This document shows positions 1-64,000 of a stretch of DNA of 64,000 nt, piece by piece. The translations under genes and the position numbers were made by a program. The stretch is from an uncultured Flavobacteriales bacterium (GTDB lineage Bacteria > Bacteroidota > Bacteroidia > Flavobacteriales_D > Sanyastnellaceae): NCBI GenBank assembly GCA_937881575.1, contig CALGEI010000042.1:124001-188000 (forward strand), read 5' to 3'. The stretch's first letter is position 1, and every line of letters starts with the position of its first letter. A model generated the notes under the pieces. The model saw only the letters and a list, made by a program, of their open reading frames with translations. It had not been told where the DNA came from and ran no database searches.

Positions 1-497
1 ATAAAGTGCTGGACCAACTGAATCGTGCCTCCTGTGAACTGCTTCATCCGGATGGGTTTGGGGAGCAAAGCGCTGAGGGCGTGACCATGCAGGATGGCAT
101 GGATTTGGCCATGGTCTGCATTGATCGTGAACGCATGGAGTTGCAATACAGCGGGGCGAATTGCCCACTGTATTTGGTGCGCAAGGGAATGCTGCAAGAA
201 CTCAAGCCGGATAAAATGGCGATTGCCTCGTTTGAACCGGGAACAAAACACTACTCCATGCAAACGCTTCCGTTGGTTCAGGGCGACGTTATTTTCGCCG
301 CGACCGACGGGTTTGCCGACCAGTTTGGCGGTGCCAATGGCAAGAAGTTTATGCGAAAGCGGTTCCGCGAGTTGCTCGTTCAAGCTGCACCGCTTCCTGC
401 GCTCAAAATGGAACAAGCTTTGATGACGGCCTTTGACGATTGGCGCGGTGAAGAAGACCAGGTAGACGATGTCCTCGTGATTGGAGTGCGCGTCTAA
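1..497 (+). CDS. SpoIIE-type PP2C protein phosphatase, C-terminal part (5' end outside window)
   Basis: This is the last 164 or so residues of a larger protein; the frame is already open at base 3, so the GTG at 6 is not taken as the true start. What is visible is the C-terminal half of a SpoIIE/PP2C phosphatase fold: a stretch ending in YSGANCP, a basic central part, VIFAATDGFADQFGG (the metal-binding TDG...DQ segment), and a closing EEDQVDDVLVIGV strand with the late metal-binding Asp residues. In Bacteroidota such domains usually close proteins with TPR, 7TM or PAS sensory parts and act on anti-anti-sigma-like partners; the sensor here lies outside the window. It converges on the stress protein gene with a 6-base gap. 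Confidence 0.8.
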   Translation, partial: KVLDQLNRASCELLHPDGFGEQSAEGVTMQDGMDLAMVCIDRERMELQYSGANCPLYLVRKGMLQELKPDKMAIASFEPGTKHYSMQTLPLVQGDVIFAATDGFADQFGGANGKKFMRKRFRELLVQAAPLPALKMEQALMTAFDDWRGEEDQVDDVLVIGVRV

Positions 498-503
498 AAA
501 GAC

Positions 504-1337
504 TTACTGAGCAAAAACAGATCCGCGGATTACGCGTGTGGCAATGGGATTGATGACCAAAACGGGGATTTGGGCTTCGTTGGTGATGATCTGCTGCTCA
601 TAACTGTGGCCCAATATGCCCATGAGGCTCTTTTCATGCAGATTCATAATGCCAATCAAATCGGCATCAATGGAAGCAGCGTACCGAATGACGTCTTTGA
701 CGAATGCGCTGGCACTGTGCTCGGAAATCTTGACGGTGTAATCAATTCCTTTTTCGCTGAAGTATTCCTTGGCGTACTCGATGTTACGAAGTAGCTGGTT
801 TTTCAAGAACTCATCTGTCTCCCCCGGACTAATGATGTGCACGCGGCCCTCAAAATATTGAGCCATTTCGGCAACAATGGTCAATTTCTGCTTTGTATCC
901 TGATGCAAATCCAAAGGAACGATGATGTCGTCATAACCGTTCTCCTTGATGGAACGTTCTTGCGTGATGATAAACGGCGTGGAGCTATTCGTAACGATGC
1001 GCAACGCGCGCCCACCGGTCAAGAATTGCATTCCTTTTAGACCGTGGGTTCCCATAATGACCAAGGTCGCGTCCTGCTCAACGGCCACGTCATCAATGTC
1101 TTCAAAAATGCTCCCGATGCGAATGGCGGTCTGCATTTTGTGCGGATAGGATGCAGCATGACGATCAACCATAGAGCTCATGCGCTCGCGGGCTTCCGGC
1201 ATTTCCTTTTTGTTGGCAATGATGTGCAACAAGAGAATTTCGCTATCGAATGCCTTTCCGACGACGCAAGCATGTTCTAACGCAATGTCACTAACGGGAG
1301 TAAAGTCCATTGGGACGAGGATGCGATGTTGGCCCAT
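504..1337 (-). CDS. Universal stress protein, tandem UspA domains
   Basis: This 277-residue cytoplasmic protein is built from two UspA-like domains (about residues 1-140 and 145-275). The first starts RILVPMDFTPVSD and carries VIMGTHGLKG, the GxxG segment of the nucleotide-binding loop; the second starts DDIIVPLDL and ends PVLVINP. Tandem Usp proteins bind ATP or act as stress effectors, but the target of this one cannot be read from the sequence. The start is the ATG at 1337. A good promoter lies 24 bases upstream, sharing a 65-base divergent region with the chloride transporter gene. Confidence 0.88.
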   Translation of the reverse strand: MGQHRILVPMDFTPVSDIALEHACVVGKAFDSEILLLHIIANKKEMPEARERMSSMVDRHAASYPHKMQTAIRIGSIFEDIDDVAVEQDATLVIMGTHGLKGMQFLTGGRALRIVTNSSTPFIITQERSIKENGYDDIIVPLDLHQDTKQKLTIVAEMAQYFEGRVHIISPGETDEFLKNQLLRNIEYAKEYFSEKGIDYTVKISEHSASAFVKDVIRYAASIDADLIGIMNLHEKSLMGILGHSYEQQIITNEAQIPVLVINPIATRVIRGSVFAQ

Positions 1338-1360
1338 GAGATTTGTTCATCAATTTAATG

Positions 1361-1389
1361 CGAAGGTAAAACCATTGGAACAAATCCAA
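1361..1389 (-). promoter_or_regulatory. Promoter of the universal stress protein gene
   Basis: On the minus strand a TTG (1389-1387), 18 bases, then TACCTTCG (1368-1361) match the Bacteroidota primary-sigma pattern TTG-N17-23-TAnnTTTG with one change. It gives an ordinary leader of roughly 18 bases before the ATG at 1337. Its TTG sits two bases from the -10-like element of the divergent gene at 1391-1398. Confidence 0.6.
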
Positions 1390-1390
1390 C

Positions 1391-1398
1391 GAAATTTG
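1391..1398 (+). promoter_or_regulatory. Weak leaderless-type -10 element of the CLC gene
   Basis: GAAATTTG differs from TAnnTTTG only in its first base and is followed by exactly four bases (TAGC) and then the ATG at 1403. It is the weakest member of the 12-base spacing series described under findings. Confidence 0.35.
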
Positions 1399-1402
1399 TA
1401 GC

Positions 1403-3184
1403 ATGCTTCAGCGGTTTATGATACGTCGGATAAGACCTCAGTTTGAGCGATGGAAGCAATCGGATCGGTCTATTTTAGGTTGGGCTGTTTTGACGGGATT
1501 TTTTGCGGGACTCATGGCCGTCCTTCTGAAACGTGCTGTATTTGGATTGCACGAAGGAATGTTCGGTTTGGGGCGTTGGATTGGAGGCGCTTGGGTCCTT
1601 GGGCTCGGCCCGCTCTTTGGGTTGTTGGCAACCCGTTATGTCATTCGTAAATGGTTGGGTGGTGAACACCCGGGGCCGGGAGTTCCGAGCATCTTGCACG
1701 CCATGTCACAGCGTCGTGGAAGGATCAAACGAATGTGGATGTTTTCACCACTCATCACCAGTGCGCTGTCTGTAGGGCTTGGTGGTTCTGGCGGATTGGA
1801 GGCACCCGCCTTACAATCAGCTGCAGCCGTGGGGTCTGAAATCGGTCGGCAAACAAAGCGCACATTCAAGCGTCGCATGTTGCTCATCGGCTGCGCTGCG
1901 GCGGCCTCATTGGCGGCCCTATTCAAAGCACCTGTGGCTGCGATCATCTTTGCCGTGGAGGTCATCATGATTGATTTGACGGCAGCGAGCTTGGTTCCGT
2001 TGTTATTGGCATCATTGACAGCTTTGATTACAGCGGAGTTGTTTTTGGGAAATCAGGATGTGTTATCGACTCCCGTTCTTCAGGATTTCGAATTGAATAG
2101 GCTTCCACTGTATTTGCTTTTGGGAATTGTCTGTGCGGTGGGGTCAGTTGTCTTTTCGAAGATTTATATGGCTTCGAGCCATGCGGTAGCCAAAATGCGT
2201 ACACCCCGGATTCGGATTTGGGTTGCTGGAACTTTGGTCGGTGCGGCGGTTGTGTTTTTTCCATCCCTCTATGGTGAGGGGTATGATGTTGTCAATGATT
2301 TATTTGGAGGGCATTCCAAGTTGCTGGCGAGCGACATGACATGGAGTCAATTGGATCCGGAAGGTTGGTCGCTGATTGGGCTGCTCTTGCTTGCCTGGAT
2401 TCTAAAGCCCATGCTGACGGGTATGACCGTTGGCGCAGGAGGGGTGGCGGGCATCTTTGCGCCTGCGATTTTTTGTGGAGCGTTGCTCGGGTATGTCTAC
2501 ACTTTGGGATTAGAACAGGTGTTTGGCAATGACACGTTGCCGGTCGGAAATGCTGTTTTAGCGGGGATCGGTGGGATGCTTGCTGGCGTATTGCATGCTC
2601 CGCTTACCGCCATTCTGCTTGCGGCGGAAGTGAGCGGTGGGTATGCTCTTTTTGTGCCTGTGATGCTGACTTCAGCGATTAGCTTTCAAGTGGCTAAATG
2701 GTGGGTAAAACATAGCATTTACACGCAAGAATTGGCAGAAAGGGGCGAATTGTTGACGCACGATAAAGACCATTCAGTCTTGACGCTCATGAAATTGCAA
2801 GATGAAATTGAATATGATCATGAAGTGGTGCAGCCCTATTGGACTTTGGGACAATTGATTCCGGTTATAGAACGCAGCGTGCACAGTCTTTTTCCCGTGT
2901 TGGACAAGGCAGGCAACTTGCTCGGAGTGGTTGATTTACAAGAAATCAGGGAAATCATGTTTGACCGCACACTTTATGATGAGTTGCACGTGCATGAATT
3001 CATGAGTCTTCCCCAAGCCATGTTGGACATCTCAACGAAAATGGAGCGGGTTATGTCGGAGTTTGAGCGCACCGAACTGTGGTACCTCCCGGTTCAAAAC
3101 AAGGGCAATTTCATCGGTTTTGTTTCGAGAACGCGGTTGTTTAACACTTACCGAAAGTGGCTCCAAGAATCTAGTTTGAACTGA
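1403..3184 (+). CDS. CLC-family chloride channel/transporter with C-terminal CBS pair
   Basis: A 593-residue inner-membrane protein. Residues about 25-440 are the CLC pore: GPGVPSI near 91-97 stands for the GSGIPE motif, GGLEAP near 130-135 for GREGP with the gating Glu kept (E133), and GVAGIFAP near 350 for GxFxP. IYTQE near 435 offers the central Tyr. Residues about 455-590 form two CBS motifs, the usual cytoplasmic regulator. After the second conserved Glu (E186) the residue that aligns with the internal proton glutamate of the E. coli antiporter is Val. It may therefore be a channel or an antiporter with different coupling; this is inference. The start ATG is preceded by a weak leaderless-type element. 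Confidence 0.9.
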   Translation: MLQRFMIRRIRPQFERWKQSDRSILGWAVLTGFFAGLMAVLLKRAVFGLHEGMFGLGRWIGGAWVLGLGPLFGLLATRYVIRKWLGGEHPGPGVPSILHAMSQRRGRIKRMWMFSPLITSALSVGLGGSGGLEAPALQSAAAVGSEIGRQTKRTFKRRMLLIGCAAAASLAALFKAPVAAIIFAVEVIMIDLTAASLVPLLLASLTALITAELFLGNQDVLSTPVLQDFELNRLPLYLLLGIVCAVGSVVFSKIYMASSHAVAKMRTPRIRIWVAGTLVGAAVVFFPSLYGEGYDVVNDLFGGHSKLLASDMTWSQLDPEGWSLIGLLLLAWILKPMLTGMTVGAGGVAGIFAPAIFCGALLGYVYTLGLEQVFGNDTLPVGNAVLAGIGGMLAGVLHAPLTAILLAAEVSGGYALFVPVMLTSAISFQVAKWWVKHSIYTQELAERGELLTHDKDHSVLTLMKLQDEIEYDHEVVQPYWTLGQLIPVIERSVHSLFPVLDKAGNLLGVVDLQEIREIMFDRTLYDELHVHEFMSLPQAMLDISTKMERVMSEFERTELWYLPVQNKGNFIGFVSRTRLFNTYRKWLQESSLN

Positions 3185-3185
3185 C

Positions 3186-3959
3186 TTACGCTTGAAGAAA
3201 TGCATGGGTCACATCGAAAAACTCTTCAGGATGCGTCGCATGCAGCCAGTGGCCGGCTTCAGCTATTCGATGCCATTCGAGTTGCATGCAGGTTTGTTCG
3301 TAAAGCTTCAAATCCTGAGACTGGATGTAGTTCGATTGGCCCCCGTAAATGACTAAAATGGGCCAGGTGTTGAGGGTTAAGGGGACCTCTCCGACGACCG
3401 AAATCAACGCGTCTTTCAACACTTCGACATGGGGTCTCCACGTAAAGCCTTGGTCCGCGCGCCTGCGCAAACCTTTCATAAGGAATCCCACCATGACGGG
3501 GTCTGCAAGCTTCCCCTGCAGATGTTGCTCAATTTCACTCCGCTCGGTTGCGGTTTGAAGCGGCGCACTCAATAAGGCATCAAAGATGGGTTGATGGTGT
3601 GGTTCGTACGCCCGAGCGGCCATATCAGCAATGATCAACTTCTCCACGCGATCGGGATGTTGGTGCGCGAACATCAATGCCGTTTTGCCACCCATGCTAT
3701 GACCCAATAGGTGCGCCTTGGCTATCTCTTGCTCCTCCATGAAGTCGAGAAGATCGGCTGCCAATTCAACGTAATCGTGGGACTCGAAATGAGGACTGCG
3801 TCCGTGATTGCGCTGGTCGAGCATGAAGACACAGAAGTCTTCGCTGTACAATTTCCCCAGAGTTTGCCAATTGTCAGAGGTTCCGAGTAGCCCGTGTAAA
3901 ATGATCAGGGGTGGGCTGGACCGCTCTCCCAACTCTCTAAAAAACAACGCAGTCTTCAT
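3186..3959 (-). CDS. Alpha/beta hydrolase, YbfF-like esterase
   Basis: A 257-residue soluble alpha/beta hydrolase. It shows the oxyanion segment [11 protein letters not shown] near residues 22-32, the [10 protein letters not shown] strand-turn, the nucleophile elbow GHSMGG near 87-92 and the catalytic His in EAGHWLHA near the C-terminus. HGLLG plus DxRNHG is characteristic of the YbfF/ABHD11 esterase group, so a carboxylesterase or thioesterase is likely; the substrate is unknown. The start at 3959 is chosen because its ATG overlaps the TGA of pdxJ as ATGA, which implies translational coupling; an upstream in-frame start would push into pdxJ. It ends one base from the convergent CLC gene. Confidence 0.85.
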
Positions 3960-4690
3960 GGAGTTTGGTTTGTGTCCATGGAGAGGCATTGAAGGTAAGC
4001 TGCGACCGTTTTTTCTAAGCCGAGATAGAGGGCCTCGCTGATCAGGGCATGTCCGATGCTAACTTCTTCGAGGTAGGGGACGTTTTCTGCGAAATGCCGC
4101 AAGTTGTCAAGATTGAGATCGTGGCCGGCGTTGACGCCCAGACCAAGTCCATGGGCCAATGTCGCCGCTCGAGAAAACGGCAACGCGGACTCTGGTTTTT
4201 TTTGTTGAAAATCCAGTGCGTAAGGTTCTGTGTACAATTCAATTCGATCCGTGCCCACCTGCGCAGCCGCCTCAATTTGCCTTAAATCTGTGGAAGTAAA
4301 CAAGCTGGTTCGAATGCCATTTTTGCGAAAAACAGCAAGAATTTCGGTCAAGCGTTCCTGGTGACCAATAACATCCCACCCGGCATTGGACGTCAATGCG
4401 TCTGGTGGATCAGGAACGAGTGTGACTTGTTCAGGACAGACCGCACAAACGAGTGCGATAAAGGCTTCGGAGGGATAACCTTCCAGGTTGAATTCGGTGG
4501 TGACCACAGGACGCAATGCCAAAACATCCGACGTTGTGATGTGCCGTTGATCGGGGCGAGGGTGTACCGTAATCCCTTGAGCTCCAAATGATTGAATTCG
4601 AATTGCCGCTTCGACAACACTGGGTGTGCTTCCCCCTCTTGCATTGCGGAGAGTGGCAATTTTATTGACGTTGACGCTGAGCCTAGTCAT
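3956..4690 (-). CDS. pdxJ: Pyridoxine 5'-phosphate synthase
   Basis: PdxJ condenses 1-deoxy-D-xylulose 5-phosphate with 3-amino-2-oxopropyl phosphate to pyridoxine 5'-phosphate in the DXP-dependent vitamin B6 route. The 244-residue protein has the family hallmarks in order: [16 protein letters not shown] at the N-terminus, [35 protein letters not shown] and GVNAGHDLN. The start at 4690 (MTRLSVNV) is preferred over longer in-frame starts because it gives the normal length and frees the upstream region for the divergent gene. It forms a two-gene operon with the hydrolase. A TATTTTTG promoter-like 8-mer lies at 4742-4749. Confidence 0.93.
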
Positions 4691-4741
4691 CCGTACCTTT
4701 CGATTCCAACACGTCCGGTAAATTCCATTCGTGGATAGCCG

Positions 4742-4749
4742 CAAAAATA
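4742..4749 (-). promoter_or_regulatory. Probable -7 element for pdxJ
   Basis: The minus strand reads TATTTTTG, a full match to TAnnTTTG, 51 bases before the pdxJ start codon. No TTG stands at the expected -33 distance, so support is moderate. Confidence 0.35.
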
Positions 4750-4764
4750 CACCATGCAGAAGCC

Positions 4765-5415
4765 ATGTACGCACAGCGATTGATGACATTGGAATTGCCG
4801 ATCATTCGACCCGAAGATTCGGTTGGAAAAGTGCTTCGTTTGATGGATGAGTACAAGATTTGCCAGTTGCCGCTCGTCAACGGCGAGTTGTTTTCAGGAT
4901 TGGTCTATGAAAACGATCTGGTGGATTTTGATGACGAAACGCCGATGGCGGCTCTGGAAGCGAGACCCGTTTCCGTGGGGCCGCAAGTCCATCTATATGA
5001 TTTAGTGTCTCAACTGGTTCAGGCTGAAGTGGACACGATGCCTGTGGTGCATGACGGCAAATTCATGGGATGTGTTGATGCCAAAGCGGTGATGCGTTTT
5101 TTAGCGAAACACACCCACTGGGCTGGATCAGGAGCCGTGGTCGTTTTGGAAGTGCCTGAAATGGATCTTTCCATTGCTGAAATCGCGCGTTTGGTGGAGG
5201 CTTCTGACTCCAAGGTTTTGGCCTGCATGACGTCGCATGATGAGTCATCATCGAATGTCGTCGTGACCCTGAAGTTGAAAGAGCAAGATGTGGAGGCTGT
5301 GATTGCCACGTTCCAGCGTTTTGGTTATTCGATTCAAACCTTTCATCACGCACCAGGAATGGAAGAGGAAATGAGAGAACGGTATGAGGCGTTTATGCGT
5401 TATTTGGACAATTGA
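4765..5415 (+). CDS. CBS-domain protein with C-terminal ACT-like part
   Basis: A 216-residue soluble protein. Residues about 1-125 hold a CBS pair: the first motif runs through [23 protein letters not shown], shown here only to name it, and the second through [17 protein letters not shown] pairs bind adenine nucleotides and tune partner proteins. The remaining 80 residues ([20 protein letters not shown]..., [15 protein letters not shown]) look like a divergent ACT-type regulatory fold. It lies 14 bases before nadK in the same direction, the standard neighbourhood in Bacteroidota, so a nucleotide-sensing role near NAD metabolism is a reasonable inference but unproven. The start is the ATG at 4765; a second ATG at 4783 is possible. 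Confidence 0.82.
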
Positions 5416-5429
5416 GAGTGCAAACCGCC

Positions 5430-6308
5430 ATGAAAATTGCAATATTCGGAAAGGCCTTCGCGCCGGAATTTGATGATGCCGTCAAGCACATCTTGCGCCG
5501 CATAGAATCGTTGGACCCGAATCCCTTGGTCGAGACAGCTTTTATGCGTCTGCTGGAGGACCGAATGAACATCTCGGGCGCACTTCAAGGCTTCGAGGAA
5601 CCGCATGAATTGTTGGGCTATGATTTCCTGGTCGCCATTGGTGGTGATGGCACCGTTTTGGAAGCAGCGACATGGGTTCGGGATTCTGAAATGCCTGTTT
5701 TGGCTGTAAATACCGGTCGACTGGGGTTTCTTTCCAATGTTGGAATAGAAGAAATTGACTTGGCCATGGACGCTCTTGCAGCAGGACGTGTTTGGTATGA
5801 AAAAAGAGCCATGCTCCATGTCGAAGTCGAAGGCATGGAATTGGGTTCTTTTCCTTACGCTTTGAATGAGGTGGCGATCATGAAGAGAGACACGTCTAGC
5901 ATGATGGCCGTGGAGGTCCATCGGGAGGATGTCTTTGTCAACAATTATTGGGCCGATGGTCTCATCGTAGCCACACCAACGGGTTCAACGGCGTACTCGT
6001 TGAGTGCGGGTGGTCCTATGGTGACACCTGGATCGAATGTTTTGTGCATCAATCCTGTGGCGCCCCACAATTTGAACAACCGTCCCTTGATTGTGCCGGC
6101 AGATGGTGAGATAGAATTGGTTGCGGAAGGCCGTGAAAATCAGTTCCTCCTGAGCCTGGATTCTCGCATGTTTATTTTGGATGGAGGGAAAAAAGTGCGC
6201 ATTAACCCGGCCCCCTTCCACTTCGTTTTGATCAACTTGGAGCATCAAGAATTTTTCGGAACCATTCGGGCGAAAATGCATTGGGGAATTGACCCGAGAG
6301 ACCGTTGA
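5430..6308 (+). CDS. nadK: NAD kinase
   Basis: NadK phosphorylates NAD to NADP in the cytoplasm using ATP or polyphosphate. The 292-residue protein has the family length and its motifs: AIGGDGTVLEAA near residue 70 (GGDG with the catalytic Asp), NTGRLGFLSN, ALNEVAI (the NE/D pair), and the glycine-rich TPTGSTAYSLSAGG near 180-193 followed by the APH/RPLI region. The start ATG at 5430 (MKIAIFGK) is chosen over a TTG at 5412 that would overlap the preceding CBS gene and add a non-conserved hexapeptide. It is cotranscribed with the CBS gene. The 106-base gap after it separates it from the envelope operon. Confidence 0.94.
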   Translation: MKIAIFGKAFAPEFDDAVKHILRRIESLDPNPLVETAFMRLLEDRMNISGALQGFEEPHELLGYDFLVAIGGDGTVLEAATWVRDSEMPVLAVNTGRLGFLSNVGIEEIDLAMDALAAGRVWYEKRAMLHVEVEGMELGSFPYALNEVAIMKRDTSSMMAVEVHREDVFVNNYWADGLIVATPTGSTAYSLSAGGPMVTPGSNVLCINPVAPHNLNNRPLIVPADGEIELVAEGRENQFLLSLDSRMFILDGGKKVRINPAPFHFVLINLEHQEFFGTIRAKMHWGIDPRDR

Positions 6309-6395
6309 ATCTAGCATGGAAAAAAGACAGGCGTTTGTTAGCTGTTTTTCGCAATTCATTCAGGCAATTCCACGTATTTTCGTGCGTTACTATTA

Positions 6396-6408
6396 GGCTC
6401 TTTGAGCC
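6396..6408 (+). repeat. Short perfect inverted repeat before the porG-like start
   Basis: GGCTC-TTT-GAGCC forms a five-base-pair palindromic hairpin that ends six bases before the ATG at 6415. It could be an operator or a leader hairpin for the envelope operon, or chance. A TATTTTCG promoter-like 8-mer precedes it at 6375-6382, itself flanked by CACG and CGTG. Confidence 0.35.
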
Positions 6409-6414
6409 CAAACT

Positions 6415-7317
6415 ATGCGGACGCAGCCCTTATTTACGAGGTTATCCTTAGACCGAATGTTCTCCTTGCTTTGTTGCGTGGCTTGTTTTGTGGCTTTAAC
6501 CAGTCCGGAAGCAGCCGCTCAAAGAAGGTTTGATCAATCCAAAGAGTTGGGATTGGCGTGGGGTACGGGCTATTATTTAGGAGACCTCAACCCGGGAAAG
6601 CACTTGGGAGGCCGTCTGAATGCAGGCGTTGGAGCTTATTATCGACACAATCTGACAGGCCGCATTTCGGTGAGGGCAAATTTCTTTCGAGGGGTTGTCG
6701 AGGCCTGGGATGCAGATAGTTCAGACCCTTGGCAACAGAATCGCAACCTGCATTTTAGAAATGAAATTAGCGAATTGAGCGCGCTGGTTGAAGTGAACTA
6801 TTTAGAACATCGTATGGGGAATCCCGGCGATCGTTTTACAGCATTTCTTTTCACGGGAATCGCGGCGTACAATCACATGCCCGAGGCATTTATAGAAGGA
6901 AATTGGATTCCCCTTCAGCCTTTAGGAACAGAAGGACAAGGGACAACTTGGGGCGTCTCGCGCGGTTTAGAGCCATACGCCACGGGAGGTGTTTCCATCC
7001 CCTTTGGCTTTGGCTTCAAGGCGAACATTGGTCCGTTCATGGCATTGTGTTTTGATTGGGGTGTGCGAAAGACTTGGACGGACTACTTGGATGATGTGAG
7101 TGGGACGTATGCAGATGCGATGGTGTTGCAACAAGAAAGTGGAGAATTGGCCATGCAGTTGGCAGATCAGAGTTTACTCCAGTTAGGGGGTGACACGAAT
7201 CAAGCGGGAATGCAACGTGGTGACCCAGGGCGATCAGACACCTACGGTTTCTTATCTGCTTCCATTAGTTTTCGAATTAGCAAGAAACCAACCACTTGTT
7301 GGGTGCAGCCGTCATGA
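6415..7317 (+). CDS. porG: PorG-like outer-membrane protein (DUF6089 family)
   Basis: A 300-residue secreted protein with a signal peptide (hydrophobic core SLLCCVACFVALTS, cleavage near AAAQ, residue 36). The mature part opens with ELGLAWGTGYYLGDLN and is made of alternating aromatic strands ending SISFRISKK, as expected of a small outer-membrane beta barrel. DUF6089 proteins next to uppS-bamA-ompH correspond in position to PorG of Porphyromonas gingivalis, a type IX secretion component; that name rests on fold and gene order, since residue-level comparison was not possible. A Trp- and Gln-rich insert near residues 220-265 is variable. Its stop overlaps the uppS start as ATGA, making it the first gene of the envelope operon. 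Confidence 0.72.
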   Translation: MRTQPLFTRLSLDRMFSLLCCVACFVALTSPEAAAQRRFDQSKELGLAWGTGYYLGDLNPGKHLGGRLNAGVGAYYRHNLTGRISVRANFFRGVVEAWDADSSDPWQQNRNLHFRNEISELSALVEVNYLEHRMGNPGDRFTAFLFTGIAAYNHMPEAFIEGNWIPLQPLGTEGQGTTWGVSRGLEPYATGGVSIPFGFGFKANIGPFMALCFDWGVRKTWTDYLDDVSGTYADAMVLQQESGELAMQLADQSLLQLGGDTNQAGMQRGDPGRSDTYGFLSASISFRISKKPTTCWVQPS

Positions 7318-8087
7318 GCATTTCACCTGAACATCGAGAATTCTGCGCTTCCAAGAACTTGGACGCTGATGGCATTCCCCAGCATGTAGCCATCATCATG
7401 GATGGCAATGGGCGTTGGGCCGCAGAACGCGGGCAACAGCGTGTTTTTGGTCATATGAATGGTGTCAATGCGGTGAGGTCAGCGGTAGAGGCGGCCCTCC
7501 GCTCTGGAGTTCGATACTTGACTTTGTATGCGTTTAGTACGGAAAACTGGAGCCGTCCGAAAGAGGAGGTGGAGGCATTGATGGATTTGTTGGTGAGCAC
7601 ATTGGTGAAGGAGGTCAGTGATTTGGAGGGCAAAGGAGTTCGTCTGCGCGCAATGGGCGATCTGACGGCACTCCCAGAAGCGTGTCAAGCCGAAATCAAT
7701 AAATCCATCGAGAGCACGAAGAATTTGGACTCTTTGGATTTGATTTTGGCGTTGAATTACAGTTCAAAATGGGAGCTTGTTGAAGCCACCAAGCAATTGA
7801 TGAAGTCCGGATTAGACCCGGATGATTTGGAAGCATCGCACATTGATGCGCATCTCGCTTCAGCGGGAATTCCAGACCCTGAATTGATGATTCGAACGAG
7901 CGGGGAACACCGCATTTCGAATTTTATGTTGTGGCAGCTAGCCTATGCAGAATTCCACTTCACGCCCGTCTTATGGCCAGATTTCGGGCAGGAGGATTTT
8001 TACGATGCGGTTCGAGATTATCAAAATCGTGACCGCCGATTTGGAGGATTATTGGATACCAATCATACGATGTCGAAACAAGGATGA
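7314..8087 (+). CDS. uppS: Isoprenyl transferase (undecaprenyl diphosphate synthase)
   Basis: UppS elongates farnesyl diphosphate with isopentenyl units to the C55 carrier lipid of peptidoglycan and surface polysaccharide. The 257-residue cis-prenyltransferase shows AIIMDGNGRWA near residue 24 (catalytic Asp and P-loop-like GNGRWA), YLTLYAFSTENW, and the C-terminal PDPELMIRTSGEHRISNFMLWQ region with the RTSGE...RxSNF diphosphate-binding residues. The start at 7314 overlaps the porG-like stop as ATGA; a start 18 bases upstream would lie inside that gene. The stop overlaps bamA by four bases, so synthesis of carrier lipid and outer-membrane machinery is coupled. Confidence 0.94.
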   Translation: MSISPEHREFCASKNLDADGIPQHVAIIMDGNGRWAAERGQQRVFGHMNGVNAVRSAVEAALRSGVRYLTLYAFSTENWSRPKEEVEALMDLLVSTLVKEVSDLEGKGVRLRAMGDLTALPEACQAEINKSIESTKNLDSLDLILALNYSSKWELVEATKQLMKSGLDPDDLEASHIDAHLASAGIPDPELMIRTSGEHRISNFMLWQLAYAEFHFTPVLWPDFGQEDFYDAVRDYQNRDRRFGGLLDTNHTMSKQG

Positions 8088-10633
8088 TGAGAAAAGATTG
8101 GAACCATTTGGGGTGTTTTTTGCTTCTTTTTGGGGGGCTTTTAATGGGGGGAGCTCCTTCCAAGTTGATGTCTCAAGAAATTTCGGGCATCGAGTGGGGT
8201 GAGACGTATACGATTGCGGGGCTGACTGTTATAGGAGCTGAATACACGGACGCACAGGCGATCAAGCTCTTCAGTGCGCTGCAAATTGGGCAAGAAATCA
8301 CTTTGCCTGGAGAGGAAATTTCCAAAGCGATTCGGAATTTGTGGACGCAACAATTGTTCGGTGACATTGCCATAGAGCTCGCTGAAGTGCGAGACCGCAA
8401 TGTCTACTTGGTCATTCAGGTGCAGGAGCTGCCGCGATTAACCCGCTATGCGTTCACTGGAGTAAGCCGATCTGAACAGGAAACCCTCAAAGGCAAGGTT
8501 GAATTGCTCACGGGTCGTGTGCTCAATGACAACGTCATTGCGACAGCACGCAAAAGACTGCGGGAGCATTACCATGACAAGGGCCATTGGGACGCTGAAA
8601 TCGAGATGATTCAGTCCAATGACTCCACCTTTGAAAATGGAGCGCGATTGGACATTGCGGTGAACAAAGGGCCGAAAATAAAAGTAGGAGAAATCGTCCT
8701 TTCGGGAGCAGAGAGAATCGAAACGAAGCGACTGCTCCGCTCGATGAAAGACCTCAAGCAGCAGGAGTGGTTTCGGGTCTTCAAGTCCAGCAAGTTTGTG
8801 GAATCGAACCTGGAAGATGCACGGGCCCAAATCATTGCTTTGTACAACAAGGAAGGGTATCGCAATGCACGGATCATGAGTGATTCGATTTACCGACTTG
8901 CCAACGGAAACGTGGGGATTCGAATGGATTTGAGTGAAGGCAATCAGTTCCATTTTGGACGAATTGACTTCACGGGAAATTCTAAATACCGCTCGACTCA
9001 ATTGGACTCCATCTTGGGAATTCAAGATGGAGAAGTTTACAATTTGGAACGTTTAGAAACGCGGGTTTACATGGATCCAAAGGGCATGGATTTAAGTTCG
9101 TTGTACCAAGACGATGGCTACCTGACATTTCAGGCGGTTCCCATTGAAACGCGGATTGAGAACGACACCATCGACATTGAGGTCCGGATGATGGAGGGCA
9201 AACAATTCCGCATTGGGAAGATCATTGTTAAGGGCAATACGAAAACCAATGACCATGTCATTTATCGTGAGATTCGCACACGACCTGGAGATTTGTTCAG
9301 CCGGACTGACATCATCCGAACGCAACGAGAATTGGCCCAGCTGAATTATTTCAATCAGGAGGCCTTTGGGATCAATCCCATTCAACATCCGGAGGACGGG
9401 ACGGTGGACATTGAGTATGCAGTGGAGGAGAAACCGTCGGATCAAATTGAATTGAGTGGAGGTTGGGGAGGCAATCGTGTGGTGGGTACGTTGGGCTTGA
9501 GTTTTACCAATTTCAGCGCCCGAAACATGTTCAAGAAAGGTGCCTGGAAACCAATCCCGACGGGAGATGGACAGCGGCTTTCCATTCGAGCTCAGTCCAA
9601 TGGGCTGTATTTCCAGAGTTACAATCTGTCCTTCGTCGAGCCTTGGTTCGGAGGGAAGAAGCCCAACGCCCTGAGTTTTTCAGCATGGCGGTCCATCCAG
9701 ACCAATGGCCAACCAAAAATGATCGAAGGGGAGCCCAATTCGTTGCGGCAATCCCTTGAAATCACTGGGCTCCAAGTGGGATTGGGACAGCGTCTAAAGA
9801 AGCCTGATGACTGGTTTGCCATGAACCTTGCTTTGAGTTTCCAGCACTTTGTGCTCAATGAATATGGAGTCTTCTTCAGTTTTGCCAACGGCAAAGCGAA
9901 CAACCTTGCCCTGAATTATACCATCAGCCGAAACTCTGTCTCAGACCCTATTTTTCCGGTTTGGGGATCCAATGTGACGCTATCGATTAAAGCAACGCCG
10001 CCTTACTCCGCGTTCCGAGGTCAGGACGATGCTTATTATGAATCATTGACGGATGAGGATCGCTTTCGTTGGGTTGAATACCATAAGTGGAAGTTAAAAG
10101 CAGAATGGTATACTCCATTGACCCAGTCCGGCGGTGAAAATCCCCGATCTCTGGTCCTTCGAACCCACATGGGAATTGGTTTGATTGGACAGTACAATCG
10201 TGCGGTCGGACTGTCGCCATTTGAGCGCTTTTATCTCGGAGGTGTCTACCTCAGTGGATACGTTTTAGACGGTCGTGAAATCGTGAATTTGCGCGGTTTC
10301 GATGACTTGTCACTGACGATGCCCAATCGAGATACGGGTGCGCCCGTAATCGCGAAATATGGCGCGGAGCTCCGTTACCCACTGTCTACAAATCCGAGCG
10401 CAACCATTTATGTGATGGGCTTCTTGGATGCAGGGAAGACTTGGGCGGATGCACGGGAATTCAATCCGTTTGAAGTTTATCGTTCTGCAGGAGTAGGCAT
10501 GCGTATATTTTTGCCAATGTTTGGTCTTCTGGGCTTGGATTATGGCTGGCGCTTGGATGATGTATCTTCACAGCCCAATATGGCTCGGGGTCAATTTCAT
10601 TTTAGCATTGGCACGAACTTGGGTGAACTTTGA
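8084..10633 (+). CDS. bamA: Outer membrane protein assembly factor BamA
   Basis: BamA is the beta-barrel insertase of the outer membrane. The 849-residue precursor has a signal peptide (residues about 1-30), then five POTRA repeats to about residue 460, recognisable by segments such as YAFTGVSRSEQETLKG, EIVLSGAERIETKRLL and KIIVKGNTKTNDHVIY, and a C-terminal barrel. The barrel carries LRGF near residue 745, equivalent to the VRGF/Y of loop 6. The last strand is QFHFSIGT followed by NLGEL, so the chain does not end with the usual aromatic residue. The ATG at 8084 overlaps uppS as ATGA; the second ATG at 8087 is an alternative. Confidence 0.95.
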   Translation: MMRKDWNHLGCFLLLFGGLLMGGAPSKLMSQEISGIEWGETYTIAGLTVIGAEYTDAQAIKLFSALQIGQEITLPGEEISKAIRNLWTQQLFGDIAIELAEVRDRNVYLVIQVQELPRLTRYAFTGVSRSEQETLKGKVELLTGRVLNDNVIATARKRLREHYHDKGHWDAEIEMIQSNDSTFENGARLDIAVNKGPKIKVGEIVLSGAERIETKRLLRSMKDLKQQEWFRVFKSSKFVESNLEDARAQIIALYNKEGYRNARIMSDSIYRLANGNVGIRMDLSEGNQFHFGRIDFTGNSKYRSTQLDSILGIQDGEVYNLERLETRVYMDPKGMDLSSLYQDDGYLTFQAVPIETRIENDTIDIEVRMMEGKQFRIGKIIVKGNTKTNDHVIYREIRTRPGDLFSRTDIIRTQRELAQLNYFNQEAFGINPIQHPEDGTVDIEYAVEEKPSDQIELSGGWGGNRVVGTLGLSFTNFSARNMFKKGAWKPIPTGDGQRLSIRAQSNGLYFQSYNLSFVEPWFGGKKPNALSFSAWRSIQTNGQPKMIEGEPNSLRQSLEITGLQVGLGQRLKKPDDWFAMNLALSFQHFVLNEYGVFFSFANGKANNLALNYTISRNSVSDPIFPVWGSNVTLSIKATPPYSAFRGQDDAYYESLTDEDRFRWVEYHKWKLKAEWYTPLTQSGGENPRSLVLRTHMGIGLIGQYNRAVGLSPFERFYLGGVYLSGYVLDGREIVNLRGFDDLSLTMPNRDTGAPVIAKYGAELRYPLSTNPSATIYVMGFLDAGKTWADAREFNPFEVYRSAGVGMRIFLPMFGLLGLDYGWRLDDVSSQPNMARGQFHFSIGTNLGEL

Positions 10634-11343
10634 TGCCCACAAGGAATAAAATCATGAAAACAACTCGATTCTATATTGTGATGAGCTGTCTACTGGGAAT
10701 GACTTCAATAGGTCAGGCCCAAAAGTTCGCTTACATCGATTCGGACTATGTGTTATTGCACATGCCGGAATATGCGGATGCTCAAAAGGAGTTGAACCAA
10801 ATGGCCATTGATTGGCAGGTTGAAGTGGAGACCAAATTGGAATCGGTTGAGCGAATGGAATTGGCGTATCGCGCAGAACGGATTCTGCTGACTGCGGAAA
10901 TGCGTGCTAAACGAGAGAGCGAGATTACAACGAAGCGCCAAGAAGCAAGGGCTTTACAGCGCGAGAAATTTGGAGTTGAAGGGGAGTTGTTTCAACGTCG
11001 CCAAGAGTTAATCCAACCGGTGCAAGATTTGGTTTTCGAAGAATTAAAGGACATCGCCAGTGGGAGCGGATACATGGTCGTTTTTGATAAAAGCAATCAA
11101 AGTAACATGCTGTATTCGAATCCGAAATATGATATTAGCGATCGGCTAATCAAAGCCTTGGGGTATGTCCCGGGAGAGACCACGGAGGGAGACGATGAGG
11201 AAAAGGAGGGTGAAAAGAGCATTATGGATAAGGCCAAGGATGTCATGGACAAGGGCCGAGAGTCGGTCAATGGTGCCGTGAGAGGTGGAGTAGAGGGACT
11301 GAGACCAGGCGGCAATACGGTCAAAGGTGGAAGCAAGAACTGA
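10633..11343 (+). CDS. OmpH/Skp-family periplasmic chaperone, long form
   Basis: Skp/OmpH proteins hold unfolded outer-membrane proteins in the periplasm. This 236-residue precursor has a signal peptide ending SIGQAQ, the family opener KFAYIDSDYVL, then a long charged coiled-coil arm (about residues 50-135), and YMVVFDKSNQSNMLYSN closing the trimerisation body. Unusually, the last 50 or so residues add an acidic run (EGDDEEKEGEK), a KAKDVMDKGRESV amphipathic segment and a Gly-rich tail. The ATG at 10633 overlaps the bamA stop as TGATG; an ATG at 10654 would give a signal peptide more like that of the next gene and is a real alternative. Confidence 0.86.
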   Translation: MPTRNKIMKTTRFYIVMSCLLGMTSIGQAQKFAYIDSDYVLLHMPEYADAQKELNQMAIDWQVEVETKLESVERMELAYRAERILLTAEMRAKRESEITTKRQEARALQREKFGVEGELFQRRQELIQPVQDLVFEELKDIASGSGYMVVFDKSNQSNMLYSNPKYDISDRLIKALGYVPGETTEGDDEEKEGEKSIMDKAKDVMDKGRESVNGAVRGGVEGLRPGGNTVKGGSKN

Positions 11344-11382
11344 GAAGCATTTTTTGATTAAATCAAACACAATAGAGACGAG

Positions 11383-11880
11383 ATGACGAAGCAAATTTTT
11401 ACCACTGCGGTTCTAGTTATGGGATTGTTAAGCTCTGCATCAGCGCAGAAGTTTGGACATGTGAGTGCACAAGATATTTTGATGGAGATGCCTGAACGAA
11501 CAACAGCGCAGGGAACCATCGAAGCGCAAGCAGGAGAATATGAGGCTGAGATGATGCGCATGCAGCAGGATCTCCAGTTGAAATTTGGCGAGTACCAAGA
11601 AAAGGGTGAAACCTGGCCAGCAGCTATCCGTCAGCAAAAAGAACGAGAATTGCAAGCATTGGATCAAGGACTGCAGGAATTTGGGGCTACGGTTCAAAAT
11701 GAGCTTGCGACATTGGAGCAGCAGCTCCTGATGCCTATGATTGAGCGCGTGCAGGAAGCAATCAATGACGTTGGATCGGAGAATGGGTTCACCTACATTT
11801 TTGATTCGAGCACTGGCGCAACGGTTTACAATGGGGGTGAAGATGTGTCAGCGTTGGTCAAGGCCAAGCTAGGCATGTGA
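11383..11880 (+). CDS. OmpH/Skp-family periplasmic chaperone, short form
   Basis: A 165-residue precursor of standard OmpH size. The signal peptide ends SASAQ near residue 22, followed by KFGHVSAQDILMEMPE, a helical arm rich in Glu and Gln (residues about 45-115), and the closing body with GFTYIFDSSTGATVYNGGEDVS. It follows the long OmpH copy by 39 bases and precedes murI by 11. Paired ompH genes after bamA are usual in Bacteroidota, so the two are probably ancient paralogues rather than a recent duplication; their sequences differ widely outside the body motifs. Confidence 0.9.
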   Translation: MTKQIFTTAVLVMGLLSSASAQKFGHVSAQDILMEMPERTTAQGTIEAQAGEYEAEMMRMQQDLQLKFGEYQEKGETWPAAIRQQKERELQALDQGLQEFGATVQNELATLEQQLLMPMIERVQEAINDVGSENGFTYIFDSSTGATVYNGGEDVSALVKAKLGM

Positions 11881-11891
11881 ACAAGAGGTGA

Positions 11892-12701
11892 ATGCGGCCC
11901 ATCGGCATTTTTGACTCCGGTATCGGAGGATTGACCGTGGCTCGGGCGATTGCGGACAGGTTGCCGCATGTGCCCATTGTTTATTTCGGTGACACGGAGC
12001 ATTTGCCTTACGGTGAAAAAAGTCCGGAGTTGATTCGACAATACGCATCCGGCATTGCAACGCATTTGAAAGAGAGGGGATGCCAAGCGATTGTGGTGGC
12101 ATGCAACTCGGCGTCGAGCAATGCCTTGGACTCAATTCAGAGTGCGGTAGGACCTGGGGTGCCCGTAATTGATGTTTTGCAACCCGTTGTCAATGCGGTT
12201 TCCCTCCGGTTTTCGAGGACGAATGTAGGGGTCATTGGTACAAGGGCGACCATAGAATCGGGCGGTTATCAGCGCATGCTTGAAGAGAGGGGTTGCCAGG
12301 TTACTGCCTTGGCTACGCCGCTGTTGGCCGCTGCGATTGAAGAAGGTTTTCATGAAGGCCTCGTTTCTGAGGCTTTGTTGCAGGCCTATCTCGGACAAGG
12401 GACTTTTGACGATGTGAGTGCGCTCATCTTGGGTTGTACGCATTACCCCTTGATCGCAGAACAGATTGCAGCCTTTCTTCCCAACTCCGTCGAAATCATC
12501 AACAGTGCTGAATTGGTCGCGGAGGCTTTGGCGAATGCGACGGGGCTTTATTCCAAACATGAGGACCTGGAAATCCAGAGGGGAACGCCTGTACTTCGTC
12601 AATTTCTCGTCTCTGACTTAACCGTTTCTTTTGCCCAAAGCGCACAACGTTTCTTTGGGGAAGAAGTGCAGTTGGAGGAAAGTGACTTGTGGAGTCAGTG
12701 A
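11892..12701 (+). CDS. murI: Glutamate racemase
   Basis: MurI converts L- to D-glutamate for peptidoglycan by a cofactor-independent two-base mechanism. The 269-residue protein has the expected length and both catalytic cysteine motifs: VVACNSASSNA near residue 73 and LGCTHYPL near 183. The N-terminus IGIFDSGIGGLTVARA supplies the catalytic Asp. It is the last gene of the envelope operon, tying outer-membrane assembly to wall precursor supply. It ends 12 bases from the convergent carbonic-anhydrase-like gene, with no visible terminator between them. Confidence 0.94.
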   Translation: MRPIGIFDSGIGGLTVARAIADRLPHVPIVYFGDTEHLPYGEKSPELIRQYASGIATHLKERGCQAIVVACNSASSNALDSIQSAVGPGVPVIDVLQPVVNAVSLRFSRTNVGVIGTRATIESGGYQRMLEERGCQVTALATPLLAAAIEEGFHEGLVSEALLQAYLGQGTFDDVSALILGCTHYPLIAEQIAAFLPNSVEIINSAELVAEALANATGLYSKHEDLEIQRGTPVLRQFLVSDLTVSFAQSAQRFFGEEVQLEESDLWSQ

Positions 12702-12713
12702 CGCGAATTGGAT

Positions 12714-13229
12714 TCATCGAAACCAATCGGCATAAGTCACGTAGCGATCGGCGGTCGCTTTCAATGATGAAGCCAATTCCGGTTTAACGGGGCCTCTGTT
12801 TTTCGCGGGGACACCTGCCCACAGCGTACCGGGAAGCACAATTGTATCGGTCAAAATGACTGCGCCAGCGGCGATCACAGCTCCATTGCCGATCACGGCT
12901 CCATCCATGACAACGGCTCCCATCCCCACAAGAACATCTTCACCGATCGTAGCACCGTGTACAATTGCTCGATGACCGATCGAGGCTCCATGTCCGATGG
13001 TTGTTTCACTCTTTTCATATGTGCCATGGATGATCGCTCCATCTTGGATGTTGACCCGATTGCCGATGGTGATGGGGGCGACGTCAGCTCGCACGACGGC
13101 CTGGAACCAAACGGAACAATCTTTGCCCATCACGACTTGACCCACGAGGGTGGCGTTTGGGGCAATCCAACAGGAAGAATCGAACGCTGGGGAATGACCA
13201 GCACAGTCTAGAATCAATGGGTTTGACAT
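12714..13229 (-). CDS. Gamma-carbonic-anhydrase-like hexapeptide protein
   Basis: A 171-residue left-handed beta-helix protein of the YrdA/PaaY/gamma-CA group. Hexapeptide repeats run from about residue 24 to 130 (VGQVVMGKDCSVWFQAVVRAD, named by its end; IGHGASIGHRAIVHG; IGEDVLVGMGAVVMDG). The metal ligands of the family are present: one His in IIHG and the pair in GHRAIVHG. RADVAPI and NIQDGAIIHG match the trimer-interface motifs. Most such proteins lack proven carbonic anhydrase activity, so only the fold and metal site are claimed. It is 10 bases downstream of yifB and probably in the same transcript. Confidence 0.88.
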   Translation of the reverse strand: MSNPLILDCAGHSPAFDSSCWIAPNATLVGQVVMGKDCSVWFQAVVRADVAPITIGNRVNIQDGAIIHGTYEKSETTIGHGASIGHRAIVHGATIGEDVLVGMGAVVMDGAVIGNGAVIAAGAVILTDTIVLPGTLWAGVPAKNRGPVKPELASSLKATADRYVTYADWFR

Positions 13230-13239
13230 CGCGTTGGAG

Positions 13240-14823
13240 TTATTCAGAATCTAGGTGTTGAGGCCAGTTGGGATTGAATGCCCGATCGAGCCATGTCGTC
13301 TGGTCAAAGATGCGGAATCGAGAGGCAATCACCAGATGATGTTCCGATATTTTAAGTGAGTCGATGCGCTTTTCATTGCGCCAAGCATCCAGAAGACAAG
13401 CTGTTTCAGCCACCTTCCGAATCGATTCTAGACCACGACGGGAGAGTCCGTGACGATGAGCCCAAAGCCTCAGTTGATCTTGAACATCTTTGGACCATCC
13501 GATATCGTGAGACGCACTATGGGTCAATTCTTGGCGGGCATTGCGCACCCATTGCACAGCTAAAATGGCTTGCTGACCCTTGTAAACGGGTTCATGAACA
13601 GCGTCCGCAATGCTGTCTTCACATTGGGTTTCAATGTGAATTGCAAAACGATCCATGAGGGGGCCCGACAGTCGATGAAGGTATTTTCGGACAGCGCCTT
13701 GGGTGCAATGGCAGCGCTGATTGCGTCGGGTTAGATGCCCACATGGACATGGGTTGGCTGTTGCAACAGCAAGGGTTTGCGCAGGAAAACGAAAACTTCC
13801 TTGTGCGCGGTTCAGCTCAATGGAGTTTTCTTCGAGGGGTCCTCTCAATGCTTCTAAGGTGTTCCGGGCAAATTCAGGAAATTCATCCAAACAAAAAACC
13901 CCTCGATGCGACAAGGCCAATTCGCCGGGAATGGCTCCCCAAGCATTCCAAGATCCGGTTAAAGCAGCCGGTGTCGACTGCACATGGGGTTGGCGAAAAG
14001 GAACACGGTCATGGAGATGGAACTCTTCCTTGCGCAAGGCATGCACATGTTGCAGGTATTTGCGCTCATCATTGGAGAGACTCGGCGTTAATTCCACTAA
14101 ACTGCGAGCCATGAGGGTTTTTCCAGAGCCCGGAGGACCCATGATGAATGTGTGATGCTCTCCTGCAGCGGCAATGACCAGGGCTTCTTGGTTTTGTGGT
14201 GAACCTGTAATCGAATCGAACAAAGGTGTGGGCCATTGGTCTTCGGGTTGGACAAGTTCAGCTTTATTTTGCAGTCGGGGCAAAGCAATGCCATGCTGCA
14301 AAAAGTTCAGGGCTTCTTTGAGATGAATCGCTTGAAACGTGGGCAGGTCGGAGGAGACCAATCGATGCGCAGCATGCTCTCCACCGGGAGGAATCAGGCA
14401 CCGATCTATGGTGGATCCTACACCAGCGGTATTCGGGTTCAACGTGAAATTGGCGCGTGTCAGGAGCGTTTCACTTACGCGCAGACTTCCATCTAGAGCC
14501 AATTCTCCCATTGAAAACAAGTTCGATAGCTTGCGCGGGTCAATGTTGCCCGAAATAGCCAATAGACATAAAGCGATGGGTACATCCAGCTCGTTGGATT
14601 CAGGCTTGATATGAGCGGGTCCAATGTGCAGGGTAAAGGCTCCGCTTGGACGCGGAAGTCCGCCTACTTCGAATGCGGCATGGATGCGTGCTAGAATGTG
14701 TCTAGCATGGCTCCAATGCATGCCTGAAACATGAAACCGAGCTCCTCGTGTACGATGCAATTGAACGGACACAAGCTGCCCAATGGCGCCGCGGAAGCCG
14801 GCACCACAAGTCGAAATCAACAT
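13240..14823 (-). CDS. comM: YifB/ComM-family AAA+ ATPase (Mg-chelatase-like)
   Basis: A 527-residue protein with three parts in order: an N-terminal Lon-protease-like domain (about 1-165), an AAA+ ATPase module (about 190-400) with Walker A GPPGSGKTLMARS and Walker B GVFCLDEFPEF, and a C-terminal Mg-chelatase-like domain ending near residue 510. In Haemophilus and Vibrio, ComM is a hexameric branch-migration helicase that widens integrated single-stranded DNA during natural transformation. NPCPCGH and CHC near 340-360 form the Cys cluster common in this family. Whether this organism is transformable cannot be judged here. The start is the ATG at 14823, 11 bases after gmhA. Confidence 0.9.
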   Translation of the reverse strand: MLISTCGAGFRGAIGQLVSVQLHRTRGARFHVSGMHWSHARHILARIHAAFEVGGLPRPSGAFTLHIGPAHIKPESNELDVPIALCLLAISGNIDPRKLSNLFSMGELALDGSLRVSETLLTRANFTLNPNTAGVGSTIDRCLIPPGGEHAAHRLVSSDLPTFQAIHLKEALNFLQHGIALPRLQNKAELVQPEDQWPTPLFDSITGSPQNQEALVIAAAGEHHTFIMGPPGSGKTLMARSLVELTPSLSNDERKYLQHVHALRKEEFHLHDRVPFRQPHVQSTPAALTGSWNAWGAIPGELALSHRGVFCLDEFPEFARNTLEALRGPLEENSIELNRAQGSFRFPAQTLAVATANPCPCGHLTRRNQRCHCTQGAVRKYLHRLSGPLMDRFAIHIETQCEDSIADAVHEPVYKGQQAILAVQWVRNARQELTHSASHDIGWSKDVQDQLRLWAHRHGLSRRGLESIRKVAETACLLDAWRNEKRIDSLKISEHHLVIASRFRIFDQTTWLDRAFNPNWPQHLDSE

Positions 14824-14834
14824 GGATAAGAGGG

Positions 14835-15410
14835 TTATTGAGCGCGCTCGATTTGGTCAATCCAAGCGTGGATCACTTTGATGTGCATCTCTTGCACCCG
14901 GTCGGCATATCCTTCCCATGGAATGGACACTTGTACATCACAAAGAGCGGTCAATTCACCGCCACCGCGTCCTGTAAGTCCGATGACTGTCATACCCAAT
15001 GCGCGTGCTGCGCGCGCAGCATTCAACACATTGGGGGAGTTGCCACTGGTTGAAATTGCTACCAACGCATCGCCTTGCTTGCCGAGCGCTTGAATAAAAC
15101 GGGAGAAAATCTGATCAAAGCCATAGTCATTTCCCACGCATGTGATGTGGGAGGGATCACTGCAAGAAATGGCCGCAAGGCCGGGCCGATCTTCCCGGTA
15201 ACGTCCGCTCAACTCTTCCGCGAAATGCATTGCGTCGCTCATGGATCCGCCATTTCCACAGGAAATGATTTTTCCTCCGTTGGCGAGGGTTTCAATAAGT
15301 CGCTGTCCGGATTGAGCAATGGATTGAATCAAGGATTCATCGTGACGAACACGCTCAAGAACTTGTGCGGCTTCTTCAAAATGCTGTTGAATGCGTTGGT
15401 TGGAATTCAT
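14835..15410 (-). CDS. gmhA: Phosphoheptose (sedoheptulose 7-phosphate) isomerase
   Basis: GmhA turns sedoheptulose 7-phosphate into D-glycero-D-manno-heptose 7-phosphate, the entry to ADP-heptose for LPS core and S-layer glycans. The 191-residue SIS-domain protein matches the family length and motifs: ISCGNGGSMSDAMHFAEELSG (named by its ends), CVGNDYGFDQIFSR, and ISTSGNSPNV. The start at 15410 is chosen because it gives the normal N-terminus and because a CATCTTCG element sits exactly 12 bases before it. No other heptose gene is nearby. Confidence 0.9.
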   Translation of the reverse strand: MNSNQRIQQHFEEAAQVLERVRHDESLIQSIAQSGQRLIETLANGGKIISCGNGGSMSDAMHFAEELSGRYREDRPGLAAISCSDPSHITCVGNDYGFDQIFSRFIQALGKQGDALVAISTSGNSPNVLNAARAARALGMTVIGLTGRGGGELTALCDVQVSIPWEGYADRVQEMHIKVIHAWIDQIERAQ

Positions 15411-15414
15411 GGTT

Positions 15415-15422
15415 CGAAGATG
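15415..15422 (-). promoter_or_regulatory. Leaderless-type -10 element of gmhA
   Basis: Minus strand CATCTTCG, then AACC, then ATG. It differs from TAnnTTTG in the first base and in the TTCG variant, but keeps the exact 12-base placement before the start codon. Confidence 0.45.
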
Positions 15423-15488
15423 CAGCAATTGGAAAGGATTGACCGGATCAACTTGTATTTGAAGCGTGTGACTTGCTTGGTGTAAGCT

Positions 15489-17933
15489 TTAGTGTCCAAA
15501 TTTCTGCAACCCGTCATTCAAAAATGCAATGAAAGCCGTCGGGTCAGGATCGTATCCAGCGGAACCGCCAATTTGTTTGCCTTGGTGGTCGACCATCACA
15601 TAAAACGGCTGGGAATTCGTATTGAATTGAGCCGCCTGCAGGTAGGACCACTTGTTGCCAACGGATTTGATCTTGAAGGATTTCCCCCCGTAATCTTCCA
15701 CGCGTTGCTCGGATTCCGGGAGTTCCTTTCGTTCGTCTACATACAAGGAAACCAAGATGACTTCATCTCGAATGATTCTAGAAACTTCTGCATCCGGCCA
15801 GACCTGCTCCTCCATTTTACGGCAATTGACGCAAGCCCATCCTGTGAAATCCAACAAGACGGGTTTCCCAGTGGCTTGAGCCGCGGCAAGTCCTTGCTCG
15901 TAATCGGTGAATTGTGCCTCGATATGCCCAGAGGATTCCCCTCCTTCGCCATGACCTCCGCCGCCCCATTCACTATAGAACATCGGCGGTGGAAAGCCGC
16001 TGATCAACTTGACCGGTGCACCCCACAAACCGGGAATGAGATACAACCCGAGTGTAAAGAAGAGCATTCCGACACTGAATCGGAAAACGCCGATGCGTTC
16101 TGTCTTTGAATCGTGCGGAAACAGAATCCATCCAAACAGATAAAAAGCAATGGCGAGCGTGATGGCGATCCAAATGGCAATGAACAATTCACGTTGCAAG
16201 AGACCCAATTGCAGAACCAAGTCTGCGTTGGAGAGGAACTTGAAGGCAAATCCAATTTCCAACAAGCCGAGTACCACCTTGACACTGTTCAACCAACCGC
16301 CTGACTGGGGCAGAGAATTGAGCCAACCGGGGAAGGCACTGAATAACATGAACGGTATGGCGAGGGCCAAAGAAAACCCGAACATGACAGCAGAGGGAGC
16401 GGCATACGAGCCTGTGGCGGCACCGGCCAAAGCACTTCCGATGAGCGGACCCGTGCATGAAAACGAAACGATTGCCAATGTCGCTGCCATGAAAAAGATG
16501 CCCAACAAGCCGCCTTTGTCCGCGGCTTGGTCTGTCTTATTGGCCCAGCTGGCAGGCAATTGAATTTCAAAAGCTCCCAAAAAGCTAGCTCCGAAAATCA
16601 ACAGCAAGATGAAGAGGAAGACATTGAAGAACGGATCGGTTGAGATCACATTCAAAATATCGACTCCGAAAACGGCCGTCAAAAGCAATCCAAGTCCGGT
16701 GTAGATGAAGATGATAAAGAAGCCATAGATCAAAGCGTTCCGAATGCCTTCTGAGCGGGACTTGGACTGCTTGGTGAAGAAACTCACCGTCATGGGAATC
16801 ATCGGGAAAACGCAAGGAGTGAGGAGGGCTGCAAAGCCGAGCAACATGCCCAACAAAAAGACGCCCAACAACCCTTCTTCTTCGTTCTCATCATCGTCCG
16901 ATGATGCTCCGCCATCACATAAATGCTGGGATGGAGGGCAATAATCTGGACGGGATTCAACGCTGCGAGCATCTTGGGTGTTCACGACAAATTCCAAATC
17001 CGGAGGGAAAATGCACTTGGCGTCGTTGCATGTCATGAAGGTCACGAAACCGGTAATCTCGGCATCCTGTCCTCCAGTCAGGGTTTGCACCCAAAACACT
17101 TCTTCCTCGAAGAACGGCACATCCATATTGAATTGCGGGTCGAATGCCACATTGGGATCACATTCTTCAACACCACCTTGCAAATTCCAGCCTGCAGGCG
17201 CTTCTATGCTGAATGCCGTTGGCATCGGACCATCCAAGCTTTCGATGTCTTGGCTGTAAACATGCCAGCAAGGATCCACCGATGCATGGAACACCAATTC
17301 AAATTCGTTGGTGGCTGGCGTTTCATACAACGCAATGTCCCAAACGACAGGCTCGAGCATTTCCGATTCACCTTCTTGAAAATGGCCATCGCATAAATGC
17401 TTGAGCGGAGGACAATAATCAGGACGAGATGAAGCGGGCAAAAACTCACTCAAGGTGAACGTGAAGTCAATATCCTCCGGAGGCAAGCAGCGGGATTCAT
17501 CGCACACCATAAAACTGAGGTATCCCGAAATGGAGGCGTCCGAAGCCAAGTCTTGGGCTCGAATGGTCTGCACCCAATACACTTCTTCCTCAAAATATTT
17601 GAGGTCCATCATGAAGTTGGGGTCATACTCCACCAAAGGAGCGCATTCCGTTACAGCACCAACCTTCTCCACCCCGGCGGGAACTTCAAAATCAAATAAG
17701 GTGGGCAAAGGCCCATTGGGATCATCTAGAAATTGGCTGTAGATGTGCCAACACGGCTCGACGGAAGCATGGAACACGAGGTCGAATTCTCCAGCCGTAT
17801 CCGATTCGTACAACGTAAAATCCCAAGTGACAGGATCTAAAATTTGCCCGTTACTCGGGGTGATAAACCAACAGAAGCACAGCATCAAAAAGCCACGCAG
17901 CATACTGAAAGCGAGTTGTTTCATTTCTTTCAT
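15489..17933 (-). CDS. dsbD: DsbD-type thiol:disulfide interchange protein with duplicated N-terminal domain
   Basis: DsbD passes electrons from cytoplasmic thioredoxin across the inner membrane to periplasmic thiol proteins. Numbered from the ATG at 17933, this 814-residue protein has a signal peptide (to about 29), two tandem DsbD-alpha-like domains (about 31-165 and 192-325), an eight-helix DsbD-beta part (about 355-600) with TPCVFPMIPM and SCTGPLIGS cysteines, and a thioredoxin-like gamma domain with WACVNCRKME near 700. Both alpha copies keep their cysteine pair (CDESRCLPP and CNDAKCIFPP), and each is followed by the same linker PDYCPPxxHLCDG. A TATCTTCG promoter element at 17941-17948 overlaps the longest possible start, so the downstream ATG is preferred. 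Confidence 0.9.
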   Translation of the reverse strand: MKEMKQLAFSMLRGFLMLCFCWFITPSNGQILDPVTWDFTLYESDTAGEFDLVFHASVEPCWHIYSQFLDDPNGPLPTLFDFEVPAGVEKVGAVTECAPLVEYDPNFMMDLKYFEEEVYWVQTIRAQDLASDASISGYLSFMVCDESRCLPPEDIDFTFTLSEFLPASSRPDYCPPLKHLCDGHFQEGESEMLEPVVWDIALYETPATNEFELVFHASVDPCWHVYSQDIESLDGPMPTAFSIEAPAGWNLQGGVEECDPNVAFDPQFNMDVPFFEEEVFWVQTLTGGQDAEITGFVTFMTCNDAKCIFPPDLEFVVNTQDARSVESRPDYCPPSQHLCDGGASSDDDENEEEGLLGVFLLGMLLGFAALLTPCVFPMIPMTVSFFTKQSKSRSEGIRNALIYGFFIIFIYTGLGLLLTAVFGVDILNVISTDPFFNVFLFILLLIFGASFLGAFEIQLPASWANKTDQAADKGGLLGIFFMAATLAIVSFSCTGPLIGSALAGAATGSYAAPSAVMFGFSLALAIPFMLFSAFPGWLNSLPQSGGWLNSVKVVLGLLEIGFAFKFLSNADLVLQLGLLQRELFIAIWIAITLAIAFYLFGWILFPHDSKTERIGVFRFSVGMLFFTLGLYLIPGLWGAPVKLISGFPPPMFYSEWGGGGHGEGGESSGHIEAQFTDYEQGLAAAQATGKPVLLDFTGWACVNCRKMEEQVWPDAEVSRIIRDEVILVSLYVDERKELPESEQRVEDYGGKSFKIKSVGNKWSYLQAAQFNTNSQPFYVMVDHQGKQIGGSAGYDPDPTAFIAFLNDGLQKFGH
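16911..17843 (-). repeat. Tandem protein-domain duplication inside dsbD
   Basis: Two units, roughly 17843-17385 and 17360-16911, encode matching segments in the same order: a DPVTWD / EPVVWD strand, FHASVxPCWHxYSQ, FEEEVxWVQT, a Cys-x4-Cys-(x)-PP active site, and the linker SRPDYCPPxxHLCDG. The identity is high at motifs and low between, which suggests an old intragenic duplication. Confidence 0.8.
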
Positions 17934-17940
17934 CGTTTTG

Positions 17941-17948
17941 CGAAGATA
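17941..17948 (-). promoter_or_regulatory. -7/-10 promoter element of dsbD
   Basis: TATCTTCG on the minus strand ends seven bases before the ATG at 17933. With this spacing transcription would start about three bases before that ATG, or about twelve before the ATG at 17924. Confidence 0.45.
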
Positions 17949-18038
17949 ACGCATGCCATCCTGAAGAAAAGTGGCATCTGTTAATGTTCGTTCATGAACC
18001 CCGTTGAAGCGGTGTATTCAAAGGGCCGGTCACCGTCG

Positions 18039-18755
18039 TTAGAAGGTGACTTCCTCTCCCATTTTCAATCCGAAAGGTCGTCGAATGAGCCAACTTCCGA
18101 GGTACACGAGCGGTGTGTCAAGCAGGGCCACAAGGATTTTGAAAAAGAACCCATAAAACAGGAGGTGAGAGAAGAGGCTCCATTCGATTTGACCTAAAAA
18201 GCACATGAGAGAAATCACAGTCAATGTGTCAATGAATTGCGAAGGAATGGTGCTCAGGTTGTTGCGCAGCCAGAGCTTTTTTCCGTTTGTTTTGGCCTTC
18301 CAAAAATGGAACAACTTGACGTCGAGAAATTGTGCGATCAGGTAGGCAGCCATCGAGGACCCCACGGCGACAACCGTTGAGCCAAAGACGTGGTCGAATT
18401 CGATGTCGGAGACGGGTGACCAGCTGGCGGCGGGCACAGCTTGTCCGACACTGACAATGATCAGGACGAATAGGCTTGCGAAGAGCCCGGCCATCACTAC
18501 CAGGTTGGCTTTCTTTTTTCCATAACACTCACTGATGAGGTCGGTAACCAAGAATGTGATGGGGTATGGAAGGAGTCCGACGCTTTGTTCAAAGGTGAGC
18601 CACGTCGTGGGAGACCAGTGGAAGAATTTCCTAAAGATCAGATTGCAAGCCACCAAACTAGCGATGAACAAAGCTGCAAGAATGACATAAATGCGGACTG
18701 CAAGTTCACGGTTTTCAGAGGGGCCAGAATGTGTTGTTTTGGATTGGCTCATCAT
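18039..18755 (-). CDS. yhhQ: Queuosine precursor transporter (YhhQ/VUT family)
   Basis: A 238-residue inner-membrane protein with six or so hydrophobic helices, the length and topology of the VUT/YhhQ family that imports 7-cyano-7-deazaguanine or related queuine precursors. Family-like features are YPITFLVTDLISECYGKKKA near residue 60 (named by its ends), the conserved IAQFLDVKLFHFWK segment near 135, and LRNNLSTIPSQFIDT near 160. The start at 18755 overlaps the tilS stop as ATGA. Grouping a tRNA-base transporter with tilS puts two tRNA anticodon-modification functions in one transcript, behind pabB. Confidence 0.85.
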   Translation of the reverse strand: MMSQSKTTHSGPSENRELAVRIYVILAALFIASLVACNLIFRKFFHWSPTTWLTFEQSVGLLPYPITFLVTDLISECYGKKKANLVVMAGLFASLFVLIIVSVGQAVPAASWSPVSDIEFDHVFGSTVVAVGSSMAAYLIAQFLDVKLFHFWKAKTNGKKLWLRNNLSTIPSQFIDTLTVISLMCFLGQIEWSLFSHLLFYGFFFKILVALLDTPLVYLGSWLIRRPFGLKMGEEVTF

Positions 18756-19732
18756 GTCTTCGGTGTGGCTAATTTTCGGACGGTCCAGCTCAACTGGTTT
18801 CCTTTTCGAAGGATAACGGTTTGCGTGGATTCGAAACGAGCGCCTGATTGAACGTCGGGGCCACACAAGTCAAGGACTTCTGGAACGGCTCGAGCGCCAA
18901 TGTGCCAAGATTGAGCGAGGTGAAATAAGATTTCTTCGGCCAAAGGTTCAATTTTCCAAGAGGCAATGTCCAACGTGCCGGCATCTTGACCTTCCGAATG
19001 ATAACAACGGCGCACTCCCTCCACCAGGTCGTTTTGGAGGTGTTCGGCGAGAGGTTGCCAACGTTCAGCCCACCGTCCGATGTGCGCAGTGGTGCCTGTC
19101 CGCAGGTCTTCCAACAAGGGCAAGACTTCATTGCGCAGGCGGTTTCTTAAGTAATCGGGCTGGGCATTGCTGCTATCATCTCGAAAAGGAATCCCTTCTT
19201 CTTTGACCCATTCTGTGATCATGGAACGGGAGACTTCGAGAAAAGGCCGGAGCAATCCCTGGGACGCAACCCAGGGCTTCATGGCCGCCAAGGCCAAAGG
19301 ATCTGCAGAACGAATGAGGTGCAGCAAGACCGTTTCGGCCTGGTCGTCGGCGTGATGTGCCGTAGCGATCAGGGCGCGACCTTCCTGGTTTAGTCTCAGC
19401 TTTTGAAACCACTGGTAACGGACGTTCCGGGCTGCAGATTGCACGCCATCGACCGTGTCCATCACGGGGGAAGCATGGACTACAACAGGAATGGAAGATT
19501 GCTGACACCAAGCCTCAACCAGGGCTTGGTCGCCCTCGGATTCAGCTCCACGCAATCCATAGTTGACATGAGCCGCTAGGGTAGGCTGGCCTATGCGCTG
19601 AAGACATGCCAATAAAGCCATCGAGTCGCGTCCACCGCTGACGCCAACGATCACGGTGCAATCTCGGCCAATGCCCCGTTTTTTGAGCCAACGATCTACG
19701 AGGGCGGGCAATCCGCGGAATTCGTTACGCAT
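18752..19732 (-). CDS. tilS: tRNA(Ile)-lysidine synthetase
   Basis: TilS attaches lysine to C34 of the minor isoleucine tRNA (CAU anticodon), changing both its codon and amino acid identity; it is essential in most bacteria. The 326-residue protein has the PP-loop GVSGGRDSMAL near residue 30, AAHVNYGLRG near 53, and TAHHADDQAETVLLHLIR near 124. The C-terminal part after about residue 220 is short compared with the longer E. coli enzyme, which is usual outside the Gammaproteobacteria. It overlaps pabB by eight bases at its 5' end and the transporter by four at its 3' end. Confidence 0.92.
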   Translation of the reverse strand: MRNEFRGLPALVDRWLKKRGIGRDCTVIVGVSGGRDSMALLACLQRIGQPTLAAHVNYGLRGAESEGDQALVEAWCQQSSIPVVVHASPVMDTVDGVQSAARNVRYQWFQKLRLNQEGRALIATAHHADDQAETVLLHLIRSADPLALAAMKPWVASQGLLRPFLEVSRSMITEWVKEEGIPFRDDSSNAQPDYLRNRLRNEVLPLLEDLRTGTTAHIGRWAERWQPLAEHLQNDLVEGVRRCYHSEGQDAGTLDIASWKIEPLAEEILFHLAQSWHIGARAVPEVLDLCGPDVQSGARFESTQTVILRKGNQLSWTVRKLATPKT

Positions 19733-21035
19733 GCCCGTTGAGGGTTTCCATCATGGCCTCAGCCTTCAGTAGACATTCTTCGTATTCGCGCTCAGGATCA
19801 CTCAAGGCGGTGATCGCCCCGCCGACTTGCATTGAGATGCGCTGGGTTCTGCGATTGGTGGCGATGCTTCGGATGACGACGTTGAGATCAAAATCACCAT
19901 TGGGTTGAATGCATCCGACGCTGCCAGAATAAATACCGCGACGGGTTCCTTCAAGCTCATCAATTAGCTGCATCGCGCGAACTTTCGGGGCCCCTGTCAT
20001 GGAGCCCATCGGGAAAGTGGCTTTCATGATGTCCACCATGTCCACGCCCTCTGCCAGCTCGCATTGGACTGAAGAGATCATTTGATGAACGGTTTGAAAC
20101 CGATGGATGCCGAACAATTCAGGGACATGGACAGACCCCGGCGACGCAATTTTACTCAAGTCGTTGCGTACCAGATCACAAATCATCACGTTTTCAGCGC
20201 GCTCCTTGGTGTCATGATACAATTGATGCGCCAAGGCATCGTCTTCTTCAACGGTGCGCCCACGACGAATGGTTCCCTTGATGGGAGAAGATGTGATTTG
20301 CCGTCCACGCCTTTTTAAAAACAGTTCAGGCGAACCACACAACAACTCAAATTCTCCTGCTTTGATGAGTGCGCTGTAGGGAGCCCGTGTCTTGCGTTGC
20401 AGGCGAACGTAGGCATTCCAGGTGTTGTTCAACTGCCCATCCCCATGCCATTCCTGACAGAGATTTAACTCATAGACGTCGCCGCGTTGGATGTGTTTCT
20501 TAACCCGCTGGACGCGTTGCAGATAGGTGGAACGGTCCCACCGAGGACGCAAGGAAATGCGTTCAGAAGAAGGTGTTTTCACAGCGGCATGATGCAGTAC
20601 TGATTCCAAGGCGGCATGGGCATCAGGCTCGTTTTGACCAACGAGAACTTCGGGCTGACTGTGCGCTCCTCCCCAAGCGACTACAATGCGTGGTTCGATC
20701 CAATGCATCACGGGAAAACCAGCGCTGTCTGTTCGACTGGATTCCACGGACTCCACGATGTTTTTCAAATCATAACCCAACCAGCCGAATGTCCACCCAG
20801 AACGTCCAGATTTTGGTTGGACAAAGCGAGCCCAGGCTTCGAGGCATCCTTTCTGTTCCAATCCCCACGTGAAAGAGCGACGCGCTCCGATGGCGAACAA
20901 ACAACGTCCCTGTGGCTGCTCATCATAAAGCAGAATGGCGTGTTCTTCCTTTTCAAACCAGGCGGATAAGTCCGGTAAGTTCCGCGCAGATTGTCGCGTA
21001 GACTGAATCGGTTGTTCGGCGGTTTGAGATTCCAC
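19725..21035 (-). CDS. pabB: Aminodeoxychorismate synthase component I
   Basis: PabB joins ammonia to chorismate to give 4-amino-4-deoxychorismate for folate synthesis. The 436-residue chorismate-binding protein has an N-terminal half of low conservation and a strong C-terminal catalytic half: VYELNLCQEW, FELLCGSPELFLKR, SSPIKGTIRRGRT with the catalytic Lys, and GSMTGAPKVRAMQLIDELE. The PIKGT sequence fits PabB rather than TrpE, which usually has PIAGT. The start is a GTG at 21035, supported by a TATCTTCC element exactly 12 bases upstream. No pabA or pabC is in the window. Confidence 0.88.
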   Translation of the reverse strand: MESQTAEQPIQSTRQSARNLPDLSAWFEKEEHAILLYDEQPQGRCLFAIGARRSFTWGLEQKGCLEAWARFVQPKSGRSGWTFGWLGYDLKNIVESVESSRTDSAGFPVMHWIEPRIVVAWGGAHSQPEVLVGQNEPDAHAALESVLHHAAVKTPSSERISLRPRWDRSTYLQRVQRVKKHIQRGDVYELNLCQEWHGDGQLNNTWNAYVRLQRKTRAPYSALIKAGEFELLCGSPELFLKRRGRQITSSPIKGTIRRGRTVEEDDALAHQLYHDTKERAENVMICDLVRNDLSKIASPGSVHVPELFGIHRFQTVHQMISSVQCELAEGVDMVDIMKATFPMGSMTGAPKVRAMQLIDELEGTRRGIYSGSVGCIQPNGDFDLNVVIRSIATNRRTQRISMQVGGAITALSDPEREYEECLLKAEAMMETLNGHA

Positions 21036-21039
21036 GGGA

Positions 21040-21047
21040 GGAAGATA
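21040..21047 (-). promoter_or_regulatory. Leaderless-type -10 element of pabB
   Basis: Minus strand TATCTTCC, then TCCC, then GTG. The element stands 12 bases before a GTG, which both supports that start and would make a leaderless GTG mRNA. Confidence 0.45.
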
Positions 21048-21070
21048 CGCAGTCTAGGTGTCTTGTTGGG

Positions 21071-22123
21071 TCAATGAGAATGGGCCTTTCCAATCTTGCT
21101 GAGCACCAACTCCTCCAATCCTTGAATCCATCGAGGATGGTCGTTCAGGCTCGGCACGAAATCCAGTTGTTCACCGCCTTTTTCTTGAAACAATTCGACA
21201 TATTCTTCACCGATTTCCACAATGGTCTCCAAGCAATCGGCTACAAAGGCTGGACTGAACACAAGTAGTTTTTTGTCCCCTTTTTCAGCACGCTCTTCGA
21301 TGACCTGATCGCTAAACGGCTCGACCCAACCGCTTCCCAATCGGGATTGAAAACAGACCGTGTATCGATCCGCGGGGATCTGCAAACGTTCAGCCAGTGC
21401 GCGTGTGGTGGCGTAGCAAGTGGCTTTGTAACAAAAGCGATTCTCGTCATTGATTTCGTCTTCGCAACGGTGATTGGAACACTGTCGGTCGTCGTAGACT
21501 TTGTCCAGCTGCCGCTCAGGAAGACCGTGGTAGCTGAACAAAATGTGGTCATATGCTGTGAGGTCGAAAGCTTGAGCGCGCAATTCGAACCCATCGAGAT
21601 AGCCTGGAAAATCCCAATATTGACTAATTGAGATGACATTGGGAATGACATACCATTTGCTCAAGATTTCAAAGGCTCTTTGCAAGGTAGAGCCTGTCGA
21701 AGCGGAAGCATACTGTGCATACAGCGGCAAGATGACAATGCGGTCATAGTGATCCGCTTGCATTCTTTTGAGCACAGAATCCATGGAAGGATTTTGGTAA
21801 CGCATGGCCAACTCCACGGTCACTTCACCGTCAAAGGCGGCGACCATTTCGGGCCGTTTCATTCGCGTTTGGAGAAGGTCCCGAACATTTTCCCCATGGG
21901 TCAGCAAAGGAGAACCTTCAGCCGTCCACACTTTTTTGTATTCCCGGGCGCTGCGAAAACTTCGGATGGGCGCAATGATTCCGTTGACCAGAAGTTTGCG
22001 TGGAAGCCATGGAATGTCAATGACGCGTTCATCTCCGAGGAACTCTCTGAGATAGCGAGCGACAGCTCCAGCTTTGGGGGCGTCAGGAGTCCCCAGGTTG
22101 ATCAATAAAATGCCTGTTTTCAT
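21071..22123 (-). CDS. hemH: Ferrochelatase
   Basis: HemH inserts Fe(II) into protoporphyrin IX, the last step of the protoporphyrin-dependent heme route. The 350-residue protein has the usual length; it shows LLINLGTPDAP at the N-terminus, LPLYAQYASASTGS near 150, FSYHGLPERQL with the catalytic His near 198, and the acidic EIGEEYVELF segment near 308 bearing the distal Glu. CSNHRCEDE near 215 could hold a metal. It lies between pabB and lpdA with a 120-base upstream gap, so it may have its own promoter; a TTCATTTG 8-mer, one change from consensus, lies in that gap but is not conclusive. Heme demand fits the cytochrome pair at 54797-55593. Confidence 0.93.
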   Translation of the reverse strand: MKTGILLINLGTPDAPKAGAVARYLREFLGDERVIDIPWLPRKLLVNGIIAPIRSFRSAREYKKVWTAEGSPLLTHGENVRDLLQTRMKRPEMVAAFDGEVTVELAMRYQNPSMDSVLKRMQADHYDRIVILPLYAQYASASTGSTLQRAFEILSKWYVIPNVISISQYWDFPGYLDGFELRAQAFDLTAYDHILFSYHGLPERQLDKVYDDRQCSNHRCEDEINDENRFCYKATCYATTRALAERLQIPADRYTVCFQSRLGSGWVEPFSDQVIEERAEKGDKKLLVFSPAFVADCLETIVEIGEEYVELFQEKGGEQLDFVPSLNDHPRWIQGLEELVLSKIGKAHSH

Positions 22124-22243
22124 AGTAGGTTACTCAACAAATGAAAAGCTTCAGGGTTCAACGCGTTGTCCATTGTTTTGCACTTGATGGCAGCCACGCG
22201 ATGGTTTCTTGGTGAGAGCTCATCGACTCGGTTGGCGACAGTC

Positions 22244-23647
22244 TTAAATATGCAATGCGCGGTTGTCCGTGGCAGCGAGTGCTGCTTCTTTGATGGCTTC
22301 TGTGAAAGTGGGGTGGGCGTGGGACATGCGGCTGATGTCCTCCGCTGTTGCGCGAAACTCCATGGCCACGACCGCTTCGGCAATCATGTCAGCAGCTCGA
22401 GGACCACACATGTGAATGCCTAAAATTTCATCCGTATCCGCATGGGCTAAAACCTTCACAGAACCATCGGTGTCCATCGAAGCGCGTGCGCGACCACTGG
22501 CCTTGAAAGGGAACGACCCCGATTTGTATGCAACCCCTGAGGCCTTCAGTTCTTCCTCAGTTTGCCCAACTCCGGCCACTTCAGGCCAGGTATAGACCAC
22601 ATTGGGAATCAAGTTGTAATCAATGTGGGGTTGTTGTCCAGAGATGACCTCAGCTGCAACGACACCTTCTTCTTCCGCCTTGTGTGCCAGCATGGCGCCG
22701 CGGACCACATCGCCAATGGCGAATATATGCGGTACGTTTGTTCGCATTTGATGGTCAACCGCAATGCGTCCACGCTCATCGAGTTGAAGCCCTGCGGCTT
22801 CGGCTTGGAGTCCCGTGGTGAAGGGCTTTCGTCCCACCGATACGAGGCAGTATTCGGTTTTCCACTCCACCTCTTGTCCCTTTTTGTCATCCGCTTTTAC
22901 GATGACCCCTTTGCCACTGGCTTTCACTTCCTTCACTCCGTGCTGGAGGTGAAACTTGACGCCCAATTTCTTCATGGAGCGCATGAGTTCCTTGCCCATC
23001 GCACGATCCATTGTTGGGATGATGGTGTCCTGGTACTCGACGACATGCACCTCGGTTCCGAGACGTGCATAGACACTGCCCAACTCCAGACCAATGACAC
23101 CCCCACCTATGACAACCATGTGTTGGGGCAATTCCTTCAAGCTCAGTGCTTCGGTGGAAGTGATGACCCGTTTTTTATCGAGTTCAATGAAAGGCAATGA
23201 CGCAGGCTTCGAGCCCGTTGCAATGATGATGTGCTTGCCGCTAAGGGAAGTTGCTTGGCCCTTTGTTGGGGTAACAGCAATGGTGTGGGCGTCCACGAAT
23301 GACCCGACTCCCGTATGGACATCAATGCCGTTCTTCTTCATCAAGAAGTCGATGCCTGCGACTGTTTGCTCGACCACTCCGGCCTTCCGGGCAATCATCT
23401 GTTTGAAGTCCAACTTCCATCCCGTAGCCTGGATGCCATGTTCTGAAAATTGATGCAGCGCTTGGTGATAATGTTCGGAGCTATCCAAAAGTGCTTTGGA
23501 CGGAATGCATCCGACATTGAGACAAGTGCCTCCGAGGGAGCTGTATTTCTCAACCAATGCGGTTTTCAGGCCCAATTGTGCTGAGCGAATGGCAGCTACG
23601 TACCCTCCAGGTCCGCTGCCGATGACGATGACATCGTAAGATTGCAT
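22244..23647 (-). CDS. lpdA: Dihydrolipoyl dehydrogenase (E3)
   Basis: This FAD enzyme reoxidises dihydrolipoyl groups of 2-oxoacid dehydrogenases and passes electrons to NAD. The 467-residue protein has the FAD dinucleotide fold VIVIGSGPGGYVAA near residue 6, the redox-active disulfide GGTCLNVGCIPSKAL near 40-54, the NAD fold VVIGGGVIGLELGSVYARLG (named by its ends) near 175, and the C-terminal HAHPTFTEAIKEA with the catalytic His-Glu pair. It is likely the E3 of the 2-oxoglutarate dehydrogenase encoded at 28707-32737, and may also serve others. The ATG follows a perfect TACCTTTG by four bases, so a leaderless message is expected. Confidence 0.95.
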   Translation of the reverse strand: MQSYDVIVIGSGPGGYVAAIRSAQLGLKTALVEKYSSLGGTCLNVGCIPSKALLDSSEHYHQALHQFSEHGIQATGWKLDFKQMIARKAGVVEQTVAGIDFLMKKNGIDVHTGVGSFVDAHTIAVTPTKGQATSLSGKHIIIATGSKPASLPFIELDKKRVITSTEALSLKELPQHMVVIGGGVIGLELGSVYARLGTEVHVVEYQDTIIPTMDRAMGKELMRSMKKLGVKFHLQHGVKEVKASGKGVIVKADDKKGQEVEWKTEYCLVSVGRKPFTTGLQAEAAGLQLDERGRIAVDHQMRTNVPHIFAIGDVVRGAMLAHKAEEEGVVAAEVISGQQPHIDYNLIPNVVYTWPEVAGVGQTEEELKASGVAYKSGSFPFKASGRARASMDTDGSVKVLAHADTDEILGIHMCGPRAADMIAEAVVAMEFRATAEDISRMSHAHPTFTEAIKEAALAATDNRALHI

Positions 23648-23651
23648 GACA

Positions 23652-23659
23652 CAAAGGTA
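23652..23659 (-). promoter_or_regulatory. Leaderless-type -10 element of lpdA
   Basis: Minus strand TACCTTTG, a perfect TAnnTTTG, then TGTC and the ATG at 23647. The start codon is the only plausible one, since the FAD motif begins five residues later. Confidence 0.6.
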
Positions 23660-23818
23660 AAGCGAAGACCTTGCAATGATGGCAAGACATGGTTGTTTCG
23701 CCGCTTCTCATGCCAATGAAAAAACATGTTTCTTTGCATCGCGGTCGCAGCCGGGGATTCCCTTTGTTGAGTCGCGAACACTCATGACTCTCTTCGAATC
23801 CAATACCCTTTTTTGCTG

Positions 23819-26353
23819 ATGTGGAATCGCATCGCTTCAGTGCTGCTTCGACAGCGCGTTCTGCTGTTAGTGGTTATGGGTGTGCTCACAGCCTTGATGG
23901 CTTTGCAAATCCCACAATTGCGATTGCAATACACGTTTGGAGGATTGCTGCCTTCAACAGATACCACGGCGATTGAGTATCAACATTTCATTGATCACTT
24001 TGGGACTGAAGGCAATGTTTTGCTGGTTGGCGCAGATGCGCGTGAATTGAAGTCGCCTGAAGGATTGCAGGCCTGGTATGAACTGGCGGAGGAAATTCGT
24101 TGGATGGACACGAGTCGTGACACGGTGGATGATGGGCTGGACAATCCGGTGCCATTGACACTGATAGACAGCGTTTTTTCAATCACCCACTCGTTTACAC
24201 TGGAGAAAGATTCGGCGCTCCGGAGGTTTGTTTTGATGCCGCTTGTACCGCCGGGTGCGATGGAAGTGGGTGGCAGCGTGGATTCGGCTTTTGTAATGCG
24301 CCTGTTCAGTGAGGTGGAGGCGCTGCCGTTTTATGACGGTTTGTTGTTCAACCAAAAAGGCGATGCGACCTTGATGACCGTCTTTTTGGATGCGGATTTG
24401 TTCAATTCTGAAAAGCGCGGAACGGTTGTAGAAGATATTGTCGCGCTGTGCGATCGTTGGAGTGAACAGCATGGGATTGCACTCGCTATTAGCGGTCTTC
24501 CGTTCATTCGGACCGAAATGACCAACAAAGTCAAAGGTGAAATCGGATGGTTCATTGGCGCAGCAATGCTTGTGACGGCCCTCCTGTTACTCTTGTTTTT
24601 CCGCAATCCGACCATCACCGCAGTGAGTTTGGTGGTTGTGGGTGCCGGGGTGATTTGGTCGTTGGGGACCATCACCTTGTTGGATTATCCCGTCAACTTA
24701 TTGATGAGTTTGATTCCGCCTTTGATGATTGTCATTGGCGTACCGAATTGCATTTATTTGGTCAACAAATACCATGCGGAATACAAGCGTCATGGAAATA
24801 AAGCCATGGCGTTGCAGCGCATGATTGTGAAAGTGGGCAATGCGACGCTCCTCACCAACTGCACTACAGCACTGGGATTTGCAACATTCATCTTCACTCA
24901 CAGTGACATGTTGCGCCAATTCGGTGTTGTGGCGGCCATCAACATCTTAGTTGTCTTCGTGATTTCGATTATCGTGATTCCTGCGCTGATGACATTCTTA
25001 CCGGCTCCTCGGGTCAAGCATACGCGTCATTTGGATCGCCGATGGATGTTTGTTTTTGTCAATCACCTCGTTCGGATTGTGCAGGAAAAAAGACCCCGGG
25101 TTTACGCGGGAGCTTTGGTCGTTTTCTTGTTCAGTGTTGCTGGGATTGCTCAGATGGTCACCACAGGCAATATTGTGGACGATCTGCCCGACGATGACCG
25201 CGTCATTCGAGACTTGAAATGGATGGAACAACGGTTCAATGGGGCGATGCCTTTTGAAATGTTGGTGGATACACGCAAGACCAATGGGGCGACCAATCCA
25301 GCCGTGCTGAAGCGCATTGAGTCGTTGCAAAATGTGCTCAAGGAGTATCCGGAATTCAGCCGTTCGATCAGCGCTGTCGATGCGAGCAAGTTTGCTACCC
25401 AAGCTTTTTATGGCGGATCACCGGAACGCTATCGTTTGCCATCCCGTCAAGAGCGTTCGTTCATTGGTCCATGGATTCGTGGCACGGCCAATGCCGCGGA
25501 AGACGCTTCTTCCACCTCCGGTGTGCTGTCTAATTTCTTCGACTCTACCCAGTCCATGACACGGATCTCCACGCAAATGGCGGATGTAGGAACTTTGGAG
25601 ATGCGGGATTTGATGTCGGAATTGCGTCCAAGACTGGACAGCATTTTTCCGCCTGAGAAATTTGACTTGATCCTCACGGGGACGAGCATGGTGTTTTTGG
25701 AAGGGACCAGTTACATGGTGCGGAACCTTGGTATTTCCATAGCGCTCGCGATTTGTGTGATTGCCTTGATGATGGCCTTTTTGTTCAAGTCTGCGCGCAT
25801 GGTGGGCATCGCCCTGATCCCGAACCTATTTCCCTTGCTCTTTACGGCGGGCTTTATGGGGTGGGCTGGAATTCCGATCAAGCCTTCCACGATTTTGGTT
25901 TTCAGCATCGCTTTCGGAATTTCCGTGGACGACACCATTCACTTTTTGGCCAAGTATCGCCAAGAGCTCAATGTCAAATCGTGGAACATCAAAGAGTCCG
26001 TGATTCTTGCATTGAAAGAAACCGGCATCAGCATGATGTACACTTCCATCGTTTTGTTCTTTGGATTCTTGATGTTTGCCATGTCAGGGTTTGACGGGAC
26101 GCGGTCATTGGGCATATTGGTGTCGATCACACTCGGGGTGGCCATGTTTACGAACCTCTTGTTGCTGCCGAGTTTGCTACTAGCCTTTGAAAAGTCACTC
26201 ACCACCAAGTCCTTTTCCGAGCCATTTTTCTCCATCTTGGATGAAGAAGAGGACATTGAATTGGAGGAATTGGCCATTCAAGCGGGCATGTCACCAGGAA
26301 AGGGCGAAGAGCAGCATGAGGCGCTCATCCAACAACGTAAAAGCAAGGAATAG
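23819..26353 (+). CDS. RND-superfamily exporter, MMPL/Patched-like
   Basis: An 844-residue inner-membrane protein with two repeated halves, each a lone helix, a large periplasmic domain and a five-helix bundle. The first half shows a membrane block near residues 235-390 with LLMSLIPPLMIVIGVPNCIY; the second shows FSIAFGISVDDTIHFLAKYR near 705, the GxxxDD signature for proton coupling in RND/MMPL proteins. Such proteins export lipids, hopanoids or hydrophobic compounds; no cognate membrane-fusion or outer-membrane partner is adjacent, so the substrate is unknown. The C-terminus is very acidic (DEEEDIELEE). The ATG at 23819 begins MWNRIASVL; the upstream TTG and CTG codons are less likely. Confidence 0.88.
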   Translation: MWNRIASVLLRQRVLLLVVMGVLTALMALQIPQLRLQYTFGGLLPSTDTTAIEYQHFIDHFGTEGNVLLVGADARELKSPEGLQAWYELAEEIRWMDTSRDTVDDGLDNPVPLTLIDSVFSITHSFTLEKDSALRRFVLMPLVPPGAMEVGGSVDSAFVMRLFSEVEALPFYDGLLFNQKGDATLMTVFLDADLFNSEKRGTVVEDIVALCDRWSEQHGIALAISGLPFIRTEMTNKVKGEIGWFIGAAMLVTALLLLLFFRNPTITAVSLVVVGAGVIWSLGTITLLDYPVNLLMSLIPPLMIVIGVPNCIYLVNKYHAEYKRHGNKAMALQRMIVKVGNATLLTNCTTALGFATFIFTHSDMLRQFGVVAAINILVVFVISIIVIPALMTFLPAPRVKHTRHLDRRWMFVFVNHLVRIVQEKRPRVYAGALVVFLFSVAGIAQMVTTGNIVDDLPDDDRVIRDLKWMEQRFNGAMPFEMLVDTRKTNGATNPAVLKRIESLQNVLKEYPEFSRSISAVDASKFATQAFYGGSPERYRLPSRQERSFIGPWIRGTANAAEDASSTSGVLSNFFDSTQSMTRISTQMADVGTLEMRDLMSELRPRLDSIFPPEKFDLILTGTSMVFLEGTSYMVRNLGISIALAICVIALMMAFLFKSARMVGIALIPNLFPLLFTAGFMGWAGIPIKPSTILVFSIAFGISVDDTIHFLAKYRQELNVKSWNIKESVILALKETGISMMYTSIVLFFGFLMFAMSGFDGTRSLGILVSITLGVAMFTNLLLLPSLLLAFEKSLTTKSFSEPFFSILDEEEDIELEELAIQAGMSPGKGEEQHEALIQQRKSKE

Positions 26354-26409
26354 GCTGATAAAAGATAGATTCAATTGTAATCTTTGGAAAGCACTTCATT
26401 CAAATTACC

Positions 26410-27279
26410 ATGAAAGGAATTATACTAGCAGGAGGGTCGGGCACGCGATTGTGGCCATTGACACGTGCCATCAGCAAGCAGTTGATGCCGATTTATGACA
26501 AACCGATGATCTACTATCCCTTGTCGACGCTCATGTTGAGCGGGATTCGGGAGATTCTCATTATCTCTACGCCAACCGATTTGCCTGGTTTTCAGCGCTT
26601 GTTGGGAGACGGAAGCGATATGGGTTGCACCATCCAATACGCGGAGCAAGTTGTGCCCAATGGTTTGGCGCAGGCCTTTGTGATCGGCGAATCGTTCATT
26701 GGTTCTGATAAAGTAGCCCTCGTGTTGGGGGACAACATTTTCTACGGAAAAGACTTTGGTCGCCAATTGCGGGCGAATACCGATCCGAACGGAGCGATCG
26801 TATATGCGTATTATGTGACCGATCCTGAACGCTATGGAGTTGTTGCCTTCGATGGAGAAGGGCGTGTAACGGGCATCGAGGAAAAGCCAGAGAATCCAGA
26901 ATCGAATTATGCTGTTCCTGGACTCTATTTTTATGACAATCGCGTCGTTGAAATTGCCAAAGCGCTGGAGCCAAGCGCACGGGGTGAGTATGAAATTACC
27001 GATGTGAATCGCGTCTACTTAGAATCCGGAGACCTCTTCGTTTCAAAACTCGATCGCGGCATGGCCTGGTTGGATACTGGAACGCATGAGTCGCTGATGC
27101 AGGCCTCGCAATATGTGCAGGTCATCGAAGAACGTCAAGGACTAAAAATCGGATGCATTGAGGAAATTGCCTGGCGCATGGGATACATCACCGATGAACA
27201 ATTGGAGAAATTGGCAGAACCGCTGAAGAAGTCAGGTTACGGAAATTACCTGATGGATCAATTGGCGCGAGGGCATTAA
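26410..27279 (+). CDS. rfbA: Glucose-1-phosphate thymidylyltransferase
   Basis: RmlA/RfbA makes dTDP-glucose from dTTP and glucose 1-phosphate, the first step to dTDP-rhamnose and other dTDP-sugars. The 289-residue protein has the expected length and motifs: [16 protein letters not shown] at the N-terminus, [18 protein letters not shown] (named by its ends), VLGDNIFYG near 110, and [20 protein letters not shown] near 161. The matching reductase rfbD is at 41498, 14 kb away, and rfbB and rfbC are not in the window. It precedes the polyprenyl synthase by 11 bases, so the two are likely cotranscribed. Confidence 0.93.
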
Positions 27280-27290
27280 CCAAGGTATTC

Positions 27291-28274
27291 ATGAGTCAAG
27301 CGAATTTGGAACGTCTCAAGTCCAATGCGGACCGCGCGACTGAAGTATTTCTTCTCCAGTGGCCTGCAGATGCGGATGATGGGCTCTACGCGCCCATTCA
27401 TTATCTCATGTCATTGGGCGGGAAACGGTTGCGGGCCGTCTTGACCTTGGCTGCCGCAGAGGCAGAAGGCCAACCGGCTGAAATTGCTATGCCAGCAGCT
27501 TTGGCTGTTGAATTGTTTCACAATTTCACTTTGATGCACGATGACATCATGGATGAGGCTCCTTTGCGAAGGGGTCAACAAACCGTGCACCATCGTTGGG
27601 ATTCCAACGCGGCGATTTTGTCCGGAGATGCCATGTTTACACTTGCATCGATTGCGTTGACGGGATTGAATGCGTCCGTGTTGCCTGCGGCATTGCAAAT
27701 GTTCAACCGCACGGCTTTGGAGGTGTGCATTGGTCAACAATCGGACATGGCGTTTGAATCGCGCGAGAACGTGACGTTGGATGAATACTGGAACATGATC
27801 CGCCTGAAAACATCGGTTTTGGTGGCTGCGTCGTTGGCCTTGGGAGCGCAAGCGGCGGGAGCGTCGGAGGCCCGCATCGCGTTGTGGTATCAATTGGGAG
27901 AACAGTTGGGGCTGGCCTTTCAAATGCAAGATGACCTGTTGGATGCGTTCGGTACATCAGCGACGGGAAAACAAATGGGAGGAGACATCCTTTCCGACAA
28001 AAAGACTTTTTTACGCATTCACGCCTGGGAGAATGCCTCTGCTGCGCAGCGCTCAGAAATGAATCGCTGGAACGGCAAGGAACACAAACCTCAAGAAAAA
28101 GTGGCTGCGATGAAAGCCATGATGGTAGACCTCGGATCGGATCGCGTCGCACGCGAGCGCATGGAGGGCTGCATTGAAGCTGCAGAGACGTGCATGGATG
28201 CCTTGGACTTGAAAGGAGCGCATCGTGCATGGTTCGAATTTGTGGCCGGGTTGGTGACAACGCGACAATCGTAA
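27291..28274 (+). CDS. Polyprenyl synthetase (trans-isoprenyl diphosphate synthase)
   Basis: A 327-residue class I prenyltransferase adding isopentenyl units in trans. Both aspartate-rich motifs are present: HDDIMDEAPLRRG near residue 84 and QMQDDLLDAFG near 219, with GGKRLRAVL near 43 for the diphosphate-binding basic patch. The residues before the first motif (FHNFTLMHDD) include bulky Phe at the chain-length site, more like short-chain FPP/GGPP synthases than the long-chain quinone enzymes, but this is only suggestive. Together with uppS and ispD in this window it covers three steps of isoprenoid supply. The next gene follows three bases after its stop. Confidence 0.87.
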   Translation: MSQANLERLKSNADRATEVFLLQWPADADDGLYAPIHYLMSLGGKRLRAVLTLAAAEAEGQPAEIAMPAALAVELFHNFTLMHDDIMDEAPLRRGQQTVHHRWDSNAAILSGDAMFTLASIALTGLNASVLPAALQMFNRTALEVCIGQQSDMAFESRENVTLDEYWNMIRLKTSVLVAASLALGAQAAGASEARIALWYQLGEQLGLAFQMQDDLLDAFGTSATGKQMGGDILSDKKTFLRIHAWENASAAQRSEMNRWNGKEHKPQEKVAAMKAMMVDLGSDRVARERMEGCIEAAETCMDALDLKGAHRAWFEFVAGLVTTRQS

Positions 28275-28277
28275 GGG

Positions 28278-28631
28278 ATGGAATGGGAGTTAATCCTTCC
28301 TGAACGTGAGGTTCCCAAAGGATGGGATCGCGCCCAATTCTTGGATGCTGTGAAAGAACAATTGATCAAGGACTTTGAATGGGATGCCGAGCGAGTAGCA
28401 GCGGCATCGATTTCGCTCCTGCAATTGTTGGAGGATCACATCTCTTGGAACCTCGAGCGCAATGCAACAACCCTCTTTACGTCATTCTACAAGTTGGATC
28501 TGGGAGAGCAGCTTGTGCGCAACATCTTACAGGACGGAAATCGGGAAGGAGCACCCAAACGATTGGCTGAAAAGTCTCTTCAGCGTGCCGCGTTGAAGGT
28601 TTGGACGCGCTGGAACTATCAGTCGACTTGA
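28278..28631 (+). CDS. Small conserved-looking cytoplasmic protein of unknown function
   Basis: I do not recognise this 117-residue protein. It lacks a signal peptide and membrane helix, and is rich in Leu, Glu and Arg with predicted long helices (about residues 20-60 and 75-110), for example WDRAQFLDAVKEQLIKDF and LAEKSLQRAALKVW. It begins three bases after the polyprenyl synthase and is almost certainly translated from the same message, ahead of sucA, which has its own promoter. The tight spacing and even codon use argue for a real gene. A small accessory or assembly role is possible but cannot be assigned. Confidence 0.7.
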   Translation: MEWELILPEREVPKGWDRAQFLDAVKEQLIKDFEWDAERVAAASISLLQLLEDHISWNLERNATTLFTSFYKLDLGEQLVRNILQDGNREGAPKRLAEKSLQRAALKVWTRWNYQST

Positions 28632-28674
28632 TTCTTTTGCCTCCTTGGAAATAGGCTTGCCGGTTGTGGGCATG

Positions 28675-28682
28675 TATCTTTG
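28675..28682 (+). promoter_or_regulatory. Probable -7 element of sucA
   Basis: TATCTTTG is a perfect TAnnTTTG ending 24 bases before the chosen ATG at 28707. A TTG lies 15 bases upstream, closer than ideal. It argues against the alternative TTG start at 28680, which it overlaps. Confidence 0.5.
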
Positions 28683-28706
28683 TGGATCGAAACACGTACT
28701 GTCCTC

Positions 28707-31433
28707 ATGGACCCTTTAGATTTTATTAGCCAGGTAGAGCCCAACGCGTTAGACGCGCTATATCAGCAATACTGCTCTGACCCCCATTCTGTCAATGCGA
28801 GTTGGCAGCTTTTCTTCAAAGGTTTTGATTTGGCTTTGGCCTCCTACGACGGGCCTCCATCAACTCCACAAACGCTCAAGGAATTTCAAGTCATCAACTT
28901 GATTCAGGCATACCGTACACGGGGACATTTGTTTACGCATACCAACCCCGTTCGCGCACGTCGTGTCTATGCACCTGATTTGGGGTTGTCCAACTTTGGA
29001 CTTTCTGAGTCCGATTTGCCCGTCGTTTTTCAAGCGGGGCACAAAGTTGGATTGGGAGAAGCCACGTTGCAGCAGATCATTGATCACCTTGAAGAGACAT
29101 ATTGTCACAGCATCGGCATCGAGTACATGATGATCCATGATGTGGATCGCAAGGCGTGGGTGCGGACGCACATTGAACTTGCAAATCGCCCACGCATTGA
29201 GTTGGCGGACCGCATTCAAATCCTGAAGAAGCTGTCACAAGCGACCTTGTTTGAAGAATTCTTGCAGAAGAAGTTTGTGGGTCAGAAGCGCTTCTCCTTG
29301 GAGGGAGGCGAAACCTTGATTGCGGCGCTCGATACCGTGATTGAAGAAGGAACGATGCAAGGCGTTCAGGAGGTGTTCATTGGCATGGCACACCGAGGCC
29401 GGTTGTCCACATTGGCCCATGTTTTGGGCAAGCCGTACGAAGAAATTTTCTGTGAGTTTGAGGGAAAAGCATACGATGATGAGTTGGAATTTGATGGAGA
29501 TGTCAAATATCACCTGGGGTATTCCCGGACAGTCAAGGCGGACTCAGGGGAAAATGTAAACATCACACTGGCTCCCAACCCTTCGCACTTGGAGGCTGTA
29601 GGACCGGTTGTGCAAGGCATGACGCGAGCACGAATAGAATCATTCGGAGGTGATGAAACGAAGGTGTTGCCCATTCTCATTCACGGCGATGCAGCTTTGG
29701 CGGGTCAAGGTGTCGTTTATGAATTGGCGCAAATGGCCCAATTGGATGGGTACCGCACGGGTGGCACAGTGCACATTGTCGTCAACAACCAAGTCGGATT
29801 CACGACCAATTATTTGGACGCCCGATCGGCGACGTATTGCACGGATGTGAGCAAGGTGACACAAGCTTTGAGCTTTCACGTCAATGCAGATGATGCGGAA
29901 GCTGTGGTGCAGGTGATGCGCATTGCGTTGCGGTACCGACAAGTCTGGAAACAGGATGTTTTCATTGACTTATTGGGCTATCGTAAATATGGACACAATG
30001 AAGGAGATGAGCCCATGTTCACCCAACCGAAGTTGTACAAGGCGATCAATCAGCACCCGAATCCACTCAAGATTTATATGGATCGTCTGATTGCCGATGG
30101 CAGCATGGAGCTTGCTCAGGCCGAGACCATTCGGGATGAGCAACTGAAGTTGATGGAGAAGGCCCATTTAAAAGCGCAGAAGCGGAAGAAGGCTGAGGTA
30201 TTGGATTTCCTGAGTGATTTGTGGAGTGGGTATGAGTCTCCGACTGAAGAGATGCTGCACAGCACTCCCGAAACCGGTGTCGCAGTTAAGAAACTGAAGG
30301 ACTTGGCTGTTGCCATGTCCACGCTGCCCGACGGCAAGAAGTTTTACCGCAAAACGGTAAAATTGATGCGGGATCGGTTGAAGATGATTGAAGAAGACCG
30401 ATTGGATTGGGCACTCGGAGAGTTGCTTGCTTATGCCACGTTGTTGGCTGAGGGGCATCCGGTCCGACTCAGTGGCCAGGATGTGGAGCGGGGAACGTTT
30501 TCCCATCGCCATGCCGTTGTAAAAACGGAAGACACGGAGGAAGAAATCATTCCGCTCAATCACGTGATCCAAGGGCAAGCGAAACTGAGCATTTACAACT
30601 CGTTGTTGAGTGAATACGCCGTCGCTGGTTTTGATTATGGATATGCCTTTGCAACGCCCGATGGTCTGACGATTTGGGAAGCCCAATTCGGGGACTTCAA
30701 CAATGGCGCGCAGATTCTGTTTGATCAATTTCTGAGTGCTGCTGAAGACAAATGGCGAACCATGAATGGATTGACACTGATGCTACCTCATGGCTATGAG
30801 GGCATGGGGTCTGAGCACAGTTCCGGTCGCATGGAACGATTCCTGCAATTGGGAAGTGGCGACAACATGCTCATTTGCAATGTGACCGAGCCTGCAAATT
30901 ACTTTCATTTGCTCAGACGCCAGGTCAAGTGGCCTTTCCGAAAACCCTTGGTTATTTTCACCCCGAAAAAACTCTTGCGCTACCCGTTGGCTGTTTCCTC
31001 TTTTGGACAGTTGGCCCAGGGCGGTTTCCAAAAGGTGATCGATGATCCTCGGCATGTGGATGAGGTTTCTATGAGTCGCGTGGATACCGTCATGCTGTGC
31101 AGTGGAAAGATTTACTACGATCTCATTGAAATGTTAGAGGAAGTGCAGGCTGACAACCTTGCGTTCGTTCGGTTGGAACAAATCCATCCCTTGCCAGAGC
31201 AGGAGTTGGACCGCGTAATTCAGAAGTACGGACGGGACGCCAATTATGTTTGGGTCCAAGAAGAGCCTCAGAATATGGGGGCTTGGAGTTTTATGCTGCA
31301 GCACTTCACAAAGGTTCCGCTCAGCGTGATTTCCCGTTCTATGAGCGCGAGTCCTGCGTCGGGTTCCTCGGAGGTTCATAAAAGCCGACAACAGGAGATC
31401 CTCGATGAGGTATTCGCCCATGCCAGTCGATGA
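28707..31433 (+). CDS. sucA: 2-oxoglutarate dehydrogenase E1 component
   Basis: SucA is the thiamine-diphosphate decarboxylase of the 2-oxoglutarate dehydrogenase complex of the TCA cycle. The 908-residue protein has the usual length. The N-terminus (VEPNALDALYQQYCSDPHSVNASWQ, here named by its ends) is the E2-binding segment; RGHLFTHTNP near 75, MAHRGRLSTLAHVLGK near 230, HGDAALAGQGVVYE near 330 and NNQVGFTTN near 365 are ThDP and substrate motifs; EAQFGDFNNGAQ near 670 belongs to the pyrimidine-binding half. The start at 28707 matches the conserved N-terminus and places the promoter upstream. It is followed by sucB after 47 bases. Confidence 0.95.
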   Translation: MDPLDFISQVEPNALDALYQQYCSDPHSVNASWQLFFKGFDLALASYDGPPSTPQTLKEFQVINLIQAYRTRGHLFTHTNPVRARRVYAPDLGLSNFGLSESDLPVVFQAGHKVGLGEATLQQIIDHLEETYCHSIGIEYMMIHDVDRKAWVRTHIELANRPRIELADRIQILKKLSQATLFEEFLQKKFVGQKRFSLEGGETLIAALDTVIEEGTMQGVQEVFIGMAHRGRLSTLAHVLGKPYEEIFCEFEGKAYDDELEFDGDVKYHLGYSRTVKADSGENVNITLAPNPSHLEAVGPVVQGMTRARIESFGGDETKVLPILIHGDAALAGQGVVYELAQMAQLDGYRTGGTVHIVVNNQVGFTTNYLDARSATYCTDVSKVTQALSFHVNADDAEAVVQVMRIALRYRQVWKQDVFIDLLGYRKYGHNEGDEPMFTQPKLYKAINQHPNPLKIYMDRLIADGSMELAQAETIRDEQLKLMEKAHLKAQKRKKAEVLDFLSDLWSGYESPTEEMLHSTPETGVAVKKLKDLAVAMSTLPDGKKFYRKTVKLMRDRLKMIEEDRLDWALGELLAYATLLAEGHPVRLSGQDVERGTFSHRHAVVKTEDTEEEIIPLNHVIQGQAKLSIYNSLLSEYAVAGFDYGYAFATPDGLTIWEAQFGDFNNGAQILFDQFLSAAEDKWRTMNGLTLMLPHGYEGMGSEHSSGRMERFLQLGSGDNMLICNVTEPANYFHLLRRQVKWPFRKPLVIFTPKKLLRYPLAVSSFGQLAQGGFQKVIDDPRHVDEVSMSRVDTVMLCSGKIYYDLIEMLEEVQADNLAFVRLEQIHPLPEQELDRVIQKYGRDANYVWVQEEPQNMGAWSFMLQHFTKVPLSVISRSMSASPASGSSEVHKSRQQEILDEVFAHASR

Positions 31434-31480
31434 TATTCGTTGAATAAATAGCCTTACTTAGCAATCAATTCTATCCTGTT

Positions 31481-32737
31481 ATGCCGACACTTGAAATGAA
31501 AGTTCCCAGTCCGGGAGAGTCCATCAGTGAAGTTGAAATCGCTGCATGGTTGGTGTCCGATGGAGATTATGTCGAAAAAGACCAGGCCATAGCCGAGGTA
31601 GATTCAGACAAAGCAACATTGGAGTTGCCTGCCGAAGCGGCAGGAATTATTACCTTGAAAGTGGAGGAAGGAGATGCTGTGGCTGTAGGCGCAGTATGCT
31701 GCTTGATTGATACCAGTGCCGAACGACCCGTGGGAAGCGAACCCGAGAAGTCTCCTGCACCGAGCCCTGCACCAGTTGTCAAGGCAGCGCCTACGCCGGC
31801 AGCGGTAGCCCCGGCTCCTGTCGTTAGCCCTGCAGCGGCAGCAACGGGACATCCTTCTCCTGCTGCGAGAAAAATGATGACAGAACACGCCATGAAATCC
31901 GGTGATGTTCAAGGAACGGGCCGAGATGGTCGTGTGATGAAGCAAGATGTCCTCGCGGCATTGGCTGCAGGGTTTGATGGCAGCGCATCAGCGAGCTGGG
32001 GAGGAAGCCGAGAGGTAGGACGTGTGAAGATGTCCATGCTGCGCCGCAAGGTCGCCGAGCGCTTAGTGGCCGTCAAAAATGAAACAGCCATGTTGACCAC
32101 CTTCAACGAGGTGGATATGAAGCCGGTCATGGATTTGCGGAAGAAATACAAGGACGCATTCAAAGAGACGCACGGTGTAGGACTTGGGTTCATGAGTTTT
32201 TTCACCAAGGCTGTGACCCATGCCATTGCTCAATATCCCTCGGTCAATGGGATGATCGACGGGAAGGACATGATCATTCCAGAGTATGCTGACGTGGGCA
32301 TAGCCGTTAGCTCTCCCAAAGGACTCATGGTTCCGGTTATGCGGAATGCTGAGTCGATGACGCTAGCAGGAATCGAAGCAGAAATAAAGCGTTTGGCCTT
32401 TCGGGCACGAGACGGAGAGTTGACCATTGAAGAAATGCAAGGAGGCACATTTACCATTACCAATGGTGGAGTCTTTGGTTCGATGTTGTCTACCCCCATT
32501 ATCAACCCACCGCAGAGCGCTATTTTAGGTATGCACAACATCGTCGAGCGCCCAGTAGCGATCAACGGTCAAGTTGAAATTCGTCCGGTGATGTATGTGG
32601 CTTTGAGTTATGATCATCGAATCATTGACGGAAAAGAAAGCGTAGGCTTTTTGCTTGCGATCAAGGAGATGATTGAGAATCCCGAGCGATTGTTGTTCGG
32701 AGGGAAGAAAACAGAGGAAGTTCTGTTGGGTCTTTAA
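31481..32737 (+). CDS. sucB: Dihydrolipoyllysine-residue succinyltransferase (E2)
   Basis: SucB forms the core of the 2-oxoglutarate dehydrogenase complex and transfers succinyl groups to CoA. The 418-residue protein has one lipoyl domain (residues about 1-78, lipoylated Lys in [11 protein letters not shown] near 43), a long Ala/Pro linker with repeated PAP and APAP units (about 85-125), a peripheral-subunit-binding domain ([19 protein letters not shown], named by its ends, near 128-165), and the catalytic domain ending in [16 protein letters not shown] with the active-site His and Asp. It follows sucA in the same direction; the E3 is probably lpdA at 22244. Confidence 0.95.
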
Positions 32738-32741
32738 TCCG

Positions 32742-32775
32742 AAAAAAACAAAAGCCCCACCGGGAAAGTGGGGCT
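32742..32775 (-). terminator. Intrinsic terminator for the mre-rod operon, possibly bidirectional
   Basis: AGCCCCAC (32753-32760), a seven-base loop and GTGGGGCT (32768-32775) make a perfect eight-pair GC-rich stem. Read on the minus strand it is followed by a T-rich run of eleven bases (positions 32752-32742), the classic intrinsic form. On the plus strand the tail is only moderately T-rich, so termination of sucAB there is plausible but weaker. Confidence 0.8.
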
Positions 32776-32973
32776 CGGTTATGGTTTTGCTGACCAAGAA
32801 ACACCGCATGAAAAACCCCACTGCTGTAGTCTTTATAACGGGAGCAATGGGAGTAAAATGAAGTGCATCAAAGCATGCCCAAAGATACGACAGAATTCGT
32901 GTATGTTAATACGAATTGCTTAAAAATATAGACGAATAAATATATTATACTGACGAATGGAAGGCGTGAAGCC
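32776..32973. other. AT-rich gene-free stretch between sucB and rodA
   Basis: The 198 bases between the hairpin and the rodA stop hold no credible gene. The right half is markedly AT-rich compared with its surroundings. It carries an imperfect palindrome around AATTCG at 32894-32920 and three ACGAAT copies spaced 21 bases apart (see the repeat entry). Confidence 0.6.
32911..32958 (+). repeat. Three ACGAAT repeats at 21-base phase
   Basis: ACGAAT occurs at 32911-32916, 32932-32937 and 32953-32958, so the interval is exactly 21 bases twice, two turns of the helix. A degenerate fourth copy (ACAGAAT) lies at 32890, also 21 bases before the first. The segment is AT-rich and outside any gene. Confidence 0.55.
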
Positions 32974-34293
32974 TCACCTCAGAACTGAAAACCGTTCTGC
33001 ATCCAAACGCAACAGGATGAAAACCAGTAGAGTAAATCCCATGAGGGAAGATCCGCCTGCCGAAAAGAAAGGGAGGGGGATGCCAATCACAGGAGCCAAG
33101 CCGAGAACCATGCCAACGTTGATGAGGTAATGCATGAAGAGTATGCTGACAACGCCGTAGGCATACACACGTGTGAAATCGGACCGTTGGCGTTCAGCCA
33201 AAGCGAGTATTCGCAAGAGCAGAACAGTAAAGAGGAGGATGACAACAACGGAGCCTAAAAACCCCCACTCTTCGCCGACTGTACAGAAAATGAAGTCCGT
33301 TTCTTGCTCCGGAACGAACCCATAGGCTGTCATGGGGCCATTGAGAAAACCTTTGCCTGATAGTCCTCCAGAACCGATGGCCGCTTTGGCATGTCGGATG
33401 TTGTAGTCCGCGTCAGGGTTGCTGACATCGAGACCAAACAGAACTTGGACGCGTTCTCGCTGGTGTCGCGGCAATTGCTCCAAACCCGTGTGCACTCCTG
33501 CGCTCAAAAGGATACTCGCAGCGAGTGAGATCAAGGCGGTTCTTTTGACGCGTTTCCGATTTCTCGGGACCACCATGTTGGGAATGAGCTGCCAGACAAG
33601 GAGTCCAACGGTGACGAAAATCATCCACAGCAATCCAACGGCTGACTGTGATCCAATCAACGGATAATCAAGCATGGAGGCTCCGGTTAAAATGGAAGCG
33701 ATGGTGACGAGCAAAGCACAGAATCCAGCGATGAGCACATTGCCCGATAGCCCCTCGCGATACAATGCGAAGATGAGTCCCCCAAAAACCAATGTTGTTC
33801 CGGCATCAGGTTGTAGCAAGGTCAAGGCGGCCGGAATGCCTACAATGGCTAAGGATTGCAGGAGAGTCTTCATGTTGCGGAGCTTGCCATCCCCTCGACT
33901 CAGCAACCAGGCTAGAAGCAATGCAGCTGAAGGTTTGGCGAATTCTGAGGGTTGGATGCTGATGCTCCCAAATCCAAACCAGGACCGAGCCCCGCCGACT
34001 TTCTTTCCAATGACAAGAACGGCCAGGAGAAGAGCCACGTTGATGACATAATGCAAGATGGATGTCCGAATAAAAAACTCACCTTCAATGTTCAAGATGA
34101 CAATGGCCAGGACACTACAAATGAGAATCCAGATCAATTGTTTGCCTTGCTTGGAACCCCAATCGAACCAATCAACGGGTGAAGCACCGGCTGTAGCGCT
34201 CGCAACATTCAGCCAACCAATCAACATCAGGATTCCAATGATTGAGAGGGTGAGCCAGTCTATTCGCTGTCCGATGGATTGCGTGCGTCTCAT
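32974..34293 (-). CDS. rodA: Rod-shape SEDS glycan polymerase RodA
   Basis: RodA polymerises lipid II into glycan strands for cell elongation, working with the transpeptidase PBP2. The 439-residue protein has about ten hydrophobic helices. SEDS hallmarks are SWFGFGSISIQPSEFAKPS (named by its ends) near residue 108, the LQPDAGTTLVF segment near 160 with the catalytic Asp, and PLPFFSAGGSSL near the C-terminus. A charged, non-membrane stretch near residues 250-330 (RNRKRVKR, then HQRERVQVLFG) is the large periplasmic loop region. The start at 34293 overlaps the mrdA stop by four bases. Confidence 0.94.
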   Translation of the reverse strand: MRRTQSIGQRIDWLTLSIIGILMLIGWLNVASATAGASPVDWFDWGSKQGKQLIWILICSVLAIVILNIEGEFFIRTSILHYVINVALLLAVLVIGKKVGGARSWFGFGSISIQPSEFAKPSAALLLAWLLSRGDGKLRNMKTLLQSLAIVGIPAALTLLQPDAGTTLVFGGLIFALYREGLSGNVLIAGFCALLVTIASILTGASMLDYPLIGSQSAVGLLWMIFVTVGLLVWQLIPNMVVPRNRKRVKRTALISLAASILLSAGVHTGLEQLPRHQRERVQVLFGLDVSNPDADYNIRHAKAAIGSGGLSGKGFLNGPMTAYGFVPEQETDFIFCTVGEEWGFLGSVVVILLFTVLLLRILALAERQRSDFTRVYAYGVVSILFMHYLINVGMVLGLAPVIGIPLPFFSAGGSSLMGFTLLVFILLRLDAERFSVLR

Positions 34294-36110
34294 TGTTCGG
34301 AAAAGGGATACGTGGCTCGAAGGATGCGCTGCTCTTTTTCCTTTTGAGTAACGGACCCGTTTAAAAATTGTTCCATCATCAAGCTGGCAATGGGGGCCGC
34401 CCAGTCTCCGCCAGATCCGGCATTTTCAACGTAAACGCTCAACGCTATTCGTGGATTGTCTTTCGGAGCGAAAGCCATAAAAACGGAATGCGTTTCGCGG
34501 TCACCATCTTGCACTGTTCCTGTTTTTCCACAAACGGTGATGCCCGGAACTTGGGCTTGAATACCAGTTCCTTCCGCTGATTCAACCACTTCTTGCATGG
34601 CCTGGATGATGGGGGCAAAGGCCGAAGGATTCACACCGGTTTGAACCAAAGAATCGAGTGATGCCGGCTTGCCTTTTCCGCCAATGTCCAAAACGGTGTG
34701 TGGGGTGATGAACCATCCGCGATTGGCCATGATGGAGGCGAGGTTCGCCATATGAACGGGGGTGGTCAACAATTCACCTTCTCCGATGGAGATGCTGTAA
34801 ATCGTGGAATAGGCCCATCGTTTGTCTCCGTACATCCGATTGTATAATGTCGTGTCAGGAACGGATCCAGATCGCAATCCAGGGAGGTGGCCCCCTAGGT
34901 CTGTACCCAAACCAAATTGCTTAATTCGAGGACTCCAGCGCGCCAAGCCATCGGAAGCATCTTGAAAGATGTTGTTAGATTTTCCTGTCTGAACCATGCG
35001 CTTCATGACCTCATGGAAGTAGGGATTGCAGGAATGGACAATGGCTTGTTCGAGATTGTCCAATGAATGGTTGCCATGGCAACCAATGATCTCCCGATTG
35101 CAAAAGATGCGGGAGTCCGTCGTAATGACCCCTTCATCCAAAGCAATCAAGCCTTGAATCATTTTGAAGATGCTGCCGGGTCGATAGGTGGCGCGCATGG
35201 TTCGATTGAACAATGGTTTGGCGGGATCCTTGAGCATTTCGGCATAATGGGTTCCTCGGTTTTTACCAGAGAGGAAATCGGTTGAATACGAGGGAGCACT
35301 GACCATGGCCAGAACTTCACCCGTGCTGGGGTCAATGGCGACAATTGCTCCGCGTTTGTTGCCCATGAGCTGCTCACCGTATGCTTGCAGGTCTAAATCC
35401 AATGTCGTCGTGACGTTTTCTCCTTCTACAGGCAAGCTGTCGAACGCACCATTTGAAAGCGGTTCTCTGAAGTCATTGCGAACATCAACCAGATGGTACT
35501 TGAGGCCTCGTTTGCCTCTTAAGCGTCCTTCCCACTGCAATTCTAGGCCCGATTTTCCTTTGTAATCACCGAGGTGGTACCCTTGCTGAGATTCAAGATC
35601 TTCCCGATCCGTTTCACGGTATTCTCCCAGCAAGTGACTCGCATACCCCCCGGTATTGGTGCGAATGGGCCGCCGCTTGGATTGCACTCCCGGAAAGCGC
35701 CAAAGTTCACCTGAAAACTGAGCGTACTCTTCGTTGGGAATTTGTTTTAAAATGGTAGACGGGCGATAGCTGGCATAGGCATCTGCTCGGGCCAATTCTT
35801 GAATCAGCCGTTCCGCATCCAAACCGATGGTCTGGCTAAATCCCAAAGTGTCAAGCCCACCGGCTAAACGAGCTTGCCTGGGTGTGAAAAGAAGGTCGTA
35901 GCTGGGAATGTTGGTTAACAATATCTGGCCTGACCGATCGAGAATAAGCCCCCGAGCTGGGTCGATGATTTCCCGCTCTTCCGTAATTCGAGCGGCGTAA
36001 TCTTTCCAAGCGCTGGGCCCCAATTGCAATTGCACGAGCCGCCCGATAAAAATAAGGGAGATCAGCAGAATGATGCCACCGATAACCCATTGTCGCTCTC
36101 TCAAATTCAT
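34290..36110 (-). CDS. mrdA: Penicillin-binding protein 2 (elongation transpeptidase)
   Basis: PBP2 is the class B transpeptidase that crosslinks the glycan made by RodA. The 606-residue protein has an N-terminal anchor helix (IGGIILLISLIFIGRLV near residue 10), a pedestal and dimerisation region (about 50-240), and a transpeptidase domain with all three motifs: SIFK (catalytic Ser in YRPGSIFKM near 313), SCN near 360, and KTG in VCGKTGTVQDG near 530. It overlaps mreD and rodA by four bases on each side, so the elongasome genes are translationally coupled. Confidence 0.95.
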   Translation of the reverse strand: MNLRERQWVIGGIILLISLIFIGRLVQLQLGPSAWKDYAARITEEREIIDPARGLILDRSGQILLTNIPSYDLLFTPRQARLAGGLDTLGFSQTIGLDAERLIQELARADAYASYRPSTILKQIPNEEYAQFSGELWRFPGVQSKRRPIRTNTGGYASHLLGEYRETDREDLESQQGYHLGDYKGKSGLELQWEGRLRGKRGLKYHLVDVRNDFREPLSNGAFDSLPVEGENVTTTLDLDLQAYGEQLMGNKRGAIVAIDPSTGEVLAMVSAPSYSTDFLSGKNRGTHYAEMLKDPAKPLFNRTMRATYRPGSIFKMIQGLIALDEGVITTDSRIFCNREIIGCHGNHSLDNLEQAIVHSCNPYFHEVMKRMVQTGKSNNIFQDASDGLARWSPRIKQFGLGTDLGGHLPGLRSGSVPDTTLYNRMYGDKRWAYSTIYSISIGEGELLTTPVHMANLASIMANRGWFITPHTVLDIGGKGKPASLDSLVQTGVNPSAFAPIIQAMQEVVESAEGTGIQAQVPGITVCGKTGTVQDGDRETHSVFMAFAPKDNPRIALSVYVENAGSGGDWAAPIASLMMEQFLNGSVTQKEKEQRILRATYPFSEQ

Positions 36111-36625
36111 CGTTTGCGACGCTTAGTTTGCGTGATATAGGAGGCCATCAAAAAAATACCACAAGTGAACAATGAAGAGGTTGTCGCTTTGCCCCAGCCA
36201 TCAACCATCAGCCCCCAGCGTCCTGCCTCCAGCGTGAACATCCAGATGTTGTGAGCGAATAACAAGAGCATTGCACGGGTAGAAAACCACTGAAAACCAT
36301 GTGATTTTAACGTTCCCAGTTCTGAAGCTTCATACCCTTCGCGCGGCATCAGCAACCGATTCACACCGGGGATGCAGAGTCCAAAGATCAAAGCAGATGA
36401 AGTGAACACTCCGCATCCTAACGTTGCGAGGTCAAGGAGCGCTCCGCTCACGCCACAAATCATGAGAATCGTGAGAGGCGACCATGTCAACGGCAGCAAA
36501 AGAAGCCCGTACAAGTGAAAAGTGGGCAATAGCCAACCGTTCGCGAAGACGAGATGTTGAAAGCACATAACCTGAAGAATCCAAGCGACAATCAGAGTCA
36601 AATACGGGGCGAAAGAACCGATCAT
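36107..36625 (-). CDS. mreD: MreD-like rod-shape membrane protein
   Basis: A 172-residue protein with five or six predicted membrane helices and a basic C-terminus (TKRRKR). Sequence conservation in MreD is low; the call rests on topology, length and its exact place between mreC and mrdA. MreD links MreC to the periplasmic and membrane parts of the elongasome. It overlaps mreC upstream and mrdA downstream by four bases each. Confidence 0.82.
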   Translation of the reverse strand: MIGSFAPYLTLIVAWILQVMCFQHLVFANGWLLPTFHLYGLLLLPLTWSPLTILMICGVSGALLDLATLGCGVFTSSALIFGLCIPGVNRLLMPREGYEASELGTLKSHGFQWFSTRAMLLLFAHNIWMFTLEAGRWGLMVDGWGKATTSSLFTCGIFLMASYITQTKRRKR

Positions 36626-37431
36626 GGGACGGATTGAATCAGGTCTTCAATCGCCGCTGACGATGTGTGATCGACGATGTGGATGTATCGAAGCGATTGG
36701 AAGGGCGCACCGATTTCAATTTGTATCCGTTGGAATTCTCCATCCAGTTCGGGGGGCGCTGCCGTGACAAAGCCAAAGAGAAATTCCGGGGGGAAGACTC
36801 CCTGGAAACCCGAAGTAAAAACGGTGTCTCCAGGTGCAACATTCAGACTTCGGGGGATGTCTTCAAGATACGCCTTGTGGAGATTCGAGCCATTCCATAA
36901 TAAACGACCAACGGGTCCCGATTTCCCCAATCGCGCACTCCACTCCATTCCTGTATGAATTAGAGGCAATAAAAGCGCATTGTTCGGTGTCGTTTCGACA
37001 ACTTTTCCGACGACATAGCCGGCATGCAGCGCCCCATGACCGACTTGCACTCCGTCGGCCTGGCCTTTGTTGATTATTAAGTAGTTGGAGCTTAGGTGTG
37101 ATGCGGATCGAATCACTTCGGCAGGAACGAGGTCACGACCGCGTTGAGATTCTCTCGAAAGTGGATTGTCGAATTCGCTTCTTTTCAGCAGTTCAGAACG
37201 GAGTTGCGCATTTTCCAGTAAAAGTTGCTCATTTTGATACGCGAGTCCCGAGAGTTGACTCATGTCCGAAACGTATTCATTCCAGGTGCTATTCACTTCA
37301 AGTGAAGCGCGAACCCACTGGCCTCTGGGATAGCCATGACTCGAAAAAAACCACGCCAAAGCAAATGCTTGACATACAAGGAAAGTCAGAATCAAGTGAT
37401 GTCGGACAAGGAGACTCCAGAGGTTGTACAT
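36622..37431 (-). CDS. mreC: Rod-shape-determining protein MreC
   Basis: MreC is a bitopic inner-membrane protein whose periplasmic part scaffolds PBP2. The 269-residue protein has one N-terminal helix (LILTFLVCQAFALAWFF near residue 12), a coiled-coil with YQNEQLLLENAQLRSELLKR (named by its ends; residues about 65-85), and a two-barrel beta domain with IINKGQADGVQVGHGAL near 122 and GDTVFTSGFQGVFPPEF near 205. The start ATG is at 37431, 16 bases after the mreB stop. Length and order agree with the family. Confidence 0.92.
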   Translation of the reverse strand: MYNLWSLLVRHHLILTFLVCQAFALAWFFSSHGYPRGQWVRASLEVNSTWNEYVSDMSQLSGLAYQNEQLLLENAQLRSELLKRSEFDNPLSRESQRGRDLVPAEVIRSASHLSSNYLIINKGQADGVQVGHGALHAGYVVGKVVETTPNNALLLPLIHTGMEWSARLGKSGPVGRLLWNGSNLHKAYLEDIPRSLNVAPGDTVFTSGFQGVFPPEFLFGFVTAAPPELDGEFQRIQIEIGAPFQSLRYIHIVDHTSSAAIEDLIQSVP

Positions 37432-37447
37432 GACTTCTTGTCTGCAA

Positions 37448-38473
37448 TCAGTTGCGCATCAAGAAGGGGAAACGGTCAATGTTTTTCAAAGCAATGGCCG
37501 TCCCTTTCGCAACGGCATGAAGCGGGTCATCGGCAACATGCACAGGTAGACGTGTTCGCGCAGAAATGCGCTTGTCAAGTCCCCGCAACAAAGCGCCACC
37601 TCCGGCCAAGTAGATTCCTGTTTTGTAAATGTCAGCTGACAATTCAGGCGGAGTTTGTTCCAAGGCGCTGTGGATGGCTTCTTCGATTTTGGAGATGCTC
37701 TTGTCAAGAGCTTGGGCAATTTCTTTGTAGGAAACCAGGATTTCTTTCGGAATGCCCGTCATCAAGTCGCGACCGCGGACCGGATAATCTTCGGGGGGAT
37801 TGTCCAATTCAGGCATCGCAGATCCCACTTCGATTTTGATTTGCTCAGCAGTGCGCTCGCCAATTAAAATGTTGTGTTGTCGGCGCATATACTCTTCGAT
37901 GTCGGATGTGAATTCATCTCCTGCGACGCGAATGTTTTTGTCTGTGACAATGCCACCCAAAGCGATGACCGCAATTTCAGATGTACCTCCGCCAATATCG
38001 ATGATCATGTTGCCCATCGGCTCCTCAACGTCAATCCCAATGCCAATGGCTGCTGCCATCGGCTCGTGGATGAGATAAACATCCTTCCCTCCAGCATGCT
38101 CAGCACTGTCTCCAACCGCTCTTTTTTCCACTTCTGTAATGCCCGAGGGGATGCAAATGACCATGCGCAAGGAGGGCGTAAACCAACTCTTCCGGACGTT
38201 CATCATTTTAATCATGCCTTTGATCATCGCTTCAGCAGCCTGGAAATCGGCGATCACACCATCCTTCAATGGGCGAATGGTTTCAATGTTTTTGTGGGTC
38301 TTTCCATGCATCTGCTGTGCCAATCGCCCAATGGCTACGATCCGATTGGTCGAGCGATCTTTCGCTACGATACTAGGTTCATCGACTACGACTTTGTCTT
38401 GGTAGTAGATGATGGTGTTGGCAGTGCCGAGATCGATGGCAATCTCCTGCATGAAAAAATTGAACAAGCCCAT
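37448..38473 (-). CDS. mreB: Rod-shape actin homologue MreB
   Basis: MreB forms membrane-bound filaments that direct lateral wall synthesis. The 341-residue actin-fold protein has IAIDLGTANTIIY near residue 10 (phosphate 1), NMIIDIGGGTSEIAVI near 155 (phosphate 2), GIYLAGGGALLRGLD near 285 (adenosine) and the closing D..A..G segment. The N-terminal MGLFNFFMQEIAID contains the amphipathic, membrane-binding hydrophobic tip typical of Bacteroidota. The start at 38473 is chosen on this basis over a longer in-frame start. A TATATTTG promoter element stands 45 bases upstream, and the operon continues through mreC, mreD, mrdA and rodA. Confidence 0.95.
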   Translation of the reverse strand: MGLFNFFMQEIAIDLGTANTIIYYQDKVVVDEPSIVAKDRSTNRIVAIGRLAQQMHGKTHKNIETIRPLKDGVIADFQAAEAMIKGMIKMMNVRKSWFTPSLRMVICIPSGITEVEKRAVGDSAEHAGGKDVYLIHEPMAAAIGIGIDVEEPMGNMIIDIGGGTSEIAVIALGGIVTDKNIRVAGDEFTSDIEEYMRRQHNILIGERTAEQIKIEVGSAMPELDNPPEDYPVRGRDLMTGIPKEILVSYKEIAQALDKSISKIEEAIHSALEQTPPELSADIYKTGIYLAGGGALLRGLDKRISARTRLPVHVADDPLHAVAKGTAIALKNIDRFPFLMRN

Positions 38474-38518
38474 GAGCGAAAGGTCTGAGATGTGGAGCGA
38501 GGACGCGGGTGAATCACC

Positions 38519-38526
38519 CAAATATA
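38519..38526 (-). promoter_or_regulatory. Probable -7 element of the mreBCD-mrdA-rodA operon
   Basis: Minus strand TATATTTG is a perfect TAnnTTTG located 45 bases before the mreB ATG, in the 119-base gap after purH. No TTG is seen at the ideal -33 distance. Confidence 0.45.
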
Positions 38527-38592
38527 AGCAAGTGGGATGCGGAATGAGCGGCTTGGACCGTCAGAATTTATGCACTCTGAATACCGGCGAAA

Positions 38593-40125
38593 TCAATGCC
38601 GAAAATGCCGCACTCCTGTCAGGTACATGGCGAGGCCATTCTCATTGCAATATGTGACACTGAGGTCATCTTTGATTGATCCTCCCGGTTGGATGACCGC
38701 TTTGATTCCAGCTTGATCAGCCAGTTCGACACAATCAGGAAAGGGGAAGAAGGCGTCTGACGCCATGACTGCACCGTGGAGATCGAAACCGAAATTCCCT
38801 GCTTTGACGATTGCTTGCTTCAGCGCATCGACGCGGCTGGTTTGCCCTGTTCCGCTGCCCAACAATTGCTTTCCTTTCGCGAACACGATGGTGTTGGATC
38901 GGGTGTGCTTGGCGACTTTCATGGCAAAAATCAAATCCTCAAGTTGCTGCTCAGTGGCCGCTTCGTGCGTGGCGAGTTGAAGGTCGTCCATGCCTTCTGA
39001 ACGGGCGTCCTTGCTTTGGACGAGGTAGCCATTCAACGCTGAACGAATCCCCATGTCCGGCATGTTAGTGGGCTTTTGAACCAAGAGAATGCGGTTCTTT
39101 TTTTGTTGTAAAACGGTCAACGCTCCTTGGTCAAATCCCGGAGCAATGACCACTTCGAAAAACAAGTTGTGCATGGATTCAGCAGTCGCGGTGTCGATGG
39201 CTTTGTTGCTGATTAAGACTCCTCCAAAAGCAGAGACAGGGTCCCCGGCTAGCGCGTCATTCCACGCATCCAAGAGTGTTTCACGCGTGGCCAATCCGCA
39301 AGCATTGTTGTGCTTCAACACGGCGAAAGTGGGGGCGTCATGTTGAAACTCTGACATCAATTGGACGGCGGCATCGACATCCAAAAGATTGTTGTAAGAA
39401 AGGGCTTTGCCATGAAGCTGATCGAATAGCTCATTCAAAGGGCCGAAAAATGTGCCGGGCTGGTGTGGGTTCTCACCATAGCGCAGCGCCGTTGATTCCA
39501 ATTCAGAAAGATTCAAGTGATCCATGCCGCGACCGCCAATCATCCACTCGTGGATGCGCGTGTCGTAATGCGAACTGACGCGAAAAGCACGAGCGGCGAG
39601 CTGTTGTCGTTCTTCTCGGGTGGTCACTCCTTCGCCATTTTGCAATAAGTCCAAGAGCGGAGAATAATCCGCTTGGCTTGACACGATGACCACATCTTCG
39701 AAATTCTTCGCTGCTGCGCGAATTAGGGAAATGCCGCCGATGTCGATTTTCTCGATGATCTCCTGGTGACTGCCACCGCTCGTTACAGTTTCCTCGAATG
39801 GATACAAATCCACGATGACCAAATCGATGGATGGCAAGTTGTATTCTTCCATGTGGGCCACGTCTGGGGCGAACTCGCGACGGTTCAGGATGCCACCAAA
39901 GACTTTGGGGTGCAGGGTTTTAACGCGTCCCCCGAGAATGGATGGGTATTCTGTAATGTCCTCTACGGGGACAACGGCTGCCCCCATGGCCTCCAAGGCG
40001 ACTTGCGTTCCGCCGGTAGAATACAGCGTAACGCCGAGGCGAGTCAACTCCTGGACGATGGGCTCCAAACCTTCTTTATGGTAAACAGAAATGAGAGCGG
40101 ATTGGATGCGGCGCGGTGCGTTCAT
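38593..40125 (-). CDS. purH: Bifunctional AICAR transformylase / IMP cyclohydrolase
   Basis: PurH performs the last two steps of de novo IMP synthesis. From the ATG at 40125 the protein has 510 residues, the family length. The N-terminal cyclohydrolase domain (to about 195) has ALISVYHKEGLEPIVQ, LYSTGGTQ and GGRVKTLHPKVFGGIL; the C-terminal transformylase has RYGENPHQPGTFF, LKHNNACGLA with the catalytic Lys-His pair, and SDAFFPFPDCVE and QPGGSIKD. Longer in-frame starts would add a non-conserved tail into the divergent promoter region and are rejected. It precedes mreB with a 119-base gap and its own promoter candidate at 40167-40174. Confidence 0.95.
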   Translation of the reverse strand: MNAPRRIQSALISVYHKEGLEPIVQELTRLGVTLYSTGGTQVALEAMGAAVVPVEDITEYPSILGGRVKTLHPKVFGGILNRREFAPDVAHMEEYNLPSIDLVIVDLYPFEETVTSGGSHQEIIEKIDIGGISLIRAAAKNFEDVVIVSSQADYSPLLDLLQNGEGVTTREERQQLAARAFRVSSHYDTRIHEWMIGGRGMDHLNLSELESTALRYGENPHQPGTFFGPLNELFDQLHGKALSYNNLLDVDAAVQLMSEFQHDAPTFAVLKHNNACGLATRETLLDAWNDALAGDPVSAFGGVLISNKAIDTATAESMHNLFFEVVIAPGFDQGALTVLQQKKNRILLVQKPTNMPDMGIRSALNGYLVQSKDARSEGMDDLQLATHEAATEQQLEDLIFAMKVAKHTRSNTIVFAKGKQLLGSGTGQTSRVDALKQAIVKAGNFGFDLHGAVMASDAFFPFPDCVELADQAGIKAVIQPGGSIKDDLSVTYCNENGLAMYLTGVRHFRH

Positions 40126-40166
40126 AGCAAGTGTGAAGTGAGAGGGAACAGAGGGAAAACTCCGGA

Positions 40167-40174
40167 CAAAACTA
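40167..40174 (-). promoter_or_regulatory. Probable -7 element of purH
   Basis: Minus strand TAGTTTTG, a perfect TAnnTTTG, 41 bases before the purH ATG in the 104-base divergent region shared with the ABC permease gene. Confidence 0.4.
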
Positions 40175-40217
40175 CAATTTCTTTTTGGCTTCTGTGCGTT
40201 CGGGATGACGTAACCTT

Positions 40218-40225
40218 TAGCTTTG
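40218..40225 (+). promoter_or_regulatory. Leaderless-type -10 element of the ABC permease gene
   Basis: TAGCTTTG, then TTGC, then the ATG at 40230: perfect consensus at the exact 12-base placement. Confidence 0.55.
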
Positions 40226-40229
40226 TTGC

Positions 40230-41471
40230 ATGCTGTGGTTGCGCCTTTTACGCGAGAGTTTCTTGTTTGCATGGTCGGCCATTTTAATGAACCGATTGCG
40301 GACGTTTTTGTCCTTGCTCGGAGTGATGGTCGGAATCTTTATGATCACGGCGGTTTTTGCCGTGGTGGATTCATTGGAAGATGGCTTGAAAAGCACCTTC
40401 AACATCTTGGACGATGACGTGCTATTCGTCCAAAAATGGCCTTGGTCTTTCGGTGAGGATTATCCTTGGTGGAAATATGTGCAACGCCGGGAGGTCAGCA
40501 TTCGCGACATGGAGTCACTGGAGGAGCGCTTGCAGAAAGCAGAGACAGTCGCGTTTCAGGCGAAAGAGGGCGGGTCGATTGAAGCGGGAAATAGCCGCAT
40601 GGATGGCATCGGCATTGTGGCAGTGACCGATGGTTATCCGGATGTCATTTCCATGGACATTGAGCACGGCAGGTTTTTTTCAGCCGCTGAAAGCGCTGCA
40701 GGGCAGGCGCTGGCCATCATCGGTTATGACATGGCGATGGAGCTTTTTGGCCGCCCGGATGCGCGTGGCAAGGACGTGGAGATCAAAGGCCAGTCCTTGC
40801 GTGTCATCGGTGTGTTTGCACAGCAGGGGGCGTCCATGTTGACGGATGGATTTGATCGGGCGGTGCTGGTGCCGGCGAAGTTTGGGTCGCGCATCATGAA
40901 TTACTCGCAGGGCACTAGCATTATGGTCAAGCCCAAACCAGGCGTGACATCATTGGAGCTATCTGACGAATTGATTCAACAGTTCCGTTCCATTCGACGG
41001 CTGCGCCCGCGCGAAGAGGAGGACTTTTCCATCAATCAGATTGGGATGGTCACCTCCATTTTGGATGCCATTTTCGTGCAAGTGGAGTGGGGCGGTTGGT
41101 TCATCGGAATTTTTGCCATCCTTGTTGGTTGCTTTAGCATTGCCAACATCATGTTTGTGAGTGTCCGAGAACGCACACGGATTATTGGTGTTCAGAAAGC
41201 CATTGGAGCCAAATCGACGTTCATCCTCACCCAGTTTCTTTTTGAAGCCGTGGCCCTGTGCTTATTCGGGGCATTCTTTGCGTTAATCGCCATAGAGGGC
41301 ATTGTGCTCCTGGTGAATGTTTTGGATGTTGGAATCGTACTCAAGGTGCGGCCTTCACGAATTGTGATTGCTCTATCTGTAGCGGTTGCCTCGGGATTGT
41401 TGGCCGGTATGGCACCAGCACAGAAGGCTGCGCGGATGGAACCGGTTGAGGCCATGCGGACCAACGCCTAA
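40230..41471 (+). CDS. MacB/FtsX-type ABC transporter permease
   Basis: A 413-residue inner-membrane protein of the MacB permease family. It has one N-terminal helix (FLSLLGVMVGIFMITAVFAV near residue 32, exactly 20 residues), a periplasmic MacB-PCD domain (about 50-280) and three C-terminal helices, the first containing IANIMFVSVRERTRIIGVQKAIGA (named by its ends), the FtsX coupling segment. MacB-type proteins do mechanotransmission rather than simple transport and need a separate ATPase, which is not adjacent. Its partner and substrate are therefore unknown. The start follows a leaderless-type promoter. Confidence 0.88.
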   Translation: MLWLRLLRESFLFAWSAILMNRLRTFLSLLGVMVGIFMITAVFAVVDSLEDGLKSTFNILDDDVLFVQKWPWSFGEDYPWWKYVQRREVSIRDMESLEERLQKAETVAFQAKEGGSIEAGNSRMDGIGIVAVTDGYPDVISMDIEHGRFFSAAESAAGQALAIIGYDMAMELFGRPDARGKDVEIKGQSLRVIGVFAQQGASMLTDGFDRAVLVPAKFGSRIMNYSQGTSIMVKPKPGVTSLELSDELIQQFRSIRRLRPREEEDFSINQIGMVTSILDAIFVQVEWGGWFIGIFAILVGCFSIANIMFVSVRERTRIIGVQKAIGAKSTFILTQFLFEAVALCLFGAFFALIAIEGIVLLVNVLDVGIVLKVRPSRIVIALSVAVASGLLAGMAPAQKAARMEPVEAMRTNA

Positions 41472-41485
41472 GCCCATTCATTGCG

Positions 41486-41493
41486 TATCTTTA
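41486..41493 (+). promoter_or_regulatory. Leaderless-type -10 element of rfbD
   Basis: TATCTTTA, one change from TAnnTTTG, then TTCA and the ATG at 41498, so again 12 bases from element to start. Confidence 0.5.
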
Positions 41494-41497
41494 TTCA

Positions 41498-42382
41498 ATG
41501 AGGCGGATCATCATAACGGGTGCTCAAGGTCAATTGGGCAAACGATTGGTTGCACAATGGGGTCAACGAATGGGAATGGAAGTGATTGGGCTGGACCGAC
41601 AGGCTTTGGACATTTCGAGTAAAAAATCCATTGCAGAGGCTTTCAATCATTGGAATCCCGATGGGGTGATCAATGCCGCTGCATATACTGCAGTGGACCT
41701 GGCAGAAGATGAGCCTGAGCTCGCTTTTGCTGTGAATGCAACGGGGGCCGAAAATTTAGCTGAAGCTTGCGCAAGAAGCGGGATAGATTTCATCCATGTG
41801 AGCACCGATTATGTGTTTGATGGTCAGGCAACCCAACCTTACCAAACGGATGAGCAAACCAATCCACTGGGCGTTTATGGCACGTCCAAACTGGCTGGAG
41901 AAAAAGCGGTTGAGGCGGCCTTTCAAAACGAAAAGACACAGTCTAAATTCTGGATATTCCGTGTGGCCTGGTTGTATGATGCTGTGGGGAAGAACTTCCT
42001 GACGACCATGTTGCGTCTTGCTCAAAAGGGTCAACCATTGCGAGTGGTCGATGACCAATGGGGTTCTCCCACTGCAGCAGGACCTTTGGCAACAATGCTC
42101 ATCGATTGCATCGAAAATCCAGAACGATTGGCAGCTGGAATATGGCATTATGGAACGGCAGGTCCCACCCACTGGTGCGCCTTTGCGCAAGCGATTTTTG
42201 AATTCAGGAATTTGGATATCGTAGTGCATCCCTGCAGCTCTTCGGAATATCCTACCAAGGCAACTCGGCCATCATACTCCTATTTGGACCCGAATCCGTT
42301 GATGCAGGCGTTAGGAAGAAATGCGATTCCATGGAAGGAAGAGCTCAAACAATGCCTGTTGGAACAGGCTGAAACGAATTGA
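41498..42382 (+). CDS. rfbD: dTDP-4-dehydrorhamnose reductase
   Basis: RmlD/RfbD makes dTDP-L-rhamnose by NAD(P)H reduction of the 4-keto sugar. The 294-residue extended-SDR protein has the nucleotide motif ITGAQGQLGKRL near residue 6, NAAAYTAVDLAEDEPELA near 60, VSTDYVFDGQ near 105 and the catalytic Tyr-Lys in GVYGTSKLAGE near 128. It is the last enzyme of the route started by rfbA at 26410, but separated from it by 14 kb. It overlaps or abuts the phosphohexomutase gene, which supplies the hexose 1-phosphate used by rfbA. Confidence 0.93.
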   Translation: MRRIIITGAQGQLGKRLVAQWGQRMGMEVIGLDRQALDISSKKSIAEAFNHWNPDGVINAAAYTAVDLAEDEPELAFAVNATGAENLAEACARSGIDFIHVSTDYVFDGQATQPYQTDEQTNPLGVYGTSKLAGEKAVEAAFQNEKTQSKFWIFRVAWLYDAVGKNFLTTMLRLAQKGQPLRVVDDQWGSPTAAGPLATMLIDCIENPERLAAGIWHYGTAGPTHWCAFAQAIFEFRNLDIVVHPCSSSEYPTKATRPSYSYLDPNPLMQALGRNAIPWKEELKQCLLEQAETN

Positions 42383-42384
42383 TT

Positions 42385-44151
42385 ATGGATGCAATGGAAT
42401 TGAAGGCTCACGCTCAAAAACGTGCAGCGCTATGGACAAAGGAGCCTTTTGATGTGGCTACGCGGGATGAGGTGGAACGGTTGATTGCGGAAGATGGGGA
42501 TGCGCTTGTGGAGCATTTTTATACGGATCTGGAATTTGGAACGGGCGGTTTGCGAGGATTGATGGGCCCAGGCACCAACCGGATGAATCGTTACACTGTG
42601 GCCCAAACCACCCAAGGATTGGCCCAGTACGTCTTAGCGTCTGACGCACTGACTCCATCCGTGGCCATCGCCCATGATTCGCGCAATCGCAGTCCGGAAT
42701 TTGCGAGGGTAGCGGCTGAAGTATTGGCGGGCAATGGCATTGACGTGTTTCTCTATCCAGAGTTGCGTCCCACGCCCCAACTGTCCTTTACCGTTCGAAA
42801 CAAAGGGTGTACGGCGGGTATCGTGATTACGGCGAGCCACAACCCCAAAGAATACAACGGGTACAAAGTGTATTGGAGTGACGGGGGTCAAATTGTCCCT
42901 CCACACGACGCAGGCATTATTGAGGAGGTTCGCGGAGTGCAATCGATGGAGTCCGTTCGTTGGGCGGGTGATGAAGATCAGCACCGCATCCACATGTTGG
43001 ATGTTGCTGATGATGCGGCTTATCTCCGAACAGTCAAGGATTTGAGTTTAGATCAGGCGCTGCGTGAGCGCGGTTCAGACATGCCTTTGGTCTTCACGCC
43101 ATTGCATGGAACCGGTTCGGCTTCGGTTATTCCTGCTCTGAAAAATGCCGGTTTTCGAAATGTGCACATCGTTGAAAGTCAAAGGGAACCGAATGGCAAT
43201 TTCCCGACAGTCCACAGTCCCAATCCGGAAGAGGGTGCGGCTTTAGCTGAAGCAATTGCACTAGCGAAACAAGTGGGAGCGCAATTGGTGATGGGCACGG
43301 ATCCCGATGCCGATCGCGTGGGCATAGCGGTGCCAGACAACCGTGAAGCGAGCGGATACAAATTGCTCAACGGCAATGAAACGGGCGCGTTGTTGGTGCA
43401 TTACGTTCTGCGAGGCCGCCAACAAGCGGGACAACTCAATACGGCGACGGATTTTGTCGCCAAGACCATCGTAACGTCCAATCTGATGTCGGACTTGGGA
43501 CGAAGTTTTGGACTTCAGGTACATGAGACCTTGACGGGATTCAAATGGATCGCAGACGCCATCCGAAGAGAAGAAGGCCAGGGGCGTTTTGTCGTAGGCG
43601 GAGAGGAGAGTTATGGCTATATGATTGGTGATGCTGTCCGTGACAAGGATGCCGTTGCAGCGTCTTGCTTGTTGGCTGAAATGGCGCATGTTGCTCAGGC
43701 TTCAGGAACCGACCTGTTGGGTGAATTGGAAGCCATTCATCGGGAACACGGGCTGTATCGTGAGGCGTTGATTTCTCAAACGCGCCATGGCCGATCAGGC
43801 AAAGAAGAAATTGCGACTCAAATGGAGTCATTCCGCACAGCCCCTCCAATGGAATTAGCAGGGGAGGGCATAGTCGAATTGTGTGACTACCGCACGAGTC
43901 AGCGAACAACTTACCCCGCGGGAACCTCTGAAGCAATAGGCTTACCGGCATCCAATGTCATTCAATTCGTAACCGCAGAAGGTTCAATTGTCACCGCACG
44001 GCCGAGCGGCACAGAACCGAAAATCAAGTTTTACTTTTCTGTGCGCATGTCACCTGAGGAATTGGCGAATCATTCCAGCTATACTGAGGCACAGCAGGAA
44101 TTGGATCTTCGAATCGACCGTCTCAAAGAAGCTTTAGGAATCAAAGCGTAG
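42385..44151 (+). CDS. Phosphoglucomutase/phosphomannomutase, long type
   Basis: A 588-residue alpha-D-phosphohexomutase interconverting hexose 6- and 1-phosphates. It carries FGTGGLRGLMGPGTNRMN near residue 46, the active Ser loop TASHNPKEYNGYKVY near 150, the Mg loop GTDPDADRVG near 307, the sugar loop GGEESYGYM near 407 and the phosphate loop RPSGTEPKIKFY near 535. The length and LMGPGTNRMN motif match the PGM2-like type, active on glucose and sometimes on phosphopentoses. The ATG at 42385 is two bases after the rfbD stop; a TTG six bases earlier overlaps it. Confidence 0.93.
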   Translation: MDAMELKAHAQKRAALWTKEPFDVATRDEVERLIAEDGDALVEHFYTDLEFGTGGLRGLMGPGTNRMNRYTVAQTTQGLAQYVLASDALTPSVAIAHDSRNRSPEFARVAAEVLAGNGIDVFLYPELRPTPQLSFTVRNKGCTAGIVITASHNPKEYNGYKVYWSDGGQIVPPHDAGIIEEVRGVQSMESVRWAGDEDQHRIHMLDVADDAAYLRTVKDLSLDQALRERGSDMPLVFTPLHGTGSASVIPALKNAGFRNVHIVESQREPNGNFPTVHSPNPEEGAALAEAIALAKQVGAQLVMGTDPDADRVGIAVPDNREASGYKLLNGNETGALLVHYVLRGRQQAGQLNTATDFVAKTIVTSNLMSDLGRSFGLQVHETLTGFKWIADAIRREEGQGRFVVGGEESYGYMIGDAVRDKDAVAASCLLAEMAHVAQASGTDLLGELEAIHREHGLYREALISQTRHGRSGKEEIATQMESFRTAPPMELAGEGIVELCDYRTSQRTTYPAGTSEAIGLPASNVIQFVTAEGSIVTARPSGTEPKIKFYFSVRMSPEELANHSSYTEAQQELDLRIDRLKEALGIKA

Positions 44152-44158
44152 CATCGGC

Positions 44159-44749
44159 TCATCGCTTTTCCAATTGATCGACACCTTCTTGGATGGTTTC
44201 TTCCACCCGGTCTACACTGCTTTGGATGCTTTCTCTGAGTTCATCCCAGGGTGTGTCTCGACGCATTTCGGGAATAACCCATTCAATTGCGGTTTCGATA
44301 TGAGGGAAAACGAGGGATTCATCAGCGGCCTTCTCGGGTAGCCATGCCCGATTCCCAAAGACAGCGTCCAAGGCGAACGTCAGGATGCTTAAGAAGCAGA
44401 CCATCTGAACGGCTCCGAGTGCCATTCCGGCCAGTTTATTGACCAGTCCCAAGGCCGAGAGGTCTACGATTTTTTCGATCATTTTGGCCAGCATGTGCAC
44501 GCCGATGACCACCAGAATAAACGCAAGAACGAAGGCAGTGAGAGACAATATGTTTTCAGGCCAATCCAGCTCATCGTGTAACCATTGAGCGAGGCCGTCC
44601 GAACCATGAAACCCTCCATAAATGCCCGCAACCAGGGCAATGACGGACGCGATCTTCACAATGAATCCTTTCCGGAAACCTCGCCACATAGACCACAAAA
44701 GGACCACGGTAAGGAAAATATCAATGGGTGTTGCTTCTGGCCAATCCAT
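44159..44749 (-). CDS. cvpA: CvpA-family inner-membrane protein
   Basis: A 196-residue protein with four N-terminal helices within the first 130 residues: TPIDIFLTVVLLWSMWRGFRKG (named by its ends) matches the conserved CvpA start, followed by ASVIALVAGIYGGF, ILSLTAFVLAFILVVIGVHML and ALGAVQMVCFLSIL. The rest is a charged cytoplasmic or periplasmic tail rich in Glu and Arg. CvpA is linked to colicin V production and envelope stress in enterobacteria; its mechanism is unknown. The start at 44749 is chosen over an upstream ATG that would run into the divergent GNAT gene; a TACCTTGT element sits 12 bases before it. Confidence 0.82.
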   Translation of the reverse strand: MDWPEATPIDIFLTVVLLWSMWRGFRKGFIVKIASVIALVAGIYGGFHGSDGLAQWLHDELDWPENILSLTAFVLAFILVVIGVHMLAKMIEKIVDLSALGLVNKLAGMALGAVQMVCFLSILTFALDAVFGNRAWLPEKAADESLVFPHIETAIEWVIPEMRRDTPWDELRESIQSSVDRVEETIQEGVDQLEKR

Positions 44750-44753
44750 GCGA

Positions 44754-44761
44754 ACAAGGTA
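44754..44761 (-). promoter_or_regulatory. Leaderless-type -10 element of cvpA
   Basis: Minus strand TACCTTGT, then TCGC, then ATG. TACCTT is kept, with the last two bases changed, at the 12-base position. Confidence 0.4.
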
Positions 44762-44783
44762 AGGTGGGCGTGGGAGATGTTGG

Positions 44784-44791
44784 TACCTTTC
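44784..44791 (+). promoter_or_regulatory. Leaderless-type -10 element of the GNAT gene
   Basis: TACCTTTC, then GCAC, then the ATG at 44796. It stands 22 bases from the facing cvpA element, in a 46-base intergenic region that must hold both promoters. Confidence 0.45.
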
Positions 44792-44795
44792 GCAC

Positions 44796-45284
44796 ATGGA
44801 AAACACCCCATTGGATTGGATCATTCGGCCGGGCCAATCAGACGATATCCCAGCCGTTCATGCATTGATTGTGGACCTGGCGATTTACGAGCGCGCCGAA
44901 TCAGAGGTGGTCACTACCGTGGATGCATTGACTGCTGACGGTTTTGGTCCCCACGCGATCTACGAACTGATTGTGGCGGAATCCGAAGGTAAAGTTGTTG
45001 GGATGGCGCTGTGGTACGTCAAGTACAGCACCTGGAAAGGAAAGTGTGGTTTCTTGGAAGACCTTATGGTCGCGGAGTCTCATCGTGGTCAAGGCATCGG
45101 CAAAGCCCTTTTTGAGGAAGTGGCACGGACCAGCGCGAATCGAGGGTATTTACGCATGGAATGGCAGGTGTTGGATTGGAATGAACCGGCCATAGGATTT
45201 TACCAACAACTTGGAGCTGAATTGGATGGCGAATGGTTCAATGGCAAATTGTCCGGCGCGGGATTGGCAGCTTACCAAACATGA
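44796..45284 (+). CDS. GNAT N-acetyltransferase, diamine acetyltransferase-like
   Basis: A 162-residue GNAT protein. The acetyl-CoA loop is RGQGIGKALFEE near residue 98, preceded by the beta strand GFLEDLMVAESH; WNEPAIGFYQQLGAEL near 128 is the family C-terminal motif with the conserved Tyr. The pairing of a short EDL strand with WNxPxIxFYxxxGA resembles spermidine/spermine or thialysine acetyltransferases (SAT-like), so polyamines are a likely substrate class, not a proven one. It is divergent from cvpA and followed by a gene-free stretch with terminators. Confidence 0.85.
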   Translation: MENTPLDWIIRPGQSDDIPAVHALIVDLAIYERAESEVVTTVDALTADGFGPHAIYELIVAESEGKVVGMALWYVKYSTWKGKCGFLEDLMVAESHRGQGIGKALFEEVARTSANRGYLRMEWQVLDWNEPAIGFYQQLGAELDGEWFNGKLSGAGLAAYQT

Positions 45285-45391
45285 TCGTTGAATCGATTGA
45301 ATTTGTTCTGCTTTCTGTTGAAGATGACGCATTCTGGCTTAACATTGAGTAGCCAGTGGATTGGTCTCCCTGGTGGGTAGAACATCTTGAA

Positions 45392-45416
45392 ATCATTTGT
45401 CCTGACGGCAAATGAT
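45392..45416. repeat. Perfect inverted repeat with short loop
   Basis: ATCATTTG (45392-45399) pairs with CAAATGAT (45409-45416); two more pairs, one a T-G wobble, extend the stem to ten with a five-base loop CTGAC. There is no T-run on either side, so it is not a standard intrinsic terminator. Confidence 0.55.
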
Positions 45417-45442
45417 GAACAGATTTTAGTTCAATGCTAAGT

Positions 45443-45476
45443 GGAGTAGAACAGCGGTTCTGCTCCATTTTTTTTT
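45443..45476 (+). terminator. Intrinsic terminator after the GNAT gene
   Basis: A ten-pair stem (GGAGTAGAAC with GTTCTGCTCC, one G-T pair), a four-base loop and then A followed by nine T. It is the strongest plus-strand terminator in the window, 159 bases after the GNAT stop, which leaves room for a 3' untranslated region. Confidence 0.85.
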
Positions 45477-45540
45477 GATGTCGAATTTGGAAAAAGAAGC
45501 CAGAAGAAATTCGGGGGCATCGCAGCGAAAACAAGGCCTA

Positions 45541-45571
45541 AAAAAAGCCGCAACGAGGCAGCTTTTTTTTT
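45541..45571. terminator. Bidirectional terminator-like hairpin
   Basis: A run of A (45540-45546), GCC, a seven-base loop, GGC, AGC and then nine T. The A and T runs can pair to lengthen the stem, and either strand ends in a T-run. It probably terminates the minus-strand DUF2795 message and backs up the plus-strand terminator. Confidence 0.65.
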
Positions 45572-45590
45572 GAGCATTCACATGAAGTCG

Positions 45591-45812
45591 CTAATATTCG
45601 TCCTCGTTAAAAAAGAAGTCTTCTTTGCTCGGGTAATCCGGCCAGATGTCTTCAATGGTTTCGAAGGAGTCGCCTTCATCTTCCAATTGTTGGAGGTTTT
45701 CTACCACTTCCAATGGAGCCCCAGCTCGCATGGCGAAATCGATAAGTTCATCTTTAGTAGCCGGCCAAGGGGCATCTTCCAGATAGGAGGCGAGTTCAAG
45801 TGTCCAGTACAT
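45591..45812 (-). CDS. DUF2795-family small protein
   Basis: A 73-residue acidic protein (MYWTLELASYLEDAPWPAT at the start; PDYPSKEDFFFNEDEY at the end). The sequence is that of a very conserved small protein found across Bacteroidota and placed in DUF2795; its function is unknown. It is about one quarter Asp and Glu, has no signal or membrane segment, and the first 45 residues look helical, as in proteins binding nucleic acid or partners. It stands alone with a well-formed promoter (45833-45862) and its own terminator, which suggests a free-standing, steadily expressed gene. Confidence 0.88.
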   Translation of the reverse strand: MYWTLELASYLEDAPWPATKDELIDFAMRAGAPLEVVENLQQLEDEGDSFETIEDIWPDYPSKEDFFFNEDEY

Positions 45813-45832
45813 GAGGTTTAAGCTTCAGCGCG

Positions 45833-45862
45833 CAAAAATAGAAGAATCACCGTCATATGCAA
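45833..45862 (-). promoter_or_regulatory. Promoter of the DUF2795 gene
   Basis: On the minus strand TTG (45862-45860), 19 bases, TATTTTTG (45840-45833): both elements of the Bacteroidota promoter at ideal spacing. The start codon is 21 bases downstream, so this gene has a short leader. Confidence 0.65.
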
Positions 45863-45913
45863 GGATTTCGATGGAAACCTCGTCAAACAGTGCGCTATTT
45901 CTTTTGCAAGCGT

Positions 45914-46471
45914 TTAAGAAGCCGGTTCCCAGGGGATTTCATCGACCTCTAGGGCTTGGCTTAAGACGCGACTCCAAATGAAAAAGACGTCGCTGAGCCG
46001 ATTGAGATAAGCCACGAGTAAAGGAGGGAGGGCCTCGACCTTTCCGAGGCCGATGACCCGTCGTTCAGCGCGACGGCATACAACCCGACAAAGGTGGGCA
46101 GAAGAGACTGCGGGATGCCCTCCGGGAATGACAAATTGCTTCAATTCAGGGAGTGTTTCTGACTGGCGGTCCATCCATGCTTCCATTTCATCCATTCGCG
46201 AGGAGGGAATCGTTGGCAAACGGACGAGCATTTCGGGGTCCGTCGTAGCGAGATGACTTCCCCAAGTGAAGAGGTCTGACTGCAGTGTCCGGAGAAGCGT
46301 GATTTGCTCAGGGGCGGAAGCTACCGCTTCATGATCGCCCAATGCACCGAGCAATGTGTTCAATTCGTCCAACGTTCCGTACGCCTCGATGCGCAAATCA
46401 TCTTTCGATAGACGTTGACCTCCAAATAAGGACGTCATGCCTTCATCACCTGTTCGCGTGTATATCCGCAT
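45914..46471 (-). CDS. PduO-type ATP:cob(I)alamin adenosyltransferase
   Basis: This enzyme adenylates cob(I)alamin to the coenzyme form of B12. The 185-residue protein has the family length and residues: YTRTGDEGMTSLFGG at the N-terminus (ATP-binding loop), AYGTLDELNTLLG near 30, FVIPGGHPAVSSAHLCRVVCRRAERR (named by its ends) near 113 with the catalytic Arg, and YLNRLSDVFFIWSR near 155. Adenosylcobalamin is the cofactor of methylmalonyl-CoA mutase, and the epimerase of that pathway is encoded at 57974, so the two genes fit one pathway although 11 kb apart. Confidence 0.92.
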   Translation of the reverse strand: MRIYTRTGDEGMTSLFGGQRLSKDDLRIEAYGTLDELNTLLGALGDHEAVASAPEQITLLRTLQSDLFTWGSHLATTDPEMLVRLPTIPSSRMDEMEAWMDRQSETLPELKQFVIPGGHPAVSSAHLCRVVCRRAERRVIGLGKVEALPPLLVAYLNRLSDVFFIWSRVLSQALEVDEIPWEPAS

Positions 46472-46556
46472 TTTTAATTCTTTGAGAAGACCAAACTACG
46501 AAGCAGGCGTTACACCCCTAACTTTATGCGCTCAAGAAGTCTAGATAAGAGCCCCA

Positions 46557-47021
46557 ATGAAAAGCCCTTCCACGACCCAGGATTCCAACTCCAAGCAACG
46601 CCGATATGACGAAGCATACATGCGCATGGCTGTGGAGTGGGCACAGCTATCCCATTGCAACCGGAAGCAGGTGGGCGCTTTGATCGTGAAGGACCGGATG
46701 ATCATTGCTGACGGATTCAATGGGACGCCCACGGGATTTCCCAATACCTGTGAGACGGACGCGGGAGAGACCCACTGGTATGTGTTGCATGCAGAGGCCA
46801 ACGCGATCACCAAATTGGCCCGGTCCAATAACAGTGCTCAAGGAGCCACCTTGTACATCACACTTTCTCCTTGCCGAGATTGTGCCAAGCTAATTTACCA
46901 AGCAGGAATTAGTCGCGTCGTTTACAAGCGAGCTTACAAGGACACGGGAGGAATAGAATTCCTGGCCACGGCGGGAGTGCATGTGGACGCATTGGAGATG
47001 AATGCAAACGACGAAGGTTAG
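46557..47021 (+). CDS. dCMP deaminase / ComE-like cytidine deaminase
   Basis: A 154-residue zinc deaminase of the dCMP deaminase family that makes dUMP for thymidylate synthesis. The zinc site is complete: HAEANAI near residue 81 (His ligand and catalytic Glu) and PCRDCAK near 106 (two Cys ligands). An additional CNRKQVGALIVKD and NTCETDAGETHW supply family residues and a possible second zinc site. It is divergent from the cobalamin adenosyltransferase and ten bases before the processing protease, with which it is probably cotranscribed. Confidence 0.92.
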   Translation: MKSPSTTQDSNSKQRRYDEAYMRMAVEWAQLSHCNRKQVGALIVKDRMIIADGFNGTPTGFPNTCETDAGETHWYVLHAEANAITKLARSNNSAQGATLYITLSPCRDCAKLIYQAGISRVVYKRAYKDTGGIEFLATAGVHVDALEMNANDEG

Positions 47022-47030
47022 GAAGAAATA

Positions 47031-48698
47031 ATGGCACTCGAATCCACCCCCATGCGATCACCGGCTCCACCTTGGCAGCCTATGGCGTTTGCCTTGGTTC
47101 TGCTTATTGGCGTTTTGATTGGAAAAACCCAAACAGGTCAACGAGACGTTGCATACAACGGTACCTCTGAACGCGGGCGTGTTGTTCACATTTTGGATCG
47201 CATTGAGCGATTGTATGTTGATGAGGTGGAACGCGATGTGTTAGAAACCATTGCAGTGGAGGCTATCTTGGATGAATTGGACCCCCACAGCATGTTTTTT
47301 AGTGCGGAGGAATTGGCCGCTATGGCAGAGCCGATGGAAGGGAATTTTGAAGGAATCGGCGTAGAGTTCATCATCCAAGAGGATACGTTGATGGTGGTGG
47401 CAGTGATCCCTGGTGGGCCCTCGGAGAGAGGGGGAATCCGTGCGGGAGACCGCATTCTGAGTGTCGATTCCGTGGCTATTTCAGGCTCGGATTTAACGAA
47501 CAAAAAGGTCATGGAATGGCTCAAGGGGCCGCGAAATACGACTGTTCGTGTTGGGCTGGATCGTCCTGAAGGTTCCAATGAAGTGCTGCTACGTCGTGAC
47601 CGCATCCCCATCCATAGCGTGGTGGCGTCGATTCCCCTCAATGAGCAAGTGGGGTATATCAAGGTGGTGAGATTTGCTCAAAATACAGCGGAAGAGTTTG
47701 AGGAGGCCATGCGAAAATTGGATCGTGCTGGCGTTGGAAGTGTCGTAATCGATCTCAGAGGAAATGGTGGAGGTTACTTGAATGCGGTGGTGCCCATGGT
47801 GGAATCGTTTTTACAAGAAGACCAATTGGTGGTGTACACGGAGGGTGAACATGCCTCCAAACGCACTTACGAAGCCCGTCGCAATGGTCCGTGGAAAGAT
47901 TGGCCGTTGGCGGTTCTGATTGATGAATCCTCAGCGTCGGCCAGTGAGATTTTTGCGGGAGCGATTCAAGACAATGACCGCGGTTTTGTCGTTGGGCGCA
48001 GGAGCTTCGGCAAAGGGTTGGTTCAAGAAGAGTTTGATGTCGCAGGTACCGGTGCGCTGCGCTTGACAGTGGCTCGTTTTTATACGCCTTCGGGCCGGGC
48101 GATTCAAAAACCGTATGGAGGAGAAGTGGAGTATGAGGACGATTACCTCGCACGATTTGAACGGGGTGAATTGTTCCATGAGGATAGCATCGGGGTTGTG
48201 GATAGCTTGATGTACCTCACCCCGGGTGGTCGCGAAGTGTTCGGGGGCGGAGGCATTGTACCTGATTTTTTCGTGCCTTTGGATACCGCTCGCTGGACGG
48301 CATTTTTAACGGATTTGAGCTGGACAGGAATTCTTCGTGATGCCGCATTTGGATTTGTCGATGCGAACCGGTTCGAACTGGAGGCTTTCGCAACTCCCGC
48401 ATTGCTGACCCTGTCCATTCAGGAGCGTGCCTTGGATCATTTACTTGCAGAAGCCGCCAGTGCAGGTTGGGAAGCACGTGGTTTGGGCCGTGCTGAACGC
48501 GATCAAATAGCGCATCGTTTTATGGCACAAGTCATCCGCAATGTCTTTGGTGAGGAGGGATACCATGCGCATCTCGCTGGTCAAGATCCGACCGTAGGCA
48601 AGGCGTTGAATTTGTTGAAACACGTTTCGCACCTTGTCGTGGTCGATGGTCGCTTAACTTTGCCTGTAAATTCGACTACATCAAACGAAAATATCTAG
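47031..48698 (+). CDS. C-terminal processing peptidase, S41 family
   Basis: A 555-residue secreted or anchored serine protease. The N-terminus has one hydrophobic helix (WQPMAFALVLLIGVLIG near residue 16) acting as signal anchor. A PDZ domain follows (about 95-185, with EGIGVEFIIQEDTLMVVAVIPGG named by its ends), then the S41 domain with RGNGGGYLNAVVP near 242, the catalytic Ser in SSASASEIFAGAIQD near 302 and the catalytic Lys in RRSFGKGLVQEEF near 326. The C-terminal 150 residues are a helical addition. Such peptidases trim periplasmic proteins. The gene also carries the sod promoter near its 3' end. Confidence 0.92.
   Translation: MALESTPMRSPAPPWQPMAFALVLLIGVLIGKTQTGQRDVAYNGTSERGRVVHILDRIERLYVDEVERDVLETIAVEAILDELDPHSMFFSAEELAAMAEPMEGNFEGIGVEFIIQEDTLMVVAVIPGGPSERGGIRAGDRILSVDSVAISGSDLTNKKVMEWLKGPRNTTVRVGLDRPEGSNEVLLRRDRIPIHSVVASIPLNEQVGYIKVVRFAQNTAEEFEEAMRKLDRAGVGSVVIDLRGNGGGYLNAVVPMVESFLQEDQLVVYTEGEHASKRTYEARRNGPWKDWPLAVLIDESSASASEIFAGAIQDNDRGFVVGRRSFGKGLVQEEFDVAGTGALRLTVARFYTPSGRAIQKPYGGEVEYEDDYLARFERGELFHEDSIGVVDSLMYLTPGGREVFGGGGIVPDFFVPLDTARWTAFLTDLSWTGILRDAAFGFVDANRFELEAFATPALLTLSIQERALDHLLAEAASAGWEARGLGRAERDQIAHRFMAQVIRNVFGEEGYHAHLAGQDPTVGKALNLLKHVSHLVVVDGRLTLPVNSTTSNENI
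48635..48663 (+). promoter_or_regulatory. Promoter of the superoxide dismutase gene inside the peptidase 3' end
   Basis: TTG (48635-48637), 18 bases, TAACTTTG (48656-48663): both promoter elements at ideal spacing, lying within the last 65 bases of the preceding coding region. The sod ATG is 39 bases after it. Confidence 0.65.
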
Positions 48699-48701
48699 AC
48701 C

Positions 48702-49307
48702 ATGGCTTTTGAATTACCAGCGCTTCCTTATGCCTACGACGCACTCGAACCTCACTTGGATGCGCGTACCATGGAGATTCATCACAGCAAGCATCACGCG
48801 GGCTACACGAACAATCTCAACGCAGCTGTTGCCGGAACGGCAATGGAAGGAAAGTCCATTGAGGCTTTGTTAGCGGAACATTCGGATGTTCCTGCCGTGC
48901 GCAACAATGGCGGTGGATACTACAACCACGATCTGTTTTGGACAAGCATGTCTCCAGCAGGCGGAGGTGAGCCCTCAGGGGATTTGGCTGCTGCCATTGA
49001 GAGTGACTTGGGCGGATGGGCCGCTTTCCAAGAAGCCTTTGCGAAGGCCGCAGCAACGCGTTTTGGTTCCGGCTGGGCGTGGTTGTGTGTAAAGGATGGA
49101 AAATTGAGTGTTTGCTCTTCCGCCAACCAAGACAATTCCCTGATGCCCGGTGTGGGTTGCGGAGGAACACCCATTTTGGGGCTGGATGTTTGGGAGCACG
49201 CCTACTACCTCAACTACCAAAACCGCCGACCTGATTACATTGCTGCGTTTTTCAACGTCATCAATTGGGATACCGTGGCTGAGCGATACGCAGCTGCTCG
49301 CGGGTGA
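48702..49307 (+). CDS. sodA: Superoxide dismutase, Mn-type by sequence
   Basis: A 201-residue Fe/Mn superoxide dismutase. Metal ligands are His in [12 protein letters not shown] near residue 27, His in [11 protein letters not shown] near 76, and Asp and His in [16 protein letters not shown] near 165. The outer-sphere Gln lies in the C-terminal half (SANQDNSLM) while the N-terminal site has Gly (NNGGGYYN), the pattern of Mn rather than Fe enzymes; cambialism cannot be excluded. There is no signal peptide, so it acts in the cytoplasm. It has its own promoter inside the upstream gene, and its stop overlaps the ispD start as GTGA. Confidence 0.93.
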
Positions 49308-49978
49308 AACAGCATGTGATTATTGTTGCTGGAGGAACAGGCACGCGCATGCAGCAGCCTGTCGCCAAGCAATTCATCGAATTGAAGGGTCTGCCACTGA
49401 TGTGGTGGACCCTTCGTCGATTTCGCGAAGCGCTGGGAGAAGATTTGGACGTGACTTTGGTTTTGTTTCCAGGATTATTTGCTGAATTCAAATCGCTGGA
49501 ACAGAAGCATGGCCCTGCGGGGGTGCACCGCATTGTAGAAGGGGGACAGGAGCGCTGGCACTCGGTGGTCAATGGACTGCGTGTTTTGCCAGAGACCGGA
49601 ATTGTAGCGGTGCATGATGCCGTCCGTCCTTTCACTTCAGTTGCGACCATCCAACGCTGTTTTGAGGCCGCGGGACATCACGGATCAGCGGTCCCTACCG
49701 TGCCGCTGAAGGACAGTGTTCGACAAATGAGCGGCGGGACTTCGGTGGCGCTTGATCGGGCTTCCCTTCGGGCTGTGCAAACACCCCAATGCTTCGATTT
49801 GAAGCGCCTGAAGGCAGCATATGCACTGGGGTTTCACGCGGAATTTACCGATGACGCCAGCGTGTATGAATTCGCCGGAAATGCGATTCATTTGGTAGAA
49901 GGCGATTTGGAGAATATCAAGGTCACGACCCCAGAAGACCTGCTCATTGCATCTGCTTTTTTAACGCGCAACGAGTAA
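49304..49978 (+). CDS. ispD: 2-C-methyl-D-erythritol 4-phosphate cytidylyltransferase
   Basis: IspD activates MEP with CTP in the non-mevalonate isoprenoid route. The 224-residue protein shows [12 protein letters not shown] near residue 6, the [17 protein letters not shown] nucleotide/metal loop near 19, [10 protein letters not shown] near 103 and the closing [12 protein letters not shown] and [10 protein letters not shown] motifs. The start is a GTG that overlaps the sodA stop as GTGA, one base after its own reading would otherwise begin. It supplies the isopentenyl units used by uppS and the polyprenyl synthase in this window. It converges on the CPBP gene with a 12-base gap. Confidence 0.93.
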
Positions 49979-49990
49979 TCGGTCTGAATT

Positions 49991-50926
49991 TTAGTTCGCT
50001 GTGTTGGGGTGCCCCTCGGCGCTGACGGCCCTTTTGCGCATCCAGTTGATCCCGATCCAAGCAATCGGCAATGACACAGATGCGGTCAAATAGTCACTCA
50101 ATTCCCATGAGCCCATGGCCACCATTTCCTCTTGAACCCATTCGGCACCAAACCAAGCAGCGAGGCAGACAGCCATGGCATTGTTGAGAAAATGAGCAAC
50201 AATAGCAGGCCATAGGCTTCCGCTGTAATAGACGAGGTAACCGAGTCCTGCTCCTAAAATCATGCGGGGTAAGAACCCTTGAAATTGCAAGTGAATGGCA
50301 CTAAAGAGCAACGCACTGATCCAAATGCCAACATGCGCGGATCCGGTCCAACGAGCAAAGAGCGGCTGCAACACTCCGCGAAAAGTCAACTCTTCGCAAA
50401 TGGCTGGCAATATGGCCACTGCCACTAAAGTCGCAGGGAATTGCCATGCGGCATCAAAAGAAAGAAGAGAGACCGTGACATCTTGAGCCATTTTTTCGAG
50501 CGAATCGGCCTGGGTCACCCACGAAGACGGTAAAAAACCCATGCAGGCTGTATTGAGGCGATAGGTGATGTCAATGAGTGGTTGGGCACACCAAGCGAAC
50601 ACGGCCGCCCACAACAGCCAAAGCAGACTTCCGGGCATGCGGCCCGTTACCAAGGTTTGATTCTTGAACAAATAGCGGGCAAACAGCGCTGCGAATCCAA
50701 ATGAAATGAGTTGATTGAGGCTGTTTAAAACCAAGTTGTATTCGCGCCCTCCCTCGGATTGTGGCGTGTTCATGGAGGCCATCGCTTGCGTCATCGAATC
50801 GCCGGTTGCGAGTGTCATCAGAAAGAGCCCGAGTCCAGCGGCCAAGCCCATTCCGGATAGAATGGTGCACAAAAAGAAGATGAATTGGCCAAAGGGGTGC
50901 ATGGTCTGAAAAGCAGTTCGAATCAT
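49991..50926 (-). CDS. CPBP-family intramembrane metalloprotease-like protein
   Basis: A 311-residue inner-membrane protein with about eight helices. The Abi/CPBP hallmarks are present in the C-terminal half: EELTFRG (the EExxxR motif) near residue 182 and FSAIHLQFQ (FxxxH) near 210, followed by GAGLGYLVYYSGSLWPAIVAHFLNN (named by its ends) with the second His. These are the ligand and catalytic residues of Rce1-type proteases, though bacterial members have few proven substrates. The start at 50926 is preferred over far longer in-frame starts that would run through the divergent dusB gene. Confidence 0.86.
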   Translation of the reverse strand: MIRTAFQTMHPFGQFIFFLCTILSGMGLAAGLGLFLMTLATGDSMTQAMASMNTPQSEGGREYNLVLNSLNQLISFGFAALFARYLFKNQTLVTGRMPGSLLWLLWAAVFAWCAQPLIDITYRLNTACMGFLPSSWVTQADSLEKMAQDVTVSLLSFDAAWQFPATLVAVAILPAICEELTFRGVLQPLFARWTGSAHVGIWISALLFSAIHLQFQGFLPRMILGAGLGYLVYYSGSLWPAIVAHFLNNAMAVCLAAWFGAEWVQEEMVAMGSWELSDYLTASVSLPIAWIGINWMRKRAVSAEGHPNTAN

Positions 50927-50993
50927 GACGTATTTTTGCAGTGAGGTTGCAAGTTCGTTGATTGCGGCATTTTGTGGATGATCTGAAGAAAAA

Positions 50994-51983
50994 ATGATAC
51001 GAATCGGAGACCTTGAAATTCCAGACTTCCCGCTGTTGTTGGCGCCCATGGAAGATGTGAGCGACCCGCCTTTTCGGGCGCTTTGCAAACAATACGGTGC
51101 GGACTTGATGTACACGGAGTTCATCAGTTCTGAGGGCCTCATTCGGGATGCCGCCAAGAGCCGCGCCAAGTTGGATATTTTCGAATATGAACGCCCCGTG
51201 GGAATTCAGATTTTCGGCAGTGAGATTGGGTCCATGCGTCAAGCTGCGGCGATCACCGAAGAGGCTCAACCTGACATCATTGACATCAATTACGGCTGTC
51301 CTGTAAAGAAGGTCGCGTGCCGGGGCGCCGGGGCGGGTATTTTGCAGGATATCCCCAAGATGGTGTCAATGACGAAGGAAATAGTGGACACGTGTACCTT
51401 GCCGGTGACGGTCAAAACCCGACTTGGCTGGGACGACCAGTCCAAGCACATTGTTGAGGTGGCAGAACGATTGCAGGATGTCGGAATTCAAGCGATTAGC
51501 ATCCATGGACGCACCCGGGCTCAGATGTACAAGGGAGAGGCGGACTGGTCCTTGATTGCAGCGGTGAAGAACAACCCGCGCATGCACATCCCCGTGTTCG
51601 GCAATGGGGACATCGACTCCCCGCAAAAAGCAGTTGAGTATAAGAAGCGCTATGGAGTAGACGGCATTATGATAGGCCGAGCGAGCATTGGAGCGCCATG
51701 GATTTTTCGCGAAATCAAGCATTACATCAAAACAGGTGAGGTACTACCGCCACCAGACATGGATGAACGGGTGGCTGCTGCAAGACAGCATTTCGAAAAG
51801 AGCATTGAATGGAAAGGAGACCGGTTAGGAGTGGTAGAGATGCGCAGGCACTATGCCAATTACTTCAAAGGTCTCCGTGATTTTAAGAGCCACCGATTGG
51901 ATCTGGTGACCTTGGATGCCCCCGACGACATTCGCTCCAAACTGGATGAAATAGCAGCACTGAGTTGGGAAGTCGCCCCTTGA
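50994..51983 (+). CDS. dusB: tRNA-dihydrouridine synthase
   Basis: Dus enzymes reduce uridine in the tRNA D-loop using FMN and NADPH. The 329-residue protein has LLAPMEDVSDPPFR near residue 15, INYGCPVKKVACRGAGAGIL near 98 (including the catalytic Cys region), VKTRLGWD near 138, ISIHGRTRAQMYKGEADW near 165 and GNGDIDSPQKA near 205. The GCPVKKVxCRGAGAGIL sequence and total length fit the DusB group. Its start is divergent from the CPBP gene, and it ends three bases before the convergent permease gene. Confidence 0.92.
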   Translation: MIRIGDLEIPDFPLLLAPMEDVSDPPFRALCKQYGADLMYTEFISSEGLIRDAAKSRAKLDIFEYERPVGIQIFGSEIGSMRQAAAITEEAQPDIIDINYGCPVKKVACRGAGAGILQDIPKMVSMTKEIVDTCTLPVTVKTRLGWDDQSKHIVEVAERLQDVGIQAISIHGRTRAQMYKGEADWSLIAAVKNNPRMHIPVFGNGDIDSPQKAVEYKKRYGVDGIMIGRASIGAPWIFREIKHYIKTGEVLPPPDMDERVAAARQHFEKSIEWKGDRLGVVEMRRHYANYFKGLRDFKSHRLDLVTLDAPDDIRSKLDEIAALSWEVAP

Positions 51984-51986
51984 ATA

Positions 51987-53231
51987 TTAATGCAGTAGCC
52001 GTCTCACGAGTCGCCGAACCATCCAGCCTGAACCGACCCCGCCGATTGCAATCACAATGGTAAGTGTGCCAATCACATCGGACCACTCCAATTCGACCGG
52101 GTAAGCCGGGATCACCGATCCTTGAAGTTGAACCCACTCAAAGGTTTTTTGTCCCCAAACAAGCAAAATTCCGATAACCGCCCCAACGGCGCCTCCGAGC
52201 GTGTTGATGAGCAGTCCTTGCAAAGAAAAAACGCGTTCGAGCCTTGAGTCACTGAGTCCCATAGCGTGCAATACGGCCATGTCTTCGCGTTTGTCGAGCA
52301 GTAACATGGTCAAGGAAGCCATGACATTGAATGCCGCAACGACCAGTATAAAACTGAGAATCACAAACGTGGCCCATTTCTCAGCCCGATTGGTTTGGGT
52401 AATCAGTTGGTTTTTTTCACCACGCGTTCGAATGCGAATGGCTTCAGGCGCTGAGGCGGCTGATTCCCTCATTTTTTCTGCGGCCTCTTCTTCAGAAACA
52501 CCTGGCATGAGGGCCAACTCAAATCGACTGACCTCGTTCGTAAACCCGAACAAATCTTGCGCCAGCCTCAACGGGGCCAGAATGAAACGGGTGTCCAAAT
52601 CGGCGTTGATTGAAAAGACATCACATCCCAAAGCTTCACGAGATTGAAAGGCACGTTCTCGATGTTTGGAAAGTTTTTTCCCGCGGATAGGAGCTTTCAG
52701 CTGAAGGAGCGCGTGTTCAGGGCCTTCATTGATTCGACCAATGCCCAACATATTCCGAACACCAATCCCGAGAGTGACACAGGGAAGACCGTGCATTTCG
52801 GGATTCCAATTCTCTGAACGGAGTGCCCGCTCTACAGGAGCGGCTTGCAACAACAAGGAGTCAAAAGCAAGCATGGTCACCACGAGTGGCGCTCCCGTGC
52901 CAAAGGCAATCACGGTCTCTTCTTCGATCACCGGCGCGAGACTTTGAAACACCGGCTCGTCACTTTCTGGCCCCCATTGTGCGATGGCCCAATCCGCGAT
53001 CTCATCTGAAAGCACCGTTCCGGTTTCTGGAAGGATGGCCACCGGTGAGTCCAATGTTCCAAATAATTCTGTCACCACAGATTCGATGCCGTTGAAGGCA
53101 CTCAAAATTGCAATCATTGCCGCGGTGACGGCAGCGATGACAAACATAGAAATGACGGAAATGAGGTGAGTGAGGTTCCGTGTTTTGGAACTAAGGGCGT
53201 AACGCCAGGCAAGTCTTACCGGCAGTCTCAC
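51987..53231 (-). CDS. LolE/FtsX-type lipoprotein-releasing permease
   Basis: A 414-residue inner-membrane protein with the LolC/LolE layout: one N-terminal helix (ISVISMFVIAAVTAAMIAIL near residue 24), a periplasmic domain (about 45-275), then three helices with LLDKREDMAVLHAMGLSDSRL (named by its ends) near 315, the coupling segment. The short N-terminal signature RLAWRYALSSKTRN is typical of the family. The ATPase partner is not adjacent. A role in extracting lipoproteins from the inner membrane is a family-level inference. It starts two bases after the rbfA stop, and both lie on one transcript. Confidence 0.85.
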   Translation of the reverse strand: MRLPVRLAWRYALSSKTRNLTHLISVISMFVIAAVTAAMIAILSAFNGIESVVTELFGTLDSPVAILPETGTVLSDEIADWAIAQWGPESDEPVFQSLAPVIEEETVIAFGTGAPLVVTMLAFDSLLLQAAPVERALRSENWNPEMHGLPCVTLGIGVRNMLGIGRINEGPEHALLQLKAPIRGKKLSKHRERAFQSREALGCDVFSINADLDTRFILAPLRLAQDLFGFTNEVSRFELALMPGVSEEEAAEKMRESAASAPEAIRIRTRGEKNQLITQTNRAEKWATFVILSFILVVAAFNVMASLTMLLLDKREDMAVLHAMGLSDSRLERVFSLQGLLINTLGGAVGAVIGILLVWGQKTFEWVQLQGSVIPAYPVELEWSDVIGTLTIVIAIGGVGSGWMVRRLVRRLLH

Positions 53232-53233
53232 GG

Positions 53234-53572
53234 TTACTTCTTCAAGGCTTCATTGATGGCCTCATAGTAATCGAGGCTATCGTCCAAGTAAAAGTTCAAT
53301 TCGGGAATGATGCGAACCTGCTTCCCAATCTTATCGCTCAATGCTTTGCGGATTCTCCAGCCTTCGCTTCGAACGGCTTCCAACGCCACGTTCTTATCGG
53401 GCACAGCCATGAAGCTAACGTAGACTTTGGATAAACCCAAATCTGGCGTCATCCGCACCTTCGTGACAGAAATGAACATGCCTGCAAACCATTCTCCACT
53501 GCGTTGCTGAAAAATGGTGCTCAAATCCCTTCGGATGAGTTCGGCTACTTTTTCTTGACGGATTTCTCCCAT
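53234..53572 (-). CDS. rbfA: 30S ribosome-binding factor A
   Basis: RbfA is a small KH-like factor for late 30S maturation. The 112-residue protein opens RQEKVAELIRRDLSTIFQQR (exactly 20 residues) near residue 4 and continues ISVTKVRMTPDLGLSKVYVSF, named by its ends, then PELNFYLDDSLDYYEAI near the end, all characteristic of RbfA. The ATG at 53572 is 12 bases after a GACCTTTG element. It is cotranscribed with the LolE-like permease downstream, and follows the hflX gene, which ends 42 bases away. Confidence 0.92.
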   Translation of the reverse strand: MGEIRQEKVAELIRRDLSTIFQQRSGEWFAGMFISVTKVRMTPDLGLSKVYVSFMAVPDKNVALEAVRSEGWRIRKALSDKIGKQVRIIPELNFYLDDSLDYYEAINEALKK

Positions 53573-53576
53573 GGGC

Positions 53577-53584
53577 CAAAGGTC
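53577..53584 (-). promoter_or_regulatory. Leaderless-type -10 element of rbfA
   Basis: Minus strand GACCTTTG, then GCCC, then ATG. It differs from TAnnTTTG only in the first base and is at the 12-base placement. Confidence 0.45.
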
Positions 53585-53614
53585 GGAAACTCAAGACAAT
53601 GCTTGACCTCCCAT

Positions 53615-54793
53615 TCAATAAAGAAACTGGTGGTAGGGATAACGCTTCACATGGATCTCCTTGACCTTCTCATAAAGGAGGTCTTTCAGAGCATCCACCC
53701 CTGTTTTTTCAATGGCTGACAAGAAAATAACTTCGTGGCCTGCGGATTCAAATCGTTCACGGATTCCAGTGATTTGATCCAGTCGCGTGGGGCCAAAGGC
53801 TTCTTCTTCAAGGCGATCCATTTTATTGAACACGATGACTACGGGCTTGTCGTCGCTGCCGATTTCGGCGAGAGTGGTGTTCACCACATCGATCTGATCT
53901 TCAAATTGCGGGTGACTGACATCGACCACGTGCAGAAGAAGATCGCTTTCACGGGTTTCATCCAAAGTGGATTTGAAACTCTCAATGAGTTGGTGAGGCA
54001 GCTTCCGAATGAACCCAACGGTGTCGCTAAGGAGGAATGGCAGGTTTTGCAAAACCACTTTGCGGACGGTTGTGTCAAGGGTCGCGAAGAGTTTGTTCTC
54101 AGCGAAAACGTCGCTTTTCGAGAGCAGCGTCATGAGGGTACTCTTCCCCGCGTTGGTGTATCCCACTAGCGCCACTCGGACCATGGAGCCGCGATTGCCA
54201 CGTTGCGTCGACATTTGCTTGTCGATGGCGAGCAATTCCTTTTTGAGTAGGGCAATGCGGTCGCGAATGATCCGTCGATCCGTTTCAATTTCCTTCTCTC
54301 CTGGGCCCTTCATGCCGATTCCTCCTTTTTGCTTCTGCAAGTGGGACCACATGTTGGTCAGACGAGGAAGCAAGTATTGGTACTGGGCGAGTTCAACTTG
54401 AGTTTTGGCGTGCGCTGTCCTTGCCCGTTGCGCGAAAATGTCCAAGATGAGGTTGGGGCGGTCCAAGATCTTCCGTTCGGGAATGACCTTCTCCAAATTC
54501 CGCATTTGGGTGGCCGTCAATTCATCGTCAAAAATGAGCATGTCAATGTCATGCTCTTCAACGTATTCCTTGATTTCTTGAGCCTTGCCTGACCCGACAA
54601 ACGTCCGAATGTCCGGCTTGTCCAATCCTTGGATGAACACTCGTTTGGTAATGGCTTGTGCGGTGGAAGCAAGAAAGGCGAGCTCGTCCAAATATTCTTC
54701 AACGAGTACACGGGTCACCCGGCCTGTAACCAAGCCGACCAAGACACACGTTTCGGGTTCGAGTTGCGTGCTGATGAGTTTTTTCTCTAGCAT
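53615..54793 (-). CDS. hflX: HflX-family GTPase
   Basis: HflX binds the 50S subunit and splits stalled or hibernating ribosomes. The 392-residue protein has an N-terminal HflX domain (about 1-180, with VGSGKAQEIKEYV and LIFDDELTATQMRNLE), a coiled region and GMKGPGEKEIETDRR, and then the G domain: G1 GYTNAGKSTLM near 212, G3 DTVGFI near 258, G4 NKMD near 325, and G5 LSAIEKTG near 360. It begins three bases after the cytochrome c stop, so it is the third gene of that operon. Its C-terminal end lies 42 bases from rbfA. Confidence 0.92.
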   Translation of the reverse strand: MLEKKLISTQLEPETCVLVGLVTGRVTRVLVEEYLDELAFLASTAQAITKRVFIQGLDKPDIRTFVGSGKAQEIKEYVEEHDIDMLIFDDELTATQMRNLEKVIPERKILDRPNLILDIFAQRARTAHAKTQVELAQYQYLLPRLTNMWSHLQKQKGGIGMKGPGEKEIETDRRIIRDRIALLKKELLAIDKQMSTQRGNRGSMVRVALVGYTNAGKSTLMTLLSKSDVFAENKLFATLDTTVRKVVLQNLPFLLSDTVGFIRKLPHQLIESFKSTLDETRESDLLLHVVDVSHPQFEDQIDVVNTTLAEIGSDDKPVVIVFNKMDRLEEEAFGPTRLDQITGIRERFESAGHEVIFLSAIEKTGVDALKDLLYEKVKEIHVKRYPYHQFLY

Positions 54794-54796
54794 GAT

Positions 54797-55150
54797 TCAG
54801 TCCCGGAATTCCTCGATATAGTGTGCGATTCCTCGGATCGTGGCGGCATCCAAAATGCCTTTTTGAGGCGGCATGGTGCCTTTTCCGTAAGTGATCAGTG
54901 CGATGCGCTCCTCAAGCGTGAGTTTGGACAAAGACAAGTCAGGAGCCTTGGTTGCCATCAGCCTCCCATCCCCACCATGACAAAGAGAGCATTTCATGGT
55001 GTATGCTCGTTGAATTTGTGCATCTGAAGGAGGCTGCTTCGTCGCTGTGTTTTCAGGCACATCGGTGGGAGAACTGCATCCGATGCCAAGCAGCAATCCA
55101 GCGGTCATCAACAGGCTGATTCCAGCGTATCGTTGCTTGCTCAAAACCAT
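54797..55150 (-). CDS. Small c-type cytochrome lipoprotein
   Basis: A 117-residue exported protein. The signal peptide has a lipobox, LLGIGC near residues 20-25, so the mature protein is probably lipid-anchored. The heme-binding motif CSLCH lies near 54-58 (CMLCH-type CxxCH), and GTMPPQKG near 91-98 provides the distal Met as in class I cytochromes. The mature domain is about 90 residues. Its coding start overlaps the 3' end of the membrane gene upstream by ten bases. Together they look like a small electron-transfer pair whose partners are unknown. Confidence 0.85.
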   Translation of the reverse strand: MVLSKQRYAGISLLMTAGLLLGIGCSSPTDVPENTATKQPPSDAQIQRAYTMKCSLCHGGDGRLMATKAPDLSLSKLTLEERIALITYGKGTMPPQKGILDAATIRGIAHYIEEFRD

Positions 55151-55593
55151 CCGTAGGCTTCAAACCCTGGTCGGAAAGGCCAAGGAATGCTCGCGATGAT
55201 GATGACCAAGGCTAAACCGAAGAAGAGAAATTGGCGCTTGTACTTGACAGCATCGTCCGTGGCACGTTTCACCAAACTGTGACCCAACGTGCCCAGGACG
55301 AGGGCGATGAGCATGCCGAGGAGATGTTCGACGACAAAAAACCGCATTACGGGCATGCCCATGACAGTCGAATCACCCAGCATCGAGGACCATCCTTTTC
55401 CCACGTACAAGGTCAAACCCAGCAAGAGCTGGACGTGCATGCTGATCATGGTGAACAGGCCGAGTTTGGCTTGTTTTGCCGAGAAGGCGTTGCCTTTGCT
55501 TTTTCCGATACGGGATTGAATCAAAGTCCAAACCAGCAAGAACAGTACAACCCATCGAAGGGCACTGTGGAGGTGTTGAAATCCTGTGAGCAT
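55141..55593 (-). CDS. Small four-helix membrane protein with paired His, cytochrome b-like
   Basis: A 150-residue inner-membrane protein with four predicted helices: LRWVVLFLLVWTLIQ near residue 12, GLFTMISMHVQLLLGLTLYV near 45, FFVVEHLLGMLIALVLGTLG near 84 and FLFFGLALVIIIASI near 122. Histidines in or near the helices (HLHS, MHVQ, VEHLL, LGHSL) would suit one or two b-type hemes; this is inference, since the family has no reviewed function known to me. It is encoded directly upstream of a c-type cytochrome, with a ten-base overlap, and preceded by a perfect leaderless-type promoter. Confidence 0.72.
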   Translation of the reverse strand: MLTGFQHLHSALRWVVLFLLVWTLIQSRIGKSKGNAFSAKQAKLGLFTMISMHVQLLLGLTLYVGKGWSSMLGDSTVMGMPVMRFFVVEHLLGMLIALVLGTLGHSLVKRATDDAVKYKRQFLFFGLALVIIIASIPWPFRPGFEAYGWF

Positions 55594-55597
55594 GGTT

Positions 55598-55605
55598 CAA
55601 AGATA
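55598..55605 (-). promoter_or_regulatory. Leaderless-type -10 element of the cytochrome operon
   Basis: Minus strand TATCTTTG, then AACC, then ATG: a perfect consensus at the exact 12-base position. Confidence 0.6.
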
Positions 55606-55666
55606 ACGCCCCGAGCCTGCTGTTAGCGAGACCCGAGGCGTCAATTCTTTTGAAACGAAAAGGGTG

Positions 55667-57022
55667 TCAGACGACGCCTTGATCAATCATGGAGTCAGCC
55701 ACCTTCACGAAGCCGGCGATGTTGGCGCCGCGCACATAATCGACATGGCCACTGGCGTCTTTTCCGTAAGCCACACATTGGCTGTGAATGTCCTTCATGA
55801 TGTTGAGCAAGCGTTCATCCACTTCTGCTCTAGACCAGCTAATGCGCAAACTGTTTTGCGACATTTCCAATCCGCTCGTGGCGACACCACCCGCATTGGA
55901 CGCTTTGCCTGGGGCAAACAAGACCTTGGCCTGGCCAAAGACCTCAATGGCTTCCGGAGTACTTGGCATGTTGGCACCTTCAGCAATGACAATGCAGCCG
56001 TTGTTGACCAGAGTTTGTGCTTCGTCACCGTTGAGTTCATTTTGCGTAGCACAAGGAAATGCTGCTTGACAAGCAATGCTCCAAGGACGTTGGCCTTCAT
56101 GGAAGGTCGATCCTGGGAATTGGTTGGCGTACTCTTGGATGCGGCCTCTGCGATTGTTCTTTAGATCCATGATCCAGTCCAACTTCGCCTGGTCGATTCC
56201 TGCAGGATCATGAATGAACCCTTTGGAATCGGACATCGTCAGCACCTTGGCTCCCATTTGAATGCACTTTTCAGCGGCATATTGGGCCACGTTACCAGAG
56301 CCAGAAATGACAGCAGATTTGCCTTCGAAATTTTCGCCTTTCGTGGCGAGCATCTCAGCAGCGAAGTAGACGGTGCCGTAGCCGGTCGCTTCAGGTCGGA
56401 TCAACGATCCTCCCCAGTTGCGGCCTTTGCCCGTAAGGACACCTGTAAACTCATTGCGCAAACGCTTGTATTGACCAAAGAGATAGCCGATTTCACGACC
56501 TCCAACGCCGATGTCTCCTGCGGGGACATCTGTGTTGGGACCAATGTGTCGAGCCAATTCCGTCATGAAGCTTTGGCAAAAGCGCATCACTTCAGCATCG
56601 GATTTGCCCTTGGGGTTGAAATCGGAACCGCCCTTACCGCCGCCCATGGGCAACGTGGTCAAACTGTTCTTGAATACTTGTTCGAATCCGAGGAACTTCA
56701 AAACACTCAACGTCACCGTTGGGTGAAACCGCAGTCCACCCTTATAGGGGCCAATTGCGGAGTTGAATTCTACCCGGTAACCGCGGTTGATTTGAACCTC
56801 GCCATCATCACGGGTCCAAGGGACTCGGAAAATGATGGTGCGCTCTGGTTCCACCATGCGCTCCAAAATGCGATGCTTCGCATACTGGGGGTGTTCAGAA
56901 ATAAAGGGAATGACGGTCTCGGCGACCTCTTGAACCGCTTGAATGAACTCCGATTCATGCGGGTTTTGGGCAGTCACTTGAGCCATAAAGGCATCAATCT
57001 GCGCCTGGTGAGATTGGGACAT
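55667..57022 (-). CDS. gdhA: Glutamate dehydrogenase, NADP-type hexameric
   Basis: GdhA aminates 2-oxoglutarate to glutamate and is a main route of ammonium uptake. The 451-residue protein has the 450-residue hexameric class length; it shows RVEFNSAIGPYKGGLRFHPTV (named by its ends), PMGGGKGGSDFNPKG near 123 with the catalytic Lys, VPAGDIGVGGREIG near 165 with the catalytic Asp, and a nucleotide fold with SGSGNVAQYAAEK near 239. This class is usually NADP-linked. The start is the ATG at 57022 rather than the TTG at 57025. It draws 2-oxoglutarate from the same node as sucA. Confidence 0.95.
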   Translation of the reverse strand: MSQSHQAQIDAFMAQVTAQNPHESEFIQAVQEVAETVIPFISEHPQYAKHRILERMVEPERTIIFRVPWTRDDGEVQINRGYRVEFNSAIGPYKGGLRFHPTVTLSVLKFLGFEQVFKNSLTTLPMGGGKGGSDFNPKGKSDAEVMRFCQSFMTELARHIGPNTDVPAGDIGVGGREIGYLFGQYKRLRNEFTGVLTGKGRNWGGSLIRPEATGYGTVYFAAEMLATKGENFEGKSAVISGSGNVAQYAAEKCIQMGAKVLTMSDSKGFIHDPAGIDQAKLDWIMDLKNNRRGRIQEYANQFPGSTFHEGQRPWSIACQAAFPCATQNELNGDEAQTLVNNGCIVIAEGANMPSTPEAIEVFGQAKVLFAPGKASNAGGVATSGLEMSQNSLRISWSRAEVDERLLNIMKDIHSQCVAYGKDASGHVDYVRGANIAGFVKVADSMIDQGVV

Positions 57023-57050
57023 CAACGTATCTATTAACGTTACAAGAACA

Positions 57051-57058
57051 CAAATCTA
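57051..57058 (-). promoter_or_regulatory. Probable -7 element of gdhA
   Basis: Minus strand TAGATTTG is a full TAnnTTTG, 28 bases before the ATG at 57022 and directly after the stop of the SDR gene. No TTG at the exact -33 distance. Confidence 0.45.
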
Positions 57059-57060
57059 AG

Positions 57061-57864
57061 TCACAAGGACAAAGTTCGACCACCATCAACCGGTAAATTG
57101 ATTCCGGAGATGTAACTCGCTGAAGGCGAGGCTAAAAATGTGATTGCACGTGCGATTTCTTCGGGTTTCCCTGTCCGATTCATAGGCACGGCAGATGCCA
57201 TCTGAGCGCGGATGGTCTCCTTTGATTGACCGGACTTGAGTGCTTTGGAAGAAATGATCTCATCCAGCCGGCTCGTGTCGGTTGCGCCTGGCAACACATT
57301 GTTGACCGTGATGCCATGAACGCCCACTTCGTTGGCCCATGTTTTGGCCCAACTGGCCACGGCTCCGCGGATCGTATTGCTCACGCCCAAACCGGAAAGT
57401 GGCTGCTTGACACTGGTGCTAATGACATTGATGATGCGGCCAAATCCAGCTGCTTTCATGCCGGGTAAAACAGCCTGTGCAAGCAACTGGTTGCAGATGA
57501 GGTGTTGCTCGAAGGTGCGCATGAAGGCCTCAGGAGCGGCATCAACGATTGGACCACCCGCGGGTCCTCCCGTGTTGTTGACCAAGATGTGAACCGTTTC
57601 ATGGGCGACAATGGAGCCGATTTTTTCCTGAACATCAGCGGGTTGGCTGAAGTCAGCAACAGCAAACGTGTGCCTATTCGGCTCATCCAAAGTCTGAATG
57701 GCAGCTTCTAATTTTTGCGCATTGCGCGCTATGATGATAACTCGGGCTCCCAAACCAGCGAGATGCTGTGCGGTTGCCAAACCAATTCCCTGAGAAGCAC
57801 CGCAGACGACGGCCGTCTTGTTCTCGAAGTTCATTGGCATCCATTGCGATGCTTGTTGACTCAT
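57061..57864 (-). CDS. SDR-fold protein lacking the catalytic Tyr and Lys
   Basis: A 267-residue Rossmann-fold protein of the short-chain dehydrogenase superfamily. The nucleotide motif is CGASQGIGLA near residues 21-30 and NNTGG near 96-100; LPGATDTSR near 190 and the PVDGGRTLS tail are typical. Where classical SDRs have Tyr-x3-Lys, this protein has SNTIR, that is Ser162 and Arg166, about 12 residues after the catalytic-like Ser150/Ser151. The same is seen in an atypical FabG-like subgroup whose members do not match the classic tetrad. Reductase activity is therefore doubtful, and its substrate is unknown. The ATG follows a TACCTTCG element by four bases. Confidence 0.85.
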   Translation of the reverse strand: MSQQASQWMPMNFENKTAVVCGASQGIGLATAQHLAGLGARVIIIARNAQKLEAAIQTLDEPNRHTFAVADFSQPADVQEKIGSIVAHETVHILVNNTGGPAGGPIVDAAPEAFMRTFEQHLICNQLLAQAVLPGMKAAGFGRIINVISTSVKQPLSGLGVSNTIRGAVASWAKTWANEVGVHGITVNNVLPGATDTSRLDEIISSKALKSGQSKETIRAQMASAVPMNRTGKPEEIARAITFLASPSASYISGINLPVDGGRTLSL

Positions 57865-57868
57865 TTCA

Positions 57869-57876
57869 CGAAGGTA
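57869..57876 (-). promoter_or_regulatory. Leaderless-type -10 element of the SDR gene
   Basis: Minus strand TACCTTCG, then TGAA, then ATG at 57864; the TTCG variant at the exact 12-base position. Confidence 0.5.
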
Positions 57877-57943
57877 GCAAGGAGCACCATCTTTTGGTGT
57901 CGGTTGAACGACCGAAACGAGGCGTCATCGCTTAGAATCGCTT

Positions 57944-57951
57944 TACATTTG
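57944..57951 (+). promoter_or_regulatory. Probable -7 element of mce
   Basis: TACATTTG is a full TAnnTTTG, 22 bases before the ATG at 57974, giving an ordinary short leader. Confidence 0.45.
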
Positions 57952-57973
57952 AACCACAGCAGATTCCCAGGAC

Positions 57974-58372
57974 ATGAAACGCATCGACCACATTGGCATT
58001 GCCGTTCGCAATTTGAGCGAGGCGGAAAAGGTATTTACGGATGTGCTCGGTTCGGATCCGATCAAAACGGAAACTGTAGCAGACGAGTCAGTGCGGGTGA
58101 GTTTTTTTCAGTCCGGAGAGAGCAAGGTGGAGCTTCTTGAATCGACAGATCCTGACGGTCCCATTGCTCGACACATCGCCAAACGGGGTGAAGGACTCCA
58201 CCATGTGGCTTTCCATGTGGATGATTTGAATGACGAGTTGGATCGCCTCAGAAAGCTCGGTTACCGCGTTATTTCAGGCCCTAAACCGGGAGCGGATCAA
58301 AAGACGATTGCGTTTTTGCACCCAGCCGATTCCAGTAAGGTATTGGTTGAATTGTGCGCCGACCGCGTTTGA
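57974..58372 (+). CDS. mce: Methylmalonyl-CoA epimerase
   Basis: Mce interconverts the (R) and (S) forms of methylmalonyl-CoA in the propionyl-CoA/succinyl-CoA pathway. The 132-residue VOC-fold protein has the family metal-binding residues: HIGIAVRNL near residue 5, GLHHVAFHVDD near 76, and VELCADR with the final Glu near the C-terminus; VELLESTDPDGPIARH near 50 is also characteristic. No mutase is in the window, but a cobalamin adenosyltransferase at 45914 fits the B12-dependent mutase. It ends one base before the convergent outer-membrane-like gene. Confidence 0.92.
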   Translation: MKRIDHIGIAVRNLSEAEKVFTDVLGSDPIKTETVADESVRVSFFQSGESKVELLESTDPDGPIARHIAKRGEGLHHVAFHVDDLNDELDRLRKLGYRVISGPKPGADQKTIAFLHPADSSKVLVELCADRV

Positions 58373-58373
58373 A

Positions 58374-59252
58374 TCACGTGCCGCGAGACCAGCGCATTTT
58401 CTTGCGCATTTTGGGGTCAAAGAGATCTCTGCCAGGTTGTCCTGAAGGCGCACCAACGCAAGAGGCCGCGGGGCGCCTCTTGAGCAAATCCCATGAAATG
58501 CTGAACTGCCAAGGACGGTAGCTTCCCTCCATCCAATCCCACGCCCCTCCTCCCTGAATGGCGGTGGGCTGCAGTTGAATGAAGTCGGTGTTGATGAGCA
58601 AACGAAGAAATCGCCCCGATTGGGACCGCACGCCCAACCCCACGCCTCCTTCCAATGCCAAACGCCAAGCGGACGGTGTTGAGAGGGGAAGAAACAAGGC
58701 GGAATCTGCTCCAGAACGAACCGTCTCCAGGCCGAATTCGTAATTGTAACCCAGCCCCATGTGCGCGTCCAAGAAAAAATCTGGGATGATTTCAATGGCC
58801 CGATGCACTTGAATCGCCGTCTGCAGGGTGAACGTGGATTCCCCGTGATCCATCAAGGTGTCGAGTGTGGTCGGCAGTCCCGGACCATCTTGAGCCACGC
58901 GTCCTCGAAATTCGGAATCAACGGCATGCCGAACTCCGGCCAATTCGATGCTCCAGCGATCCCAGAGCACGGGATTTTGTACGACCCACCAATGACCGAT
59001 TCCCACCATGGCCGAACCCGAGCCTTGGTGTGACCAGTTGCCGGCATGAAGAGTGTCCAATGTTCCGTCCGCATTGGCGATGAGCCATTGGCTTGATGAT
59101 GTGGACGGCGCTGCATCTAGAAGGTGTCCGCCCAATTTCCAAGACCAGCCGTGCCCAAGATGGGCTTGCTCTTTCCGATCGAACAGGTCAGCGCGTTGAG
59201 CCAGCGCCTCGCTGACGATTAAGAGGGCGACACCTAACGTCTGCAGGCGCAT
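58374..59252 (-). CDS. Unknown secreted, outer-membrane-like beta protein
   Basis: I do not recognise this 292-residue protein. It has a signal peptide (LGVALLIVSEALAQ, cleavage near residue 19) and then alternating hydrophobic/aromatic stretches such as MVGIGHWWVV, FFLDAHMGLGYNYEFGLE and LRLLINTDFIQL, the pattern of a membrane beta barrel or an autotransporter-like beta sheet. The C-terminus is basic (DPKMRKKMRWSRG), which is unlike a typical barrel end. It overlaps the kmo stop by one base (TAATG), so it is on the metB-kmo transcript. Function is unknown. Confidence 0.75.
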   Translation of the reverse strand: MRLQTLGVALLIVSEALAQRADLFDRKEQAHLGHGWSWKLGGHLLDAAPSTSSSQWLIANADGTLDTLHAGNWSHQGSGSAMVGIGHWWVVQNPVLWDRWSIELAGVRHAVDSEFRGRVAQDGPGLPTTLDTLMDHGESTFTLQTAIQVHRAIEIIPDFFLDAHMGLGYNYEFGLETVRSGADSALFLPLSTPSAWRLALEGGVGLGVRSQSGRFLRLLINTDFIQLQPTAIQGGGAWDWMEGSYRPWQFSISWDLLKRRPAASCVGAPSGQPGRDLFDPKMRKKMRWSRGT

Positions 59253-60664
59253 TAGGCGAACACTTGAGATTGCTCCAAGGCCCGAATTGCGGTTTCAGCG
59301 ACTTCCTCGCTATCCCAATTCTCCTGAATGTTGGGCATCGCCAAAATATCCGCCATGATGCGGTCTTGGATTTGTCCTGCAGCCAGTGCCTCTTGGTAGG
59401 GAGTCTGACTGAAGGTGACCTGGGAATAAAGAGGAAGCCAGCGACCGGGATAGGTTTTTGCCAATTTCGCTTCGATGCGTTTTTGCAATAGGAACTGGGG
59501 ATCTCCGGTCTTGTCGCGCATTTCGACGTAATTCCGCAACGCGAGTTCCAAGATGGCATCGCCTGCGGGTTTTCTTGCTGCCGTATAGGAGGCAAGCGTT
59601 CGGTCCCAATCTTCTGGGGATTCCATGGCATCGAGCAATTCGCTCAAGACGCTGCAGTCTTCCATGCCGCTGTTCATTCCTTGTCCATAGAAGGGGACAA
59701 TGGCGTGGGCGGCGTCGCCCATCAAGCAGACACTGTCACTGTGGTGCCAAGGAAAGCATCGGGTCATCACCAATGAACTCACAGGATTGGTGGCCCATTG
59801 TGTTGTTAAATCAGGAATCAAGGGCAGAACATCGGGGAAATTTCGCTCGAAATAGGCCAAAGCCTGCGAAGGATCCTGAAGGGCATCCAATCCATTGGCG
59901 CCTGCATACGGGGCAAACAAAGTACATGTGAATGTTCCGTCCGGATTGGGCAAGGCCATGAGCATGAACTCCCCACGAGGCCAGATATGCAGAGCGTCTT
60001 TTTGCATTTTGAACGCGCCCAGAGCATCCGGTTGCATCGCAACTTCCTTATAGCCGTGTTCCAAATAACGCTGTTCGAAATCGAATCGGTCCGTTCGGGT
60101 CAATCGATCGCGCACAGCGCTGAAAGCACCATCCGTTCCAAAAAGTCGGTCATAAGCCACCGTGATAACCTTTTTTTCAGGAGACTGCAATTCCAAGTTC
60201 TTGTGAGCCAAATCCACTCCCGTGCATTTGTGGCCGAAATGAAACTGCACGCGGTCATGGGCCTCGGCTGCTTCGACCAAGAGTCGATTCAAATTGGCAC
60301 GAGAGACAGAATAGATGCATTGGGGATCTCCATGCAACCCCGGGGCATCGGGCAGACCGTATCGTTGAAAAGTCAGCGCCCCGTCAGGAGCATGCATGAG
60401 TCGTCCTTCGATGGGCAGCGAAATGTTTCTAACCGCTTTTGCGATGCCGGCTTTTTCAAGTGCCCTCCAACCCCGATCACTCAAGGCCAAGTTGATACTG
60501 CGGCCGCCCTTCACCGGGCCAATGCGCGGATCCGGTCGGCGCTCATACACATCCACGTGGTGATCGCGTTGCGCCAACATCAAGGCCCACAAACTTCCCA
60601 CCAATCCAGCCCCGATGACCACCATGTGTTCAGGCCTTTGGGCGACTCTTGATGCTTCTGCCAT
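59252..60664 (-). CDS. kmo: Kynurenine 3-monooxygenase
   Basis: KMO hydroxylates kynurenine to 3-hydroxykynurenine with FAD and NADPH in tryptophan breakdown and in the NAD-forming kynurenine route. The 470-residue protein has the FAD dinucleotide fold VVIGAGLVGSLWALMLAQR (19 residues) near 15, GRSINLALSDRGWRAL near 55 (a KMO-type substrate-site motif), IYSVSRANLNRLLVEAA near 117, CLMGDAAHAIVPFYGQGMN near 312 and the closing FYGQGMNSGMED. Length and motif order match bacterial KMOs. The other kynurenine enzymes (dioxygenase, formamidase, kynureninase) are not in the window. It lies three bases after metB. Confidence 0.92.
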   Translation of the reverse strand: MAEASRVAQRPEHMVVIGAGLVGSLWALMLAQRDHHVDVYERRPDPRIGPVKGGRSINLALSDRGWRALEKAGIAKAVRNISLPIEGRLMHAPDGALTFQRYGLPDAPGLHGDPQCIYSVSRANLNRLLVEAAEAHDRVQFHFGHKCTGVDLAHKNLELQSPEKKVITVAYDRLFGTDGAFSAVRDRLTRTDRFDFEQRYLEHGYKEVAMQPDALGAFKMQKDALHIWPRGEFMLMALPNPDGTFTCTLFAPYAGANGLDALQDPSQALAYFERNFPDVLPLIPDLTTQWATNPVSSLVMTRCFPWHHSDSVCLMGDAAHAIVPFYGQGMNSGMEDCSVLSELLDAMESPEDWDRTLASYTAARKPAGDAILELALRNYVEMRDKTGDPQFLLQKRIEAKLAKTYPGRWLPLYSQVTFSQTPYQEALAAGQIQDRIMADILAMPNIQENWDSEEVAETAIRALEQSQVFA

Positions 60665-60667
60665 GAT

Positions 60668-61837
60668 TCAGATGCCTGCTTTTTCGAATGCGCTTTGGAG
60701 GTCATCGATCAAGTCTTGACCGTCTTCGACTCCCACACTGATGCGGATGAAACCATCTGAAATGCCCAGTTTTTCTCGATCTTCTAAAGGAATGCTTGCA
60801 TGGGTCATGGCTGCAGGGTGCTCAATCAATGATTCCACACCACCGAGTGATTCCGCCAACGCGAACAATTCGGTCGAGGCTACCAAGCGCTTCGCTTGAT
60901 CGAGGTCGTTGCTGGCGATTTCAAAGGCAATCATGCCGCCAAAATCATCCATCTGGCGTGCGGCGATTTCATGACCGGGATGGTCTTCAAATCCAGGCCA
61001 GTAGACTTTGCGAACGCCGGCATGGGCTTTGAGCCAATGGGCCACCTTGCGGCCGTTGGCACAATGTCGTTCGATGCGCAAGTGGAGCGTTTTGATGCCC
61101 CGCAAGACCAAGAACGAATCAAAAGGTTGAGCGATGGCGCCACAGTTGTTCTGAATGGTGCGCAATGCCGAGTCGATCTCAGCGTCACGTGTGATCAAAG
61201 CGCCCATGACGACGTCACTGTGTCCACCGATGTACTTCGTAACGGAGTGCATCACGATATCAGCTCCGTGAACCAAAGGACGTTGCAGCATAGGAGAGGC
61301 AAAAGTGTTGTCGACAGCAAGCCAAATTCCACGAGGTTTTGTCAAGGCCGCAATCGCCGCGATGTCCGTGATTTGCATCAATGGATTCGTTGGGCTTTCG
61401 AGCCAGACCAGCCGAGTCTTATCATTCATGGCCGCCTCCACCAATGGAGGTTGCTGCGTATCAATGAAATGGATCTTGATCCCCATCGGGGCATAATTCG
61501 TTCGCAAAAGCCGAGCCGTACCGCCGTAGAGGTCTTGGCCTGCGATGACTTCATCACCAGGCTTCAAGGTTTTCAAAATGGCATCAATGGCCGCCAATCC
61601 GGAAGCAAAGGCCAACCCATGTTCCCCATGTTCTAGCTCAGCAAGAGCCTTTTCCAACGCTGCCCGAGTAGGATTGTGACTCCGTGAATATTCCCACCCC
61701 TTGTGCACTCCAACCGCTTCTTGAACGTACGTCGAAGTTTGGAAGATGGGTGTCATGATGGCACCTGTCGATGGGTCTGGTTCTACACCGGCATGTACTG
61801 CCAAGGTGCCTTTACCGATTGCGTCGTCTTTTTTCAT
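60668..61837 (-). CDS. metB: Cystathionine gamma-synthase / gamma-lyase family PLP enzyme
   Basis: A 389-residue Cys/Met-metabolism PLP enzyme. The features are YSRSHNPTRAALEKALAELE (20 residues) near 52, LAFASGLAAIDA near 80, DLYGGTARLL near 106, VDNTFASPMLQRPL near 183 with PLP-binding Asp, and SVTKYIGGHSDVVMG near 205, where the Lys forms the internal aldimine. Sequence alone does not clearly divide gamma-synthase from gamma-lyase here; the synthase is favoured by GHSDVVMGALI and is how such Bacteroidota genes are usually named. The start at 61837 is chosen because of its standard N-terminus and because a TACCTTTG lies just upstream. It heads the metB-kmo-unknown operon. Confidence 0.86.
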   Translation of the reverse strand: MKKDDAIGKGTLAVHAGVEPDPSTGAIMTPIFQTSTYVQEAVGVHKGWEYSRSHNPTRAALEKALAELEHGEHGLAFASGLAAIDAILKTLKPGDEVIAGQDLYGGTARLLRTNYAPMGIKIHFIDTQQPPLVEAAMNDKTRLVWLESPTNPLMQITDIAAIAALTKPRGIWLAVDNTFASPMLQRPLVHGADIVMHSVTKYIGGHSDVVMGALITRDAEIDSALRTIQNNCGAIAQPFDSFLVLRGIKTLHLRIERHCANGRKVAHWLKAHAGVRKVYWPGFEDHPGHEIAARQMDDFGGMIAFEIASNDLDQAKRLVASTELFALAESLGGVESLIEHPAAMTHASIPLEDREKLGISDGFIRISVGVEDGQDLIDDLQSAFEKAGI

Positions 61838-61843
61838 TTCATT

Positions 61844-61851
61844 CAAAGGTA
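61844..61851 (-). promoter_or_regulatory. -10/-7 element of the metB operon
   Basis: Minus strand TACCTTTG is a perfect TAnnTTTG but six bases, not four, precede the ATG at 61837. A start about two bases before the ATG is expected, close to leaderless. Confidence 0.5.
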
Positions 61852-61893
61852 AGCGGAGGAATATGGGGAGCCGAACCGTATCAATAAAACTAA

Positions 61894-62982
61894 CTAAGAG
61901 GCTGTGGTTGATGTTCTCGAGATCCATCCAGGCAGCACCCAAGCGCCCAAGAAGAGGTATAGAAAGTAGGTGGCCAATCTCCAGATGATGGCGACGGCTG
62001 CGAGGTATCCAAATCCGACAAGATCCCCGAGAAAAGCGGGCAATGCCACTTCCGCCAATCCGGATGAGCCTGGAGTCGGGCTAATCGTCAAGGCAAGCCA
62101 AAGCACAAGTTGGCGACCAAGCACAGCGGCATGTGGAACGGACTCAATGAAGATGTATAGAATCATGTTCAAGGTCAAGAACCGGGCAGTCCAGCTGATC
62201 ACCGTCGATCCGAATGCTTGAAACCAAAAAAGAAAAGAACGCTGACGCATGTTCTTAGAAGCCTCCAAAAGATCAAGACTCCATTGCCTCAAACCGGCAC
62301 TCCATTTTTCAATGAGTTTCCAATTAGAGAGTCGATTCAACCAACGATGGGTGCGTTCAGGAGATTGTAAAATCCCCATGAAAATGATGCTGGTAAGCAT
62401 AGCAATGAAGGCATACGCGATTCCGAAAATCCAAGGGATTGAGGCGCCGAATCCCATCCCAGCATCCGGAGGGAATACTGCGTGTCCGGCGGCGAGACTG
62501 AGCAGAATGAAAATAGGGACCGCCAACAAATAGAACAATTCATCCAACAAGGCTGTGATAAATACGGTGGCGATGCTCTGACCACCACTCATTCCGCCGC
62601 GTTTCAGAATCAAAATGGCCAACGCAGAACCACCAACTACGGAAGGGGTGAGTGCTGAAGAAAGCTCCCAGAGGATGATGTGATCAAAGGATTGTTTCCA
62701 GCTAAATTGTTTGAAAGAGAGCAGCCGGAGTCGAATGATGTAGGCGACATCACGCAACAAGATGCATCCAAAAACGGCAAGCAGCGCCCAGGATGCCCGC
62801 GCTGTCCATTCGAACGATTGGAGCAATTCACGGGAGGTGGTCGCAGTTTGCGTGGCGGGGTCGAGCACTTCCTGATCGAGACTCCACCAAAGCATAGCCA
62901 AGGCGGCCCCCGTCCCCAGAAAAACGGGAATGGCCCATTTGCGCCAATGAAAGTGGGAACGAATCGGTTGAAGCGCCGTCAT
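61894..62982 (-). CDS. Lysylphosphatidylglycerol synthase-like flippase-type membrane protein (UPF0104/AglD)
   Basis: A 362-residue integral membrane protein with about eight helices, matching the UPF0104/AglD-type membrane domain without the synthase domain that makes lysyl-phosphatidylglycerol. Typical traits are the N-terminal WAIPVFLGTGAALAMLWW helix, RDVAYIIRLRLLSF, SALTPSVVGGSALAILILKRGG (named by its ends) near 122, and the C-terminal TISPTPGSSGLAEVALP with the small-residue helix. Such proteins may flip polar lipids or lipid-linked sugars; that is inference. The start at 62982 is supported by a TACCTTGG element 12 bases before it. Confidence 0.82.
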   Translation of the reverse strand: MTALQPIRSHFHWRKWAIPVFLGTGAALAMLWWSLDQEVLDPATQTATTSRELLQSFEWTARASWALLAVFGCILLRDVAYIIRLRLLSFKQFSWKQSFDHIILWELSSALTPSVVGGSALAILILKRGGMSGGQSIATVFITALLDELFYLLAVPIFILLSLAAGHAVFPPDAGMGFGASIPWIFGIAYAFIAMLTSIIFMGILQSPERTHRWLNRLSNWKLIEKWSAGLRQWSLDLLEASKNMRQRSFLFWFQAFGSTVISWTARFLTLNMILYIFIESVPHAAVLGRQLVLWLALTISPTPGSSGLAEVALPAFLGDLVGFGYLAAVAIIWRLATYFLYLFLGAWVLPGWISRTSTTAS

Positions 62983-62986
62983 GTCT

Positions 62987-62994
62987 CCAAGGTA
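62987..62994 (-). promoter_or_regulatory. Leaderless-type -10 element of the UPF0104 gene
   Basis: Minus strand TACCTTGG, then AGAC, then ATG. One change from TAnnTTTG, at the exact 12-base position. Confidence 0.45.
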
Positions 62995-63020
62995 ATGGAT
63001 GGGGTTGAAATCCGGGAGGT

Positions 63021-64000
63021 TTAGGCGTAAACAGCCGTTCCTTCTGTGCAATTGCGGCACATTTCAATCGTCGAACGGTCCGTGAAAATTTGCTGACGGA
63101 ATGCTTGATACCCTTCAGAAAACCAAATGTCCTGAAAGCTCTGCTTTCCGATTTGCCCCATCGCATGTTCGGCATCCTTGTCAAAACAACAGGGTACCAC
63201 CTTACCGTCCCAAGTCATAACACAGCCTTGCCACATTCTCCAACACTCATCGTCGAGGGCATTGCGCAGTTTCCATATTCCGCTGGACTGCCGGTCATAA
63301 CGACGAAGCTTCGGGTCTTTGGTCAGAAGCGGATGCGTGTCATGCGGATCATCCAATTGCGCAGTCTTGATCACCAGCTCATCGACGCCGCTGGCCTGGG
63401 CCATCTTTCGGATCTCCGGAACTTCATGTTCGTTGGGGCCGACGACGAGAAACTGCCACACAATGTGCGGGGTTTTTTTTCCTTTTGACTGTCTTCGAGC
63501 GTCCAAAATGTTTTGCGTGCCTTCAAGCACCTTGTCCAAGCGTCCTCCGACCCGATACGAACTGTAGGTTTCTTGGGTCATCCCGTCAATGCTGATGATC
63601 AACCGATCCAAACCAGAAGCGACGATGGCTTCGGCCCGCTCGGGTCTCAAGAAATGCGCATTGGTGGAGGTGGACGTGTAGATTCCATGTTGCTTGCAAA
63701 GAGCCACGAGGTGGTCCATAGCAGGATGCAAATAGGGTTCTCCTTGGAAATAGAGGTTCGCATAAACGAGATGCCCCCCAATTTCTTGAAGCAAACGGTC
63801 CAATTGTTCGGGTTCGAGCATGCCCGTTGGACGGGAGAATGAACGCAAGCCGGAAGGGCATTCTGGACAGCGCAAGTTGCATGAGGTTGTCGGCTCAATA
63901 CTGAGGCTCATGGGCATGGCACGCTGTGCGAACTGCCCGCCATTTTGCGCTTGTCGATATCCCCAATGCAAGGCCGCTAAATTCTTCAATCGCGTGGCAT
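63021..64000 (-). CDS. Radical SAM/SPASM-domain protein (5' end outside window)
   Basis: At least 326 residues of a radical SAM protein are present; the frame stays open to the window edge, and only a TTG at 63989 could serve as an internal start, so the true N-terminus is probably just outside. The [4Fe-4S] motif CNLRCPEC (CxxxCxxC) is near residue 40, followed by GEPYLHP near 85 and ISIDGMTQETYSSYR near 135. A C-terminal SPASM-type region has CWRMWQGCVMTWDGKVVPCC (20 residues), then CRNCTEG, giving auxiliary cluster cysteines. SPASM enzymes often modify peptides or act on glycans; no precursor gene is visible here, so the substrate is unknown. The family is widespread in Bacteroidota. Confidence 0.85.
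   Translation of the reverse strand, partial: ATRLKNLAALHWGYRQAQNGGQFAQRAMPMSLSIEPTTSCNLRCPECPSGLRSFSRPTGMLEPEQLDRLLQEIGGHLVYANLYFQGEPYLHPAMDHLVALCKQHGIYTSTSTNAHFLRPERAEAIVASGLDRLIISIDGMTQETYSSYRVGGRLDKVLEGTQNILDARRQSKGKKTPHIVWQFLVVGPNEHEVPEIRKMAQASGVDELVIKTAQLDDPHDTHPLLTKDPKLRRYDRQSSGIWKLRNALDDECWRMWQGCVMTWDGKVVPCCFDKDAEHAMGQIGKQSFQDIWFSEGYQAFRQQIFTDRSTIEMCRNCTEGTAVYA

Follow-up and report, generated by a model that had tools for sequence, protein, structure and literature searches.

Why would a DsbD carry two alpha domains? The expected features of DsbD, a membrane protein that exports reducing power from the cell for the repair of proteins, include eight transmembrane helices, a single alpha domain and electron transfer from thioredoxin to periplasmic partners, and textbook knowledge of the protein comes from one-alpha forms, in which that single domain serves every periplasmic partner. 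The question is raised by a gene in the window, a 64,000-nucleotide stretch of a contig from an uncultured Flavobacteriales bacterium, where a minus-strand open reading frame (15489..17954) is open for 821 amino acids and encodes a DsbD-type reductase. The original prediction had seen in it two complete tandem alpha domains, and Pfam indeed gives DsbD_N in two stretches. We report that the two-alpha DsbD is a real, conserved and recurrent variant of DsbD, and that the number of alphas varies and has been expanded repeatedly across the phylum, in which alphas are fused to DsbD, encoded as a separate secreted alpha upstream, or both.

Table 1. Features of the two-alpha dsbD-like gene, in positions of the window
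Feature	Position	Strand	Details
dsbD-like gene	15489..17954	-	821 aa; order alpha1-alpha2-beta-gamma; from Pfam and reading of the open reading frame
Signal peptide region	17847..17954	-	residues ~1-36, with C26 and C28; judged by eye
alpha1 (nDsbD) domain	17424..17846	-	residues 37-~177; Pfam DsbD_N; AF2 block with pLDDT >=90
alpha1 active-site pair C151-DESR-C156	17487..17504	-	alignment with E. coli DsbD C103/C109
Linker 1 PDYCPPLKHLCDG	17385..17423	-	carries C181 and C188; from sequence
alpha2 (nDsbD) domain	16950..17363	-	residues ~198-335; second Pfam DsbD_N stretch
alpha2 active-site pair C309-NDAK-C314	17013..17030	-	alignment with E. coli DsbD C103/C109
Linker 2 PDYCPPSQHLCDG	16911..16949	-	carries C339 and C346; from sequence
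beta transmembrane domain	16035..16871	-	C381 and C500; Pfam DsbD_TM, residues 367-574
gamma thioredoxin-like domain	15492..15917	-	WAC708VNC711; Pfam Thioredoxin_7, residues 684-744

The protein runs from a signal region through alpha1, a two-cysteine linker, alpha2 and the repeated linker to the membrane domain and gamma (Table 1). The two alpha copies are 51% identical over ~140 residues with the linker repeated, and a profile of related alphas, the window's two included, scores copies 1 and 2 at 203 and 181 bits; a tandem this alike with an identical linker motif lies far beyond chance. Common to both copies are FHASV(E/D)PCWH(I/V)YSQ, the C-x4-C pair and then PDYCPPxxHLCDG. The shared motifs listed in the original prediction thus hold for the Cys pair, the FHASV core and the linker, while the PP lies one residue further in copy 2 (CIFPP versus CLPP). 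Its minimum of eight periplasmic cysteines is exceeded: the mature protein has twelve before the membrane part (68, 104, 151, 156, 181, 188, 229, 265, 309, 314, 339 and 346), C104 and C265 having gone unmentioned. NCBIfam NF001419, a DsbD subfamily model, gives the window protein 141.6 bits, below its curated cut-off of 330. The protein's own genome holds one match to the whole protein and two alpha domains. In the membrane domain, which AF2 predicts as helical over residues 362-644, C381 and C500 are invariant in the 67 rows of alignment A1, which joins the window protein to 66 of 69 references (L056, L069 and L128 left out) with both alphas above 60 bits. Alignment A2 holds the window and 69 of 70 references (L128 left out), and A3 the two window stretches with 29 of 32 others (L069 left out twice, and one L120 stretch).

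Structure prediction, proposed earlier as a check, returned a DsbD-alpha fold for both alpha1 and alpha2. AF2 reached a pLDDT of 83.8 for residues 34-821 and of 92.3 for the alpha tandem, where a pTM of 0.55 means that each domain is confident and their relative placement is not. Against solved structures, alpha1 matched the E. coli DsbD alpha domain 1jpe (Z 11.8, 2.2 Å, 108 residues aligned); for alpha2 the match was 6dps_F, from Neisseria (Z 12.0, 2.7 Å, 114 aligned). A sequence search of solved structures with the tandem profile gave a single match, an integrin at E 0.99, which we take as chance. By alignment, C151/C156 and C309/C314 fall on C103/C109 of E. coli DsbD. In E. coli a cap loop that contains F70 covers the alpha pair, and the domain hands electrons on from gamma to DsbC, CcmG and DsbG (PMC7347389). 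F114 and F275 are likely the cap phenylalanines of alpha1 and alpha2, assigned by eye; the alignment is gapped at E. coli F70.

Conservation bears on whether both copies work. Both Cys pairs are invariant in the 67 doubles of A1, and in a wider, thinned set of non-degenerate doubles both active-site cysteines are present in 48/48 first (D1) and 48/48 second (D2) alphas, with the putative cap Phe in 48/48 and 46/48. Among 19 close doubles, the window's included, which we infer to belong to the window's genus, the two active-site cysteines and the cap Phe are found in all 19 D1 and all 19 D2. In these 19, mean pairwise identity falls from 0.85 in the membrane-gamma part to 0.71 in D1 and 0.60 in D2, so that both alphas evolve faster than the rest of the protein, and D1 is the better conserved copy in 161 of 171 pairs. 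NG86 w, tried on ten pairs, ranged over 0.04-0.14 for D1 (nine pairs with a value) and 0.05-0.16 for D2 (eight), pairs without a value being saturated and several dS exceeding 1; the membrane-gamma part was mostly lower (0.008-0.12). Both copies are under purifying selection. The earlier view that both look functional is supported by these counts, by the predicted folds and by selection. As for the possibility that one copy is changing fast or decaying, D2 is indeed the faster, which could mean a weaker role for it, yet its cysteines and cap Phe are kept in 19/19. On this comparison both alphas are retained, with D2 freer to change. Fixed differences between D1 and D2 in the close relatives lie beside the active site (CLPPED versus CIFPPD). 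Decay of one copy is thus rejected for the window's close relatives and is true of other lineages.

How widespread is a second alpha? When GTDB genome contigs were scanned with the tandem, 67 loci came up; the doubles among them range from close ones (86%) down to distant ones near 30%, Salibacter halophilus included, and single-alpha relatives were also present. Because these and the other fetched loci were chosen by similarity or by hand, frequencies are taken instead from the order-wide and phylum-wide searches that follow. An order-wide search with the alpha profile matched 192 of 199 genomes, and at least two alpha domains were present in 144 of those 192, fused, split and unlinked domains counted together. 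Within the window's genus two alphas occur in 15 of 16 genomes; the sixteenth, in which a contig end truncates dsbD, shows none. Of the other 50 genomes in the family, 21 have two alphas, 26 have one and three have none, and of the 133 in the order's other families, 88 have two, 17 have three, three have four, 22 have one and three have none. A genome with two alphas is thus the usual case in this order. This speaks against the double being unusual, and the objection foreseen in the original prediction, that the double form is simply the standard one, holds in part, although one-alpha orthologues do exist at the same locus. In a phylum-wide draw the profile matched 146 of 198 genomes; outside the order, by our count, at least two alphas occur in 33 of 143 matched genomes. 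The contrast with the order is inflated, because a profile built on members of the order overlooks some far alphas detected by Pfam (e.g. in family f28).

The second alpha takes several forms. Family f9 alone, sampled in 20 regions, includes 11 with a single-alpha dsbD and a separate alpha gene just upstream (L110, L121, L123, L124, L126, L129, L130, L137, L146, L154 and L155); of the other nine, seven have a second module that is degenerate, one is a single form on its own and one has separate alpha open reading frames and none on the membrane reading frame. In the eleven split pairs, the first Met of the dsbD frame lies -8 to +18 nt from the stop of the upstream gene, and two such pairs, G079 and G133, can be aligned to the window protein over almost its whole length, across one stop codon. 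Separate alphas adjoining dsbD also occur in other families (L211, L213, L214 and L215). In the split pairs the DsbD-attached alpha keeps the Cys pair in 11/11 and the cap Phe in 0/11; separate alphas, counted over a wider set of 15 than the split pairs, have the Cys pair in 15/15 and the cap Phe in 13/15. One-alpha DsbDs keep the cap Phe in 22/28 and miss it in 6/28. A degenerate second module was seen in ten sampled DsbDs (nine by score, L145 by eye), and both cysteines are kept in none of the nine that gave a second domain. L132-L136, L144, L128, L147 and L157 have a second alpha-like module without the Cys pair, and their long two-part N-terminus may recall that of ScsB. Distant doubles in other families keep both Cys pairs (L203 and L205-L210). 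Expansion goes further at L201 (1967-5469), with four alphas in a row, two as separate reading frames and then a fused pair on dsbD, and L202 has three in an array. The second separate frame of L201 and the first fused alpha are by eye very alike, as after a recent duplication. Two other loci have dsbD in pieces, through an assembly frameshift or a real split: L063, with the alphas and the start of the membrane part in one frame and the remainder in the next, and L120, with two alpha frames followed by the membrane part.

Did these forms descend from one duplication? On a tree of the membrane and gamma parts (151 rows thinned at 93% identity to 98, with a long-branch warning, and two rows without an alpha counted as single), the double/single state needs nine changes. 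For the domains themselves we kept 156 of 227, leaving out L116, L067, L108, cut domains, degenerate second modules and near-duplicates, and hand-picked 68 of the 156 for a domain tree and AU tests. The domain tree had been suggested as a way to date the duplication through separate clades of copies 1 and 2. The close relatives' D2 copies do form one clade (100/99), which makes the duplication an old and retained one among them, but neither all D1 (AU p 2.5e-70) nor all D2 (p 0.0007) can be held as one clade. One ancient duplication for all doubles is thus rejected; barring gene conversion between the copies that wiped out the trace, the fused form has more than one origin. The close relatives and the g11-like group have D1, D2 and single alphas that cluster together, apart from the tree's other doubles (100/98); a joint D2 clade of these two groups is not rejected (p 0.087), and their D2 copies may share one event.

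Neighbours of the window's dsbD, named by eye, are gmhA, a yhhQ-like gene and tilS, and at least one of gmhA, yhhQ-like, tilS and pabB stands beside dsbD in 58 of the 67 loci, in double and single lineages alike; the nine loci without such neighbours are seven distant doubles and two singles. The shared neighbours imply that most lineages gained or lost alphas without a move of the gene. One-alpha orthologues occupy the same locus, and we therefore read the two-alpha protein as a variant of DsbD. One locus, L030, on a contig titled Chryseobacterium gleum (a MAG), has a one-alpha dsbD in the window's clade with the same neighbours and is probably misbinned.

The remaining cysteines call for an account of their own. 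The original prediction saw the linker cysteines as possibly adding redox capacity; they go instead with other extra cysteines as pairs, and this paired occurrence makes an extra relay less likely than structural disulfides. We propose with moderate confidence that the extra cysteines form structural disulfides that would clamp each linker to its own alpha, C68-C188 and C104-C181 in the first copy and C229-C346 and C265-C339 in the second, pairings suggested by co-occurrence over few independent events. In the 149 of 156 domains that could be parsed, the position-68 Cys always accompanies the second linker Cys: once three misread domains are corrected, 31 domains have both and 118 have neither. 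For the position-104-type Cys and the first linker Cys, 42 domains have both, 98 have neither and nine have one without the other. This co-occurrence is mostly shared ancestry. Among four independent pairs for Cys-68 and the second linker Cys, three change the same way, none the opposite way and one shows no difference (p 0.25, in a test that predates the re-reading of L041, L047 and L052); for Cys-104 and the first linker Cys the partner differs in none of five independent pairs, which gives no support. By a looser count, a linker Cys stands without either proposed partner in 28 of 138 parsed domains (31 of 169 unparsed), and many of those 28 have a different Cys just before the membrane. A lone Cys near the first membrane helix, often before GE or GG and with no partner Cys in the same alpha, occurs in many distant doubles (L051, L054, L055, L058, L109, L112 and others). 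The position-68-type Cys is missing from D2 in one of the 19 close relatives. In the AF2 model the first linker is ordered up to C181 (block pLDDT 91), whereas the block that holds C188 reaches only 52.

How might electrons travel through such a protein? By analogy with E. coli DsbD, cytoplasmic thioredoxin would reduce the membrane domain (C381/C500) and this in turn gamma (C708/C711), which could pass electrons to either redox-competent alpha (C151/C156 or C309/C314) and so to periplasmic thiol partners; the two alphas would be delivery heads in parallel and not in series. We prefer parallel heads because both alphas look complete and capped. The whole account, a DsbD-type reductase with parallel alpha heads, linker-clamping disulfides and alpha number as a repeatedly expanded module, is one that we consider probable, if some way from assured.

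A second head may have a clientele of its own. According to the original prediction, the two alphas would serve two partner sets, for example cytochrome c maturation and another substrate, and the divergence of the copies, with fixed differences beside the active site, would suit such a division, as would the two Cytochrom_C_asm and 12 Redoxin matches in the protein's own genome. However, neither copy is tied to any partner, and Redoxin matches number 9-13 in ten double and 8-18 in eleven single genomes, hand-picked from the same family. We regard two partner sets as possible but doubtful. More redox partners in double-alpha genomes is an idea that we reject, the Redoxin-family counts of the ten and the eleven being alike. 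No VKOR match was found in the window's own genome.

The two alphas may also act one after the other, electrons passing from gamma to the membrane-near alpha2, then to alpha1 and on to the partners, so that the second copy extends the reach. The low pTM leaves parallel and serial transfer indistinguishable in the model. The split form, in which the attached alphas have lost the cap Phe that most separate ones keep, looks as if the two did different jobs, and D1 and D2 differ at fixed sites among the close relatives, with D1 the more conserved. Against this, both caps keep their Phe in all 19 close relatives, the window protein among them, the same Phe is missing from some one-alpha DsbDs too, and we know of no alpha-to-alpha electron transfer in any characterised DsbD. 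A serial relay thus seems unlikely to us. Mere dosage or drift, in which the tandem arose neutrally and one of its copies is heading to loss or to a non-redox spacer, would explain the degenerate second modules and the faster D2 but sits badly with intact Cys pairs and caps and purifying selection on both copies in the close relatives, and we consider it improbable.

Beyond the parallel-head account, we offer tentatively, and with more doubt than conviction, a broader picture in which DsbD in this order is a modular hub: a second redox alpha would have been selected, would have evolved repeatedly and would be kept fused or as a neighbouring gene, its roles split between a gamma-facing alpha, uncapped where the two alphas are separate, and a capped distributor, maybe a free periplasmic shuttle. 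The order-wide pattern of alpha number matters more than the window protein alone. A large bacterial group in which two to four alphas occur, either fused or free, while orthologues with one alpha share the locus, amounts to a natural experiment on why one distributor does or does not suffice, and a free alpha would be an unusual periplasmic electron carrier. The architecture is not described in the titles and abstract openings of the open-licence literature searched, and may be in print elsewhere.

Set beside known systems, the window protein shares with E. coli and Neisseria DsbD the alpha-beta-gamma order, the C103/C109-type pair and fold of alpha, the membrane domain and a CxxC gamma; E. 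coli DsbD differs in having one alpha against the window's two, and Gly and Pro where the window has C68 and C104. The gamma domain is 44% identical to Bacteroides fragilis 3f9u_A (Z 24.3), an entry that comprises the C-terminal domain only. ScsB of Proteus mirabilis (6c29) is reminiscent in its long N-terminal periplasmic region, 247 residues in the crystal, of which only residues 11-147 matched, to alpha1 (Z 13.1) and alpha2 (Z 13.6) alike; ScsB genes neighbour the scs partners ScsC/ScsD. The separate DsbD_N proteins encoded upstream of dsbD (e.g. at L123) have the same Pfam DsbD_N alpha in the order of the fused form and differ in carrying their own N-terminal signal-like region, seen by eye, and their own stop codon; such a protein is probably a free periplasmic alpha.
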